Below, piece by piece: positions 1 through 64,000 of a stretch of DNA of 64,000 bases. The stretch spans positions 5,704,001-5,768,000 of the forward strand of contig NC_060020.1 in the NCBI RefSeq assembly GCF_021134715.1, read 5' to 3'. A program made the position numbers and the translations under genes. The DNA is from Daphnia pulex (lineage: Eukaryota > Arthropoda > Branchiopoda > Diplostraca > Daphniidae). Within the stretch, counting starts at the first letter, position 1, and every line of letters starts with the position of its first letter. The notes under the pieces are model-generated. The model saw nothing but the letters and a program-made list of their open reading frames with translations. It searched no databases and had not been told where the DNA came from.

Positions 1-150
1 AACCGTTAAAAAAAGGCATGATACTGAATAGACCGTGGGCCACGGATCTGGGAAGCTCGTCCTATCAATTTCCTTTCTTGCATTTATCAACTCGTCATTT
101 ATTTTGAATAATAATAAATAAAATTCTTTGAAACCATCGACAATAATCAG
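1..150 (+). pseudogene. 3' tail of a tandem coiled-coil gene copy (unit 0)
   Basis: The first bases match the last exon and 3' end of the two units that follow. A short reading frame ending K-K-R-H-D-T-E-stop lies at about 9-30, followed by the shared block GACCGTGGGCCACGGA and an AATAAA signal near 117. Only the tail of this copy is inside the window, so its upstream state is unknown. It shows that the array has at least three units and continues to the left. Classed as pseudogene by analogy with the two fuller copies, which are broken. Confidence 0.5.
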
Positions 151-1610
151 ATTTTTTTCAGCTGAACTGGCAATTTATATGTGTTGTTTATATGTGTTCC
201 TTACTACGGCAAGCGACTCGGTAACCTCTGAGATTCTGGCAGTGCTGGCTAAGCACCAGATTCAGGTGGATCAGCCTATGCCAAAAATTGGCCTCGACGA
301 GCCTGGCAGAGACACCGACACCAACGGCCTCGGTTGAAATAAAAAAGCAGTAATTCACACAATTTATATAGTATCTTAAGGTCGAACAACGCCGTCTGCA
401 AGACGAGTTAAACCAGAAAAATATTGAGATTGAAAGCCTCCAGTCAGAAATTGACAAACTACGAAGAGTGTTATGATTCAAAAACTCAAATCTCTAAATT
501 TCGCGGACTCTATATACGCGAATGTAAAATTTTGTTGGATTTTTTTTTTAATTCCTAATTTAATCGATTTTTTATGAATAGTGACAGAAAAAGCCAAATT
601 TCTTGGCGATATGGGTAAAGCAGACCAAAAAAAGACAAATTGACCGCCAAACTGACTGAGGTAAATATAAAAACTCTTTTTATTACATAACGTTATCTTA
701 ACTGTCATTTTTCTTTTTCTCAGACTCACAAGAAGAGGCACGATACCGAATAAGAAAACGACCGTGGGCCACGGATCAAACAAGAATATGCTTGTCATAT
801 TACATTTATAAACTCTTTCATATTTTTGATACATATAATTAGCGCTCCCACCCGAATTGCCTTTGATTCGAATCGATTCGAATTGATTCGAATCGATTCA
901 ACTTGAATTGCGTTTTTTTGAGATTTTTCGAATATTCAGTTCAACTCGAATTGGAAAAATCAAAATTCATATTCATTTGAATTGTAATATTTTTGGGTAA
1001 ATATTCATGGAAATTTACCTGAATATTCATTTCCAGATTCATGAATATTCATTGTGAATATTCACGAATATTTGGGTGAATTCGTGTCAAATTTGACAAA
1101 ATTTTTGCAAAGTTTGGATATTTTTAGTTTCAATTTCGACCGCTAGATGTGCCACCTCTTCGTTTCGATAAACGAAGGGGATGGGTATTGTTTGGGTTCT
1201 TTTAAACGAACAAATATTCTATTATAATAATTGAATAATCACTAAATCCAGTCGATTTAAGTGATATTCTACTGCAATTAATTAAACAGTTAAAATTATG
1301 GATGTTTTTGTGTAATATTTCTTGCCTAATTTAAAAAAAGAATTTTTAGATTTTTTCGTGATTTCATTCGAATGGATTCGAATTGAGTTTCTGGCAATTT
1401 GAATCAATTCATATTCAACTCGAATTGCGTTTTCAAAAAAGCAATTCAGTTCGAATTGTGATTTTGGACGCGAATTGATTCGAGTGGGAGCGCTACATAT
1501 AATCAATAAAATTCTGTGAAACTATCGACTTGCTCTACAAGACCAAATTATGTGTGTACGATCGTCTGGAAAAGACGTGATGGTGACCTGACATTTACAG
1601 CAGCATCTCA
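150..1610 (+). pseudogene. Decayed coiled-coil gene copy (unit A), split by a MITE
   Basis: This unit aligns along its length with unit B. It has a heptad-rich exon near 383-530 (the VEQRRLQDEL type of segment, then K-F-R-G-L-Y), an exon after the AG at about 570 (L-T-E-K-A-K-F-L-G-D-M-G-K-A-D), a last exon at about 723-751 ending R-H-D-T-E-stop, the block GACCGTGGGCCACGGA and an AATAAA near 1506. An in-frame TGA truncates the coiled coil near 474, and another frameshift follows in the K-A-D exon, so it is unlikely to make the parental protein. The hAT-like element at 840-1495 separates the last exon from its polyadenylation signal. I do not recognise the parent family. Confidence 0.6.
840..1495. 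mobile_element. hAT-like non-autonomous element (MITE), 656 bp
   Basis: The ends are inverted repeats: TAGCGCTCCCAC at 840-851 and its complement GTGGGAGCGCTA at 1484-1495, with similarity continuing inward (C/T-CGAAT). The element is flanked by a perfect 8-bp direct repeat CATATAAT at 832-839 and 1496-1503. An 8-bp duplication with TAGNG-type termini is characteristic of hAT transposons. Both ends carry many copies of GAATTGATTCGAATC-like motifs, resembling hAT subterminal repeats. No transposase frame is present, so it must be mobilised in trans. The paralogous unit B, near 2600, lacks the insertion and serves as an empty site. Confidence 0.85.
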
Positions 1611-2690
1611 GATCTGCCAAAGATCCTGAGCCAGGCAAAGGGATCACACCTTGAACTGAGCCTGTTAACTTGAAAGGCAAATCGAAGGGGCTGTTCGATA
1701 CGGACAGCGCTGAAGAGGAGCTACTCAAAGAGACACCGATCCCCACTAGGGCCCCGACTCAGGCCACAACTCCAGCGGAGGAGCAAACCGCAGCAGCAAC
1801 GACCGAGCTGCCCGGCCCGTGGTGGTTGATGAAAATGAAAAAGCCAAACCCAAGAATAAAGAGGTAACGAGAAATAAGGGTGGTCTTAACCCAATCACTG
1901 TTAAGAAATTGATTGTGGCAAAGGAAAATGAAGAGGTAAAGACCATTCTGTAAAATAAGTAATAATGTTTAATACTTAAATTTCTTAATTGTTGTATATC
2001 ATTTTCAGCTGAAATCCTTGGCCTTCGGTGGAGCGAAGCCAAAGAAAGTTGTGCTATCTGAAGGCCCTGGCAATCGTAAAGTAATCAAAGAAACAGATAC
2101 AGAATTGGTCCAGACTGAGTCGGATAAATTTCCAAGTGATACTGCTAACAATCCATCCAAGCGAGGTCCTCAGGTCGAACTACACCGTCTGCAAGAGAAG
2201 ATTGAAAGCCTCCAGGTTGAAAACGAAAAGCTGCGACAAGAGTTAGTGTTATCTAAAGCTCAAGTCTTTAAATTTCGCGGACTGTACAAAAGAGAACGTA
2301 AAATTTTTTTTGATTTTTTTTCTTACTAATCTAATCGTTTTTCTATGAATAGTGTCAGAGAAGGTAAAGTTTCTTGGAGCCTTGGAGAGAGGATAAAGCA
2401 GATAAATTGGCCGCTAAGATTAGTGAAGCAAATATAAAAACTCATTTTATTACATAACATAATCTTAACTGTCATTTTTCTTTTTCTCAGACCCATAAGA
2501 AGAAACATTATTCAGAATAAGAAAACGACCGTGGGCCACGGAACAAGAAGACCGAAAATGCTTTGTGTCAACATTTAGAAACTCTTTCATATTTTTTAAA
2601 CACAACCAATAAAATTCTGTGAAACTATCGACTAAGAACAAATTCTGTGTGTACGATCGTCTGGAAAAGACGAAGTGATGGTGACCTGTT
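1531..2690 (+). pseudogene. Coiled-coil gene copy (unit B), probably broken
   Basis: This is the best preserved copy. It contains an acidic/Pro-Thr segment at about 1663-1866 (K-G-L-F-D-T-D-S-A-E-E-E, then a PTRAPTQATTPAEE stretch), a Lys-rich segment to about 1935, an intron ending in AG near 2008, and a heptad-rich coiled coil at about 2166-2300 ending F-K-F-R-G-L-Y-K-R-E-R. The next exon (after AG at 2352) runs into a stop after L-S-E-K-V-K-F-L-G; a one-base shift restores the K-A-D-K-L-A-A-K frame seen in unit A. The donor that is GTAAAT in unit A is GCAAAT here. The last exon ends H-K-K-K-H-Y-S-E-stop, with AATAAA near 2610. Function unknown. Confidence 0.55.
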
Positions 2691-2717
2691 CACAAAGGTT
2701 GTTAGTTTGCCTTGCAG

Positions 2718-2989
2718 GTACAGAAATGGCCGAAGCTTGTTACTTAGCAGCACAGTGTTTGAACCAAAGTAGCCACGCTCACGATACGATTGAACTCCAG
2801 AGTCAACTAGCCGCTAAAGCTGCAACATACTGTTCAAGTGAATCTTTGATGGATCCCAGTGAACTTTGCTGCCTGGTCAATTTAAGGAATCTCATTCTGA
2901 AGCGTTCCTTGGCAGTTGGCAGTTTGGCACACCACAGCAGCATTTCATCTTTGGGAGTTTATCAAGATTTTACAACACCCATGTCTTGA
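2718..2989 (+). CDS. Last exon of an unrecognised gene
   Basis: An AG acceptor at 2716-2717 after a T-rich stretch opens a 90-codon frame that runs to TGA at 2987-2989. The peptide starts TEMAEACYLAAQCLNQSSHA and is helical and Ala/Leu/Ser-rich, with Cys in C-Y-L-A, A-T-Y-C and E-L-C-C. I do not recognise the family. Codon use looks like real coding sequence and there is no low-complexity bias. Upstream coding exons are not evident before the pseudogene array, so either the rest lies to the left of the window with the array inside an intron, or this is an orphan remnant. An ATTAAA at about 3006 could serve polyadenylation. Confidence 0.4.
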
Positions 2990-3375
2990 ACAGAAAATTT
3001 AAAAATTAAAAAAACAGCAAAACTCCATTTAAAATTCACAAAATTCAAGAAAAAATACTTTACTTTAAGCAAGTGATACTATGCTTTTGTGTTTCGTCTG
3101 CTCAAACATCAACAACATTGTCAATTGTTATGCGTAAACAGACCTTCGAAATGGTTTTTTTTATAATTTTTCATGAAAATTGTGAAGAGCTAAGTCATTG
3201 AACTCTTAAGAAGAAATCAAAACTTATAAGTCAAATCAGTGGATCGGTGCTAAATGATTATTTGTTTTTTCATTACATTCTCGATAATGACAACCTCGTA
3301 TCATATTTGTTTGTATCGTCTGGTAGCTGTCATGCACATTATCTACTTCGCATTAGACTAAATGCAGTTTTTTCA
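2990..3375. other. Intergenic, presumed C2orf42 promoter
   Basis: AT-rich sequence between the orphan exon and the C2orf42 start codon. I see no TATA box or other clear promoter element and no coding sequence on either strand. Confidence 0.4.
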
Positions 3376-5861
3376 ATGGACCAGCGTTTGAAAGATTTGT
3401 AAATAAAAAATGACTTACCATATTGTAATCAATATAATGAATTGGATTTTCAACTAGACTTTCCAACCTTGGTCGACGAACTCTGAGAGGTGTCAAACCG
3501 TGCCCGAAATGTGGGACGTACAATGGGACCAGAGGCTTCAGTTGTAAAAACAAATCATGTGATGTCGTCTTCAAAGCCGCCGACGACCGTAAGAAGAAAA
3601 CGACAGAGGCTTGTCGTATAAGCACCGAGAACCAAAACGCACAAGTATGTTGAAATGAATATAACAAATGTTTATATGTGTCTTTTCATGTTTACCTTTG
3701 TTGAAACCAGGTGTTTTCTGTCCGTTTACGTGACAAAGGCCCTGATTATAGGTATACAAAATGAGTAGTATTGGTTGTTAAAATTCAGCTATTAAAGTTT
3801 GTTTGTTTATAGAGATTTTGTCCAACTTACCACTGAATTAGTTGATGCAGGAGATGGCAGTTTTTCAACTGCTCAAAACGCTGAATGTTTTGTTGAGAGC
3901 TGTTCAAACAAAAATGACTCATTTAATCTCTTGCCCATCACAGCATGTCAGCACATCCAAGCAACTCTGAACTGTCATTCAGAATCAGAAATTTTACCAA
4001 TAAAAGCATCACTGATCCATTCTTTAAACATTCCATCAGACTTGAAAGATGAATTGTGGAATATGGCTACTGAAGACAACCAAGGGTAAATTTTTAAAAT
4101 TCAAAAGTAAAAAATCGCGCCTAATTTAAATTTGTCCTCACTAGATTGCAGATGCCTATTGTTCAGCGTGTTTCCAAAACCATATTTGTTGTAAAGTGTG
4201 CAATTTCGAACAAATTTTCTTTAGGTTTCCTACACTGTTCAGTTATTGAAACCCGCAACAAAACGGGGGCATTGGAACGAAAGTTCGTTTGCCCTTGTCG
4301 TAAACTTAAAACCCCCAACTCAACTGAAATAACAAACAGAGAATGTGTCCACTTCTATGCTTGTATTCTGGCATTCATAAGTGATGACAAATATATGAAT
4401 GAATTCTCCTATCACATTCAGGTTAAATAAAAATGTTCTATTTAGTTTTCTCTTGTGTTTATTTTCAGTGAATTTTTTTTTTAGGCATCTAACGTTCTTC
4501 AAGTTTCGTTGGACAGCATCGACGACATAACAGAACGGCAGCTGGTTGTGCACTTTGAAGTAATGCCGTCGGTATCCGACGAAGCTGATCTACTGTGTGG
4601 TGACGTAAGAGTACTCGACAATTTAGTTCTAACTACCGAAGACGGTTCTTCGGGGTTCAACGATGATGTCTCAGCAACGGGAAACGTCAACTTGACTTTG
4701 CCGGTCAACATTACCGAATTGTTAAACGGTACGCTAGAAGTGGTCCCACAGCAGATGACCTGTTCCAGTACCCCAATCATCAGCCCAGAAGAGGCCGCCC
4801 AAATTCAACGAGGCAAGATCAAGATCGCACCCCTTAAAAGACCACCTCGCAAATTAGTTTCAGAAACCAGCAATACTCAGCATCAGAATCAACACACAAT
4901 TGAAACCAACCCTAAGCGTATGCCTTATTTAGATGATGTTTCCCTGATGTTTGAACAGTGGCTAGCTTCTGTAACCGAACGAATCAACCAGACAATGCAC
5001 TTTGGAATGCCCGGCAACCCGGATCCGCTAGTCTACCAGATACCCCATTCGTTTTTTGAATGTCTTCGTGAGAGAATCTCTGCAAATGGAAGAAAGAAGC
5101 GTCTACCTAATAATACTGTCGTATTTCAACGAAAGGATCGACCCCCGTTTTCCACTTTGACCAAATACACTTGGCATCTCAACAACCCAATGCATGTCAA
5201 ACATATCTTTGACACTCCTCAGGTGATTCTACATTATTCATTTTATTTATTTTGTATATAATTTAAATTTACCATTCTGATATTTAGGTGCAATTGGAAT
5301 TGACGCGAAGTTTTGTCGAGAACCAAGATGGGACGTTTGATGTGTATGTTCCAAAGAACATTGATACATCCGGAGCTGGGCCTGATTGTTCAGGTTTACC
5401 AACTCTTAAGCCCCTGGAACTCCAAACGTACATGATTATCGGTATGTGTTACCTTTCATTCATGGTGAAATTCTTTGAACTAATTGTCTATCTTCCCAGG
5501 ACAAAGCCACACGGTTGCGGATGTTGAAACTTCTTGCCCCTTCAGCATCGAGTGGATCCCGGATGTTCTTTTGCAGTCCAAATTTGGCGAGTTAAGTCTG
5601 CAGTTTCAATTCGGACACCAAAGGCATCCCCTGGGATTAGTTTCAGATAGATGTGGCAACAAACGATTGATCAACGGAATTTCAGGCACAAATCCCTTAC
5701 CCGTGAGCATCGCCCCTCGTCGGAAGAAGTCGAAAGTCGTCGCTCCTCCAGACTCAGATGCCAAAGATTTACAGAATCTGAATAACATTGAACTTGACTT
5801 TGATGGCGTCGCTCCCTTAAACGATAGTGAGTTCCAAGAACTGACTAAATCTGTCCCCTGA
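3376..5861 (+). CDS. C2orf42 homologue, zinc-binding protein
   Basis: Eight coding exons: 3376-3398, 3458-3644, 3711-3751, 3813-4085, 4145-4421, 4485-5222, 5288-5441, 5500-5861. All junctions are GT-AG and in phase, giving 684 residues. The N-terminus carries LRGVKPCPKCGTYNGTRGFS followed by CKNKSC, that is C23-x2-C26-x10-C37-x4-C42, the treble-clef zinc finger that defines vertebrate C2orf42. The S-V-R-L-R-D-K-G-P-D-Y-R exon and the following domain also fit that family. Exon 5 has V-C-P-C-R followed by C-V-H-F-Y-A-C, a CxC...CxH arrangement like a SWIM zinc finger. The C-terminal half has a Lys/Arg-rich stretch (R-R-K-K-S-K) that could be a nuclear signal. The molecular role is unknown in any species I know of; a nuclear nucleic-acid-binding role is inference. 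The start was chosen because the 23-nt first exon joins in phase to give S-N-L-G-R-R-T-L-R-G-V, matching the conserved N-terminus. Confidence 0.88.
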
Positions 5862-6536
5862 GATTTATAGAAGAAAAAACAAATCACGGTTTATGTATCG
5901 TGTTTCGCCCAAAAGGGTTGTGCTTCCTTCATTTTATCCATCACCTTATCTATTACCGTTTCTCAAAGGAGGAAAATGTCTTGTATTCAATTTTCTAAAA
6001 TTATGTCGTATTTACCTGGCCATTTGCACTCGTCCAGCAACGGAAATGTGGCGACGATTTTCAACGGGCAAGATGATTTTTGTTCATGCATGCCATGGGA
6101 GACTGGATGCCGCGTTAATTACCACTTTAATGGAAAGTCATATGACAGTTCTGAAAAATGCTCTGTTTGACCCTTCTTTTCCCTTGTTTCCCTTGTATAC
6201 CATTTTTGCGGTGAAGTTGTATTCCCCGTCACAGGAATAGTAAACTGTAAATGGCTCGAATAATCACTCGTTGTTTTTTCTTTTTACGGATTGTATGAAT
6301 TGAAATCAGGTAAAAAGGGACAAATGGGTAGAAATAAATCAAAACACGACATATTGGCAGACAGACAGAAAATTAAGAGATGAAAAGGCACTAAACGGTA
6401 GCCATTAATGAAATGAATCAAATTAAATACATAAATGAGTATACGAGTACTGACGGCACTGGCTGCGGACAGAATGTAAACTTCCGCACGAAGAACAAAA
6501 ACAAAAAAAAAGTAATTCTGAATCTTGATGGAAATA
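5862..6536. other. Convergent 3' regions of C2orf42 and the homeobox gene
   Basis: About 675 bp between two facing stop codons. It contains short open frames on both strands, but none has splice support or recognisable similarity. Best read as overlapping 3' UTR space; I see no unambiguous AATAAA on either strand. Confidence 0.5.
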
Positions 6537-7713
6537 TTATTTACTAAATTCGTCTGGGGATTCGCCCGTTGGACTGGTCTTGATTGGTTGTGGCGGGAAA
6601 AAGTCGCGGAAATTCGGTGCCGGTTCCTCGTGGAATCCGGTCGGCGTTGGGCCTTTGTTGAAACTCGAATTGAAGAATGGGTCGGCCGTGTAGCTGCTGA
6701 CAAAGTTGCTTCCGCTTCCAGGATTGTTATTGTTGTAATAGCCGGTGGCGTACGACGTGGCGCCCGTATTCCCGCTGCCGCTACAGGCCGTATTGCAATA
6801 GTCGTAAGTGGCGGCCGAAGCTGGCCAGTCTTGACTGTGACTGGCCGCATTGTAAGACGAGAAGGAAGTGAAAGGTGGGAGAAGCGAGCTAAAACCTCCG
6901 TTTCCATTTCCGTTGTGATGGAGTGTTGAAGAGGAAGAAGAGCAAGAAGAAGTGGCGCTGACCGCCACTGAATTGTTGGTTGCCGAGCTGCTGTTGTTGG
7001 CGTGATGGTGGACGTGGTGTGGCTGTTGCTGTTGGAATTTGCGTGGCGGTTCGCGCTTACGCCACTTGGCACGCCGGTTCTGGAACCAAACTTGAACGCG
7101 GGACTCGCTCAACTGCAAGCGCAAAGCAAGTTCTTCACGAGCAAAGACATCCGGATAGGGCGCTCTTTCGAAAGCCCTCTCCAGTTCTTCCAGCTGGTAG
7201 GGAGTAAAAGTGGTCCTGTAGATATAGAAATTTCTTTTTTTTTTAAACCAATAATCGCAATTTGAAAGAAAATTTAGTGTCTGATTTTAGAGACGAACCT
7301 CGTTTTCTTCTTCTTGGTAGCGCTGTTGTTAGCCGAGTCGTTTGCGCTCTTCTTGCTGTTTTTGTTCTCACTCTTTTTGCCGCTGGTAGTCGACGACACC
7401 GACGTCGCATTCAAATTCGTTTGCTGGGCGCACGAAGGCCATCCGGCCGAAGTTGGAGGTGCCGATGTGGAAGCCAAGTCGTGAACATCGTCGTGATGAA
7501 ATTCGTGCGGGAAATTGAGATCTCCGTGCTGGAAGCCCAACATTACCTAAGATAGGAAAGAAGAAGATTCACGTGAAAATGTCGTCGGGATAAAAAAGTA
7601 AAAAACAAAAGAGTATCTCGTTGAATCTATTCCAATTATACTTGAATCGAGTGAAAGTTTCCTCGGGTTTCAGCTTGCGCTTTGGCTACAACTTGCGTCG
7701 AATTGAGCGCCAT
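6537..7713 (-). CDS. repo: Paired-like homeobox transcription factor, probable repo (reversed polarity)
   Basis: Three coding exons on the minus strand: 7713-7642, 7546-7299, 7215-6537 (stop TAA), 332 residues. The homeodomain spans about residues 103-162, split by an intron after its Arg5. It contains [20 protein letters not shown] and [20 protein letters not shown], with Gln at position 50 and Asn51. The [13 protein letters not shown] helix 1-2 region is what I remember of Drosophila Repo, the glial differentiation factor, and separates it from Prop, Arx and Alx types. The flanks are low complexity: Ser/Asn/Lys before, and His, Gln, Ser, Gly and Tyr/Asn runs after. Fly Repo is roughly twice as long. 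The first exon (M-A-L-N-S-T-Q-V-V) was chosen because it lies about 90 bp downstream of a TATA box and joins in phase to [10 protein letters not shown]. Translation could alternatively begin at the ATG at 7543. Confidence 0.82.
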
Positions 7714-7800
7714 CCTTTCAAGCACAGGGAGGAGGAGAGCGCGAGCGCACGATCGGGGACGTTGGCAACAAGTGGTCTTGGCTTCATCAGTGAATTTCGG

Positions 7801-7808
7801 TTTATATA
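7801..7808 (-). promoter_or_regulatory. TATA box of the repo-like gene
   Basis: Read on the minus strand, this is TATATAAA in the context CTATATAAACC. It lies about 90 bp upstream of the ATG at 7713, so transcription would start near 7775. No other TATA-like sequence is closer to the gene. Confidence 0.6.
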
Positions 7809-7860
7809 GGAGCAGCTGGCTGTCGATTTTTTGAGGGAGGGGTCAAACAAAAAAAAATAA

Positions 7861-7876
7861 CACACACACACACACA
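7861..7876. repeat. (CA)n microsatellite
   Basis: Sixteen bases of alternating CA just upstream of the repo-like TATA box. Confidence 0.8.
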
Positions 7877-7879
7877 ATA

Positions 7880-10800
7880 CGCACTAAGAAAGAAAAACTA
7901 TAAAAACAGGGAATGCTGGAGGGGGGGCAGATGAGAAGCTGAGTATGTATGGGTCACGCGACTACCCCGCAGAGTACGAGCGGCGCGCTCATCCCGTTTA
8001 TGGAGCGCCACAACGAGGCTCAATTGGAACCAATTGAGCGAGTTAACAAGACAAATCGACGGGCCACTTTATATCCAATCATTGACGACTTCCTCTTTAA
8101 GACTAGAGATGATGAATCCTCCTCGCTGTCAATTCACTCGCAACGCAATTGAAATTTAGCGCAATCAGTCTTAATTCGATCAAATCTTCTCGCCGGCTCA
8201 TATATGGAGGCGACTAGTTGGGTTCTAAATACTTTGGTGTGCGTCCTAACTCGTATCCCGTGAGATGTTTTGATTATCGCGAATCGACACAGTAAATGAT
8301 CAGACTATATCGGTCCGGCTGCGACTCCAATTGATCATCATCATTAAACCAATCATCCGCTCAACAGATGCGAACGACTTTAATCAGCGGAACCAAAATA
8401 AATGGGAGGCTGCAGCTATTCATACATTCATCAACAGCGGGTTGTTGCTGATAAAACTATACACATTTGACTCTGGTGCAATTCGTTGTGGTCACTTCTT
8501 TTCTTTTTTCCTGTTTTTTTGTTTTGTTCAAAAGATAAAAGAACGTAATAGGATCAAGGTGGGAGTACAAAAATATATACAACTGTCCGTCCATAGAAAA
8601 AAGAAAGGGTATAGTACATGCGAAACACAAGTGAGGGGCCCTCCCGCTGCGCTGGAACCAACGGGAAAAAATAGGCGCGTGCTGCCGATCTAGCCCTGGT
8701 GCTATTGTTTGAAGTTTTTGTCTTTGACGTTTTGTTCTTCCCACCCACGCCAGCGACTCAACAGTAGAGAGGGTCACGTGACCCCCACCATCCTCTTGTC
8801 TTTTTATTTTACCAACCCCTCTTATAGGAAGAGTGAGAGAGGGCGCAACCCCATGTTAACCCATCGCCAGAAATTCTATATCTGTTACCTAAAACTTTGT
8901 CGAATAATAATGATATAAAGGAAGGGGGAGAAACAAACATGTAGAGAGATAACCGCACACGACCGCGAGAATAAGGGAGAACACAACCAGATATTGTCTA
9001 TCTTTTGATCGACAGATCGACCGCGTCCGATGGCTATCGACGTGATAGACACTTTTTTTCTTCTCCCTTTTTTCAGCTTTGCTTTCAATATTGAAAGCTG
9101 GTGTGTTTTTTTTTCTTTTTTCACAACGGCCAAAATGCGGGACTGACTTTTTGTTGCCTACAGAATCGTGGGAATAGCAAGTTGGGAAGCTTTTCATGCT
9201 CGCCGTTTGAGCATCATCAAAACAGTTCAATAGAGAACGTACTACCAACTTTTAGTCGGTATGCTTGACTTTCAATTTGTTTGTTCGTCGCTACTTCAAG
9301 CGATGTGTTATTACTATTGACTATTTACATCGCGTAGACGAACCACAAACAAATCTAAGACTTCAGATTTCATATGGGATATAAATGGGAATGGAAAGTC
9401 AACTTAAGCGGCGGAGATTACGCCCGTGAGTTTATTAACAGCGCAACGTATTCGTTTCGTAATCAATTGTTATTTATCGTCGTCGTAATTTTAATTTTCG
9501 GTTAACGTCACGCACCAGGCGTGATGTCCCCCACCGAATGTTCCTTTAGTAGATCAGTAGCAAATTAATAAATACAATCAAGGGGGAGTGTAAAGTGAAC
9601 TGAACGGGTTTTGTGATTGCTAACGGAATGATTTGAAAATTGCTTTGATTAACAACTAATTTAGATTATTAAGAATATTTTATTCAATTTTATGTGACCA
9701 AGTCTGTTTTTTTATGTAAACCTTAAAGATAAATTCGTGACGTTCAGATGCGTGGTTGCTGAACTTCTGCCTCCGATTAGATTAAAGCTTTGGCAAAAGT
9801 ATTTGCATGCCGATCAGACTGTTTATCATGACCAGCTGTGACTTCCAACTCTTTACTGAAACTATTTCCATACACAAGGCATCCGTCTCAATGCTAATCT
9901 TTCACTGTCGAGCTTTGGCTTATATATCGCTAAATTTTGCTTCCAAGTCCAGCCCGGAATTTATTCCGCGTTCCCTGCTGATCCGGATATCGAGAACATT
10001 GGGGATCTTTATTGCTGCAAAGAATTATAAAACCGTAACAGCCTTCGCAAGGTTTCAAGCTTTAGTGAGGCTAATATATGTATGGGGACTGCAATATTAT
10101 TCCATTAGTTGTGTTTAACGTCCGCAAGTCGCTACGGAGATGTGTTATTTTGGGGGGCTGCTATAGACGGACGCTTATCTCAAGAGTAAAGGCTCTCTGG
10201 TTAGCCCGGTGCTTCCGTGAACACGTAACGGACAGTTGAGAAGCTGTATTGTGTGGGCTGGTCTGCCGGGATCCTCCGGCAGATGGACAACAGGGACTTT
10301 TTCACGCTATTTGTAACCACGGAATGGCAAAGTTCCATAATAATTGAACGCCTGATACATTGGCCAATCGTCAGAGTAGCTGAAGGACAAGATGGGGAAT
10401 CGAACGGGAGGTTATTATTACTCCTACTAAAATATTTAAACCTCCATCGTGACCTAATTATCAAGCAACGCGCAATAAAACTGCCAGAATGATATGGGAT
10501 CAAGTATCATTCGATTACGTATTTTCTACGTTGATTATAGAAAGTTCTAAAATTGTTTTCCAGTGTTTTTAAACCTGACTGGTTTGGCGTTCGTGTAAGA
10601 CGTATTCTATAACTGTCGGCGTCAGCTATCTTTTGGAACGGAAGAGAACATTTTCATCCGGACGATTGTTGAATAAATCGTAACCAGATGGCAGCTTCAG
10701 GAACGAGCTTTTCGAAAAAGTGAATGAATAATTAAATTGCAAAAATAAAAATAGAAAAGAGGGATGACTAGGTTACGTACATCAAATGTTTACGGACTGT

Positions 10801-12700
10801 TGGACAAATTCAATTGTGACGCTTACATTGCGCAGCAAAAGCGGTTGCAGGGTTTCTCAAACCGAACCGCCGATTGCGTTATGCAAACAGTGTGGTTTTG
10901 TTAGCAGGGACTCGATTTCAGCGATTATACGAGGATGTTCCTGTGTGGCGTCAGGACCCTCTTGGTCTTAAAATTTTCGAATATTTCAGAATTTTCACCC
11001 ACAGACAAGGTTGTGAGTTAGAAAACCGGGCCTATAATCTGCATTCGTTCTACATATTATCAGCTATTTAATGAATCCTGACTGAATCAACAAAACGGCA
11101 AGAGAACAGTTCCAGTCAACCACATGGCTCAGGAATAATCGTACTCCGTATCACAATTTATAATCAACGCCACCACATAATCAAAAAGGAAGAAAAGAGA
11201 TAAATGTTTCCTACCTTATTAAAGCCTGGGAAATACAGCCAGGCATCACGCATTCATGCTCCATCCGCAGAAAAGTTAAATCAGCGGAATAGGAAAAAGG
11301 GGGTCCTCGTGAATACACCCACACACACATGGTGTACACGAGGACAGAGGAGAATTGAAGAAAGGGGAAGAAGAGATCCATAACTCGAACGATGTATCAG
11401 TGGTTTCTCCAATCAAATCTAAATAAAAAGTAAAAAATGGTTTACGAAAAAATATTTACAGAAATAACAAGTATGGGAAAGTTGAAAATCAAACAGTTGG
11501 CATAAAATTAAATTAATAATAAACGGGAGAATCTAAGATTTCCATATAAAACATTGTAATTATGCAAGTCATGAACCATTAAAATATCTAGCAGGCAACA
11601 GGAATAAAAGTAACGAAAATCATTTACCCAAACAATGATATGCTGAGATTGTTGCTGATGACATACCAGCACATGCAATACTCGCATGTCTCTTGGTCAT
11701 GATGGCTGGTTCAGGCCTCAAATATCTGCTATCACCTCAAACATCTAACATTCACAAATTTGGAACAGGTTTATAACCTTCTATTTAAGCTCCCATAATC
11801 ATGCTATTTGTATTCTTAGTTTAATTTACCTGCTGAACAGCATGAAGCTATTAAGCGATTCTATAAAGAGACGCGACCAGACTTGACACGATGACCACAT
11901 TTTTGTAAGTTATTTGCTGTGCTCATTTGTCGTGAATTCGCGATGTTTTTAAAAAAGCAGACGACCTTTTTCCCCTAATGAGCCATGTTTATTGATTAAG
12001 ATATCGATATAATTAAAAATCGACCCACTCTTCCCCTCTAAATCCAACCCACTGAAAACCTTAAAAGCGGTTTTGCGCTCGACATCCGCTGAACGGATCG
12101 GGATTATTTTCGTATAAATTAATAAGTCTCAGCAAATTACACTAAGCCCCCTACCGCAGTTAAGGTACAAGTTAAAATTTGCACGAAACCCGCAGATAAT
12201 TGCTTTATTTAGACCGAAACTCGCCACAATGACAACCTCCAGGATTATTTGTTTACCAAGAGTCACATTTTTTTTTAATGATGTCAACTCAACATGGTCA
12301 GACTGGTTGTATTAAATCACAACAGCAATCAAACAATTTAACAAAATGTAATAAGTATAACGGTGACCAAGCGCAGATAGGACTAGACATTGCTAAACAC
12401 TTGATAACGGACAAGTATAAAGGGAAATACAGATGGCGACATAAAAATTGTTTAAGATTAGAAAAATGTATTAATCAGCACGGCCAGCAAGCACGGCCGC
12501 TATTTAGATCCTTTGCCAAGTTCTAATTCTGGTCTCCTTTCGCTTGCATCGTTGCCAACGAACCCAAGCAGATTTTTTTTAAGTGTACAGAGGAGGAAAA
12601 GGTGTAGGTTTCCAGGATGAGGAGCAACAATGAAACTGAGGAACGGATATCTTGATCTTACACAGCTGCCGACGACAGAAATTTTGGGCCAACAACACTC
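7880..12700. other. Gene-poor interval upstream of the repo-like gene
   Basis: I find no multi-exon coding structure, rRNA, tRNA cloverleaf or transposase here. The open frames present (for example near 8000-8150, 9807-10118 and 10253-10492) lack splice support and recognisable motifs. The interval is the natural place for the enhancers of the homeobox gene. On reading I noticed one near match to the Gcm site (ATGCGGGA at about 9134; consensus ATRCGGGY) but no exact copy. Confidence 0.5.
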
Positions 12701-12702
12701 AG

Positions 12703-13045
12703 TTACTTCTTTCCTGTTTGTGAAAGTATATTGATCTCAATTCAAACTCTTTACAGATTTTTGGAAATTCGTTCTTACCCTTTCCGTCCTTCTTGTCTCC
12801 CTTTCCATCCTTCTTATCGCCTCCTTTCTGTTGTGTCAAGTTTTTAAAAGTAAACAATTCAATCAATTAGTTACGCAACAAATATTGAAAGCGTTTAATA
12901 TGGATGGCAATCAATACTTACATCTCCGCCTTTGCCACCTTTATTGTCACCGCCTGGAGATATAAATCAATATAAGAGACATTGTAAAGACGGTTTAGAT
13001 GATAGTCTTAACATTGAATTATTTCATACCTTTCTTGGGAGGCAT
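12703..13045 (-). CDS. Lysine/glycine-rich 35-residue peptide, four tiny exons
   Basis: Minus-strand exons 13045-13030, 12953-12922, 12827-12779 and 12713-12703 (coding parts 16, 32, 49 and 11 nt) join through GT-AG introns of 76, 94 and 65 bp into one frame ending in TAA. The peptide starts MPPKKGGDNKGG and has repeated K-K-D-G-K-G-D modules: 13 Lys, 12 Gly and 6 Asp out of 35. No signal peptide, hydrophobic segment or Cys. I recognise no family. Every junction closes in phase and the small exons keep the same composition, which argues for a real gene. Its divergent neighbour codes for another tiny Lys-rich peptide with a similar start, and both upstream regions share a CACGTG and the 10-mer GAACCAATCG. 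A disordered, cytosolic or nuclear, polyanion-binding role is a guess. Confidence 0.6.
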
Positions 13046-13232
13046 TGCTCTGAGTTTGTACTAAGTGCGAGTGGATGAAAACTGCTAGATTCCAGTCCAG
13101 TCTGGCGACGAATGAATACTCTCTGCGATTTTAACTGGAGCGGATTCACAACAAACTGTAGTCGTGGACATAGCCAAGGGGACGTCGTCGATATGTTACA
13201 CGAGCACGCACCATCGAGAGGAGGAGTCGAGT

Positions 13233-13238
13233 CACGTG
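13233..13238. promoter_or_regulatory. CACGTG E-box in palindromic GTCACGTGAC
   Basis: A perfect 10-bp palindrome at 13231-13240, about 190 bp upstream of the leftward micro-gene's ATG. It matches the CLEAR/USF/MITF-type E-box. A CCAAT box on the same strand lies at 13259-13268 within GAACCAATCG, an exact 10-mer also found upstream of the rightward micro-gene. Confidence 0.55.
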
Positions 13239-13269
13239 ACACAGTTCTCCGGATTTCCCGATTGGTTCC

Positions 13270-14630
13270 TCCGGCAGACGAGATCCAGATTGTTCGGGAC
13301 AAAACTGCGTGTTTAAACAGTTTGGCTGGATATTCAAAAATCGATCAATCAAAATCATTTTAGGCTGCACATCTAAATATTCCATGTGACTTGGACTTAA
13401 AATAATTTTTTGGTTAATGGCATATTCCTTTACCATCTATATGCAAAGCAATATGGATAAGGTACTTCAAATTTTAACTTACTAAAAGACAACGCAGCGG
13501 AGATGTTATCGGCCATTGAGCTGTTGCAGCTTAGAATAGGGGGGCCAGGCAAAAATTCGTATTTTTCTTTCTCGTGTTTGTAAATAGCTGCACGAGGTAC
13601 AAAATAAAACTGGTTTCAACTGGATCGCCAAGGATATATGCTTACGGGTGGGACTCTTGCTATTCTGGTTTGTAGGCGCGCGGGTATTGATCCGGCAGTG
13701 AATCGACAGACCGTAGACGGTAGCGAGTAGAACCCATCATATACTGGATGCGAAAGAGAGAAACGACCTAAACAATCAAAACATTAATCGAGGAGACATT
13801 TTGAAAACAACAACAACAACAAACAAAAAACGAAAACAATTAATACTTGCACCAGCAGGAAAACATTTCGATCAGGAAGAGATCTAATCTAATCAACAAC
13901 CGCTTTTGTTTTGGGAACAAAAGAGTGGACCGGCGTTGAAGTGGAACTGCGTCACATGAGTCCACAAGTCTATCAGCAGGTTACACGCAGAAGGTCATTT
14001 GACCTGTGTACACGGGTTGCACCCAGTGAAAGGAGGTAAAAACAAAACAAAAACATTCATGTGTAAAACTACGATTTACTACGTACTGTAAATTGTTCTT
14101 AAGCAGCGAGTCCTATGACACACCTGATGATAAAGAACCAGGATGCATCATGTGATATTCATGACATTACTCGGCTATAGTAATTATAAAAATGACGCCA
14201 ACCCCAAAGAATTTCAAAATATCCTTTTATCACTTGCTCTCCCATGTTGTTTATGAGAAGCACAGCCGTTGCTGGAAAAGCGAAATGCCGTTTCAGAAAA
14301 TGTATTTCTGAACTGAAATGGCCTCAAGGTTCAAACGTCTTTTAAACGAAGTTTTCTTTTAGAAAAATGCCCTCAAAACTTGAAAAATTGCCCTAATAAA
14401 CCGGTAATAACAAGTTCTTAAAATTTAAGGATCATCAGATTGCCTTACATCTCTTATTTAGCCCACCCGATCTATACAGTACATATAAGCACGGAAAACT
14501 GCAACCTGTTCAATTTGTGATATCAACCCCCAAGCAAATGCAAGGCGATCGAATGCGCAACACAAAGGAAAAAAAAAATAGTAAATAAGTGTCCAAAAAA
14601 ATATGTCGGTGTTAAATTCTGGGCGTCCTT
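13270..14630. other. Intergenic between the two divergent micro-genes
   Basis: AT-rich and largely unstructured. I see no coding exons. It presumably holds the upstream regulatory regions of both micro-genes. Confidence 0.4.
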
Positions 14631-14636
14631 TATAGC

Positions 14637-14654
14637 GAATGTTCTAGAACATTC
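14637..14654. promoter_or_regulatory. Heat-shock element, four perfect alternating units
   Basis: GAAtgTTCtaGAAcaTTC: four nGAAn pentamers in perfect head-to-head/tail-to-tail spacing, the ideal binding site for trimeric HSF. It lies about 80 bp upstream of a TATA box and about 185 bp upstream of the ATG at 14840, the usual geometry of arthropod heat-shock promoters. Confidence 0.88.
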
Positions 14655-14668
14655 TGGGGAAACATAGT

Positions 14669-14674
14669 CACGTG
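14669..14674. promoter_or_regulatory. CACGTG E-box
   Basis: A second CACGTG, here between the heat-shock element and the CCAAT box (GAACCAATCG, 14704-14713) of the rightward micro-gene. The same two motifs occur upstream of the leftward micro-gene, in the reverse order. Confidence 0.55.
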
Positions 14675-14732
14675 GTGTGATTTTACCCCGTGAGCGCCGG
14701 GACGAACCAATCGCACCGGGGCAAAATTCTAC

Positions 14733-14740
14733 TATATAAG
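14733..14740 (+). promoter_or_regulatory. TATA box of the heat-shock-type micro-gene
   Basis: TATATAAG at a normal distance from a start site expected near 14763-14770. Together with the heat-shock element and CCAAT box this is a complete, compact promoter. Confidence 0.75.
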
Positions 14741-14839
14741 GACCTACTGCCGGGGTCTGTCAACGCGCAGTTTCTTAGTACCAATCGCATCCCGTACTTA
14801 CAACCTTCAGTCAGACTCTCTCAAACTACTTCGTTCAAG

Positions 14840-15031
14840 ATGCCAAAGAAATCCGACAGCAAACCTAAAGCCGAAGTAAGTAATCTAGCGAATTAGTATG
14901 CTGTTTTTCTTTTGTGTTGTATGCAATAACTTACCAAGTGTTATTCCGTTTGTTTGAATCTGTAGAAGGTGACCGAGGAGAAAAAGGTCGAGAAGAAGGA
15001 GGATGCTAAGAAAGATAGCAAAAAGAAATAA
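14840..15031 (+). CDS. Lysine-rich 33-residue peptide under a heat-shock promoter
   Basis: Two exons, 14840-14875 and 14966-15031, separated by a 90-bp GTAAGT...TGTAG intron, code for 33 residues ending in three lysines and TAA. It starts MPKKSDSKPKAEKV and continues with K-K-V-E-K-K-E-D-A-K-K: 14 Lys, 5 Glu, 3 Asp and no hydrophobic core. The ATG is the first after the predicted start site and follows TTCAAG. The composition resembles a charged, intrinsically disordered chaperone- or dehydrin-like fragment, but I recognise no family. An AATAAA at about 15222 can end the transcript. The promoter predicts induction by heat or proteotoxic stress (inference). The divergent neighbour at 12703-13045 appears to be a related micro-gene. 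Confidence 0.72.
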
Positions 15032-16686
15032 TCCGGAAAAGATGCTTCCTTTGTCATGGCGGTACGTACAGCTGCTATGAAAATCGCAGCCGCTCATTTG
15101 TTCTTACCCTGGAGACATGCCATGCAAAACAGTCCTGAGGACATCATCGTACTCTTAATTTTTCCTAAAAATGAATTTGATTTTATACCGAAAATTATGT
15201 TTGAAATTGATCATTCCTCTTAATAAATGATTTAACCTTTCGGTAATGATGTGTTCTTGACTTCCTGGTTTTATTATCTTCCTTCGATAATTTCAAGCGG
15301 CGTTCAAAATAATCTTTCGAAATGAAATAAGTGAAATTAAATGATAACTATATAAAGTTAATTATTACCGCTACCTTATTCTTTAAATCATTAAAACGTT
15401 CTGGCTACTGCGCTCTCAAGTTCTTGCAACTCGCCACAAAAGATTCATAAGGGAACCTTTTTAACAAACCACACGAATGAATACTTAAAACTGATAAAAT
15501 AAATTTATAACTATCTAGTAGTTACCAGTTTGCTTGTCCATGAAAGCCTCCGGTCAGAGCTTGTTTTCGTAATAAGATAACGCAAAAGAAAAAAAAAATC
15601 GATGGGAATTAATTATCCTAAAATCAAAGATTAGTTACATTTTTAGATTAAGACGTAAATTACATATCAGGAGTTAGAAACTGAGTATCAATTATTGGTA
15701 ACATAGGTTATCATATTTCTTGCTTCTTGAGACTTTAAACATGAACCGAATGTTGGTAACACGAGTGCCCATGACATGGACGGATAACGTCTGGTCTCTA
15801 GGAAGTATAAAAATAGATGGCTAAATGATCTAGTTTTCTGCATTTAGGTTCGCAATTAATAGCTGGAGTGAGTCAATTACTCACCACCTACAGAAACACA
15901 ATGATCAACCTTTTACATTCATGGCTATTAGCCAACCAATCCGTCGCGGCATTGACACGCGACAACTGTATTGTTTTGTTCTTCGTACACGCGACATCTG
16001 CAAATCTCGAACATATCTGCTCTTTTTTACAACTGCAAATTAATAAGGGAAAAATAATATTGAATCTCATAATATCAGAAATTTAAGGGCGGTAGAGTTT
16101 CAGGGATTTAGCCAATTTGAAATGTGGGGCAGTGCAACACAGATGACACGACTTTTGACAAGATTTTGAAAAACGTCATTGTTAGGACATTGTCATCCTC
16201 AAAAACTTGGCCATAGGAACAAACACAATCCGTAAAGTTTTGTATATATGTATATATAATATAGATATATATATATGTACGTTTAGATATATATCTATGG
16301 CTCTGATAATTCTGTATTATTTGGACTTGGTTGGGTGGAATTGATTTGGATGGGAAAATGAATGGTACATTGGGAGGCATAGGGACTGGTGAGCAGATGT
16401 TGACATGGCAGGTCCAACTGGTAGCAGCCATCAACCGCATGATCGAACAGGTGATTTACTTTATCAACACTTACTGGATATGGTGGTGCGCTTTCTTGTA
16501 CACCACGATGTGAATACTGACTATGACTAGATGAAGAAACGGGGTAAAGATAGGAGCAGCAAGGCTCAACTTCCCTAAGCTCTGAGTTGAGCAGCAAGCT
16601 CCATTCCATTGGTCACAAATCAGGGAATCTGTTAGTTTGGAACATTAAAAAAAAACCAAAAAACAAGTAGATTTTAAGTTTCAACG
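15032..16686. other. Intergenic, AT-rich
   Basis: Contains the 3' UTR of the micro-gene, an AT-rich stretch, and an open frame at 16609-16295 (minus) that I could not connect to any gene. ANKRD13C family proteins normally end where the stop at 16687 lies, so this frame is not an obvious missing C-terminal exon. Confidence 0.4.
16244..16300. repeat. (TA)-rich simple repeat
   Basis: Alternating TATATA with interruptions (TATATGTATATATAATATAG and similar). No further meaning seen. Confidence 0.7.
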
Positions 16687-18581
16687 TTATGTCTTTGCAG
16701 AATTGTCATACCTTCCGGGGTTCTCGGTATAATCCTTGGGGATTTGAAACAAAGAATCTGGCATATTGTTGCGAAATTCAAAGTCTTGAAAATTAACTCG
16801 TGTTGTTATGGTCGGTAAAATTGGAATGTCAACTTTTACGGGAAAACCGGGCGGTAGTTTCATTTCAACGAATTCACGGAGCTTGCTAAAATGTTTGACA
16901 GGCGCTACAACTTCCAACACATCTAACAGCATCGCTTTGGATAACGGAAAATCTTGGCACTTGAAAATGTAAGAATGAAAATATTTCCTGAGTGGTAAGT
17001 ACATTTGGTTATCAAGAAAAAAGGAGATGCGTTAATACCATGGCAACAGTAGCGCGGAATGTTTTAGACACATCTTTGCATATGAGTTGTCTACCCAAAT
17101 TTGGAGGGTGACTACAATTGATGTAATCATTCCAGCTGAGGATCGTTTTAATTGGCGCAGGTAAAGACCCTCTGCGTATGGGTTCGCCGTTGCTGGTCTC
17201 AGTCAAACTCGAACTAGAACCTTTCGTCAGGGTCTCCATCAAAGCCTTATTTTTGCGAAGGTCTTCTTGAGTAAGGTGTTCTCTCCTCTTGCGGGATTCA
17301 AAAACCAAACCTCCAATAGAAAAGAATTCAGCCTGATATGGACCCACCATTTCCTGAACGAAAAAGTATACAATTTGAGAATGTAGGTGCTTTAAGGAAG
17401 AAAACACTTATCGTTACCGTTTTGTCAGCACGAAAAAAGAAACCAGTTTGAGCGCGGTTGAACGTAATGAAACGTGTCGACATTTGAACAGCTACTATAT
17501 CGTTACTCATTAGGATATCGACTTCGTCTTCTATCTCACTCTCCGATTCCTACTTAGACAAAACCAAAATTTAATTGTTTACTGTAAAATTGGAAAACGC
17601 ATTTCAAAACTTTACCTGATACCGAATTTGTTGATAAACTTTCTGTTTGTTATCTAGTATAAAAAGTGACTGTTGTCGTTCGGCTTCTCCATTAAATACA
17701 ATACTTATGTCCCCACGCTCCCAATGCATGTCAGTAAAATCAACTAAAGTTGTATCAACCCGTATTTTTGAACCTTTCTTATGGATGCGACAAATATCAG
17801 ACGGCAGTATGCGTGATACCAATGGTACTACATCACAAATAAATAAAAATCTTACTTCCAATTAAATGGTCATTTCTAAATTGGAATGAAACCTACCCCA
17901 GCTTTGAAAATCCCATTTGAGTTGTAAGTAAAAGTCACCCATTTGCTTTAATGCCTGGATCAGTTTTGGTCTCCTTTCTTCCAACTGTTCTTTACTTTGT
18001 TGCTTAAGTTTCCTCAATAGCAACAGAACTAGATCAATAAGAACTTGTTAGACAAATTATTGTGATCACATAATTTCAGAAAAACTAACTTGTTTGTCGA
18101 TCACCGTAGCTGATAGCTTCAGCGAGTGGATTCCAGCCAAGTCCATTCTTAATTTTAACCTGAGCATTGTGGGCTAGCAGCAAATGTATGCATTCTGCAA
18201 AAGAAATGTCAAAATAAGTATAAATTCCTTTTTTCAAATTTTCTATTGTAAGGACTTGCCTTTGTGACCCAACATAACTGCCAAATGAAGAACTGTGTTC
18301 CCTACAACAGAAAATTAATATTTTATTTATCGAAACGATATTTAAAAAAAAAAGCAAAATTAATCGAGCCATGTTCACGGAGACAGGATGCCGCTCAAAA
18401 CAATAAAATTTTATTGTATAAAAAAAAAGAAAAAATATAGTTGTAAGTTAGTGAAATAAAAGTCACCATGTTTATCCTTTTGGTTAATATCTGTAGTACG
18501 TAAAAGAGAAGACAATTGACGAATATCGTTACGATAAACACACGAGTGTAGCGGGAATAATGAACTTGAATCATCGGCCAT
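16687..18581 (-). CDS. ANKRD13C: ANKRD13C homologue, ankyrin-repeat receptor-biogenesis factor
   Basis: Eight minus-strand exons: 18581-18467, 18301-18260, 18194-18090, 18028-17897, 17827-17616, 17549-17418, 17353-17039, 16959-16687; 441 residues. The N-terminus has ankyrin repeats (K-H-G-N-T-V-L-H-L-A-V-M-L-G-H-K, then GWNPLAEAISYGDRQ). The GPCR-chaperone domain follows, with ALKQMGDFYLQLKWDFQSW, LVSRILPSD, DTTLVDFTDMHWERGD, FNRAQTGFFFRADKT, ESRKRREHLTQEDLRKNKA and KLPPGFPVKVDIPILPTIT. It ends after E-N-P-G-R-Y, as human ANKRD13C does after D-P-S-R-F, so the paralogues' ubiquitin-interacting tail is absent as expected. The family regulates biogenesis and exit of G-protein-coupled receptors at the ER membrane. 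The second intron uses a GC donor. About 100 residues shorter than the human protein, all at the N-terminus. Shares an upstream region with TRAIP. Confidence 0.95.
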
Positions 18582-19355
18582 TTTTCATGTTTACCTTTCG
18601 TTCCGCACACTGGATAAACAGAGATATCACAAGTTGACTAGAATTCTAGAAATATTACGGCAAAAATATTGCTGACACTAGCGCTTTTGTAGCTTAACTT
18701 GCAACTGTAGCAACACTCGACACTTTTTAAATTTAAGCTTCTGGGTCTAGTCGCTAGAGTGCGGGAGTGAAAAGACCTTTTTATTCTTTTCATCTTGCCT
18801 TATCTCCATTTTCTTTGGTTCTGCAAAGTCACAAACAAAAAAACATAACATTTTTTAAAATAGAGCAATATTTTGTAGAAAAAAATGAAAAAATAATATT
18901 CTTAAAAAATAAACCCCAAATTTGTGTTTAACTTTGTTATTTGGGAGAAAAAGGTTGTAACCAATTTTTCTCATGTGACACACGAATATTACACAAAAGG
19001 CGCGTTAAATGGAGGCGCTAGTGGTCGATTTCCAAAATAAGTTTAACTCTTTGTCGATCTTCAACTTTCTGTGAGTCATGAGTAATTTAGGTAAGAATTT
19101 GGTTCAAACGTTTGTCCTTGGTGCTAATTTGTGAGGCTACTGATGGTCTCAGTGGTGTTGAAGGAGAAGTAAAGTTAAACTTTTCTACCTAAACATTTTG
19201 TGTTTATCTCAGACTACATAGTCTGTTATCCCACTTTGTTTATGTGTTAATTTGGAATAATTTCCTTGATGAGTGGTAAACTCATTTCTTTTACTCATGA
19301 TTAATTATCTTTTCAGATTTGTAAAAGCTACTGGTTTAGTTTACAAAGCCACACA
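18582..19355. promoter_or_regulatory. Divergent promoter region, ANKRD13C / TRAIP
   Basis: The two start codons face away from each other across 774 bp. No TATA box is obvious. A possible noncoding first exon of TRAIP ends at the donor in AATTTAG|GTAAGA near 19092; an acceptor TTTTCAG precedes the coding exon near 19317. Confidence 0.5.
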
Positions 19356-20867
19356 ATGCGTGCCCAGTGTTCTGTCTGTCAGGAGCTCTTTGGTGACTCT
19401 GATGTCGTCATGGCTCCACAATGTGGTCACACATTTCACAACACTTGCATCACACAATGGCTTGGGTAACACCTTTAATACAGTTTTCTTGTTGATATCC
19501 TTAACATCTTTTTCCTTAAATGTACAGTACCAAGAAATCTTGTCCAACCTGTCGTCAAACCACGTCTAATGAAAAACTAGGCAGAATCTTCTTTGATATT
19601 GCTTTCTCTGTTGAAGTGGACTCTGCAGATCTTCAACAAAAGCTGGATGAAATGTCCCTGGAATTTCAAGTTGTACAAAGAGAACTGAGAGAAGTTAGGC
19701 AAGAGAATGTTACTCTAAAGAAAAAATCTAACAAGTACTGTAAAGAAAAAAAGGAAAGTGCAGAAAAAGTTCGTGAGTCGGAAACCGTCATAAGCAACCT
19801 CCAACAGAGAGTCGATTTCCTGAATAAGCAAGTTAAGTCTTTCGCCATCGTAGAAGAAGAGCTGCAGACTTGTAAAGGAAAGCTTAAACTGATGGAAAAT
19901 GTTCAACAAATTGTGACTGCTACTCATGACGAAGTAAAAGAAATGCTGGAGCAATATGGTGATCACTCAGAAACGGCCAAATCCTTGAGCACGCAATGTG
20001 TGATTTTAAGCAGGTACTGAATAATATCAGCCAACATTCAAAGCTTTGTTTCAAAGTTTATTTTCCCATAGGGAGCTGAATACTAAAGTACAACTAAAGC
20101 AGAAAGCCGACGAAGAGTTAAGAAAATGTCGACGACTCCTAAGCACTTTCCGCCTTGAACTCCAGCAAACCAAGAAGGAATTGAAGGAGAAAGAAGAGCA
20201 ATCCAGCTTGGCAGAAGAGGATATTAAAAGATATACTACAGAAAATGCAAAACTGCAAGAAAAGCTTAAGGCCCTTACGGAGTCGATCTCATCGCCGAGT
20301 GGTGATCCTCGCAACTCTGCGCTGTCTCGTCTAATCAATGAGAGTCCTGCGCCGACTAACCTTCGAATGTCTAATCTTCTCATGACAACGCCATCGTCAC
20401 CTTCTACTCCATTAGTTCCGCTTAGAATGAAACCTTCGAACGTTCCTTCGTCTAGATTGATGTTGTCATCGCAAAATATTTCGAGCATGCAGCCCAAACT
20501 TAGCAATCCTGAACAAGAAGAAGCAGCTTCCAGTACTCAGCGAAAGGAGGCTCGCAAAGCTAGCAGTTCATCCGCATCCGTTGATGGTGAATCCCTGAAG
20601 TTTAAAAAAATGAAAGTCGATCCAGTACCGTCAACTAGTGGTTATTTCTATGATGGATTTGGAGGTCACGCAAAACCCGAAATTTACCCAAAAGGTGCCG
20701 GTTCCTCCAGTTCATCACTTTCAGGCACTAAAAAGAAGAGAGGACCAGTTACAATGAAAATTAAAGGTAAAAACTGTTAATCATTACTGAAATAGGATAT
20801 TTAACGACGTTTTTTCTTTACAGGTAAAACGCAGACCACGACCTTAGATTACTTTTACTCTCAATAA
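19356..20867 (+). CDS. TRAIP: TRAIP / nopo, RING E3 ubiquitin ligase of replication stress
   Basis: Four coding exons, 19356-19465, 19528-20013, 20072-20766 and 20824-20867, give 444 residues. The N-terminal RING is C5-x2-C8-x14-C23-x-H25-x2-H28-x2-C31-x10-C42-x2-C45 (C3H2C3). Then comes the family linker N-E-K-L-G-R-I-F-F-D-I-A-F and a long coiled coil over roughly residues 70-300. The motif G-Y-F-Y-D-G-F-G-G-H in the C-terminal third matches the conserved T-G-F-D-G-L-G-G-R of human TRAIP. The last 44-nt exon encodes T-Q-T-T-T-L-D-Y-F-Y-S-Q, in the place of the human C-terminal PCNA-interacting box. TRAIP ubiquitinates the CMG helicase and stalled-fork proteins in the nucleus; the fly orthologue nopo is needed for embryonic genome integrity. 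Length is close to the human 469 residues. Confidence 0.93.
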
Positions 20868-20967
20868 TATAAATTGAAGATGTTAATTTGCTGCTAATAG
20901 TCTATCCGTCAGATGTCCAATACAAATTATATTTTGTACAGATTGTCTTAAAATATATAACTGGCGT

Positions 20968-20973
20968 AATAAA
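20968..20973 (+). terminator. Polyadenylation signal AATAAA of TRAIP
   Basis: First canonical AATAAA downstream of the TRAIP stop codon, 101 bp after it and 232 bp before the facing RpL29 stop. Confidence 0.65.
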
Positions 20974-21204
20974 AAACAAATTGGTCTTTTTTGTATCCTT
21001 GTAGATTTAAGTAATCTGCTGCATGAAGCCATGAACAACAATAGTCGGCTTTTTTTGGCAAAACAATTCTATAAGTCTTATGATTTAGTTATAAATTATA
21101 TTACATTAATTATAAATTTAGGTAATAGATGAAAAGGTAGAATCAAGATTTGTATTTAGAACATTTTGTTTTACACAAAACTTAATCCTCGCGAATTTGA
21201 GAAA

Positions 21205-21713
21205 CTACTTTTCGGCCTGGTCCTTGCGGTACTTGGCGACAATCAACTGCTTAGCAGTGCTCAGATTGCGTGCGCGCGATTTCTTCATGTTCCTCAAAAA
21301 CTTGCGATCGACCTGCAAATGAGGAGAAACATTAAAACTTCAATCTCAACTAACATTGGTTAAACACATACATGGCACGAAAAGTTCACGTCAAGTAACT
21401 TAGAATGAAATTTATGGATTTCAGTGAACAGTAATCAATATGGGCTTGATTTTTAAAGCAACAAGGAACTACAAAGAACCTTCAAAAGTATACTAAATAA
21501 CCAATTCTAGTCAATTTGACAAATGTTCCAAGTAACTAAAGAAACAAAAATCTTACTCCTTTGTTGGATGGGCACTTGTGAGCCTGGGATTTCTTGATGC
21601 CATTACGATGATGTTTACGGTCTGTAAATGAGGAAACGTTAAAACGTGTCTCCAAATATATAATTTATAAACTTACTCTGGTTGTGATTTGTGTGATTCT
21701 TGGATTTGGCCAT
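21205..21713 (-). CDS. RpL29: Ribosomal protein L29 (eL29)
   Basis: Three minus-strand coding exons, 21713-21677, 21621-21557 and 21312-21205, give 69 residues. The start MAKSKNHTNHNQNRKHHRNG followed by I-K-K-S-Q is diagnostic of eL29, a very basic 60S subunit protein near the tRNA exit region. The rest reads K-F-L-R-N-M-K-K-S-R-A-R-N and ends R-K-D-Q-A-E-K. The short length matches insect (about 76) rather than human (159) L29. A noncoding first exon is likely: an AG acceptor lies about 25 bp upstream of the ATG and a GTAAGT donor near 21900, with a pyrimidine-rich CTTTC near 21923 that could be the TOP start site. Convergent with TRAIP and divergent with TAF8. Confidence 0.95.
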
Positions 21714-22100
21714 TGTATATAGCTGGTGTGGCTAGATAATCCTGTTTAGAAAAATAGGAAGTTTACTATTTACGAACACGGAAAAACTCACAAATGTCGT
21801 CTATATAATGCTTTAATTAAACAGAACATTTTTGTAAAACTATATTATGGTAAAATCCAGATGAAAGACGATAAAAACTCACTAGGACGACGACGACTTA
21901 CAAGTTCAGAACCAAATGAAAGAATTGACGGCGAGTGAATCTGACGAAGCTTTCAGGTGCCGCCGCTGCACCAATCCTAGCGACTGTTTAGCAACGACCA
22001 ACGACTGTACTGCTAGTTTTGTTGCATTGTCAACAAAACCATTCAACAAATATTATAATTCAATAAAAAATCATTTCTTCTATAAACCACAACACCGAGA
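21714..22100. promoter_or_regulatory. Divergent promoter region, RpL29 / TAF8
   Basis: Only 387 bp separate the two start codons, and this includes the likely 5' UTR intron of RpL29. The two genes therefore almost certainly share one core promoter. No TATA box is seen. Confidence 0.6.
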
Positions 22101-23413
22101 ATGACTACTACTGTTTCAGAACCCATCATGTCTGGAGCAGCTTCTAGGTAAAACATTTAATATACGTGTGGTGAAAAACAACTTTTAAAAGACTAAAATA
22201 CTGACAAGGATACTCAATCTTTTTTTTCCATGTTACAGTATTTGATGTCAGATTTAGACAGACCTTAATAATTAGGTGTTTTACACAAATGTAATTTATC
22301 TTAAATATTTGTAGAAGGAAACTGCTTCAGGCCAGTGTGAGTTGTTTGTGTAGTGAGGCAGGCTTCAGTGCAGTAGATGAATTGTCATTGGAGACCCTTA
22401 CCGAGATGATGCAGAGCTGTAAGCATTTCTATCTATCAAAGTAATCATATTTGTTAAAAACCTTATTTATTTATTTTCTTTCTACAGTTCTGACTGAACT
22501 TGGTCATAGTAGCCGTCTTTACTGTGAATTATCTGCAAGAGTGGTATGGGTTATCTAAATTCTTCTCTGAGTTATAGGGTATAATCAGTAGTCAAGTTAT
22601 ATGTTTTAATTTTAGGAACCTGTTGTAGGAGATGTTGTTATGGCCTTGGTTTCAATGGGAATTAAGCACAACTCTTTGGAATCATATGCTCAAAGAGCAA
22701 GAAGGCTAGTTTTACCAACTCCTACTCAAGCTGTTGCAACCAAACAAATTGGAATTTTACAAACTGGTCAAAAGAGACCACATCCAAGTCATATCCCAGA
22801 TCATTTGCCAGCATTTCCAGATTCACATGCATATGTTCAAACACCAGTATGTTGTTTTCCATATTTGTCATACATTATATTTTTTAATAATTATTGTTTT
22901 TTAAGACTCACAAACAACCTATTACGGACTACGAAACTATTCGAGAAAAGGCATCCTGTCAAAAGCGAGATGTGGAGAGAGCACTGACGCGCTTTGTCGC
23001 TAAAACAGGGGAAACGCAGAGTTTCTTTTTGGTCGAAGATTTGACGCATTATCCCCGTAAGTAGAGGACGAAAAAAATAGTAATGTATACCTTTTTCATT
23101 TAAATATATTCTTTGTGTCCTAGTTATTGCATGTAAGCCAATGGATAAACCGTTTTTGTCCGCCCTTCTCCCTCGCGATCAAACTTTTGAAGAAGACGAG
23201 GCAGCCGTCCACATGCAAAAGCAAGAAGAAGCAAATGCTGAAGCCATTAAAGCCGCCAAGTTGGATCAGGAGAAAGAGAACAATGAAATGATGGATAACC
23301 TTGGACCTAATGGCTCACTGATGGAAATGTCAAATTCAGAACCATTTATCATGGAAAATCCATTCATCAGACCAGTTAAAATGCCTTTTTCAAAGAAAAA
23401 GAGCTCCCCATAA
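22101..23413 (+). CDS. TAF8: TFIID subunit TAF8
   Basis: Six exons, 22101-22147, 22315-22418, 22488-22543, 22616-22846, 22906-23056 and 23124-23413, give 292 residues (human 310). The N-terminal histone fold is recognisable in R-R-K-L-L-Q-A-S-V-S, A-G-F-S-A-V-D-E-L-S-L-E-T-L-T-E-M-M-Q-S and Y-C-E-L-S-A-R. The TAF8 C-terminal domain follows with QKRPHPSHIPDHLPAFPDSH, T-D-Y-E-T-I-R-E-K-A and DVERALTRFVAKTGETQSFF, all strongly conserved in the family. It ends with N-P-F-I-R-P-V-K-M-P-F-S-K-K-K, where the human protein has its nuclear signal. TAF8 pairs with TAF10 and brings TAF2 into TFIID. The 3' end overlaps the presumed 3' end of mRpL55: the stop codons are 61 bp apart. Confidence 0.95.
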
Positions 23414-23438
23414 CCACAATCCATATTGTTAAATTTAG

Positions 23439-23444
23439 TTTATT
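23439..23444 (-). terminator. Polyadenylation signal AATAAA of mRpL55
   Basis: On the minus strand, AATAAA lies 31 bp downstream of the mRpL55 stop and only 26 bp from the facing TAF8 stop, so the two 3' ends must overlap or nearly touch. Confidence 0.6.
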
Positions 23445-23474
23445 TTTCGTACTATTTGTGTATCAGCTGTCATC

Positions 23475-23932
23475 TCATTTTTTCCATAAATGTGAATATG
23501 AATCTTGATCAAATGTGTCTTCAATTTCCTCTTCAATCTTGACCTTTTTCTTTGGCTTCCTTTGGGCCAGTCGTTTTTGCTTCTCAGCTTCAGATAGCAT
23601 ACTCAAGTCCAGAGGCAGCTGTTAATGGAAGTAAAACAAACATTACGTCCATACTTATTAAAAATAAAAATAAATTTGCCTTTATTATTGCGCGAGGTTC
23701 ATTATAATGTACGGTTATTGTAGAACCGTCAGGTTGTACAAGCAAAGTTGGGTATGTTCTCACGTAGATAGATCGTCCAATACTACCGATTGACGCTCTA
23801 TGAGCATTTAATTGCCTGGTCTGAATAACTAGAGGTATGGCCAATCTAAATATATTATAAAGTATTATAGTGAGTGCCTCCACGTGACCGATAAAGTTTT
23901 TATTACCTAAATTTCGTTAAATATCGTGACAT
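23475..23932 (-). CDS. mRpL55: Mitochondrial ribosomal protein L55
   Basis: Three minus-strand exons, 23932-23907, 23845-23680 and 23618-23475, give 111 residues. The core YVRTYPTLLVQPDGSTITVH, the N-E-P-R-A-I-I-K that follows and L-P-L-D-L-S-M-L-S-E-A-E-K match the metazoan mL55 family of the mitochondrial large subunit. The C-terminus (R-K-P-K-K-K-V-K-I-E-E-E) is also typical. The N-terminal M-S-R-Y-L-T-K-F-R-L-A-I-P-L is a plausible mitochondrial targeting sequence. The second intron has a GC donor (AAAG|GCAAAT); the nearest GT alternative would shift the frame into a stop. Tail-to-tail with TAF8. Confidence 0.92.
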
Positions 23933-26900
23933 TTTCACAAAGTTGTTGAGTACCACTTGCAGACGACTTTGTAAAATGGAAAAATAAGACACCTAGCGAT
24001 AAGAAAATAAAGCTATATCCCGCACTTAAGTAGGGTAATTTTCAGTTTTTGGTTATTATATACAATGCTGTTACGGCATAAGGGGAATTGTTTAAAAATT
24101 TTAATCATTTTAAATGTAATAGGATAAATCTATTTGTATGCACTGTAATGAAGGAACAATTGAAATTAAATTAAATGATTGATTGAAGCTGAAATCGGAG
24201 CTTGTGGTTAGAAAATATCAAATTTTCAACTATTGAGATACGCGATAAACATATCTTTGCAGTTGTTGCGTTATACATGCAATATGCTCCTTCGTACGTT
24301 TGGTATGTTGTACAATTTATTAGACGTATTATTACATACAACCTGTCATTTACGATTCATCAAGCAAACAACAACTGCCACAAGTAAAAGAGGAGGGTTG
24401 ATTGCCAACGTCGTAATTCGTAAACGAAAGTCTCGCGCGTCTTTTGGTCCTGGCAAACCGATCGGCCGGATGACGCAAATCGGAGAAGGTCGAACCAAGA
24501 ACTTTTCTTGGTCACTAGTGGCCAACCACTTCATGCATAGCATAGTCCGGTTTAGCGCTTCTGGCCGTGGAGTTCACCTACTGACGCTCCAAGAATAAAT
24601 TTCCACCTTCTTATCAATTTTAATATTCGTCAAGAGAAGCAATGAAAATCTAATTTGACAAAACCAATCACAAAGGTCTGCGTTTGTAAAGATGTTTGGG
24701 AAACTTGGTGATCTGGGTACTTCAAAGCACGTCAATTCGTGACGTCAATTCCAACAAATTTAAATGGGAAAAAGTCCTCATGCAGGACATAACATGGTTG
24801 CTTGAAATAATAGAAGCTGAAAAACAAAAAACAGTTTTATCTTAGAAGCCGACAGCTCAAACAAAGGCTGTCAAGGAACCATTTGATGCGAATGAAGGAT
24901 TGACTGAAATTAAAATTCAGATGTCTCCTTTCTCACAGCAGTCTAAAACGCTAAACCAGGAACCCGGACTATAGCCAGCACGAGCGTAGAAAGTTGTACC
25001 TTTGCAACACATGCATTCGTCAGTCGTCACTGATGGATTATTGACAGGGGAATGACTCGGAGAATGATTCAATGATTCGCAAACGAGCCGGCAGCTGCCG
25101 GTTGCCACAGGTGATCTGTCAACCTGTCCAAAGTACTTGATTCGATTTGATTTTTTCTCTTTGCGGGGAATTAAATTGATGAAATCATACCTTTAGAGAA
25201 GAATAGTACGCACTGGGGAATATTCATGATTCATTGCAGCGTGGAGATGACGATTCGTCGCACTTCCTGATAGGGAACCTCATCTGTCCGTTTCGGATTT
25301 CATTCCAGCGGCTCACAACCGCAACACAACTGCCATTCGCATTAAGAGAAATCGTGAGCTGCAGCCAGATTTAAGGGTTATCTTCGGTCTCCCAATTTTC
25401 GCCTTTTATGTGCTAGTTGGTTTATCTCAGGCATTTCGTTTTTTTCTTCTTCTTTTCCTTGAAAATGATTTAGGTTAAACATCATGACGGTTCCTTGTTA
25501 TTCAACTCGAGAATTGGCATCGTAATCAAACAGGGAATTGCACGCGAGTCCCAGCCCACGACCAACTGACAGCACACAAAGTAATGGCATATCTGCGAGC
25601 TTGTAATGTCGGCAAAAGGGAATCTAGCCACAAACAAACAAGAGGTAGTAGTATATGTATATTTGCCAAAAGGCGGTATATATATTTTGGCTCGTGACTT
25701 TTGTAGCTGCTGGTCCTGTGCACCAGCACGCAGGACTCTCCTCGAAATCTATCCATCACCAACCGGCTCTACGAACACGACGAGACTAGAATACTTGGCC
25801 GATTGACACGTAAGCGAAGGCCGGCCGTAATGTAGTGGGCGACCAGGACACTTGCTCAAATTGAAAAAAAAATAATAATAAAAGGAAAATCTACACACAT
25901 AGCGAACGGTCTATGGCAATGAATTATTTAGGGAATTCGCGGAATTCTTCATGAGCTGCAGTACACAACGTGACGACTGGAACCTACACACACAATACAC
26001 ACGCTCCCAAGGTGATTGGGTGCGTCCCGTGAAAACGGCGCTTTTTTTTAAAGGACATCATTTGTTAATTGATCTTATTGACGGAGAGTCTCGAGTATCC
26101 AGGCTCACGACAGACTTGAAAGGCCATATCCAACATTGATATATACTCGAAGGTGAAATATTATCAGCTAATAAGGCCAGACAAAGGAGAGAGACTAGCA
26201 CTCACTATGCGTGCTAGCCCGGAGCTGTGTGTGTACCAAAAGTCGGTTTTGAAAGATTAGCATCTTCTTGGACGAACGGACAGATGACGAGAGTTTGACG
26301 GCTCAGCACGCTGCACCCACGCCATTCATTTCACGAAAGCCCAGACCGAAACAAAAGAAAAGAAATGCCTTTTCTTTCTTTTGAGCATTAAAGGTTACAC
26401 GAAAGCTCGTTTTCCTTCTTTCTTATTGACTTAGCTGTGAAGAGAGTTGATTCATATCTGATGGTGCCAACCGACCTGGAACTGGAAAAACTAGACATCA
26501 GCTGGAATAAAAAGTGGTTTTGCGGTTCCATGATAAAAATATATGAAAACGACCTCGCTTAGTGCTAGTTACTGAGATGGCGGTTGATGTCTGGCCTCGA
26601 TGTCTTTAGTCCGTCGTTTTCCCGATATGCTGGAGGCCGACAACGAAACTCGGCCGTTCCATCTCCGGTTGCCTTTTGTAAAGTAATACGCTCAACGGAT
26701 ATCTTCTTCCACATCCTATATTCTCCAGTGACAAAAAGCGAGAAAGTCTTGGGGGGATTCGTTAACTCAACAACAACAACAACAGACACGAAGTAAACAC
26801 AATTAACCAGCCATTCTTTAACCCAAACGGTGTTTTGTAGGCAAGTCTCGGCTATAGGCAATTTTCTCTCTCCATCAGTCTCGCATCAACTATTTTAAAA

Positions 26901-28040
26901 AAGAGAAGGTAATTGAAAATAAATGATTAGATTTTCTTTTTTTTTTTTTAAGACACTCAGCTCCACGTGTATTAATACGTGGGAAATAGGGAAGGAAAAC
27001 TTACAATGATGGCCACCGACGTCAATGCACAAAACACATCCCGACTTTTCTGTATTGCATGATGGTTAAAAGTAGGCTGTACTTTTTTGGGGGGGAGAAA
27101 AACGGTTATTAGCACACTCACACACACCTGTTAACATGATTGATATAGAATTGACATTCATTTAAAACCAAAAAAAGTGGGAGAATAAGCCAACGTCAGT
27201 CGATTGATATTAAATAACACAATGGAACAAATTTCCTTTTTGAAATGGCTGGGGTGATATAACAAAACGCGCTTTGCCCGATCTCTCCAAAGCGATAGTA
27301 GTAGTACATAACAAGCAATCGTCTCTCAATCGTGTGTTTGTTTGATGCCGCTAAAATAGAGAAACAAACGAAAACATTGAAAAATAAAAAATTTAAAAAG
27401 AAACTGTAGTAGATTCGTGATAACCGCCGATGTTATCATCGAAGCTCTTTCGATCCAAGTTCGAGTACCATTCAAGATGAAAAAGATGTGCATGCAAAAC
27501 TCTAGAACGAACTAAGACGGGCATTAAAAAGGTGGAAAAGGTACATCGATTATTCGAGGAGAGAAAATGTCTGTTTTTCTTTTGTTTTTCAAAAGAATTT
27601 TTCGCTTCTTTTTCTTTTCTTTCTTCGGTCAGTAATAATAATAATAATAATAATAAAAAAAGAATTGTAAATTTGTTTTTTTCTTCTTCTTTTTGCCTTC
27701 CAGCCCTCGTTGTGTAGGTAGCTTATTCACCGTTTCTTTATTGATTGATGGTCTGGCTTTTGGGAATAGCGAAGAAACCGTGAATGTAACAACACGCAAA
27801 TGTATAGAATGATGAGAGAAAGAATAAGAAGGGAGAGAGAGAGAGAGAAAGTATTGAATAACATTGAAATATCTTTCTAATGTTGGGTTTACTGCTTGGG
27901 TGACTTTTAGGGTGGAGGATAATTGGATACACTTTCTTGATGAGATTCAACAGCAACATCTCCCGAGATCCGCGTTATACGTTTTTTCAAATTCATTTGC
28001 GCAAAATCCACCGGCCCTCGTCTCCGTTTAATTTTTTTGT
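23933..28040. other. Intergenic, no gene recognised
   Basis: About 4.1 kb between mRpL55 and the 3' end of synapsin. There are several open frames (24233-24598 on plus, 25108-24917 on minus, and others), but I recognise none and they lack supporting splice structure. The distal 3' UTR of synapsin may occupy the right-hand part; several TA/T-rich runs lie there. Confidence 0.45.
27633..27655. repeat. (TAA)n microsatellite
   Basis: Perfect TAA/ATA triplets within the T-rich region downstream of synapsin. Confidence 0.75.
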
Positions 28041-31000
28041 TTACATGTCACCAAAGATTCCGGCGAATGTTTTGCGCAGATTCTTCATCGTGTCCTCGCC
28101 GTCGTCGGTACCTCCGCCAGATCCTTCCTGGGCTTGTTGCGATGAACTGCGAGTGAAGAAGGAACGGGCCAATGATCCGGCAGTGACGGGTGTCCCGTCC
28201 TCGGTCCCGCGTCGAGTGAGAAATGGATTGCCTCCGCCCAAGACGTCACGAGACGATTGTTGTTGCAACGACGTCGGCTGAGAAGCGGAGCCAACCGATC
28301 CGGTATCATCACCAGCCAGGGCTGGCGGAATTGCAGAGCTGCTTCGTTCCATATCCGCCGGGGATTCCGGTCGACTTCCGCTTGTAATCGAATGACGTGA
28401 TTGGGCGTTCGGCATAGACGCCGGACCGGCGCTCGGACCGGCAGGCATCCCTGGTGGCCGACATTGAGTCTGCACATTGTTTTCAGAAAGATAAATTATA
28501 GAAAGTGATGATGAGTATTTTTAACAAAATAATAATAGCCGTGCCATTTATCACTTGTGTTACGAACACGGAAACCTAAATTTGGACTTTCTTGGAATTC
28601 ACGTTGCGCAAACGAACACGTGATTGCGCCATGGGCCACAATATGTTGATCTAGACATTTTTGCCAGTCTTTCTCTTTCTTTTCTTTTATCCAGCTATCA
28701 GAACTTCCGTTTTTTGGTCCCACCCTTTTCAGACCGTCACTCAATAATGGAGTGCATCGATTCTTCGTTTTTAAAAACAAATTGTTCAAAGAAGAGTAAG
28801 AATAAAATGAATAAAAATCAAAAGAAAAAAAGGAAAAAAATTAACAATATCCTGTTGGCGCCTTATGGAAATCTCGCCCGCTCCCATCGGGAGAAAAGGC
28901 AAAGAGAGAAAAAGAAAAGAAAAAATGGTAAAACATGACTCACGTTCATGCGGTGGAGAACGAGCTCCGAGATGAGACGGCGGTCCTCTTCTTGCGAGTC
29001 TCCGAGGAGCGGCAGGGCGCAGTCGTTGAGCTCCATGATGATCTCGCGTCCGTCGCGGGCCACCAGGACCTCCAGGGCGCAGAGATCGAGACCCCCGAAC
29101 TGGGCTGCGACGGCCTCGATCCATCCGCGGTACTTGTCCGTCATGGGTGTCTGCTCAAGCATGGCCGAGCCCAGGTTGGTCTTCCAGTTGCCCGAAATCG
29201 ACTTGCGCCTATTTGACACACAGAAATGATTCATCAAAAGTCGCACATGCATTCCCCAAAATGAGTCACCATATAATGACCATCTGATGTATGCATTCGC
29301 TCATTTTTATTTTATTTTTTTTGTCGGCCCTCACAACTATTCCAACTATTTCTATTCCCGTTCTAGCACACACACACACGCACTGCCGTATCGCATCCGG
29401 CTGCTGGATTTAGCCGCGGTCCTTATCGCCGTAGGACACCAGCACCTGACCGTCCGTCAGTCCGTGTGACAAAATGCGGCCAAAGAGTTGCCGAATCGTC
29501 TCTATAAAAGTTCCTCGAGTTCACTCTCTATCGGTTAGGAGCAGGGGGGGATAAAAAACATGACGACAGATATGCTAATGCGTCAAGAGTCGCTGATGAC
29601 TCGGCAACTATTTAGAGATCAGATTTTTAAGAGAAACTGACTCAATTATGGAGTTTCGTGTGACGTCAGCCCCAAGAATTCCGGCACTTTTGATTACTTG
29701 ACATACCGATCCCACCCCTCCACTCCTGTGACTCCTGGAGACACACGCGCACGTTGTCATATCTCACTAGTTTAATAAGGAATGTCCCGTATACGTTGTC
29801 TATCAAACAAATCGATAAACGGGTAAATTGAATTAAGCAACTTACATAAAGGCTTTGTAATAGTTGCCGATCTTCTGGATGTGGATGTCGAACTTGGAGT
29901 CCACGTAAGGCTCCACGGTACTGTGTTGTACAAAGAAGAAAATGACGTAAGACACCATACGGTTGAGAGAGAAAGAAAGACAAAATAAACGGGAATCCCG
30001 CGAACGTTTTCTTGTTACCAGTAAGAATTGGAAACTGCGACGACGGATGCGGCGTCTTGGAAATCCAACGGCGTTTCCACTTTGAGTTTGCCGAGTCCGC
30101 CGTGAGCGTGGCCGATCTTGAGGACGGCCGGCAGCCGCGGAGCCGACATCTATCATCATCAACAATTACGCCAGAATGTAGTTAACGCTCTCTACGGATG
30201 TCTACTACTACCGACTACTACTACGGTATACTACTACACCACCACCGGGTGTGTCTGCTGGACTCTATAGAATATATATGACGGAGGCGCACCTCGTGAT
30301 GGGATTTAAACACAATGCGCCTATCTCTTGGCGCAAGGGAGCAGTGCCGCGCATCAACCGAGCGGGAATCTTTTTTTGATTCTATTAAAACGCGAGCGGC
30401 AAACAAGAGGAAGAAGAATATCAACGACGACACTGACTCATGGGCCGATATCGTGCGTGTGGTTATCTCTTGTCGGCCGGACAGACTGTAGTACAGTGTA
30501 CATGCCGTTTGGTATATTTGATGGCGTACAACGTCATCACTTTCTCGTTCCGGTTTACGCACTTGGATGAAAAGGCATTTGCAATCTCTTGCGACCGACT
30601 TGTCGGGATCCGCTACCACATTCAACCGTTGTCCTCCATCTTTTATTCATTCAAAATCGTTTGGTTGCTAACAACTAGACAAGTTGAAGATTTTCTACGG
30701 GGTCTGTATAGGGCTCTCCCTCTTTTCTCTCTCTCTCTCATTCCGTTTTGGATTTCTTCTTCCTTTCTTTTTTTATTTCGTTCGTTTTGATCTTTTCTCA
30801 ATGACACGACTTTTTTTCTTCTTCTTCTTCTCCCGCGGCCGCCTTCCACCCAACCTAACATGGTCACACACGCAGACCCAGCTGCACATAGAAACTCGGC
30901 TCATTTGCATGTGAATCCAAAATCCAGCGGATGTGTTTATATATACTACTATACAGCAACACCACCATGGACCGCACAAATATCGTCGTCTGTGGCCGGC

Positions 31001-34000
31001 TGCAAAGCTGCGTGCACCTGCAACCGCGACGGCCACCAGATTAGACGTCACATAACAATTTTCCCGTGGCTGGAAAGGAACGTTACGGTGCATAAAGGTC
31101 GCGTCGTAAATCACAAACGGCGTCGCAAATTTTCATCCGGATGGATACACCGAGGCCTCTCTCTCGCAAAGGATAGGCAGCCGAAGGGGGGAAAGAGAAA
31201 AAGGCGCGCAAATGTCTGCATTTTAAAAACTAAATTTATACTTTTTAAAAAAAGACAAAACACAAATTGGTTTCTCCCCTCTTAAACTATTCATGTTTGA
31301 CACCTGCAGGCCGTGAACTGCACTGGGGTACAAGAGAATCATCAAGTTCATTGAAAACCAACCGAAACAAAACATAACGACCGCTACTATTCCACTATAC
31401 ACTTTTTTTTTTCTTGGTGTGTCGGGACAACACGTTGAACGCGGGATCGTTTTTGGTGTTTTCTTTGGGTGAGGAGAGGAGGTCATTACAAAGCCACGAA
31501 ATGGCCGTCCTGCCCTCCTCGTCAGTAAATTTGAGAAAGGACAAAATGAACGTCGACCGGTGTCCATTTACGGACGGCCGTTGCCGGGGCGCTGTGTGTG
31601 TGTGTACGTGTGTGTGTTTGATGTGCACATCATTCGACTCTGACGACGAGGACGTTTCAAACGGCCTTTCCCACCCATCAAAAACATCAAAATAAAGGAG
31701 AAGCCCAGCCTTATCCTTATAATCGTGAAATGACTGCCGTGGTGGTGGTGGTGGCGGTGGTGGCGTGCGTATACGGTAAGCCGCGTGAATGATCAATGAA
31801 GTCTTAGCTGGAGAATACATAGAAAAGAATCGGCGAGTCACACAGTCTGGCGCGGACGCGGGACTGGAGTATGGAGATGAGGTGAGACACCACCGTCCAA
31901 GCAAAAAAAAATAAAAATAAAAATAAAAGAGGAGAAACATCTCCAGATGACGTCATCGGCGTTATCTAAATTCTTCCTAATTCGGCGGGAGAAAACCACC
32001 AGATAGACCGAAAATTAATTCGATTGGGGAAAAGAAACGAACCAACGAAAGGACCCCTCCCGATCTGAACCGATAAAAACAGAAAAAGGGGAGACGGACA
32101 GACCATCATTTTCGTTCAGCACGACACGAAAAAGAAGAAACCGAACGAAGACATTGGAACGACATTGATTTAGTGAAGCTCGTCTAACTAGTCGAGTAAT
32201 TTTTTTTCTTCTTCTTTTCTTTTCTTTCTCGTTCTTTTTTTTCAGTCAGCAGCACTCTGCGTGTGTTGCTGTGAGGTTGGCGTGAAGTGGGAGGAGTCAG
32301 AAAGAGACTCATCAGAGGAGGAGCCAGCAAGACGGCACGTCTCCCGTCGTGTGTATAGGGGAGTTTTCCCCGTGGAAAATTTCGTATATAAAAGGAGGCG
32401 AAGGATTCACGCTCAACGATCAGACGGCAGTCGGCCGCTCCAGCTCTACAGTCAAGCGACAACAAGTATTCTATTTGGCTCTAGCTGGTTGTTGTTCAAT
32501 TCAAAGTTGCCTCCCGCCCAAAAGTTTTCATTCATAGTCTCTCAAACTGCTCACGAAAAGGCAATCCCATTCAAAGAAATACAATTTCATCCAGAGTGTG
32601 CGAACTCTCTAACCAGCCCCGTCACTCGTTTGAATTTCCCATTTTCTTGACTCGATCCAGTGTTGTTTGTTGTTGTTGTTCGTCGACCCTTGGAGCCCAA
32701 CAAAGTTCGGCAACCGAAGAAGGAGGCACCAGCCATTAAAGAAGAATCTGAAGGTGGTGGTGGTGGTGGTGGTGGGGTGTTTCTTTTGGAGGAGAGAGAT
32801 TTGAAAAAAAGGAAAAGAAGCAGTGCCCAATCAACCTGTCGAAAGGTATGCCGTCATTAAATATCTTTTTGCTTCTACTTGGTTACTATACGAGGCGGGA
32901 CCGAGACATCACAGCAATGTGGGTCACGGTATTTACCTCTCGTCACGCTGTATAGATAAACTCGGGCGTGTAGTAGTAGAGAACCCCGCAACACTCCATT
33001 GAAGGCAAAAAAAAAAGGGTGGAGGTGGTGGAAGGACGAATTGAAATTAGCCAAAATCGTTGTCACGGTTTGCCGATCGATTAAACGCCAAACAAAAAAA
33101 CCAAATAATAAACTTAACAGGGCTGGAAAGTGTTTCAGGTAACGTGTCAAACTCTCTCTCTCTCTCCCCTACTGCCACGTCCCGGTCTTCCAACACTCAT
33201 TTCACCAGCTGCAAGACATAAAAAAGCTGCAGTCTCAGAGTAAACTCCCCGCTGGGTGCAGCAGCAGCAACAACAGCTCCAGCGCGCTCGCTCCTTTTTC
33301 TTTCTTTCTTCTTCTTCTTTTTATATAAATAAATATCCTCTCTTGGACGACGCACCTGTGCGCTGGCCGCTTTGCATACACCTCTCAACCTAACCTATCG
33401 ATTTAGACAGACAGACGCTGGCCCGCCGGTGCCCTCTCCAACCTGCCCAGAGTTTTTAGCCTCCCTTCACTTCTCTTTTCTTTTTCCTTAGCTCTTTCTC
33501 TTACTCATTTCGTTTGGCAGCGGCCCGCAAAAAACCACTTGACGATCGAAATGGGCAGATAGGAAATCACATGTAGCACACACACACACACAACCAAAAG
33601 ACCCTGGAAATCGATTGGGCTGAATTCATTTGAGCTTCTTCTTGGGCAACAACTTCCTTCTGGTTTCTTTCCCAATGACGTCACGAAGGCTTAACACGAC
33701 GTACTGCCAACACGGGTACAGGTTTACACTCAGGAAAAGAGTTGAGCGAGAATAAGAATATCTTGTTGATTAATTCGGTTGAACTTTCTCTCGCGCGCTT
33801 ATTTTTTAAAAAATTAATATATTAAATGGCACGTTTTTCTTTTCTTTTTTCTTCTTCCTTTTTATATAATGAAGATGAAGTGTTGCTGGGCTCTTTTGTC
33901 GGCCCTGGTAATCCTGACGGCCATGGCCACCTTCGCCGATGGATGCAGCTGTTCCAAGCGCCACCCACAGGAGCACTACTGTTCAGCCGATTTTGGTAAT

Positions 34001-37000
34001 GGCTGTTGATGTATTATTAAAATTATTATCCATTTGCGGGATATGTTCTTATCAAAGAGCGAGTGGGGACGACCTTTTTGAACTCGCAACTCAAATTCTC
34101 TTACGACTTTCACAGTTGTTTTGGCCCACGTGAAGCGGATCGTGCACGACCGATCTGAATGGTCCCGCGCCTACAAGGTGCGCATCAAGAAAGAGTTCAA
34201 GGTGACGGAATCCGGCCGCCAGGCCTTGTCTTACGGACGCATTTTGACGCCTTCGCACGACGCTTCTTGCGGTATCCGACTCAAGCCGGGACGGCGCTAC
34301 CTGTTGACGGGCAACATCCGCTCCGGAAAACCTTGGATCAATTTGTGCAACTTTGTCCATGACTGGGACCGCATGACTCCCATCCAGCGCAAAGGTTTCC
34401 GCCGTCTATACCAGCGCGGATGCGACTGCAAGGTAACAATTTCATTCCCACCCAAAATTAAAAAATTGAAATGTAAATAAATAAAACGACGGTTTGTTAT
34501 TTTGTGATTTGCTCACAGGTCATGGAATGCCATTGGTGGGGCAAGTGCCCGTCAACGACTCAGGCTTGCACATGGGACACGGCATTCGACTGGCACGATT
34601 GCCAGTCAATGCACGCCATTTGCACGCGAGGTAACGGCGGCGGTGGCAGCGGAACATGCCGCTGGTCCCACTCAAAATCCTACCGACAATGCAGCAAGAA
34701 ACGGGCCGGCGCCGATCCCAAGAATCCAGACGATCCCGCCCGGTCGGCACCCGCTTCTGCCGTTGCCACTTCGTCGTCGCGTCGGTGGAAAAACAATTTA
34801 CTACTCAAATCGTGAGCAAAAGAGAGAAAACGAGACGCAGCACGCGCGCAACGAAAAAAATAAAAATAAAAAACACACATTCGACACAGCAGCAGCTCTC
34901 TTTAGAGCTCCCGTGTTATACATCTTGATCCAGCGCTGCCAAATTCCTCCGACTGCCCCGATCTTTTTCTTTCCCTCTTTTTCCTTCTTCTTCTATGATC
35001 CACCCAACACGGCACCACACCGAATCGAATTTCCTCCCAGTTGGCAAAGCCCATTGTTGTGTGCACTCCGCACACAGCAGCATCCCACACAACCATTTCA
35101 CCGCACTATTTATATACATATTATACATATTATATATATACATAACATTGTTATATAGTAGGGTATATTCGATCGTCTTTCTCTCAATTGTTCCGCCGAA
35201 AACTCAGCCGTTTGGATATGAAAATGTGTACAATTTTTCTCTGTTTTTCCCCCCTTAATCTCTCTTTTTGTTTCTCCTATTGTTGGTTTTGTTGTTGTCG
35301 TTCAAATGATGGACTAACAGGATATGAATGTGGAACTATTTGCGTGCCTGTGTTTGTGTTGCGCCACAGCCAACGCGATACATCTCTTGTAAACGATCCT
35401 TGTAAACTAAAGCAAAACGTACATGTTTGCGGAGGAAGAAAATCACGAAAAAATAATAAAAAACCAGAAATGAGGTAACAAAAGAAAGAAAAACAAAGTG
35501 TAAACCCCCTCCCCTTTTGTGTGTCCTAATTCGTACGTGTTTTCCCGATTGCATAACGTTTTTAAAAACAGAAAACTCAATATTGTATGCCGTGCTTTTT
35601 AATGGACCTCCGGGTCGCACTGTACTGTACAAACAAACCGCAAATATCAAAGAGGAAACTTGAATAACAAAAAATAATAATAACGACCAGAATATTGCAA
35701 AAAAAAAATGAAATTGAAAAATAAACCGAGTAAACATGGAGGAAAAAACTCTTTTTCTTTTCCTGACTGACTAACTATCATCATTCCTACTGTTTGGTTA
35801 AGAAACGAGAAGAGAGACAACCGACGCAATTCGATGCTGAGAGGCAGACGAGTAACTGTAACTCGGTCGTTCACTCAAGAGTCGACGACGACGAAAATAA
35901 ACGCCCAAGACAAAAGGGCCAACTTGTTTCGTTATTCTTTTCTCTCTCGTCTCAAGTGCAAGGCATGGAGACGGTGGAGGGGGGGCAAGACGTCCAAAAC
36001 CAGTTGGTTTTCATCTGGACTCTCTATTATCATTTATACAAGGAACTTCTTTTCTGGTTGTTGTTTTTGCCTTTTTTTATTATAACTAGGGGAGAGAACC
36101 GTGGCCTCTTTAGATATTATATACCCCTCTCAGACTACTACTATAGGGTCTGGTGTATCTTGGATGAGAGCAGTTATTATCTTATGTGTATATATATGGA
36201 GGTCACGTAGACACGAAAATGTTGAATGGAAAAACTCAAGCTTACCATTTCGCGGTGGTTCGGGTAGAAAGTCTGGTCGATCAAGGGGAATTGTTCACGG
36301 CCAAAGCGACGTTGCAGATCCAGCAGATGGCCAAACACCCACGGCTTGTCCTGTCATCACGTAATCATTACCAATTGACAGTCAGTTAGTTTAGCTCATT
36401 TCCAACCGTGAATTTTGTTTTTGTGTTACCGCTGGGAACTCGAAGAATTTTAGCGACAATAAACATCTCGACTAGCGACTAGACCACTTTCCCCCCCAAG
36501 TCCCAAACGGCCGTCAACACACTTGATATATACCAGCCCCAATCTCCGCTGCATACTCGTAAAAATCAAGCAAGGCTGCAAGGATCGACAGCCTCCTTTT
36601 TATTTTAAAACGGAGTTTGTAGCTCGGATTTTCGGCTAACTTTGAAACGAAATCTGCCGATAAAACATTTCATAAGTAACAAAGCGCGGAAGAGCTAAGT
36701 GCTGGATGAGATAAAGCTTCTCGTGACTGAAGTGCCTGAATCAGCCCATTTCGACAAGAGACGGCCAATTTTCAGCGTCATAAAAGAGGAAATGCCGGAG
36801 GCTCGTCCGATGATGATCATAACAATTTCGGGAAGAAGAAAAAACGGGAGCGCGCTGACGGTGCTATCGATCGGCAAAGGATAAAGCGTCACGTGATGTA
36901 AGACGCTATGTAGTATACGTTCGTGAATTCTTCAACGGGAGTAAGTTTTGCAATATCGCCCCCACCCGTCATCCACACAAGGTTCGTTCTCTGTTTGCCC

Positions 37001-40000
37001 GTCTGTCCGTGCCTCCACGAGGATAAATAAACCGGGGCGAGGAAAGTTGTCGTTTAACTCATCGTCGTCATGTTATCTTAGTATTTTTCTTTCTTTTCGT
37101 TCAATCCGTCAGCGCCCTCGTCCTATTGGAAAAGCTGACAGTGCCGTGATATGCGCTATATCCTCCTGTGTTACAGAACAGTGTTGGATATTAATAATAT
37201 CCATAGCGGGAGAAGGAGGATTTTTTCTTTCTCCCCCACTCTTAAAGAACACGAAGGAATGCGGGAGGCTCTTTCGACGTCATTGACGTCACTATACGCC
37301 AGCGAGCGACTGCGCTGGAGCGAAACCATCTTCTCATTCTATTTTGTCCTGTTTCTATCCTTTTTTCAAATTCCTGCCGTCTTCGCGCGGATATTTTCGT
37401 ACGTCTCTATATGTGTGACAACTCCACCCTTCCATCCGGAATGGGTTTCTCACTATTCGGTCGTTCATATTCGCGTGAGCCCCGATAAGAAGAAAAAAAA
37501 AACACGGTGGGCAAACAAATAAAACTACAAAAGAGTTAAAAAGAAGAAAAAGAAAAGGAGGGAACGCGGACACAATCGCCGCTAATTTTAGCATCGCCAA
37601 AAGAATTCACACTTCTATTTCGGTTGTGTCGGTCCGGTTCGTATATATAGCGTGCCTGTGCGGTTTCTTTTCTCCCGCTCGCTACAAGTTCGAAATGCGC
37701 CGACTGATGAATGATTTCCGTCTCAGCTTCGCCTGAATCATCTCACAACGAGGTGTACCATCAAAGGTGGTGGTGGTGGAGGAGGCTAACAAGACTTGTG
37801 TACGCCACCATTCATCAGCAGGCGTCCATCACGGCGGAGTTAGGTAGGAGGAGGAGACGGATCCTCTTTGACCCGTCATTTTGTGTAACGCTGATTATTC
37901 AACCTGACGGATTTACCGGATGCACACCAACGCGATTCTTTTCTCTTTGTACAGGCGAAAACAAAATGTTTAAATCATTTCTGGAAAAACATTCCTCATC
38001 GACACACATATTTATATCTCATCTTTTCTTTTTCTTTTTTCAATTCTCGGCCGAGTCCAACAAAAGAACCTTACGTGCGTCAAAGAAAGCAAATAAAAAG
38101 GATGCCAACCGTATAGACGTGTTATAAATACACCGGGACACCTTATTTTAAAAACCCGTTGTCACGCCCATCGGTCCCATGTCGTCTATGAATAGAAACG
38201 TTCGGTTCATTTATGGATGGGGCCATCCTTTGAGTGGATGGCCGAGTCCGAGGCGCGGATAGAGACAGAAATTGTTCCGTGTGTTTGCGCATTCCTTGAA
38301 TGGAATCCAAGGCATCGCTAGAGTAGTTTGCTATAAATAATAGAAATAAAGTTCCCTTTTTGCAACGCGCGTCGCAAGGGGGGTTGAAGCAGAAAGACCC
38401 AAACCGCGCGCAACCCCCCTATCCGTACATATGCCCTCCCATCTCAGCTGGGACATTAGTAGGTGATGCCAATGTTCCTTTATTATGCGCGCTACTGCGC
38501 CAGAAATTGCCGGCATACTTGGACTTGATGCATCCCATCGTCCGCAAAAGAAAAAGAAGAAAAAAATAGCAAAGGTCGGCGGAATTTGAATCTCGCGCCA
38601 ATCCCCTCCCTGTGTTAATGCCCCCTCCTTGTGCGCAAAATATACACATCGCGGTCGCTGCTGACTTGCGCTGCAGTCACACAATATACACACGGCTAAT
38701 AGATATATTTCAAGCTGCTGTTGCTGCTGCTTGAAGGAGACGAGGCGAGTGGACCCGGGGTGTTTATTGTTTATCCAAGTCGACAGAGATAATGGGAAGA
38801 ATGGATCCCCCCTTGATGTCTGTCGACGACAAGACAAACAATGCTCCACGGGGCTTGTTTATAAATGGATCTCGGCCCGTTTGTTTCAATCTTCTTTTGA
38901 TCTCTAGTGCCCTTGCTGGTCGCTGTCTTATAATCGCGATGAATGAAATGCTGGACGTCCCAAGCGAAAGATTGACGACCACCAGCTGAGTTCTTCCCTT
39001 TTTATGTGCAACAACTTTTCGGGCAATTGCCGACTTTATACTTTTTACTTCATTGCCCCCCTTTTTTTAACGACAGAACGATCCCGCCGGGAACATCGCT
39101 ATTCCGCTTCATTGTATATACGTACCCCGGCAACAACTTTTTGATATAATGTGACCGACACTCTCACCTGGAAATGATAGACAGCCTCCAAAGAGTTGAT
39201 GCTCGGCACGCCGCCAAACTTGAGACCCAGCACGATGGATTTGTAGTCCTCACCAGCGTCACGCATGTTCTGGCGAATCAGCACAAAGTCCGGCCGGAAA
39301 GCTCTGCGCAGGAATGGGAAAACATCTGTCGTTATTTCATTTTTCAGTCTGCCACACACACACACCAAATGGACAAGAAAAGAGAAGAAGGAAAACAAAA
39401 AAAGATCTCCCAATCACAAGTTTTTATGAGTCTGGAATTTTTTCGCTGAATGCTTCTAGCTCCCTTTGTCTTGTTCGAGATTCCATCATTGTCACACCCA
39501 CATACGAAAGGACTTTCGTACTCGTTGACTTGTGTGTTTCGCGACAAACAAGAAAAATTGGGTAACAAAGAAAACAAACAAACGAGGAATGCCAAGAAAA
39601 AGAAATTCAATTTTTGGCGGGCCATTTTGAAACGAGTTGGCGAAGCAGTAATGGGCTATTAGCGAGAAAACGCACCTGACGACTTTGGTGCCGCTGCGGT
39701 AAACGGCCATGGAAACAGTGGCCCCGTTGTCGGTTGAGGCCGTGATGGATAGTTCACGGAATTCCGCCTGCTCCACTCTGACATCCCAGTCGCCGTGAAT
39801 CCGTCTTCCTCGGAAATACTTCGACCTTCATCAATTCATGACGGACAAGAGAATTATTATTTCAGACAGACAGAAAAGAGAAAGCGTGTTTGTTGATTGA
39901 TTCATGCGCATTTCTTGCTGGGCCTATCTAGTACCAGTCGGTATTTTGATCGTCAATGACCAACAAGGTGAAGCAGCGGTCCTTGTTGTACGGCAACTTG

Positions 40001-43000
40001 CCACTCTCGGCCGTCTGCTGCTGCTGTTGAATCTGGGCCGAAGTAACGCGGCTGACATTGCTAACGACGTTGGACGTCAAGCTGGAAACTCGTTGAAGTA
40101 AAGATTCGCGTGATTTCGCCGGTGAAGTGGGCGCACTCGTGGTCCGGCTGTTGGGTCTCAGCGGCAACGATAAATCCGGTTGCTGGGCGGCAGCCGCCGT
40201 CGCTCCTGCTGCTGCTGCTGCCGCTGTTGGCCCCACCTGGAAATAACAACAAGTTTCGGATCTCATTAATCTTGTCGTAAACATCAGCACGGAACAAGGG
40301 AAATACATTTAGATTGAATAGATTTATGATTTATTTGATGTCGCTGGTCACACAACATTTCGAATGAGGCGAACGCCATCTGATGGAGACTGACAAGACG
40401 TTGAGTTAGGAGGACCACTATTTTTTATGATAACATTCGGCGCAATCTGGCTCACGTTGGGAACGAAATCGAATCAGGGACGTTCGTGATCGGTCATGAC
40501 AAACACCTAGAAATCGCGTGATATCTTCAAATTCAATCAAAAGAGGCGCATTTTCCCGGTTCCGGCCAGACTTTGGGATGTGTCACAATCCGATGAAATT
40601 CCCCTCGTTAACAAGTTCACGCTCCTTCGAGCACATGGAAAAAGTTTTGATCGGATTTTTCATGGCCTTCGTCATCCCGAGTTTTGTCGTGCTAACGGTT
40701 GGACCGTTTCTCTTAGCTCACACAATAATAACAAAAACACACAAACGTTGGCTGCAACGAGCGTCCGGAAATATTCCGTCATGATCAAGTGCTGGATTTC
40801 TTATTTCAATTTCAAATGTCAAGTGCCCTATCTTTCCATGATATCCAGCACGTTTTTTCCAGGCATCCAGCCAGTCATTCCATTCATTCCATCCCATTGT
40901 TTTCGAAGAAAAACAAAAGCTAACACATACATAAGTAGATGACGGAATTCGATCAAAAAAGATGAAAAACTAACGTTCTTTTTTATGGATTCCACTAAAT
41001 CTCATTTTGAATTGCCACGACTATACAGAAAGAAGCAACTATTTTGAAATGCATGCAGTAGAAATGTATGGGCATGTACAAAGCGGCTGTCGAGGCCATC
41101 TAGCGACTGTGGCGACTGTCTCTCTTTTCAAGAGTCGAGTTCTCCACCATCGCCCAGCCGAAAACATCTAATCGATTGCAAGTGAGCAAGAAAGTGAACA
41201 TCTAATCCATAATCTACACACACACACACCCTCTCCCTTCCACTTCTTCCTCGTCTCGTAGCTTCTACTTCCTCCTTTAAGTCTTTTCGTCGTCCGGGTC
41301 TATCCCCGCGTAACGCGATCCATCACACCCTCCCCCAATGCCAGAAGTCTACCACACACTTCCGCACACAACAATAAAGACGGCGACGTCAAGCAAAAGT
41401 CAGCCGTCCATGCAGCACAAAATAGAAAATATATATATCTGGGAATGTGAAAAATAGGGAAAAGAGAACAAGACAAGATAATATGAAATGTTGCGCAGTG
41501 GGGACCGAGATGCTACTATGGCGTTCTCCCTTCCATATCTGGTCCTCTACAGACTAGACAAAAGTGAATGGGGCATTCTGTAGCCGGTAGCTCTATTCAG
41601 ACAATTCTCCGAGGAACTATAGCTAGCTTCGTGGGCTGATAGAAGGACCCAGTGCAGAAAAACAAGAATAGACAATATTAACTTGCCGCAGCCAAACCCA
41701 AGTTGCCTTACAAGACCGACCTCTACACTCCCCCCAAGAGATTTCCAAATGAATTAAAGCAGATGGAGGAGAAAAACAAAAATATACGTTTCATTATTTT
41801 CTGCAACATCTGACGTAATTTCCTCATCATTGCATTCGCGCTTGGTCTACAAACGGGAGCGTCTCAAAGGATATACGATACTTGTTTGGGCCAGAGGATC
41901 TACGGGGAATGTCACTTATTAGACAAGAAAGCATAACGTGATGAAGTACAAGGCAATTGCGAACCAAACGAAACGAGACCCGGCGATATGGGAGCTGTCG
42001 TAGTGACACAAATTTTCCTACGAGACAAAAGCAAACAGCCAAAGATATGAAGGGGCGTGCCATTTCTTAGAAACCCTTGTGTGACGTCAATCGAAATTGC
42101 ACAGTAGATAAAGGCAAGTGTCGTTTTTCCATTCACATCACGAGACAGTAAGAGAACCGCTCCGCTTTTTGACAAACCTGGTTATAATGTCGGACACGAT
42201 GGTGGCAAAAAAAAAGGAAAAGTGACGGACCTCGTAAACTTAACATGGTTATCCTCTTATGTATATTCGTTGGGAACCCGGCTCAGTAAGTTGAGAAATC
42301 TAATCCATTGAGAATCGTGTCCCATTCAAGCCGTCGTGTGTACCCTGGAGCGCTGGAAACTAGATCCCATGAAATCATAATAATATGATGGATTCGCCGC
42401 CAACAAAATAACATTGTCTGGAAATAGATCAGAGAAGAAGAATAGAAAGAAAATCTCTTCTACCGGCCGATGCACTTGGAAAAGACCAATCCCATTTTCC
42501 CAAAGAGGCGGGCTTAACTGACCGATTAGATTGAAGATTCCAGCCAAAAAGAGTTGTCGTTCTTTTTCTCTTTTCTATGATTATTTGATTCGTTGTTTGC
42601 CAACGTCACAAACTTGCTACTAAACGTCGCTTGGAAGGGAAACGTTAGCATATTCTAGAAACTCACACACACACCCTCAGCTGTATCATCTTTCGGGTGG
42701 GAAAATGGATCGGAACCGGATCGATGGTATGTAATATTGACTAGACTTGTCCATGTGAACTGTAAGCGAACAGTCGACTTGTTACGGGCTGGCTGCCTTT
42801 GCAGCTTATTAAGAAAAGATCACGGGTTATTAGGCCGACCGATCCTATGCGTAGGCGCAGTTCATTAAGGATACAATTTTTTAAAAGGCTACAGACCTGC
42901 TGTTGTTGACTAGATGATAGCGACTGATTGCTGGTGCTGGGACCAGGAGGAGCCGGAGCTGGAGCAGGCCGTGGTGGCAAGGCCGGCTGTTGATGAACTT

Positions 43001-43287
43001 GAGTCGATGATGGAGGAGGCTGCGGTTGTTGTTGCTGCTGCTGCTGAGGATCTCCGTTGGCATCATCGTATTCCGTCAAATCCCCGGAGGAAAACCTATG
43101 ACGTGGATAATATTAGACGCGGTCGATACTATTGTACAGTACACACAATAATCCAATTGATTTTACGGTTGATATTGAATAAGACACGCTACATGGTATT
43201 TCCCCACTTCTTTGTCTTGCCAACGGCTTATTGGATTATAAAGTCAACCTGAGCGTCCTGGCCGTATATTAGATACCTCCGTTTCAG
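28041..43287 (-). CDS. Syn: Synapsin, synaptic-vesicle phosphoprotein
   Basis: Ten minus-strand coding exons: 43287-43277, 43095-42897, 40236-39935, 39825-39676, 39303-39168, 36350-36246, 30149-30019, 29920-29846, 29208-28944, 28469-28041; 600 residues if translation starts at CTG 43287. Domain A is [13 protein letters not shown], carrying the PKA/CaMK site RRFS. A Pro/Gln-rich linker and a poly-Ala run follow, then the conserved [16 protein letters not shown]. The ATP-grasp C domain spans about residues 158-458 ([103 protein letters not shown]). Domain E is [16 protein letters not shown] at the C-terminus. Synapsin tethers vesicles to each other and actin in nerve terminals. The sixth intron holds TIMP on the other strand. 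No in-frame ATG exists in the first visible exon. Confidence 0.93.
32358..32371. promoter_or_regulatory. kB-like site upstream of TIMP
   Basis: GGGGAGTTTTCCCC, whose complement contains GGGGAAAACT, resembles Dorsal/Dif/Relish binding sites. It lies just 14 bp upstream of the presumed TIMP TATA box. Functional meaning is inference. Confidence 0.4.
32385..32394 (+). promoter_or_regulatory. TATA box, presumed TIMP promoter
   Basis: TATATAAAAG in a G/C-flanked context, with a start site expected near 32415-32422. A noncoding first exon could end at the donor CGAAAG|GTATGC near 32846 and splice to the coding exon at 33875, which has a strong pyrimidine-rich acceptor. It is the only strong plus-strand TATA upstream of TIMP within the host intron. 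Confidence 0.6.
32752..32774. repeat. (GGT)n microsatellite
   Basis: Perfect GGT triplets within the presumed 5' UTR exon of TIMP. Confidence 0.75.
33875..34815 (+). CDS. Timp: TIMP, tissue inhibitor of metalloproteinases, nested in synapsin
   Basis: Three exons, 33875-33995, 34116-34432 and 34519-34815, give 244 residues. A 23-residue signal peptide ([14 protein letters not shown]) ends before [13 protein letters not shown]. The mature N-terminal C-x-C is the inhibitory motif: its Cys1 chelates the catalytic zinc of the target protease. It is followed by V-L-A-H-V-K and family Cys, including [22 protein letters not shown], and G-C-D-C-K-V-M-E-C of the second subdomain. A Gly-rich insert and a basic, Ala/Ser-rich tail extend the C-terminus. 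A pyrimidine tract ending in AG at 33873-33874 directly before ATG suggests the coding exon begins at 33875; the in-frame ATG at 33869 would then be intronic. Secreted; acts on matrix metalloproteinases and ADAMs. Encoded on the strand opposite to its host gene. Confidence 0.93.
34816..36245. other. TIMP 3' UTR and remaining host-intron sequence
   Basis: Low-complexity A/T- and pyrimidine-rich sequence between TIMP's stop and synapsin exon 6. An AATAAA-like run follows the stop near 34858. No other gene seen. Confidence 0.5.
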
Positions 43288-43365
43288 GTTGTTGACATTG
43301 GCGGTGAAAGACTGCTTGAAGCTGGAGAACGAAATTTTTGTAGATTGGTTGCAGGACGGAGCCCG
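43288..43365 (-). promoter_or_regulatory. Synapsin 5' leader with an upstream AUG ending at the CUG start
   Basis: Reading upstream in the synapsin frame there is open sequence back to a TAA, and no ATG. An upstream ATG in another frame (13 bp before the CTG) opens M-S-T-T and stops at a TGA that overlaps the CTG (the bases C-TGA). The context of the CTG is CAACAACCTGA, with A at -3. A possible 3' splice site TTCGTTCTCCAG lies within the same leader, so an upstream coding exon cannot be excluded. Confidence 0.45.
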
Positions 43366-44990
43366 CTCGGATTAACAGGAAAAATACGGACGGAAGTCGT
43401 TCGTTCCCGATCCAAATGAACACTGAATTCAATAAAACAGTAAACGATATAGTAAATTACAATAAGGTTTCTTCGCGCGCTCGATGGTGCACAAACTATG
43501 AATTAATGGAGGGCTCAATGAAAGGTCGCATAAACATTCATTATAATCGCATCGATTGTGTTAAATCCTAGTCCGGTGGTGCCAAAAGAGTCACGAGTCA
43601 CGCACCATAAATAAAAAGGGGGAAAAATAAAAAAAGATTGTAAAAAGAAGGAAATAAAGTTTACCAGTTTAGCGCAGCGGCTAGCGGATCGAAGAGATTG
43701 GGCGGATTGGACGTTCGCTGGCTTGGTCAATCAAATCAAAGCACAGCAGACTTGCTTAATTAATTCGCTTCAAATAGATGGAGGGAGATATCTTGTTGAT
43801 GGGGAATAGATGAAAAATCCGCAATCAAGATAGTGGCTAAAACAAAAGTCTGCAGACCAAACAAAACCGAGAGAACCGTTGGGAGATTGGCGAATCCCGT
43901 GATGAGCGCACCCGCTAGACTGACTCTTGCTCCTACTTCTGATCTGTTCGTCCTCGGGACTGGGGCTGCGATCGAACGTCGGTCACGAGAAGAAGGGGAG
44001 AATAAAGTCCAGACACACACACTACTAGATCGTCAAACGTGCTGCCTATCGGGGCTGCTGCTCCTGCGCATTTCGGCGATTGGGCGATCAATACTACTGA
44101 CGAAACCAACGGCAGCGCCAGCTGCTCCGGCTGCGTGTGGATTCGAGCGCAAACGAGAAATATCTAGGCTGTATGGCTGTACATACATAAGATCCGAAAG
44201 AGCCACCACAACTCCAGCCACTCCTATTGCCACCACTTCCCTCCCACCTACTTTATTTTCTGAACTTTTTTATTTTCTTGCTAAACGCGTTCATTTGGCA
44301 TCGACCGCCAGTACCTGATGCAGATTTTTCGGGCATGGGGGATACGACTCCTTTCAATTTTTGCTTCCAATAAAAAAATCCCCCCCAAAGTTCGTGATCA
44401 AAGACATTTCTTATTACGGACATGCTACAACAGTCGGGACCAACTGTTTTTTTTTCCTCAAAACGTTGAACGGAATATCCCACGCTGAGCTGTATCGCGT
44501 TCAAACCACTCAGTGATAGGGCCGAGACAAGTAGAAGGACATGAATAGGTTATATATATTGGGCAGGATTTTTTTTCTCTTCAGTGTACACAACTCTCTA
44601 TCGCCGATTCATTCAGAGTATCTACATATAAATTCGAAATGAAGATCTACGATCACGCTCGCCCTATGTATACCTAACATCCAGTGAATAAAGTTTCGAT
44701 CCCCTTTTCGCTTTCGGTTGACTGACTCTCTTTCAATCTGCACTCATCTCTAGGGAATCGGGTGACATTTTACTTTTGGCGTTTCTTGGGCGACAACAAG
44801 ATCTCTAGGAACGTCCTTGGAGATGTTTGATCATCAAAAGATGCTGTGCTGTCCGGGATATATAGATTTCGATAAAGGCATCTTAGCAACCATTGAATGT
44901 GATAACATTGCGTTGCAGCATTTAATTAAAAAAAAAAATGAAAAAAAAAAATGCAACGATGGAAGGAATAAGAACATCTTACCCACGATG

Positions 44991-45154
44991 TTTTGAGATG
45001 AAACAAGCAGAAAACCTTGGTGGAATGCACTTCTGTTTGATTGCTGTCCTGCGTTATAAGGGAAGGAACAATCAAGAGTGTTGGGTGTGACCGACTGATT
45101 GAGCAGTGATACCCAGTCATCCGATATCTCCGCCCTTTCATCCATTGTCTCAAT
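44991..45154 (-). other. Possible internal 5' exon of synapsin (uncertain)
   Basis: On the minus strand an acceptor CATCTCTTTTAG and a donor GTGG|GTAAGA bracket an open frame beginning M-D-E-R-A-E-I-S-D-D-W-V-S-L-L. The frame cannot continue into the next recognised synapsin exon, because joining at its AG gives a stop within a dozen codons. It could be 5' UTR, an alternative exon, or chance. Confidence 0.25.
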
Positions 45155-45542
45155 CTAAAAGAGATGTTGGGGACGCATTGCTCAGACTTCCCGACAGTAT
45201 CGATGTTTTCCTTCTTCTATACCTCTTTCCTACACTTTTAAGTATGTACAGTGTGAATAATAACCATCGGTCAAAATGTAGTTGAACAAAAACAACAGTA
45301 AAGTAAAAAATAGTGAAGACTAATTCCAAATGCAAATAAAGATTAGTTTAAGTTTTAATCGAATGAAGTAGTTTGAATCAAGAATCAAGTAAAATAACAA
45401 GTAAAGTAATAGCCAAAATTAGTTACGCTCAACATGAAAGGCTGAAAAACTATCTTAGCTATAGGTTGACAATAGGATGTTTACCTACAATTTAAACCTA
45501 CAACACAAATACACAAGTACACAAAATACTTAAATGGTAGAA

Positions 45543-46256
45543 CTCACCCAAATTGCCCAGAAAGGCAGCAACATCCAATGCCCAATGGTCCATCCACACG
45601 CGGTCGGGAATAGAAGGGCTCGAAACGAGGAAGAAGAAACCATCTGACCGACTCCATCGATGAAAAATATTGACTGACTGAGTGATAAGAGAGACAAACA
45701 GGATTGGCGGGAACCGGGAAACCCGAGCTGTGTTGCAAATTCAACAATGGTTAAATTCTCACATTTTTTTTCGAGGTTTTTTTTAAGCCTTAATCTACAG
45801 ACTATCATTCATAATATTTTTTAATTTCACTTGATTTATTTGTTTACTTCAGTTGCTGTTGATTTGTGATTGGCAGCTGCCAATTCCCATCCCTCCCTAT
45901 TTCGAACTCATCCCCTCCAGCCTCCACGTTTTCAGATTTCCACCAACGTTTTCAAAGGCCACGATTAATTGAAGTTTTAAATATTTACAATTATTAAAAA
46001 TTCTTAAATAATAGAAAATAGATTAAGGCATTTTAAAAAAAGCTTTGTGTAATTTAGTTATCTTCGAAAAATAAAAATATTAATTATTGTTGAAATTGCA
46101 ACACAGCTCAGGTTCCCCGGTTCCCGCCAATTCTGGGACATTTCACTTCAGTCAGAATTTTTCGTCGATGGAGCAGGTTGTTTCGCCCCCTCACGAGTCA
46201 CGACGGCGTGGATACTGGATGGCCCACAGGATGTTTTCTAGCTATTTTCGGTAAGT
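45543..46256. repeat. Inverted duplication of a promoter plus first exon
   Basis: The left arm (45797-45543, read on minus) and right arm (46018-46256, read on plus) align end to end with small indels. Shared blocks in order are TAGATTAAGGC, TGTTGAA..TTGCAACACAGCTC, the identical 16-mer CCCGGTTCCCGCCAAT (45703-45718 inverted, and 46116-46131), TTTTTC-TCGATGGAG, and a splice donor GGTGAGTT/GGTAAGTT at the outer end. The spacer is about 220 bp of AT-rich sequence. The conserved 16-mer contains an E2F-like TTCCCGCC and a CCAAT box. The structure looks like two divergent first exons from one inverted duplication. Confidence 0.7.
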
Positions 46257-48331
46257 TCCCCAATTCTAGTACGTCGTATTTGTAGTTTTTAATGTAGGGC
46301 AAGAGTGAAGGCTTTTTTCCACTTAACGTTAGGTTAGTTTGATAGCATTTGATGTTAGGCTTTTTGGGTGTAAATTGAATTTCATTGTGTTTTCGAGAAC
46401 GAGGTGCTTGGTAAAATCAACGTGAGGCTATACGCTATAGTGAGTAGATTAAAAAGTAAATTGGAACCGAACACTAAAACTTCTTGGCTTTGAATTAAAA
46501 CTAATGAGCGATTGGCAAAAGGGCGGGAAAGAGGAACTGCGCATTTATTAAAAGCGTCGTCTGGGCGAAGAAATCTCGACGACGCCTGTCGTCTCTCCAT
46601 CAGTCTCCACCATTATGCGGATGATGATTTTTATCCTCTGAATGATGTAGTGTGTATAAGTCTCCCCCCTGTCTGTGTGCGCACATAATAATGTGTCGCA
46701 GTTGTTGTTGTCGAGTGCAGCCGGAAGAATAAGAGCAGGAAGGACGGAAGGAAGCATTAGAACGACCAATGGGAAAAGGGGAAAAAAACAAGTGGTAGTG
46801 ACATGAGATTAGTGTCTCTAGGTTGCACTTGTACTCCTACACACACACGCGAGGCGGTCGAGTGCTCAAAAACAAGAATTATTTCGTCGCTAGGCAACCG
46901 TTTCGACCGAAAACGGAACGGTGAGCGAGAACCATAACGTTCGTCTTAATTTGATCAAAGTTTCGCCCACCCACAGTCGTGGCAAATGAAATTCAGGACA
47001 GCTTTGATTAAAACCAACTTTTTTTTTTGGCTACCCACTGGTAGAAATTTCCTTAACGCCGAGATTCTAAAGTTTGAGCGACAGAAACTTTTTCGTGAAT
47101 GTGATAAATCTGTCCCCCAACTTTTGTGCGTGTTGTCTTAACAAATGTTGGATGAGAAGTTCGCTAGATGGCGCGAGAGGGAATCTTTTACAACTTTTTC
47201 ACCATCCGACGAATTTATAGTATTTTGTTTGAAAAATGAAAGAAGAGTTTTTTAAATTTTTTGTTTTGGGTACGCCGGGAGAATGAAGCGTGTCGGCACC
47301 GGTTTCGAATCCGCGCCGACCACCCGCACTCCGCGCCCGGAAGAAGTGGGCGGTGCTTTTGTATATTATAACGTGTGTTGTGTGTAGTGTACACACACCT
47401 TAACCCCACCTATCCAACTCTCCGTCAACCAAGTTATCCTCACTCGCCTTATGTACAAATGCAGCGGGTTCAAAATAAAATCTTTTCCCTCCTTCTTCTT
47501 CTTTACCTATTCCATCCACTTCTTCTTCTTCTCTTTCGTGGACCTTGTGAGTTCCTCCGCTTCTTCTTGGTTTCAACAGCCTCGGGGCATACACCTAAGA
47601 GAGAGAGAGAGAAGGGGGAATTGGGGGAGTGGTTATAATTCGAAAATCCAGCGCATATACCTGGCCGTAGCGGGTGCCGGCCCGGACCAGTCGTCAGTAC
47701 GCCCGAGTGGGAGAAACAGAGAGAGAAAGCGGCGACAGAATAAAAAGTTCACCACCAACCAGAAAAGTTGAAGAAGAAGAAAACAAAACAGAATTTCAGT
47801 TTGTTGCTTTTTCTGTGGTTCGTTTGGCGTCAGCTATTATTCAGTTTTCTCGGTTCGTCGAGCTCACACAAGTCAGCATTAATTTACCCGGCACGACTCA
47901 ATTGCGCAGATCCTCGACTGTTGTCTATAATCCGCCATCAACTTGTGCAACCATTGCGGAAAAAAAACTTGGCCAGCCATCGGATTGTTTATTTTAGCGC
48001 TTCGATAGTGATTCACGTTCCACTCGTTGTGGCGTGAGTGTGTAGAAAGAGATCCGAGTGGTTTTACCGGGAATAGTCAGATCAGCGTGTGGGCGCGCGT
48101 GCGTTGCGCACCAAAAAAGAAAACAAATTACGTTCGAATACCAGGAGGAAGATCAAGATTATTGGGTAATAGTTGAGCGTTATCCATCAGTGAATTTCAG
48201 CCGAGAAAAGAAAAACAAGACGTGCCGGTGGGCAAGCAAAGCTCCTTTAGCCTGGAACAATAATAAAAAATAACAGCCACCACCACATCCATCAAAAAAT
48301 ATTGAAAACAACCAAACAAAAAAAAAGAGAA
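46257..48331. other. Region upstream of the ZP gene
   Basis: Contains the outgoing intron from the right arm of the inverted duplication, CT-rich runs and probably the 5' UTR of the ZP gene (from about 47.7 kb). No coding gene recognised. Confidence 0.4.
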
Positions 48332-51300
48332 ATGGCGTCGACGTCAAACTACCTGTGGATTATCTCCTTGCTGTTGACAGCCATCATTCAGGTGAGTGTG
48401 TGTGTGTGTGATGTCGTCTGTGATGACGCCCCGAATATCCGCCATCAACTCGTTACAACCCGTGTGTGTTGTTGTGTCATTTCTTGCCGTCTCTTTCTTC
48501 TTTTCTCTCTTTACGCATTTCGTTGGACGGGGATTTATTCGGAGGGAGTTAGTCTTGCGTATCATTCGATTTATTGGATAGTCCTACTTTGTCGGAGAGC
48601 GGCGACATGGATGGAGAGTCAAGTAGCAGCCGCCGAAATGTTTGTCGATCGGGGAAAAATTTCCGACTAGGGAAGATTAGCTGGAACGTTCTGATTTACC
48701 TGTGTGAGAAAAATCTGGTAATAAATAAAAGATGAATGAGCGAGAAAAGGGATTTTACTATTTTATAAATAGTTGGAAGATTTTGAATAAAGAAAAAAGG
48801 GGAAATTTGAGGTGGCGCAAGGTAAAAAGAAGCGGCAGGTGCGCGCCGTCACGCTTCAAGTCGCCGCCTCTGAAGACTTTCTACAGCGGAGCTTCTTCTT
48901 TTTTCTTCTTCTTTCCTTTTTTCTATGATTCCTCCTGTTTCTTAACTTCCCCCCAAAAAAGCCCCCCCTTCTCTTCTCTTTCCTGTGTTATTTTCCTTGC
49001 AGAGGGGGGAAGGAAACAAGGAAAATAGAAGAAGAAATAACAACTATTTGAAACTAAAAAACAATCTAGTTGGGAGGGAGAGTTAGCACACACAGGCAGA
49101 GAAACAGGTACTCTGCATATAGGGACGACGACATGTATATAACAGCAGTCAAAGCTCTTGCCAAGCGGGTTCTTCAAACCTGTCTCTCCGGGGCCCCTTT
49201 TTTTGTTGTTGTTGAAACTATTACGCCAACTATCTCAATTATGATGGCCCCCATCGACCCGAATCAACTGCTCAACCCAAAAAAAAAGCAAAATCCCGAG
49301 CGAAAAATGTCGAAAAGAAAAGGGCGGAATAAATTTGAAAAGCTAAAACTTTTTAACTGGATGTCAAACTTGGTGTAGGGGCGAGTGAGTTTGCCGATTT
49401 GGAAAAATGGGCAGAACAACAAATTGTATTTGATTTGGCGGGGGGTCTCTCTATCGTGAATGGGGGGAAAAACCACCCAGACCAACAAAAAGCGAAACGA
49501 GTAATTGGAATAAACTGACGGATGGATGGATGGATATGGAAATGCAAGGAGAAGCATCCAACGGCACAAAAAATCGCGGCTATTATTGAGTCTCGTTCGG
49601 ATGGAGAGCCAGCTGTGTACACACACATAGTTTATTCGGGTGACTATAGTCTCTGTCTATTGGGTTTGTTATTTCCCTCCTTTTGATTTGTGTCGTGTGT
49701 ATAATGTATAAGCTTCGCTATCTGCGCTGAGGCTGAACACACGCGGACGACGCCCTCTTCCGGGCGATATAACGGGCCACATGGGTCGCCCGGCGTTTAA
49801 AGAGCCGGGACGAGCGTTCGTTCGATGATGGGTCACCCGGATGCGAGCCTCGGAAATCTTTCTCTCAGCTCTATAGCTACTTCCAAATACCGCCGCCACA
49901 CCGGGACAAAATAAATAGGAAAAAGAAAAAAAACAAACTAGCAACAAACAAATGAGAGACATTGCTGGACTCTCTCGCTCTCTCTCACTGGTTTCGGACA
50001 CTGGAACGCTGGCCCCGTTACCTAGTCGACGAATCACGTAAAACAACAAACGAAAAAGGCAAGTTATGTAGCTAAGCTAGACAGTCGAAAAAGCCATCAT
50101 GTCAAAGAAGAAGATTAACAAAAGAGTGGGAGCAATAGAATATATAAGGGAAGAGACGGGCCAGCGACGTGGGACTCGTTTGGCAAACGAGTATTTATTT
50201 GATGTTATGCGATGCGTCTTTTTGTGTTTTGTTTCTTTTTTAGTATCTGTTTTGGTTTTCTTTTTCGGCCGAAAAAAACAATAATCGCTAACGGCGGGTC
50301 AGTTTTCACCTGTTGGGCTGGAATGGCTCGTCGGTGAAAGCGGGCCATCCCATCTCCTGACATGGATTTCTCTCTCCTGTGATCTGACATGGTAGTAGTC
50401 GGTGCCCAATTTGGTAAGGGCCGACGCGAAGGGAAGCAAAGAGAATCAGAAGAAAGGAAGACGAAGAAGAAGAGAAAAGAAATTCAAAGAGAAATTCTCT
50501 TTCTCTTTTTTTCTTCTCTCCTTCCCGTTGGTTCGTTCGTTTTTTTGTTTTGTTTTTCCACAGTATGTATACCTATCTGTCTAACCTGTCTTGGAGCTGT
50601 TTTGTTCGAGTCTGCATATATTTATATACATCTACGACGTTGCCATCTAGACATGTCTTCCATCTCAAGCGAGAGCCCTGCCGGAGACGGGCCGTGTCGT
50701 GCGTACGTGCTGCGTCTGATAACGAATGTAGCTACTTTCACTCCCGCACGGGACTTGACTGCCACGGCAGCCGGCCCATGCATAACAACAACCAAACAGA
50801 GCCATAGCAGAAGACTTTTTATGTAGGCCTTTGTAGACTCAGAGATTGCCGATTCAATCCTTCCGGCAAAAGAAACGGACGTTGAAAATCCAGGCTACCT
50901 ACATTCTTCTTTCTTTCTTTCTTTCTTCCACTCTGTGGAAGGCCCTTCTTACCAAAGAAATCCGCACCGCAGTTTCACCATTAGAAGCTTCCGAAATTAG
51001 GGAGGGACCTGTCGATTCACTGGGCGCACAAACCAAAAGAACAAACAATCGTCGCGAGAGTTGTTGTTGTTGTTGTTTCTTGATTTTTCTTGTTGCTTCC
51101 TTCTTTGGGGTTTTGGCAGTTTTCTCGCTCTGCCAACAAACAAAATCAAAACAACCATGGGAGTTGGGAGAGAAACTCCCAACAAGGGTCTCGGCACTAA
51201 TGGAAAAAAGAAAAAATCTCCCGATGGGATAACCACAGCAGTCGAGCTTTTTATCCAACCAAGGAAAGGTTACGTATAGTCATGCAGGTATCTAAAGAAG

Positions 51301-54300
51301 GAATGCGAGCTTGAATGATGTGATTATATCTCGAAATGAATTAACTGGCGCATATATATCTGAGCTACCTGTTGGAGTTGCAAGGTCAGGGCGGGAAAAA
51401 AAATCTTTCGTTCAGGTCTCTATGGGCGCGCCGCTCAACGACAGGTCGTAAAGGCGAAAAAAAACCCGAAAATAACAACTTCCCTCTGAAAATTAATTTG
51501 AAAAAAAAGGCGCCATTTTTATTTTTTATTTTGTTGCTTTTCGCCCCAGTAACTTGGACTTGTTGCTGCTATCGGTTGTGGTGTGATATCACGACATATT
51601 TGGAATTGCAGTGCTGGACGCTATAACTCCGCAGTATCTCCACCCTTTTTAATGATACCCATCGCGGGGGTTTGTCCCGCATTTAACCGCATAACAACGG
51701 ACACGATCACGGTCCCGATTCTCCTTTTTTTTTCTCTCCTTTTTTCTTTCGTGTCGAAAAACCTTAACAGAGGGGAACAAGAGCAAGAAATGAAACGAAG
51801 CAGATATATATAGATAGATGCAGATAGAAAGGGAAAGAACAAAGGACTTGGATAATCGACTTGGTCACGGGCTAATTGGCCTCTTGATGTCCATTCTTTT
51901 AATTTTTCCCGGAACAATTTTTTTGTTTTTCGTTCCTTTCTCTCTCTTTTTTTAAGTTTTTTCTCTCTGGTCGTGTTCTCTTGTCGCTCTCCAATGTGAT
52001 CTGACACGGCCGGGGTAAATGAACCGAACTTTTGTTAAATCGGTTACGTTTTTCTTCTTTTTATTTTGTTTTTCTTGACTTGAGAACTCGACCGAAGTGA
52101 ATTCGGTCAACACCAATTCAAAACACGGTAGTTTTTTGTTGTAGTTCGTGAATGGGGGGGACAGAATAAGACGAGAGAAGAGAAAAAAAAAAGATGGAAG
52201 GAGTTTTTTGGTCGTAAATTTCCTGTTGTGAAGAGACAACAACTGCTGGTAAACACTCGGTAAATACCCCACTTACGATAGCATGGAAACAACTAATTTG
52301 CCAGTCAACAGTTTCTGTTGCCAGCGCTGGGAAATGGCCACTTTAACCTCATTGGCCAGTCGGGAAAGAGACGACCAGATGGACGTCAAGCTGACACACA
52401 ACTCCTCACAAAATGACGTTCACAACCGACATTTCAAGTTCGACTAATGAGTTTACGTTGGGAAAGACGAACGAACGAAGAACACGCGAAATGAAAGAGA
52501 GAGAACTTCAACTACAAAATTAAACCGGCCACCGCATATGTTGCGCGCCCATTTTGAATTCAAAATGAACCCGAACGTCGCAATTTAGTAGTTAAGCAGC
52601 GTGGTGCCAGCCGATGAAAAAGAGCATTCGGTAAATTGTCGCGGTACTTTTGAAGCTTTTATAATCTCGATTATATTAGCTTGTATTAACCTATATACTG
52701 TCGAAATTAACGAGAAAGAGACAAAGACATTGTTCATCAGCATTCTTACATAATACGCGGGAGAAGAATCAGAAGGAACTCGTTTTCAAACTCTGCTGGA
52801 TTGTGTACAACTGTAAAAATTGCCATCGGGTGAAACCTGATGTTGGCAATGGGGGGAACCAACATCCTCCAAGAAACACGGAGGAAAACAAATAAAATAA
52901 TAATAACAACAATAATGGCTCTAGGCAGGATTTCATTCCGTGTCAGCTCGGTATTTGTTATTCGTAATTGCCTCAAAGGAATCCGGATTGGTTGCAGGCA
53001 TCTAATGTTTTAAAATGCTCTATCGCCGTGTTTTCAGCCGCAAAGGAATGAGGCAACTCTTCTTCGTTTAGATAGTAGGAAAAATAACATCTGATCGTGT
53101 ATTATATTATACACACACAGCCGAGAAGTAAAAAAAAAAAAGAAATATGTACAGCATATTAGATATTTTATTTTATTTTTTGTTACAAACAGATAAATTA
53201 TTTCAAAATGGTGGAGAGAATAAGAAAGAAAAGAAAAAAAGATATGTACACGGTTGACCGCTAAGGACCGGTTTATTATTTTATGAGTTCATCTCCTTAA
53301 TTCTCCTTTTGTTTCTCCGCCGTATTGTCTTGTGTGGTTGCTGGCGAAACTTCCAACAATTCAAAGATTGCGGACGCGGAACATTCTTATAAGGAACTTC
53401 TTTAAAAATCCTATCCAGCCCCGAATTTCTTGGTGTCTTGATTTATTGTTGAAAATGTTCTTGATATTTCTCTTCTCAGACTGTCAATCCTTTTTCTTTT
53501 CTTTCCGTCTTTCACTGGGTCGTATGTTTGAACAAAAAAGTCCAGGGGAAATCCATGTTGTCGCCGTTGTTGGACTCTTTTGGGAAGTCGGTCGGCTGCT
53601 GGCACCAACAACGTGCAGCATCATCGCCGTCCAAAAACGGCGTGATGGTGGTAGGGGGGGGGGGGAAGAAAAAAAAGATCCGAAGGATGGCCTTCGGATG
53701 GCCGGACGCGGACGATCGTACGCCCTTTTACAGGCATCGTTCACTTTCAGCGCCGCTGGCGTCCAACCATTTAAGGCGATTGGTGTCTTGTCGACTAACG
53801 CAAACGGCCTTCGCTTTCCAATTCTTTCTCTGATATTTTATGACTTCTCCTCTGACACGAAAACCTGGAAAAGATCTACCCATTTATTATTAAAGTGTAC
53901 CTCCTTTTTGCCCGGTTTGTTTGTTCTCTCTCTCCTTTTTGATTTTTTGGCGACGGGCGAGGATGTGTGTAATATTCCCGAAATCGTTTCCAATATGGGC
54001 ATTCCATGTGGAATGCCATTACGTGTAGACTGTAGCGTGATGTTATCCAGGGTTGGGTGTGTATCTCTCTCCTTGGTCCCCTTTTGGGTTTTGTTTTTTC
54101 AGCATATGGCTGAAAATAATTCATTATTCATCATCTCATGTGTACCATATTTATTGATTTCTCTTTTCTTTTTCTTTTCCCGAAACGTCACGAGAATAGA
54201 TGGCCGACAGTCAACTACCCAGTCCCGTCGATGCAGAATTTCTCCCTTCGGTCACGGCCAGTTGCCAGGGCGGACTGATGACCATCAAAGTGGAAACCAA

Positions 54301-57300
54301 GCAAGCTTTCCAAGGTAACATTTTACATCACACCACATCATATTCGCCCAGTGTCGGTATAAAACCATTTCTGTTTTGCGGACGAGGCTTTCTTCACGAC
54401 GCAGCGATCAAGCGGGGCTGTATAATTCAGAAAGGCAATATGTTCCAGCAGTCGATAGCTATTCCGATTGTTATTCGTTACAAACAACTTAGACGATAAG
54501 CAAAGTTGAGAGAAAGCAATTGTCCATCAGAAATGAAATTTCCCAGAAATTTGAATTTTGTTTGTTTCCCATTCAAGTTCATTGAACGCGCGCGTGTGCT
54601 TCTCCTATGCGAGATTCCTCTTCTGCGGGAATATATTTCTTCGGATAGGGAAGAAGGCCAATAAGATCGCGAGCGAATGAGGTTACACACGAGATGCGTG
54701 CGATCTCCTTTCGGCCGTTTTTCTTGAATAAGAAAAAAGAACCAAAGAAACCGGTTTGCCATCCACCTATAGCTGTAGTGTAGACGTTCCTTCTGCTCTC
54801 ATCATCATCATCTGCCTCCTCCGGTTGTTCTTCTGTTGCTCATCGTGGAACGTATTAGATGCATCAAGCAGGGGGAGGTATAGGCGTTCGTGATTCAAGG
54901 TGGCCTCGTTTCGTTATTAAATGCATTTCTGACAAGAACAAGACCGATTCGCTAGATCTATGGGCGCTCTTGTTTTTCCCTCATTTCCAATGGTAGACTT
55001 GTAATTGTATTTCTTCTTCTGATTTCCTGAATGAGCAACTGGGACACGGAGAGTTCAGAATGTTTTAGATTTCGATTCTTCTGCTTCCTCGTTATTATTG
55101 CGCACAGTGCACATACGCATCAGATGATTATTTAAAGTGCGTATCGAGATAATAAAGGGGGAATAGAGGGGCGGTAGGGGTCAGGCCCAACTTCACGGGG
55201 CTATGCCGTCGTCGACATAAATACCTACGCGACGGTGATGGCAATTTTTTTCGTTAGTCAGACAATCACGTCCGACCACTCCCACGGTGATCGGCAAATA
55301 GCGCTAAGCCCTGTAATGAAAGCAATCGTTCGCTCGCTCGTTCTCGCACCGTGTTATCGGGAAAAGGTGGGCGAGGATGTAACACAAAAACGAAAATAAC
55401 AACCAAACATGTGTAGCGCATTTGTTATTATAATATCCGTACGGTACACACAGAGACGCTGTGTGTATACATATCTATAATTTAAAAAAACAATTGCATT
55501 TTTCGGTTGGGGGGGTTCATTTTCTGGAAATAGAGCGTGCAAAGCTCGTTTTTTTTTTATTTTCACGTTTCGAAAGAGCGTCAAGCACCAAAGGCAAACG
55601 TGAGAATTCCAGCCGAGAATCAGCACACTCTCCGCAGGGCAGAAACGGTGTGTCCCTATCGGTCTTTTTTCTTATTCTGAGGGCTGGTGGATTTGCGTGA
55701 AATTTCAATCGATCCGACACGCAGAGGCGAACGCAATCAAGGCAAAACTTTTCCCCCCGAGAGTGACAGAAATATTCGTGAATTTCCCCCTGTGTGTGAA
55801 CAGGACGTCGTCTGTCTGGCTTTTTTCCTGCCACTATTTTTGGCGTAGATTTATTGCATTGTCCTCACAAAAGGAGAAATCTCTGGGCTGATGAATTACG
55901 TGTCGTCTTATTGCGCACGAACGGGAAACTAGAAAACGAACGTCGCCCTGTCTTGTATGTACTCGCAGAGCCGATGACTATTAACTGCACACACACGTGA
56001 TTGCATTGTTTGCGGCTTGTCTGATGATTATACATATCGTCTCATTCGACTTTTCTCTTTCTTCTTTTTTTATGTTTTATTTTATGTGAATGTACAAACA
56101 GGCGTGATGCACGTGTGTGACCGGGCGAGAGGCGACTGCAAGCGAAGTCCAGCCTGCACTGTTTACGGTGACAGCAACACGACGGCCAGTTTGCGCATCA
56201 ACATGCTGGCCAGGCCGAACGACACGGATTTCTGCGGTGTCTACATCAATGACGTGAGTTTCAACCCCCCCGCCCACCAACTTCTGACTGACTCATTTCC
56301 TCCTGTCCCTCTTTTGTTTCTGCATGTTTTCGGCCGTCCGTGATAGAGACGTGGACGACGATTACGACGTACGTACACGGGCACTAGACACTTGGCCGTG
56401 GGAAAGAAAAAGAGACAGAAAAAGAAAGAAGGACCCGAAAAACCAAGAAAAGAAAGTGGGAAATTTTGAGAGTATATTATCGTTTTTTGAAAAAACATAT
56501 GAGCGGATGACCGGTTCTGATGTGGCTGTGCTTGTCCGGCCAATGTGCAATTCCCCTCCTGGAGAGAGAGAACCTTCTGCTGTCCTAGTAGTCTGTTTTA
56601 TATTCCCTTCATGTCTCTTTGCTACATGGGAATTGGAGGTACTGGTACGAGTTTGCGCTGGCCCATTGTCTTGCCTTATATATAAACGTCGCTTCCGGAT
56701 GGATAACTCTGCACATTCGCCCACTCTACCGTGCCGTATATGTGCCGTGTGTTATTGCGAGCGGGGGCCAACGGAGTACCCACACACACACACTGGGAGG
56801 GTGGCTGCTGTTGCGTAGTTCACCTTGAAGTGATTAAAATGCAATTGCTGCAATGGACGCGGACAGTGAGGGCCTTCGGGGGAGGAATGACTTTGAACTG
56901 TCAAAAGAGTAACCCCGCTCAATCTTCGGCTAACTATATCCATCACTGGACATGATGAGATTTGAATAGATGATTAAGGGCGATGGTTGTCTAACTCTTC
57001 TTCTCCTCTAACTTATTCGGAGATTTTCTCTTCTCTGATTTATTAACAAATCCCGTTTTGTTTTTTTGTTTTGATTATTGTAGCGAACGAGCGAACGATC
57101 GGTGCCGATTGCCGTTCGTTTCCACCGGACGCTGGAGTTGGGAGACGACAAATATTACGTCATCACTTGCGGGCGATCCGCCTTCCGCAACTCAAGGTCG
57201 GTACACCTTCGCCAATATTTCAGCATTGTTCACCTTCCCTTTTTCGATCGAAACTCACCGATAAGGAAAAATAAAAGGGAGGAAAAATTGACGTTTCCCT

Positions 57301-60300
57301 CGTCTACAAGTTGTGGGAGAGCGTTGCAGCATTACGCAGTACATTTGGTAGGTGAGGTGTGGGCGTGAGTGGCGCGACAGAGGCCAGCCTGCCGATTCGT
57401 TTTTCACGGTTGATGTCATTATGCAAATACTTTTTTTGGGGCCATCTCACACCCGCTTTATTCGGCGAGAAACTTTCGCTCATTGTGACGTCATTGACAA
57501 TCAAAAGCGGCGGCCATATTTGCTGCTCGGTCGCGCACATCACGTCATCCACCTTCTTTCCCATTGACTCATTCCCCCCCCCCCCCACTTTTGTGTGCGT
57601 CTTTATTTGCCCATGTAGCCATTCTACCAATAGACTACCAGCCTTGCACCGGGAGTAATCCAGCTTCCACGTAAATCCCCGTCGGTTCCAATCATTCCCG
57701 GACAAATTCACCCGTCATCTTTATAGTAAAAAAAGAAATGGCCAACTAATTGACAGGGAGCTTTGACCGAACCGGATTTATTAGACTTGCCCATGAGATT
57801 TTGGTCGGGGTTTTCTCCGGAAAGGGACGTACGTATGTGTACTTGTGTTTAGTTGAGATATATAGTCGCGGAACAAACAGATGATGCAAGAAAACCAAAA
57901 AAGAAAAAGGAAAAACTATAGTAGATAAATGTGTTTGTTGCTTTACCAAACACTTTCGTTTCAACAGAGTACTCCCGTCTGGTTTTTTTCTCGTGCTGTT
58001 GTCTTCTTCATTCTTCTTTTGGTTGATGGTTGGGGATTATTTTTTTGAAGGTCTCCGCCAGGGGCCAGCACGGCACGGGAGATACTATCAAACTCCCGTC
58101 ACGACGAACTTCCCGGACACGTTGTGAAATTTATTTTTTTTTTCTTTTTAAGACGAGAAAAACAGCAGCAGATGGAATGAAAGAAAGAAACGAAAACTAG
58201 TCGACAAGAGACAAAGGCAAAATGCCGAATGTTGCGTTTCTCTCAAACTGCTTTACCTACCCACCAATTAGCGCAGTGAGCGTATGTATATGTATATATA
58301 TACCTGAGTAGTACCTATGATTCGCTAGCGTGTTGTTATTAAAGCCTGACCTAATCACCGGTCTCGTGAATCAATTGAAAACAAATTCCGTAACACGAGA
58401 AAATGAGCGGCGGCGGCGGCGTCTAAAGCGGCCAATGGCCACCACCACCACCTACAAAAAAATTGTAGACAACGTTATAGACCGTCTTAATAATCTTTAG
58501 CAGGGAGAAAAAAAAAGATATTCACGAACGAGAGAAGAAAAAGAAAATTCCAAACTGCCACAGAGAAAATGAGATAAAGAAGAAGGAAATTTGTTGGTGT
58601 TGTTGTTGTTGTTTCTCTGTCTCTCCGGTTTCGACGAGTACGGAGAGCACATAACATTCCGTTTCGTTTCTTGCCATTAAAAGAAAGGGTCGGGTCAAGA
58701 GGGGGTGAGTCGTTAGACCTCTTTGGAAATGGTTCATTATGCAGCGCTGCACTCACGCGGGAAACGGATTGCCTGTTGCGATTGCAACAGGCGCGGCGGC
58801 CACCGCCCTCCACAGCCCAGACCCTCGACGTGTTGTGCCGGGATGCTGCTGTTTGTTTTTCTTGTGTTTTTAATTTCTTTCCTAGAGGGAAAGAAACGAT
58901 ACTTGTGTTATGTCTTTTTTTCCCAAACGACCGGAATGTGGTTATTAATGATTCTTCCCCTTTTTGTTTCCTTTACATTGTCGCACACAGGAACGAGACG
59001 GCCGACGCCTACATGAGACTTTACAGCGAAGATAATAAGCGAGTCACCGAAGCCGTCTACGGCAGAAAATACAAACTCAGAGTCGGCGTTAATAATCTTG
59101 ACAGTAAGTTGTTTTTTAAAAGAAATTGTAGTTTTTCCTTTTGTTTTCTTTTCCTCATTCTTCTTCTTTCGCTCGTATCAATTTTCTTCTTCTCAATTCT
59201 GGGGGGATTGGCGCGCTCCGTGTGTCCGCCGGAATTTCTATTTTTCTCAAACAGCAGCAGCACAAACGAGCTGCAGCAACACGTAACGTGTACAATACAT
59301 TAAAGAAGACGCCTCCAAAGAAGAGAGTCTTCGTCATGGCTACATCCGCTTCTTCTATACGCATTCCATTTCTGTTTTTCCCTCCTTTTCTTCGCAGTTC
59401 TTCCACGGTCTATCCATTCGATCCGTTTCGCGCCCGTAGAAAGGCAAGAAGAAAAAATTCAAATTCTTATTATCTCGTATATTTTCTCAATTTTCTTTCC
59501 GCGTCTTGGATTTTGAGTCTTGGAAACTCCATATGCAATCGGTGTTGCTGGCGTGCCTCGTTTCGGGTCACGAACTTTTCGTATCTGCGTGAACATCGGC
59601 CATCGTTTCGAAAACAAAAAAAACTCGTTGGGAAATGAGATTGAAATGGGGAAACCCAAAAACAAAAATCCCAAAATACCTCGGACGTCTACGTGTAGAT
59701 TCACCTGTCCGGCAGGGAGGGTGGAATAAATGAGTGAGTTAAAAAGAAAACCCAACCCGCGCGTTCTATACATACTAAGTTTCCCCATTTTTCTCTCTCT
59801 TGGGTGTTTCCAGTCAAGTTCTAATATCTCAATGACCAAATTAGGCAACTGCCCAGGTCGTCCAGTGTCTAGGTAACCTTGGAGGAGACCCGTGAAGAAT
59901 TAAAAGGCGTAGTGGAAGTTAAAATCAAAAGGGAAAGTTATTTTTAAAAAATGAAGAAGAACTTTCAAACTGTTTTCCCTCTCGTTCTTCTTCTTCTTCT
60001 TCTTCTTCTTCTGGGAACATAAACTAAAACGACGATGGTTATATGACTGTTGCCCTTCCTCGCCTAACTTGTTGCCGGTAAACACATTCCACTGGCGGCT
60101 TTTACTTTCATGCCGTTCAAACTGCTCGTTCAACAGCTGCCCGATATGTATCTAGGCATAGTGTCTATATATGTCTACCTACCCCGGTGTGTGTGTGTAT
60201 ACTCACTGAGAAGAAAGGGAAGAAGAAAATGAATCGACGACCTCCAATGTTCATTACACACAGGCGAATGAGAAGCGCCAGACCTTACCAGTCCACAAGT

Positions 60301-63300
60301 TATTTACGACCTCTTTCATTTTTCTTTCTTATTTTTAACCAAAAAAGGTTTTTACGGATTCCGACCGTCTTCGTGCTTCACCTACGGCGGGCCCAACAGC
60401 AGCGTCATTCCATTGTTCGATAAACGAGGGTAAGTTATAAAAAAAAAACTAGAAAATGAAAACGATGTCGTTAACTGTTACGGAACTCAATACCAGACTA
60501 GGATAAGATATACCCTTTTTTATCTTCTTCTTCTTCTTCTTTTTTCGGTTATTTCACGTCAGGTGAACAAAATTCTTTTTGGTCCCTCTAATTGTAGTTG
60601 TCCTGGGTGGTATACTGTGCACACAATGTAAATAACGCTTCGCAGATGGACGTTTTCCGCTCGAGAAATTCAATTAACTTTTTTTTTCCGAGCGTGCCCA
60701 GGCTTATTTATGTTGATTGAAATCAAAAGCAGACACGCGGCCCTTTCCGTTTTTTCACGGAGGTTACAGAGTCTATTGACCTTTTTTAAAAAAAACCAAT
60801 CTGAATATCTAATCAGAAGCGGCCGTCAATATCTTGTACACGTTCGGGAGACTTAATGATTGGCGATTCATTATTAACATATTCAAGAAACAAGTGGGAG
60901 AGGCTTTTTTTTATTTATTTTTTGGCAAAAATATTGCCGAAATGACGGCCATTATTTCCCCTCCGCGAATGAATAACTTGGGATTCGGGTCTAACATTAT
61001 GTGCAGACATTGATGGCTTTGTGGGTTGGGAAGGGAGGTGGAAAAGGATATGTATGTTTTAGGATGATGAGATGGCACGAAATCTGCCGCTCTATGTGCG
61101 CCAAAGCTCTCTCGGCTGGCATTTGGCCAGAGTATGACTTCCTGTTCGCATGACGACATGGAAATAACCAAACTATATAGTGGGTAGTATATACTACAGT
61201 AACCCCCAGCCAGCATTTCAATAAAATATGCTATTAGCATTTTCTTCTTTCTTCTATGATAAAAATTCAGCGAAAGACACGAAAGTAAGAAGAAGAAGAA
61301 GAAGCTGGTCAAGGTGAATTCTTTTGTTCGTGGCTTGGCTATAGCGTCAGCGCACGACTGAATTACCATTCGGCCATTATGTATATGTGTTGTAAATCAT
61401 ATGGGATAGGAGAAAGAAAAGATGATTTTACATGATGGATTAGCCGGATGAGAAATAACAACGTAATTTCTTTTGTGTGTGTGTGTGTACGTTATATTAG
61501 TTTGTTATGATTGTTGTTGCTGAAATATATCCGTCTCATCGTTCTGACCTGTACATGATTTTTTTGTTGCCCATGTAAATTGGCAGGTGCCCGGAGAAGA
61601 AGATAGCCACGAATTTCGTCCACGATAACAAAGGTTACGCCGAAGCAGAGATCCCCATGTACCGTTTCGCTGAGTACAACGTCGTCAACATTCAGTGCGA
61701 CATCCTCGTCTGCAAAGGTGCGTACATATAAGCTCGTCTCCCGGGGGGTTCTCTCTGTGTGATTTACGACGATGAAGTACGAACGAGAGCTGCGGAGGAA
61801 GCTGGGCCATATACTTTGACGGAACAGACAAAGTGGAAATGTCACAGACGTCCCAGCGCGGCCATTTTTTCATTTCCTCTCGTCGATGGAATAAACTAAT
61901 GAATCTTTTTTGTTTGTTTGTTTGTTTGTTTGGTGGGCCACAACACAGGCGGGTGCGGCGAAGCATTCTGCGACGACGACATCACTCCGTTCGCCCAGGG
62001 TCGAGCCATTGGCCGCGACGTTCCCGACTCGGAGGGGAGTCTGATGGCCTCCTACAGCGTCTACGTCGTCGATCCAGGAGCTGCCCCACGTAATTTTCCA
62101 TCCTCTTGTTATTGCATTCTATTCCTTCTCCCTCTCGACTTGATTCGGTTTCGCCATACCGGTCGTCAGACTCGTCTCATTTTCATTCCGGAGTCTAGAG
62201 CTAGATAAGACTCGTAACGCGTTGAAATGGTCGTTTCATTTCGTTATAGAAGCGCCAACAAGACGAGGTTGGAAGAGTCAAATTCACACGGTCCGTTAGG
62301 ACAGTGCTCATATCAAACAATCAGACAGTAGTTGAAAAAGAATGTTGTCTTGTACAGCCAAAAAATAAGAAGAACATGAGATGCTTCGAGCATATTTGGC
62401 GAAGGGAAAGAAAAAATAACCGACAATTCAAAATATTATAAGCCAAAAAAAAGAGCAGAGTTGATGATGGCTCGCCATGTTTTCCCTTTTATTTTTTTGA
62501 CTTTTTTTCTCACATTGGATCATTTTTTTTTTTTTCTTCTCTTTTGTTCGAGTCCATTTAAAATGAACGTGTGTTTGTCTTGGCTCCTCTTATCTGTGTA
62601 TAGTGGCAGTGGCAGCTTGTTCGGGTATTCAACCTCTTTGGCTGCTCTATTTGTGCATCGCTTTCGGCATCCTCTTCCTGATTATGCTCATCATCAACGT
62701 GTTCCTCTGCTCGGCCATGACCTGCTCCTGTTCCAAGACCGAAGTCATCGAAAAGGAGCCCAGCATCATAGAAGAGTATGACCCTTACCGCTCCTGGCAC
62801 GGATCGCAATACGGATCACGGTACGTTCGCTAGCGCCGCTGATGATGATGATGATGATGGTGTGTGTGGTAACTAAATAGACACTAAATACTAGACACTG
62901 TCTACATAAATAGCAGTCAGAGCGGACGTGTGGCTTGCGAGGAGCCAAGGTTCTAGTCTACTCTACTAGTATGAGTGTGTGTGTCTCCGCCATTTTGGGA
63001 GGGAGAGGGCTGTGAAAGCGTCGACTAACGAGACGACAATAACGGACTAATCGAAATGATTTGTTGACGGTGTTCATTAAAGGTACTCGCTGAACGGAGT
63101 GAGCAAGCCGGGCTACATCTCGGCGGGTTCAACCATGAACTCGACCCGCTCCTATTCGACCAACAGCGATCATTACGCCATCGTCCATTCCAGGCCCGGA
63201 AGCCGCTATTCGGCGCCAGGGGCCAATGGAGTTCATCACGGCCAACGACAGCAGAACGGGCAGGCCAATCACCACCATCAAACAGCCACTCAACAGCGAC

Positions 63301-63383
63301 GTGATCCGCGCAACGGAAACGGCGAAGTCCATCACGGTCCCGGCCCAGGCTCCATTTCGGGCTCGCATTACTCGGCCAAGTAG
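48332..63383 (+). CDS. Cuticlin-like ZP-domain transmembrane protein
   Basis: Ten exons: 48332-48391, 54200-54314, 56102-56253, 57084-57196, 58991-59103, 60348-60429, 61587-61717, 61949-62089, 62604-62820, 63083-63383; 474 residues. Exon 1 is a signal peptide (MASTSNYLWIISLLLTAIIQ). A zona pellucida domain covers about residues 37-287 with spaced Cys: T-A-S-C-Q-G-G, H-V-C-D, D-F-C-G-V-Y, V-I-T-C-G, S-S-C-F-T-Y, R-G-C-P and V-N-I-Q-C-D-I-L-V-C. One transmembrane segment at about 314-338 (LWLLYLCIAFGILFLIMLII) is followed by a 136-residue cytoplasmic tail with E-Y-D-P-Y-R-S-W-H-G-S-Q-Y-G-S-R-Y-S and His/Gln/Ser-rich sequence. Such proteins polymerise in the apical matrix or cuticle. I see no R-x-K/R-R furin site between ZP domain and membrane. 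I cannot assign the exact insect orthologue. Confidence 0.88.
48392..54199. other. First intron of the ZP gene, 5.8 kb
   Basis: Nothing coding recognised. The sequence is rich in T/C and A/G runs, which produce long spurious open frames (the longest is at 53332-54318, in a different frame from exon 2). Likely to hold regulatory elements. Confidence 0.5.
54315..60347. other. Introns 2-5 of the ZP gene
   Basis: Four introns of about 0.8-1.8 kb without recognisable genes. Homopolymer and pyrimidine-rich tracts are common. No nested gene on either strand was found. Confidence 0.45.
59984..60012. repeat. (TTC)n microsatellite
   Basis: Perfect TTC triplets inside a ZP-gene intron. Confidence 0.75.
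61909..61932. repeat. (TTTG)n microsatellite
   Basis: Perfect TTTG tetranucleotides close to the acceptor of ZP exon 8; the run supplies the pyrimidine-like tract upstream of the AG at 61947-61948. Confidence 0.75.
62841..62859. repeat. (GAT)n microsatellite
   Basis: Perfect GAT triplets just after the donor of ZP exon 9. Confidence 0.75.
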
Positions 63384-64000
63384 ATTATTATCATTCTCGT
63401 CTTTTTCTTCTTCTTCTTCATCACGCTGTGTGTATTTAAACATATCCAAGCCAAAGTCGCTAGTTTCAACTTCTTCTTTCTTTTTTGATTCGTATATTCA
63501 TTTTCTTTTTTTTTTGGCTGTGTGTTTTGTTTCTAAAGCGGGACTCGGCTGCATTGATGATCACGACGATGATGATGATGATGGCGGGAGACAAAGAGCT
63601 GCTGGAAGAGAGGAGGAACAACAACTGTACATACATATTCTTTCCACCTTGAGTTTGCTGCTGTGCCGCTGCATTTGAAGCCGACGAACCGCTGCTGCTG
63701 TTTGCTGCTGCTGCTGCTGCGGGACTTGTGTAACTTGCGTGACTCGTCGGGGTGAAAGGTCGACTCCTATGAGAGAGTGGAATACATACATATATACATA
63801 CACATGCGGGAGCAGCCAACAGACGTACGGAATGAAAGAAGAGGAAGAGGGCGGAGACGGAAAGGAAGAAGAAGAAATTGTTAAAGAGTTGAAGAAAGAA
63901 GAAAACTTTTTGTTTTTTTGTTTTGTGTTTTATTTTTATTTTTTCCTCCCTTTTTTTGTGAAAAACAAGGCCATAGTAAAAGAAGAAGAAAAAAGACATA
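63384..64000. other. 3' UTR and downstream sequence of the ZP gene
   Basis: T/C-rich with GATGAT and GCTGCTGCT runs. No coding sequence or unambiguous AATAAA within the first few hundred bases; the transcript may end outside the window. Confidence 0.4.

Follow-up and report, generated by a model that had tools for sequence, protein, structure and literature searches.

The window analysed here, the whole 64,000-nucleotide stretch of Daphnia pulex DNA at C4:5704001-5768000, contains two divergent, spliced open frames for lysine-rich peptides, and one of them lies downstream of a perfect four-pentamer heat shock element (HSE). The pair is best explained overall as two independent micropeptide genes side by side (probability about 0.55), of which the right gene, judged by its promoter sequence, is likely to be under heat control. 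Genome-wide searches covered 133,188,837 bases on 13 contigs, designated by C-numbers, and positions given without a contig are those of the window.

The left gene lies on the minus strand and is assembled from four coding exons of 16, 32, 49 and 11 nt, which together encode 35 amino acids. Its exons, read from the sequence, and the motifs found around it by scanning are as follows:

13030..13045, minus strand, coding exon 1, 16 nt, MPPKK and the first base of Gly
12922..12953, minus strand, coding exon 2, 32 nt
12779..12827, minus strand, coding exon 3, 49 nt
12703..12713, minus strand, coding exon 4, 11 nt including the stop TAA
13233..13238, minus strand, upstream E-box CACGTG within the palindrome GTCACGTGAC
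13259..13268, minus strand, upstream CCAAT box GAACCAATCG
12204..12209, minus strand, first AATAAA 3′ of the gene (ATTAAA at 12279)

A letter-by-letter check found GT-AG at every one of the three introns (76, 94 and 65 nt). The predicted peptide contains 13 Lys (37%), 12 Gly and 6 Asp, for a net charge of +7. Third codon positions are 51% GC, and the coding sequence can also be read without stops in one of its alternative frames.

The right gene lies on the plus strand and has two coding exons of 36 and 66 nt, separated by a 90-nt intron, that encode 33 amino acids. Its parts, with exons and intron read from the sequence, motifs taken from the motif scan and the downstream frame from an ORF scan, are:

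14637..14654, plus strand, HSE GAATGTTCTAGAACATTC, four perfect alternating pentamer cores, 18-bp palindrome
14669..14674, plus strand, E-box CACGTG in the context AGTCACGTGGTG
14704..14713, plus strand, CCAAT box GAACCAATCG, NF-Y-like
14733..14740, plus strand, TATA box TATATAAG
14840..14875, plus strand, coding exon 1, 12 codons, MPKKSDSKPKAE
14876..14965, plus strand, intron, 90 nt, GTAAGT...TGTAG
14966..15031, plus strand, coding exon 2 with the stop TAA, KVTEEKKVEKKEDAKKDSKKK
15056..15223, plus strand, 55-codon ORF in the presumed 3′ UTR, its stop overlapping AATAAA
15222..15227, plus strand, AATAAA, presumed poly(A) signal, 191 nt past the stop

From the spacing of these elements, transcription would perhaps start near 14762. 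The predicted peptide contains 14 Lys (42%), 5 Glu and 3 Asp, with a net charge of +6. Third codon positions are 61% GC and second positions 24%, and stops interrupt both alternative frames. The 55-codon ORF downstream is probably there by chance. This anatomy bears out the initial annotation, which had described two divergent genes for peptides of 35 and 33 amino acids with about 40% lysine, four exons of 11–49 coding nucleotides for the left gene, and promoter elements within 110 bp for the right gene; the distance from the first HSE base to the last TATA base is 104 bp. With 1,795 bp between the two start codons, the pair has no common compact bidirectional promoter.

Four neighbouring genes recognised with Pfam can be used as synteny anchors for the locus:

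6537-7286, minus strand, homeodomain protein gene
17012-17407, minus strand, ANKRD13-like gene, just under the Pfam cut-off
22616-22987, plus strand, gene for a TAF8 C-terminus
28863-29300, minus strand, synapsin gene

The case for two genes is supported by scans of the window against shuffled sequence and against other loci of the same genome. In the main scan, both strands were searched for ATG-to-stop chains of up to four exons that encode 25–45 residues with at least 37% lysine, using YAG acceptors, introns of 55–100 nt and donors that agree with the consensus at 3 or more of its 5 positions, and dropping chains with five lysines in a row. With these thresholds, which were chosen after the genes had been seen, the window yielded two chains, exactly the left and right genes. 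The same scan yielded none in 200 first-order Markov shuffles of the window and none in 176,221 bases of other loci, a total that counts overlapping loci and excludes seven (six with these genes and one of pure telomere repeat). A looser scan (28% lysine, up to five exons, 22–60 residues, introns of 50–130 nt, lysine runs allowed) returned five chains in the window. One is the left gene, two are versions of the right gene (one of them with additional exons upstream), and the remaining two are 23-mers, of which the one at 16439 is 30% lysine. One hundred shuffles gave 12 such chains, the best with 35% lysine, or about 0.12 per shuffled window, and the other loci gave one. When acceptors were required to have at least 7 pyrimidines in 15 positions, the right gene alone was retained (0 in 10 shuffles), which indicates that the left-gene acceptors are pyrimidine-poor. 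Judged from sequence, the pair is very probably real; taken singly, we hold with good confidence that the right gene is real and protein-coding, and the left gene is also probably real. The second 23-mer of the looser scan, a single-exon ORF of 23 codons on the plus strand (18388-18459), is 39% lysine including a run of five. Its length and this run exclude it from the main scan, and it is probably an A-rich stretch.

Neither gene has a recognised relative in the searches made. At the DNA level, no second copy of either was found in the genome by a search that skips simple-repeat words, and an exon-by-exon protein-level search, which has low reach for peptides this short, found no paralogue in the genome. 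The open-licence PMC literature yielded no description of either gene, and the main text of a Daphnia heat transcriptome study, in the portion available, has no mention of “HSE”, “lysine” or “small protein” (PMC5963186). In a protein collection from public genomes and metagenomes, the left peptide drew 16 candidates, of which none reached E 10, and the right peptide drew zero. Pfam gave no match for the left peptide and nothing above cut-off for the right peptide, SERF included; an apicomplexan microprotein family that came up for the right peptide (E 0.99, far below cut-off) was taken as chance. Rfam had no match in the window, and a tRNA search found none. The earlier claim that the peptides belong to no described family fits these results, which come from collections not known to include animal micropeptides.

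The missing relatives and second copies, the very short lengths and the open alternative frame of the left gene would also fit recent de novo ORFs in transcribed DNA, neither peptide being functional. This is improbable, as two chains side by side contrast with none in 200 shuffles, and the right ORF is flanked by an HSE, a TATA box and a poly(A) signal.

The closest likeness found for the left peptide is a protein encoded on C2 of the same genome, which we take from its sequence to be PIN4-like. This protein starts MPPKKAAAAG and continues with KSKGAGGGGGDDDKGKDKKGGTGS after an early intron. The left peptide has in common with the PIN4 (parvulin 14) tail the MPPKK start, a tail rich in Lys, Gly and Asp, and the early intron, whereas it lacks the PPIase (Rotamase) domain and its DNA sequence is different. 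One could imagine, from the start and early intron shared with the PIN4-like gene, that N-terminal exons of PIN4, or of another nucleolar protein like it, broke off or were duplicated to form the left gene, which would persist as a localisation peptide in its own right or as a remnant in decay. Such an origin is quite unlikely: there is no DNA similarity elsewhere in the genome (simple-repeat words skipped), and the first-exon pattern of the left gene, donor included, has a single genomic occurrence, at the left gene itself. A search for the parvulin domain gave two places, one on C1 and one on C2, with none on C4, and for this reason we also rejected the idea that a longer parvulin gene begins with the left gene. 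The likeness to PIN4 is compositional.

The promoter of the right gene resembles those of heat-shock genes in its arrangement. Its four perfect alternating nGAAn pentamers, where three would be enough for an HSF-regulated gene, lie a short way upstream of the core promoter, and the perfect HSE ends 79 bp before TATATAAG. The offset is identical in an Hsp70 gene on C2, whose four-pentamer HSE, with one mismatch, ends 79 bp ahead of TATATAG and has a CCAAT box close by on its upstream side. In an Hsp90 gene on C10, the HSE likewise consists of four pentamers with one mismatch, and its distance to TATAAG is 87 bp, compared with 81 bp in the right gene. Both chaperone genes appear from their sequences to be of cytosolic type. 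Because the geometry of the right gene equals that of one Hsp70 gene and is close to that of one Hsp90 gene in the same genome, a heat-shock-type promoter is supported, and we consider the right gene quite probably controlled by heat shock factor (HSF) on this sequence evidence. The differences are that the right-gene HSE is perfect, while those of the two chaperone genes have one mismatch each when compared by sequence, and that the right gene encodes a 33-aa peptide in place of a chaperone. HSF and the heat induction of Hsp70 have been described in Daphnia (PMC4789591, in the excerpt available). Directly adjoining the right-gene HSE, at 14628-14636 on the minus strand, lies CTATAAAGG, and given this position on the opposite strand, the HSE might also fire leftward.

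Across the genome, the perfect four-pentamer pattern GAANNTTCNNGAANNTTC occurs 124 times, compared with 18 for the reversed pattern. In combination with a TATA box in right-gene geometry, it occurs six times versus once for the reversed pattern, and at the other five of these places no heat-shock gene was recognised by eye. Individual loci were scored as having an HSE if they contained three pentamers without mismatch or four with a single mismatch. Scored in this way, the window contains four HSEs, one of them the perfect four-pentamer site. No HSE of this kind was found in five of the six upstream stretches of Hsp70-class genes, in which the promoter is not surely inside every stretch, in any of the nine HSP20 loci, or in five of the eight HSP90 loci.

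Many of the perfect HSEs in the genome, among the matches listed, sit in arrays of repeats towards the ends of chromosomes. One repeat, at the beginning of C3 and with a spacing of 4,704 bp, carries nine perfect alternating HSF pentamers in both copies read (C3:1294-1336 and 5998-6040), with further sites among the matches listed up to C3:29328. The first copy has TATATAA 105 bp past the HSE, and the repeat also carries tRNA-like matches and long open frames. From these features, it is possible that this is a heat-inducible chromosome-end repeat or mobile element. A second array lies near the end of C2 (C2:13321056-13338518 and C2:13342585-13352584), where all 10 sites examined have six perfect HSF pentamers. 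C2 terminates in 10 kb of TTAGG repeats, and just inside these, at C2:13340705, is an inverted HSE like that of C3. In addition, HSP90 fragments with equal scores and end points are dispersed on C2, C3, C5, C6, C7, C8, C9, C10 and C11, covering model positions 250-378 in four places and about 408-510 in seven. They look as if they had been captured and spread by mobile elements.

The upstream regions of both genes carry CACGTG and the 10-mer GAACCAATCG, which we take to fit the NF-Y consensus. We asked how often such sharing arises by drawing two 300-bp stretches at random from the window 5,000 times, where draws less than 300 bp apart were skipped yet counted in n. A common 10-mer was present in 1,536 of the 5,000 pairs, and a shared 10-mer was rejected on this basis as evidence of co-regulation in its own right. 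CACGTG was present in both members of nine pairs in 5,000, and CACGTG together with a common 10-mer in three, which makes their joint occurrence unusual relative to random stretches, as distinct from promoters. The elements noted initially as common to the two genes are indeed there, while sharing the 10-mer is ordinary. Their order also differs: on the left the CCAAT box is upstream of the E-box, and on the right the E-box is upstream of the CCAAT box. In right-gene order, the E-box and 10-mer occur once in the genome, at this locus.

The left gene has neither GAAnnTTC nor TTCnnGAA in the 300 bp upstream. With an E-box and a CCAAT box only, it is probably not under HSF, as far as its upstream sequence indicates. 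With no HSF site at the left gene, the earlier proposal of a two-gene, stress-induced system of disordered peptides is unsupported.

The peptides can be further characterised by composition. A KEKE motif is a stretch of more than 12 amino acids with more than 60% Lys and Glu/Asp and with no Trp, Tyr, Phe or Pro. The right peptide contains a stretch of this type from K10 to K33, 24 amino acids that are 75% Lys, Glu and Asp and free of Trp, Tyr, Phe and Pro. The left peptide has 28 amino acids at 61%, but these are interrupted by glycines. By the charge-hydropathy rule, which uses composition only, as opposed to the IUPred predictions of the Hero protein study discussed below, both peptides are classed as disordered.

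From these features we infer that the genes are expressed and translated, that heat induces the right one and, step by step, how the peptides would work. Proteotoxic stress would lead to binding of the four-pentamer element of the right gene by an HSF trimer. HSF, a CCAAT-box factor, an E-box factor and the TATA box would then drive a short two-exon mRNA that ends soon past AATAAA at 15222. Given this textbook heat-shock control region, the tiny peptide is probably made under heat stress. Translation would give a peptide of 33 amino acids with 14 Lys, 8 Asp/Glu and a net charge of +6, most of it the 24-aa KEKE-type stretch. The peptide would most likely stay unstructured and, being small, charged and free to diffuse, bind as a ligand to an acidic partner, for which a chaperone, the proteasome cap, a nucleic acid or a histone chaperone are candidates. 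The left gene would give a 35-aa peptide of Lys, Gly and Asp that resembles the basic PIN4 tail. The charged-ligand mechanism is a tentative proposal, and its more specific form, in which an HSF-driven free 33-aa KEKE peptide binds, as a soluble charged ligand, to the machinery of chaperones and proteasome, is less likely still.

Lists of heat-shock genes are drawn mostly from annotated proteins and rarely extend below about 50–100 amino acids. The combination of a perfect four-pentamer HSF promoter with a spliced ORF for 33 amino acids points to micropeptides as possible further targets of HSF. If true, this would be a class of heat-shock product far below the small heat shock proteins in size and easily missed by annotation. 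The idea can be tested directly in Daphnia, which is a harmless model organism, and it raises the question of what such short charged peptides do in proteostasis. The interest of the locus is as a testable case of an HSF-driven micropeptide, as opposed to a demonstrated new system.

A known system of similar layout, and the source of the main rival explanation, is hsr-omega of Drosophila, which is heat-inducible and has two exons, one intron and a divergent ORF of 23–27 codons (PMC9865238, in part). In broad outline the right gene is built alike, from two exons with a very short ORF, and its transcript could be a heat-inducible RNA of this type, in which the RNA or the act of translation matters and the peptide does not. 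The two nevertheless differ. In hsr-omega, the short ORF is inside exon 1 and tandem repeats follow downstream, whereas the right ORF spans both exons, in frame across the intron and with a strongly biased composition, and no tandem repeats lie downstream of it; the only repeat in 11000-17000 is AT-rich, at 16243. The right RNA also folds no better than shuffled sequences (z 0.65). Moreover, hsr-omega itself appears in a list of RNAs whose ORFs are robustly translated (PMC9622821, partial text). We therefore consider an RNA gene of this kind unlikely.

Hero proteins, which include SERF2 and C19orf53, offer a comparison at the level of the product. They are hydrophilic, very highly charged and predicted to be disordered (PMC7067378, in the sections available), and by composition both peptides described here are likewise. 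It is conceivable that the right peptide is a miniature Hero-type polymer, induced by heat through its HSF-type promoter, that shields clients by charge and disorder; Lys/Arg charge is required for the activity of Hero7 and Hero11 according to the same partial text (PMC7067378). Length speaks against this. At 33 and 35 amino acids, the peptides fall short of the chain length for polymer-like shielding, and they are shorter than the 42-aa Hero constructs that failed on TDP-43. None of the scrambled 42-aa sequences, whatever their composition, prevented TDP-43 aggregation, while those of 100 amino acids did, and disordered fragments of 35–45 amino acids are cited as weakly protective (PMC7067378, same sections). 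Since 42-aa scrambles are inactive, a Hero-like shield is doubtful at 33–35 amino acids, and for the right peptide we give it a low probability. The inactivity at 42 amino acids and activity at 100 suggest that the 33-mer, probably too short for a polymer-like shield, is more probably a binding ligand than a polymer. The KEKE motif offers a further comparison. In the example of RBM10, this motif is a stretch of a large protein (PMC8508765, in the excerpt available, which cites Realini et al. 1994 for KEKE motifs), whereas in the right gene it makes up most of a free peptide.
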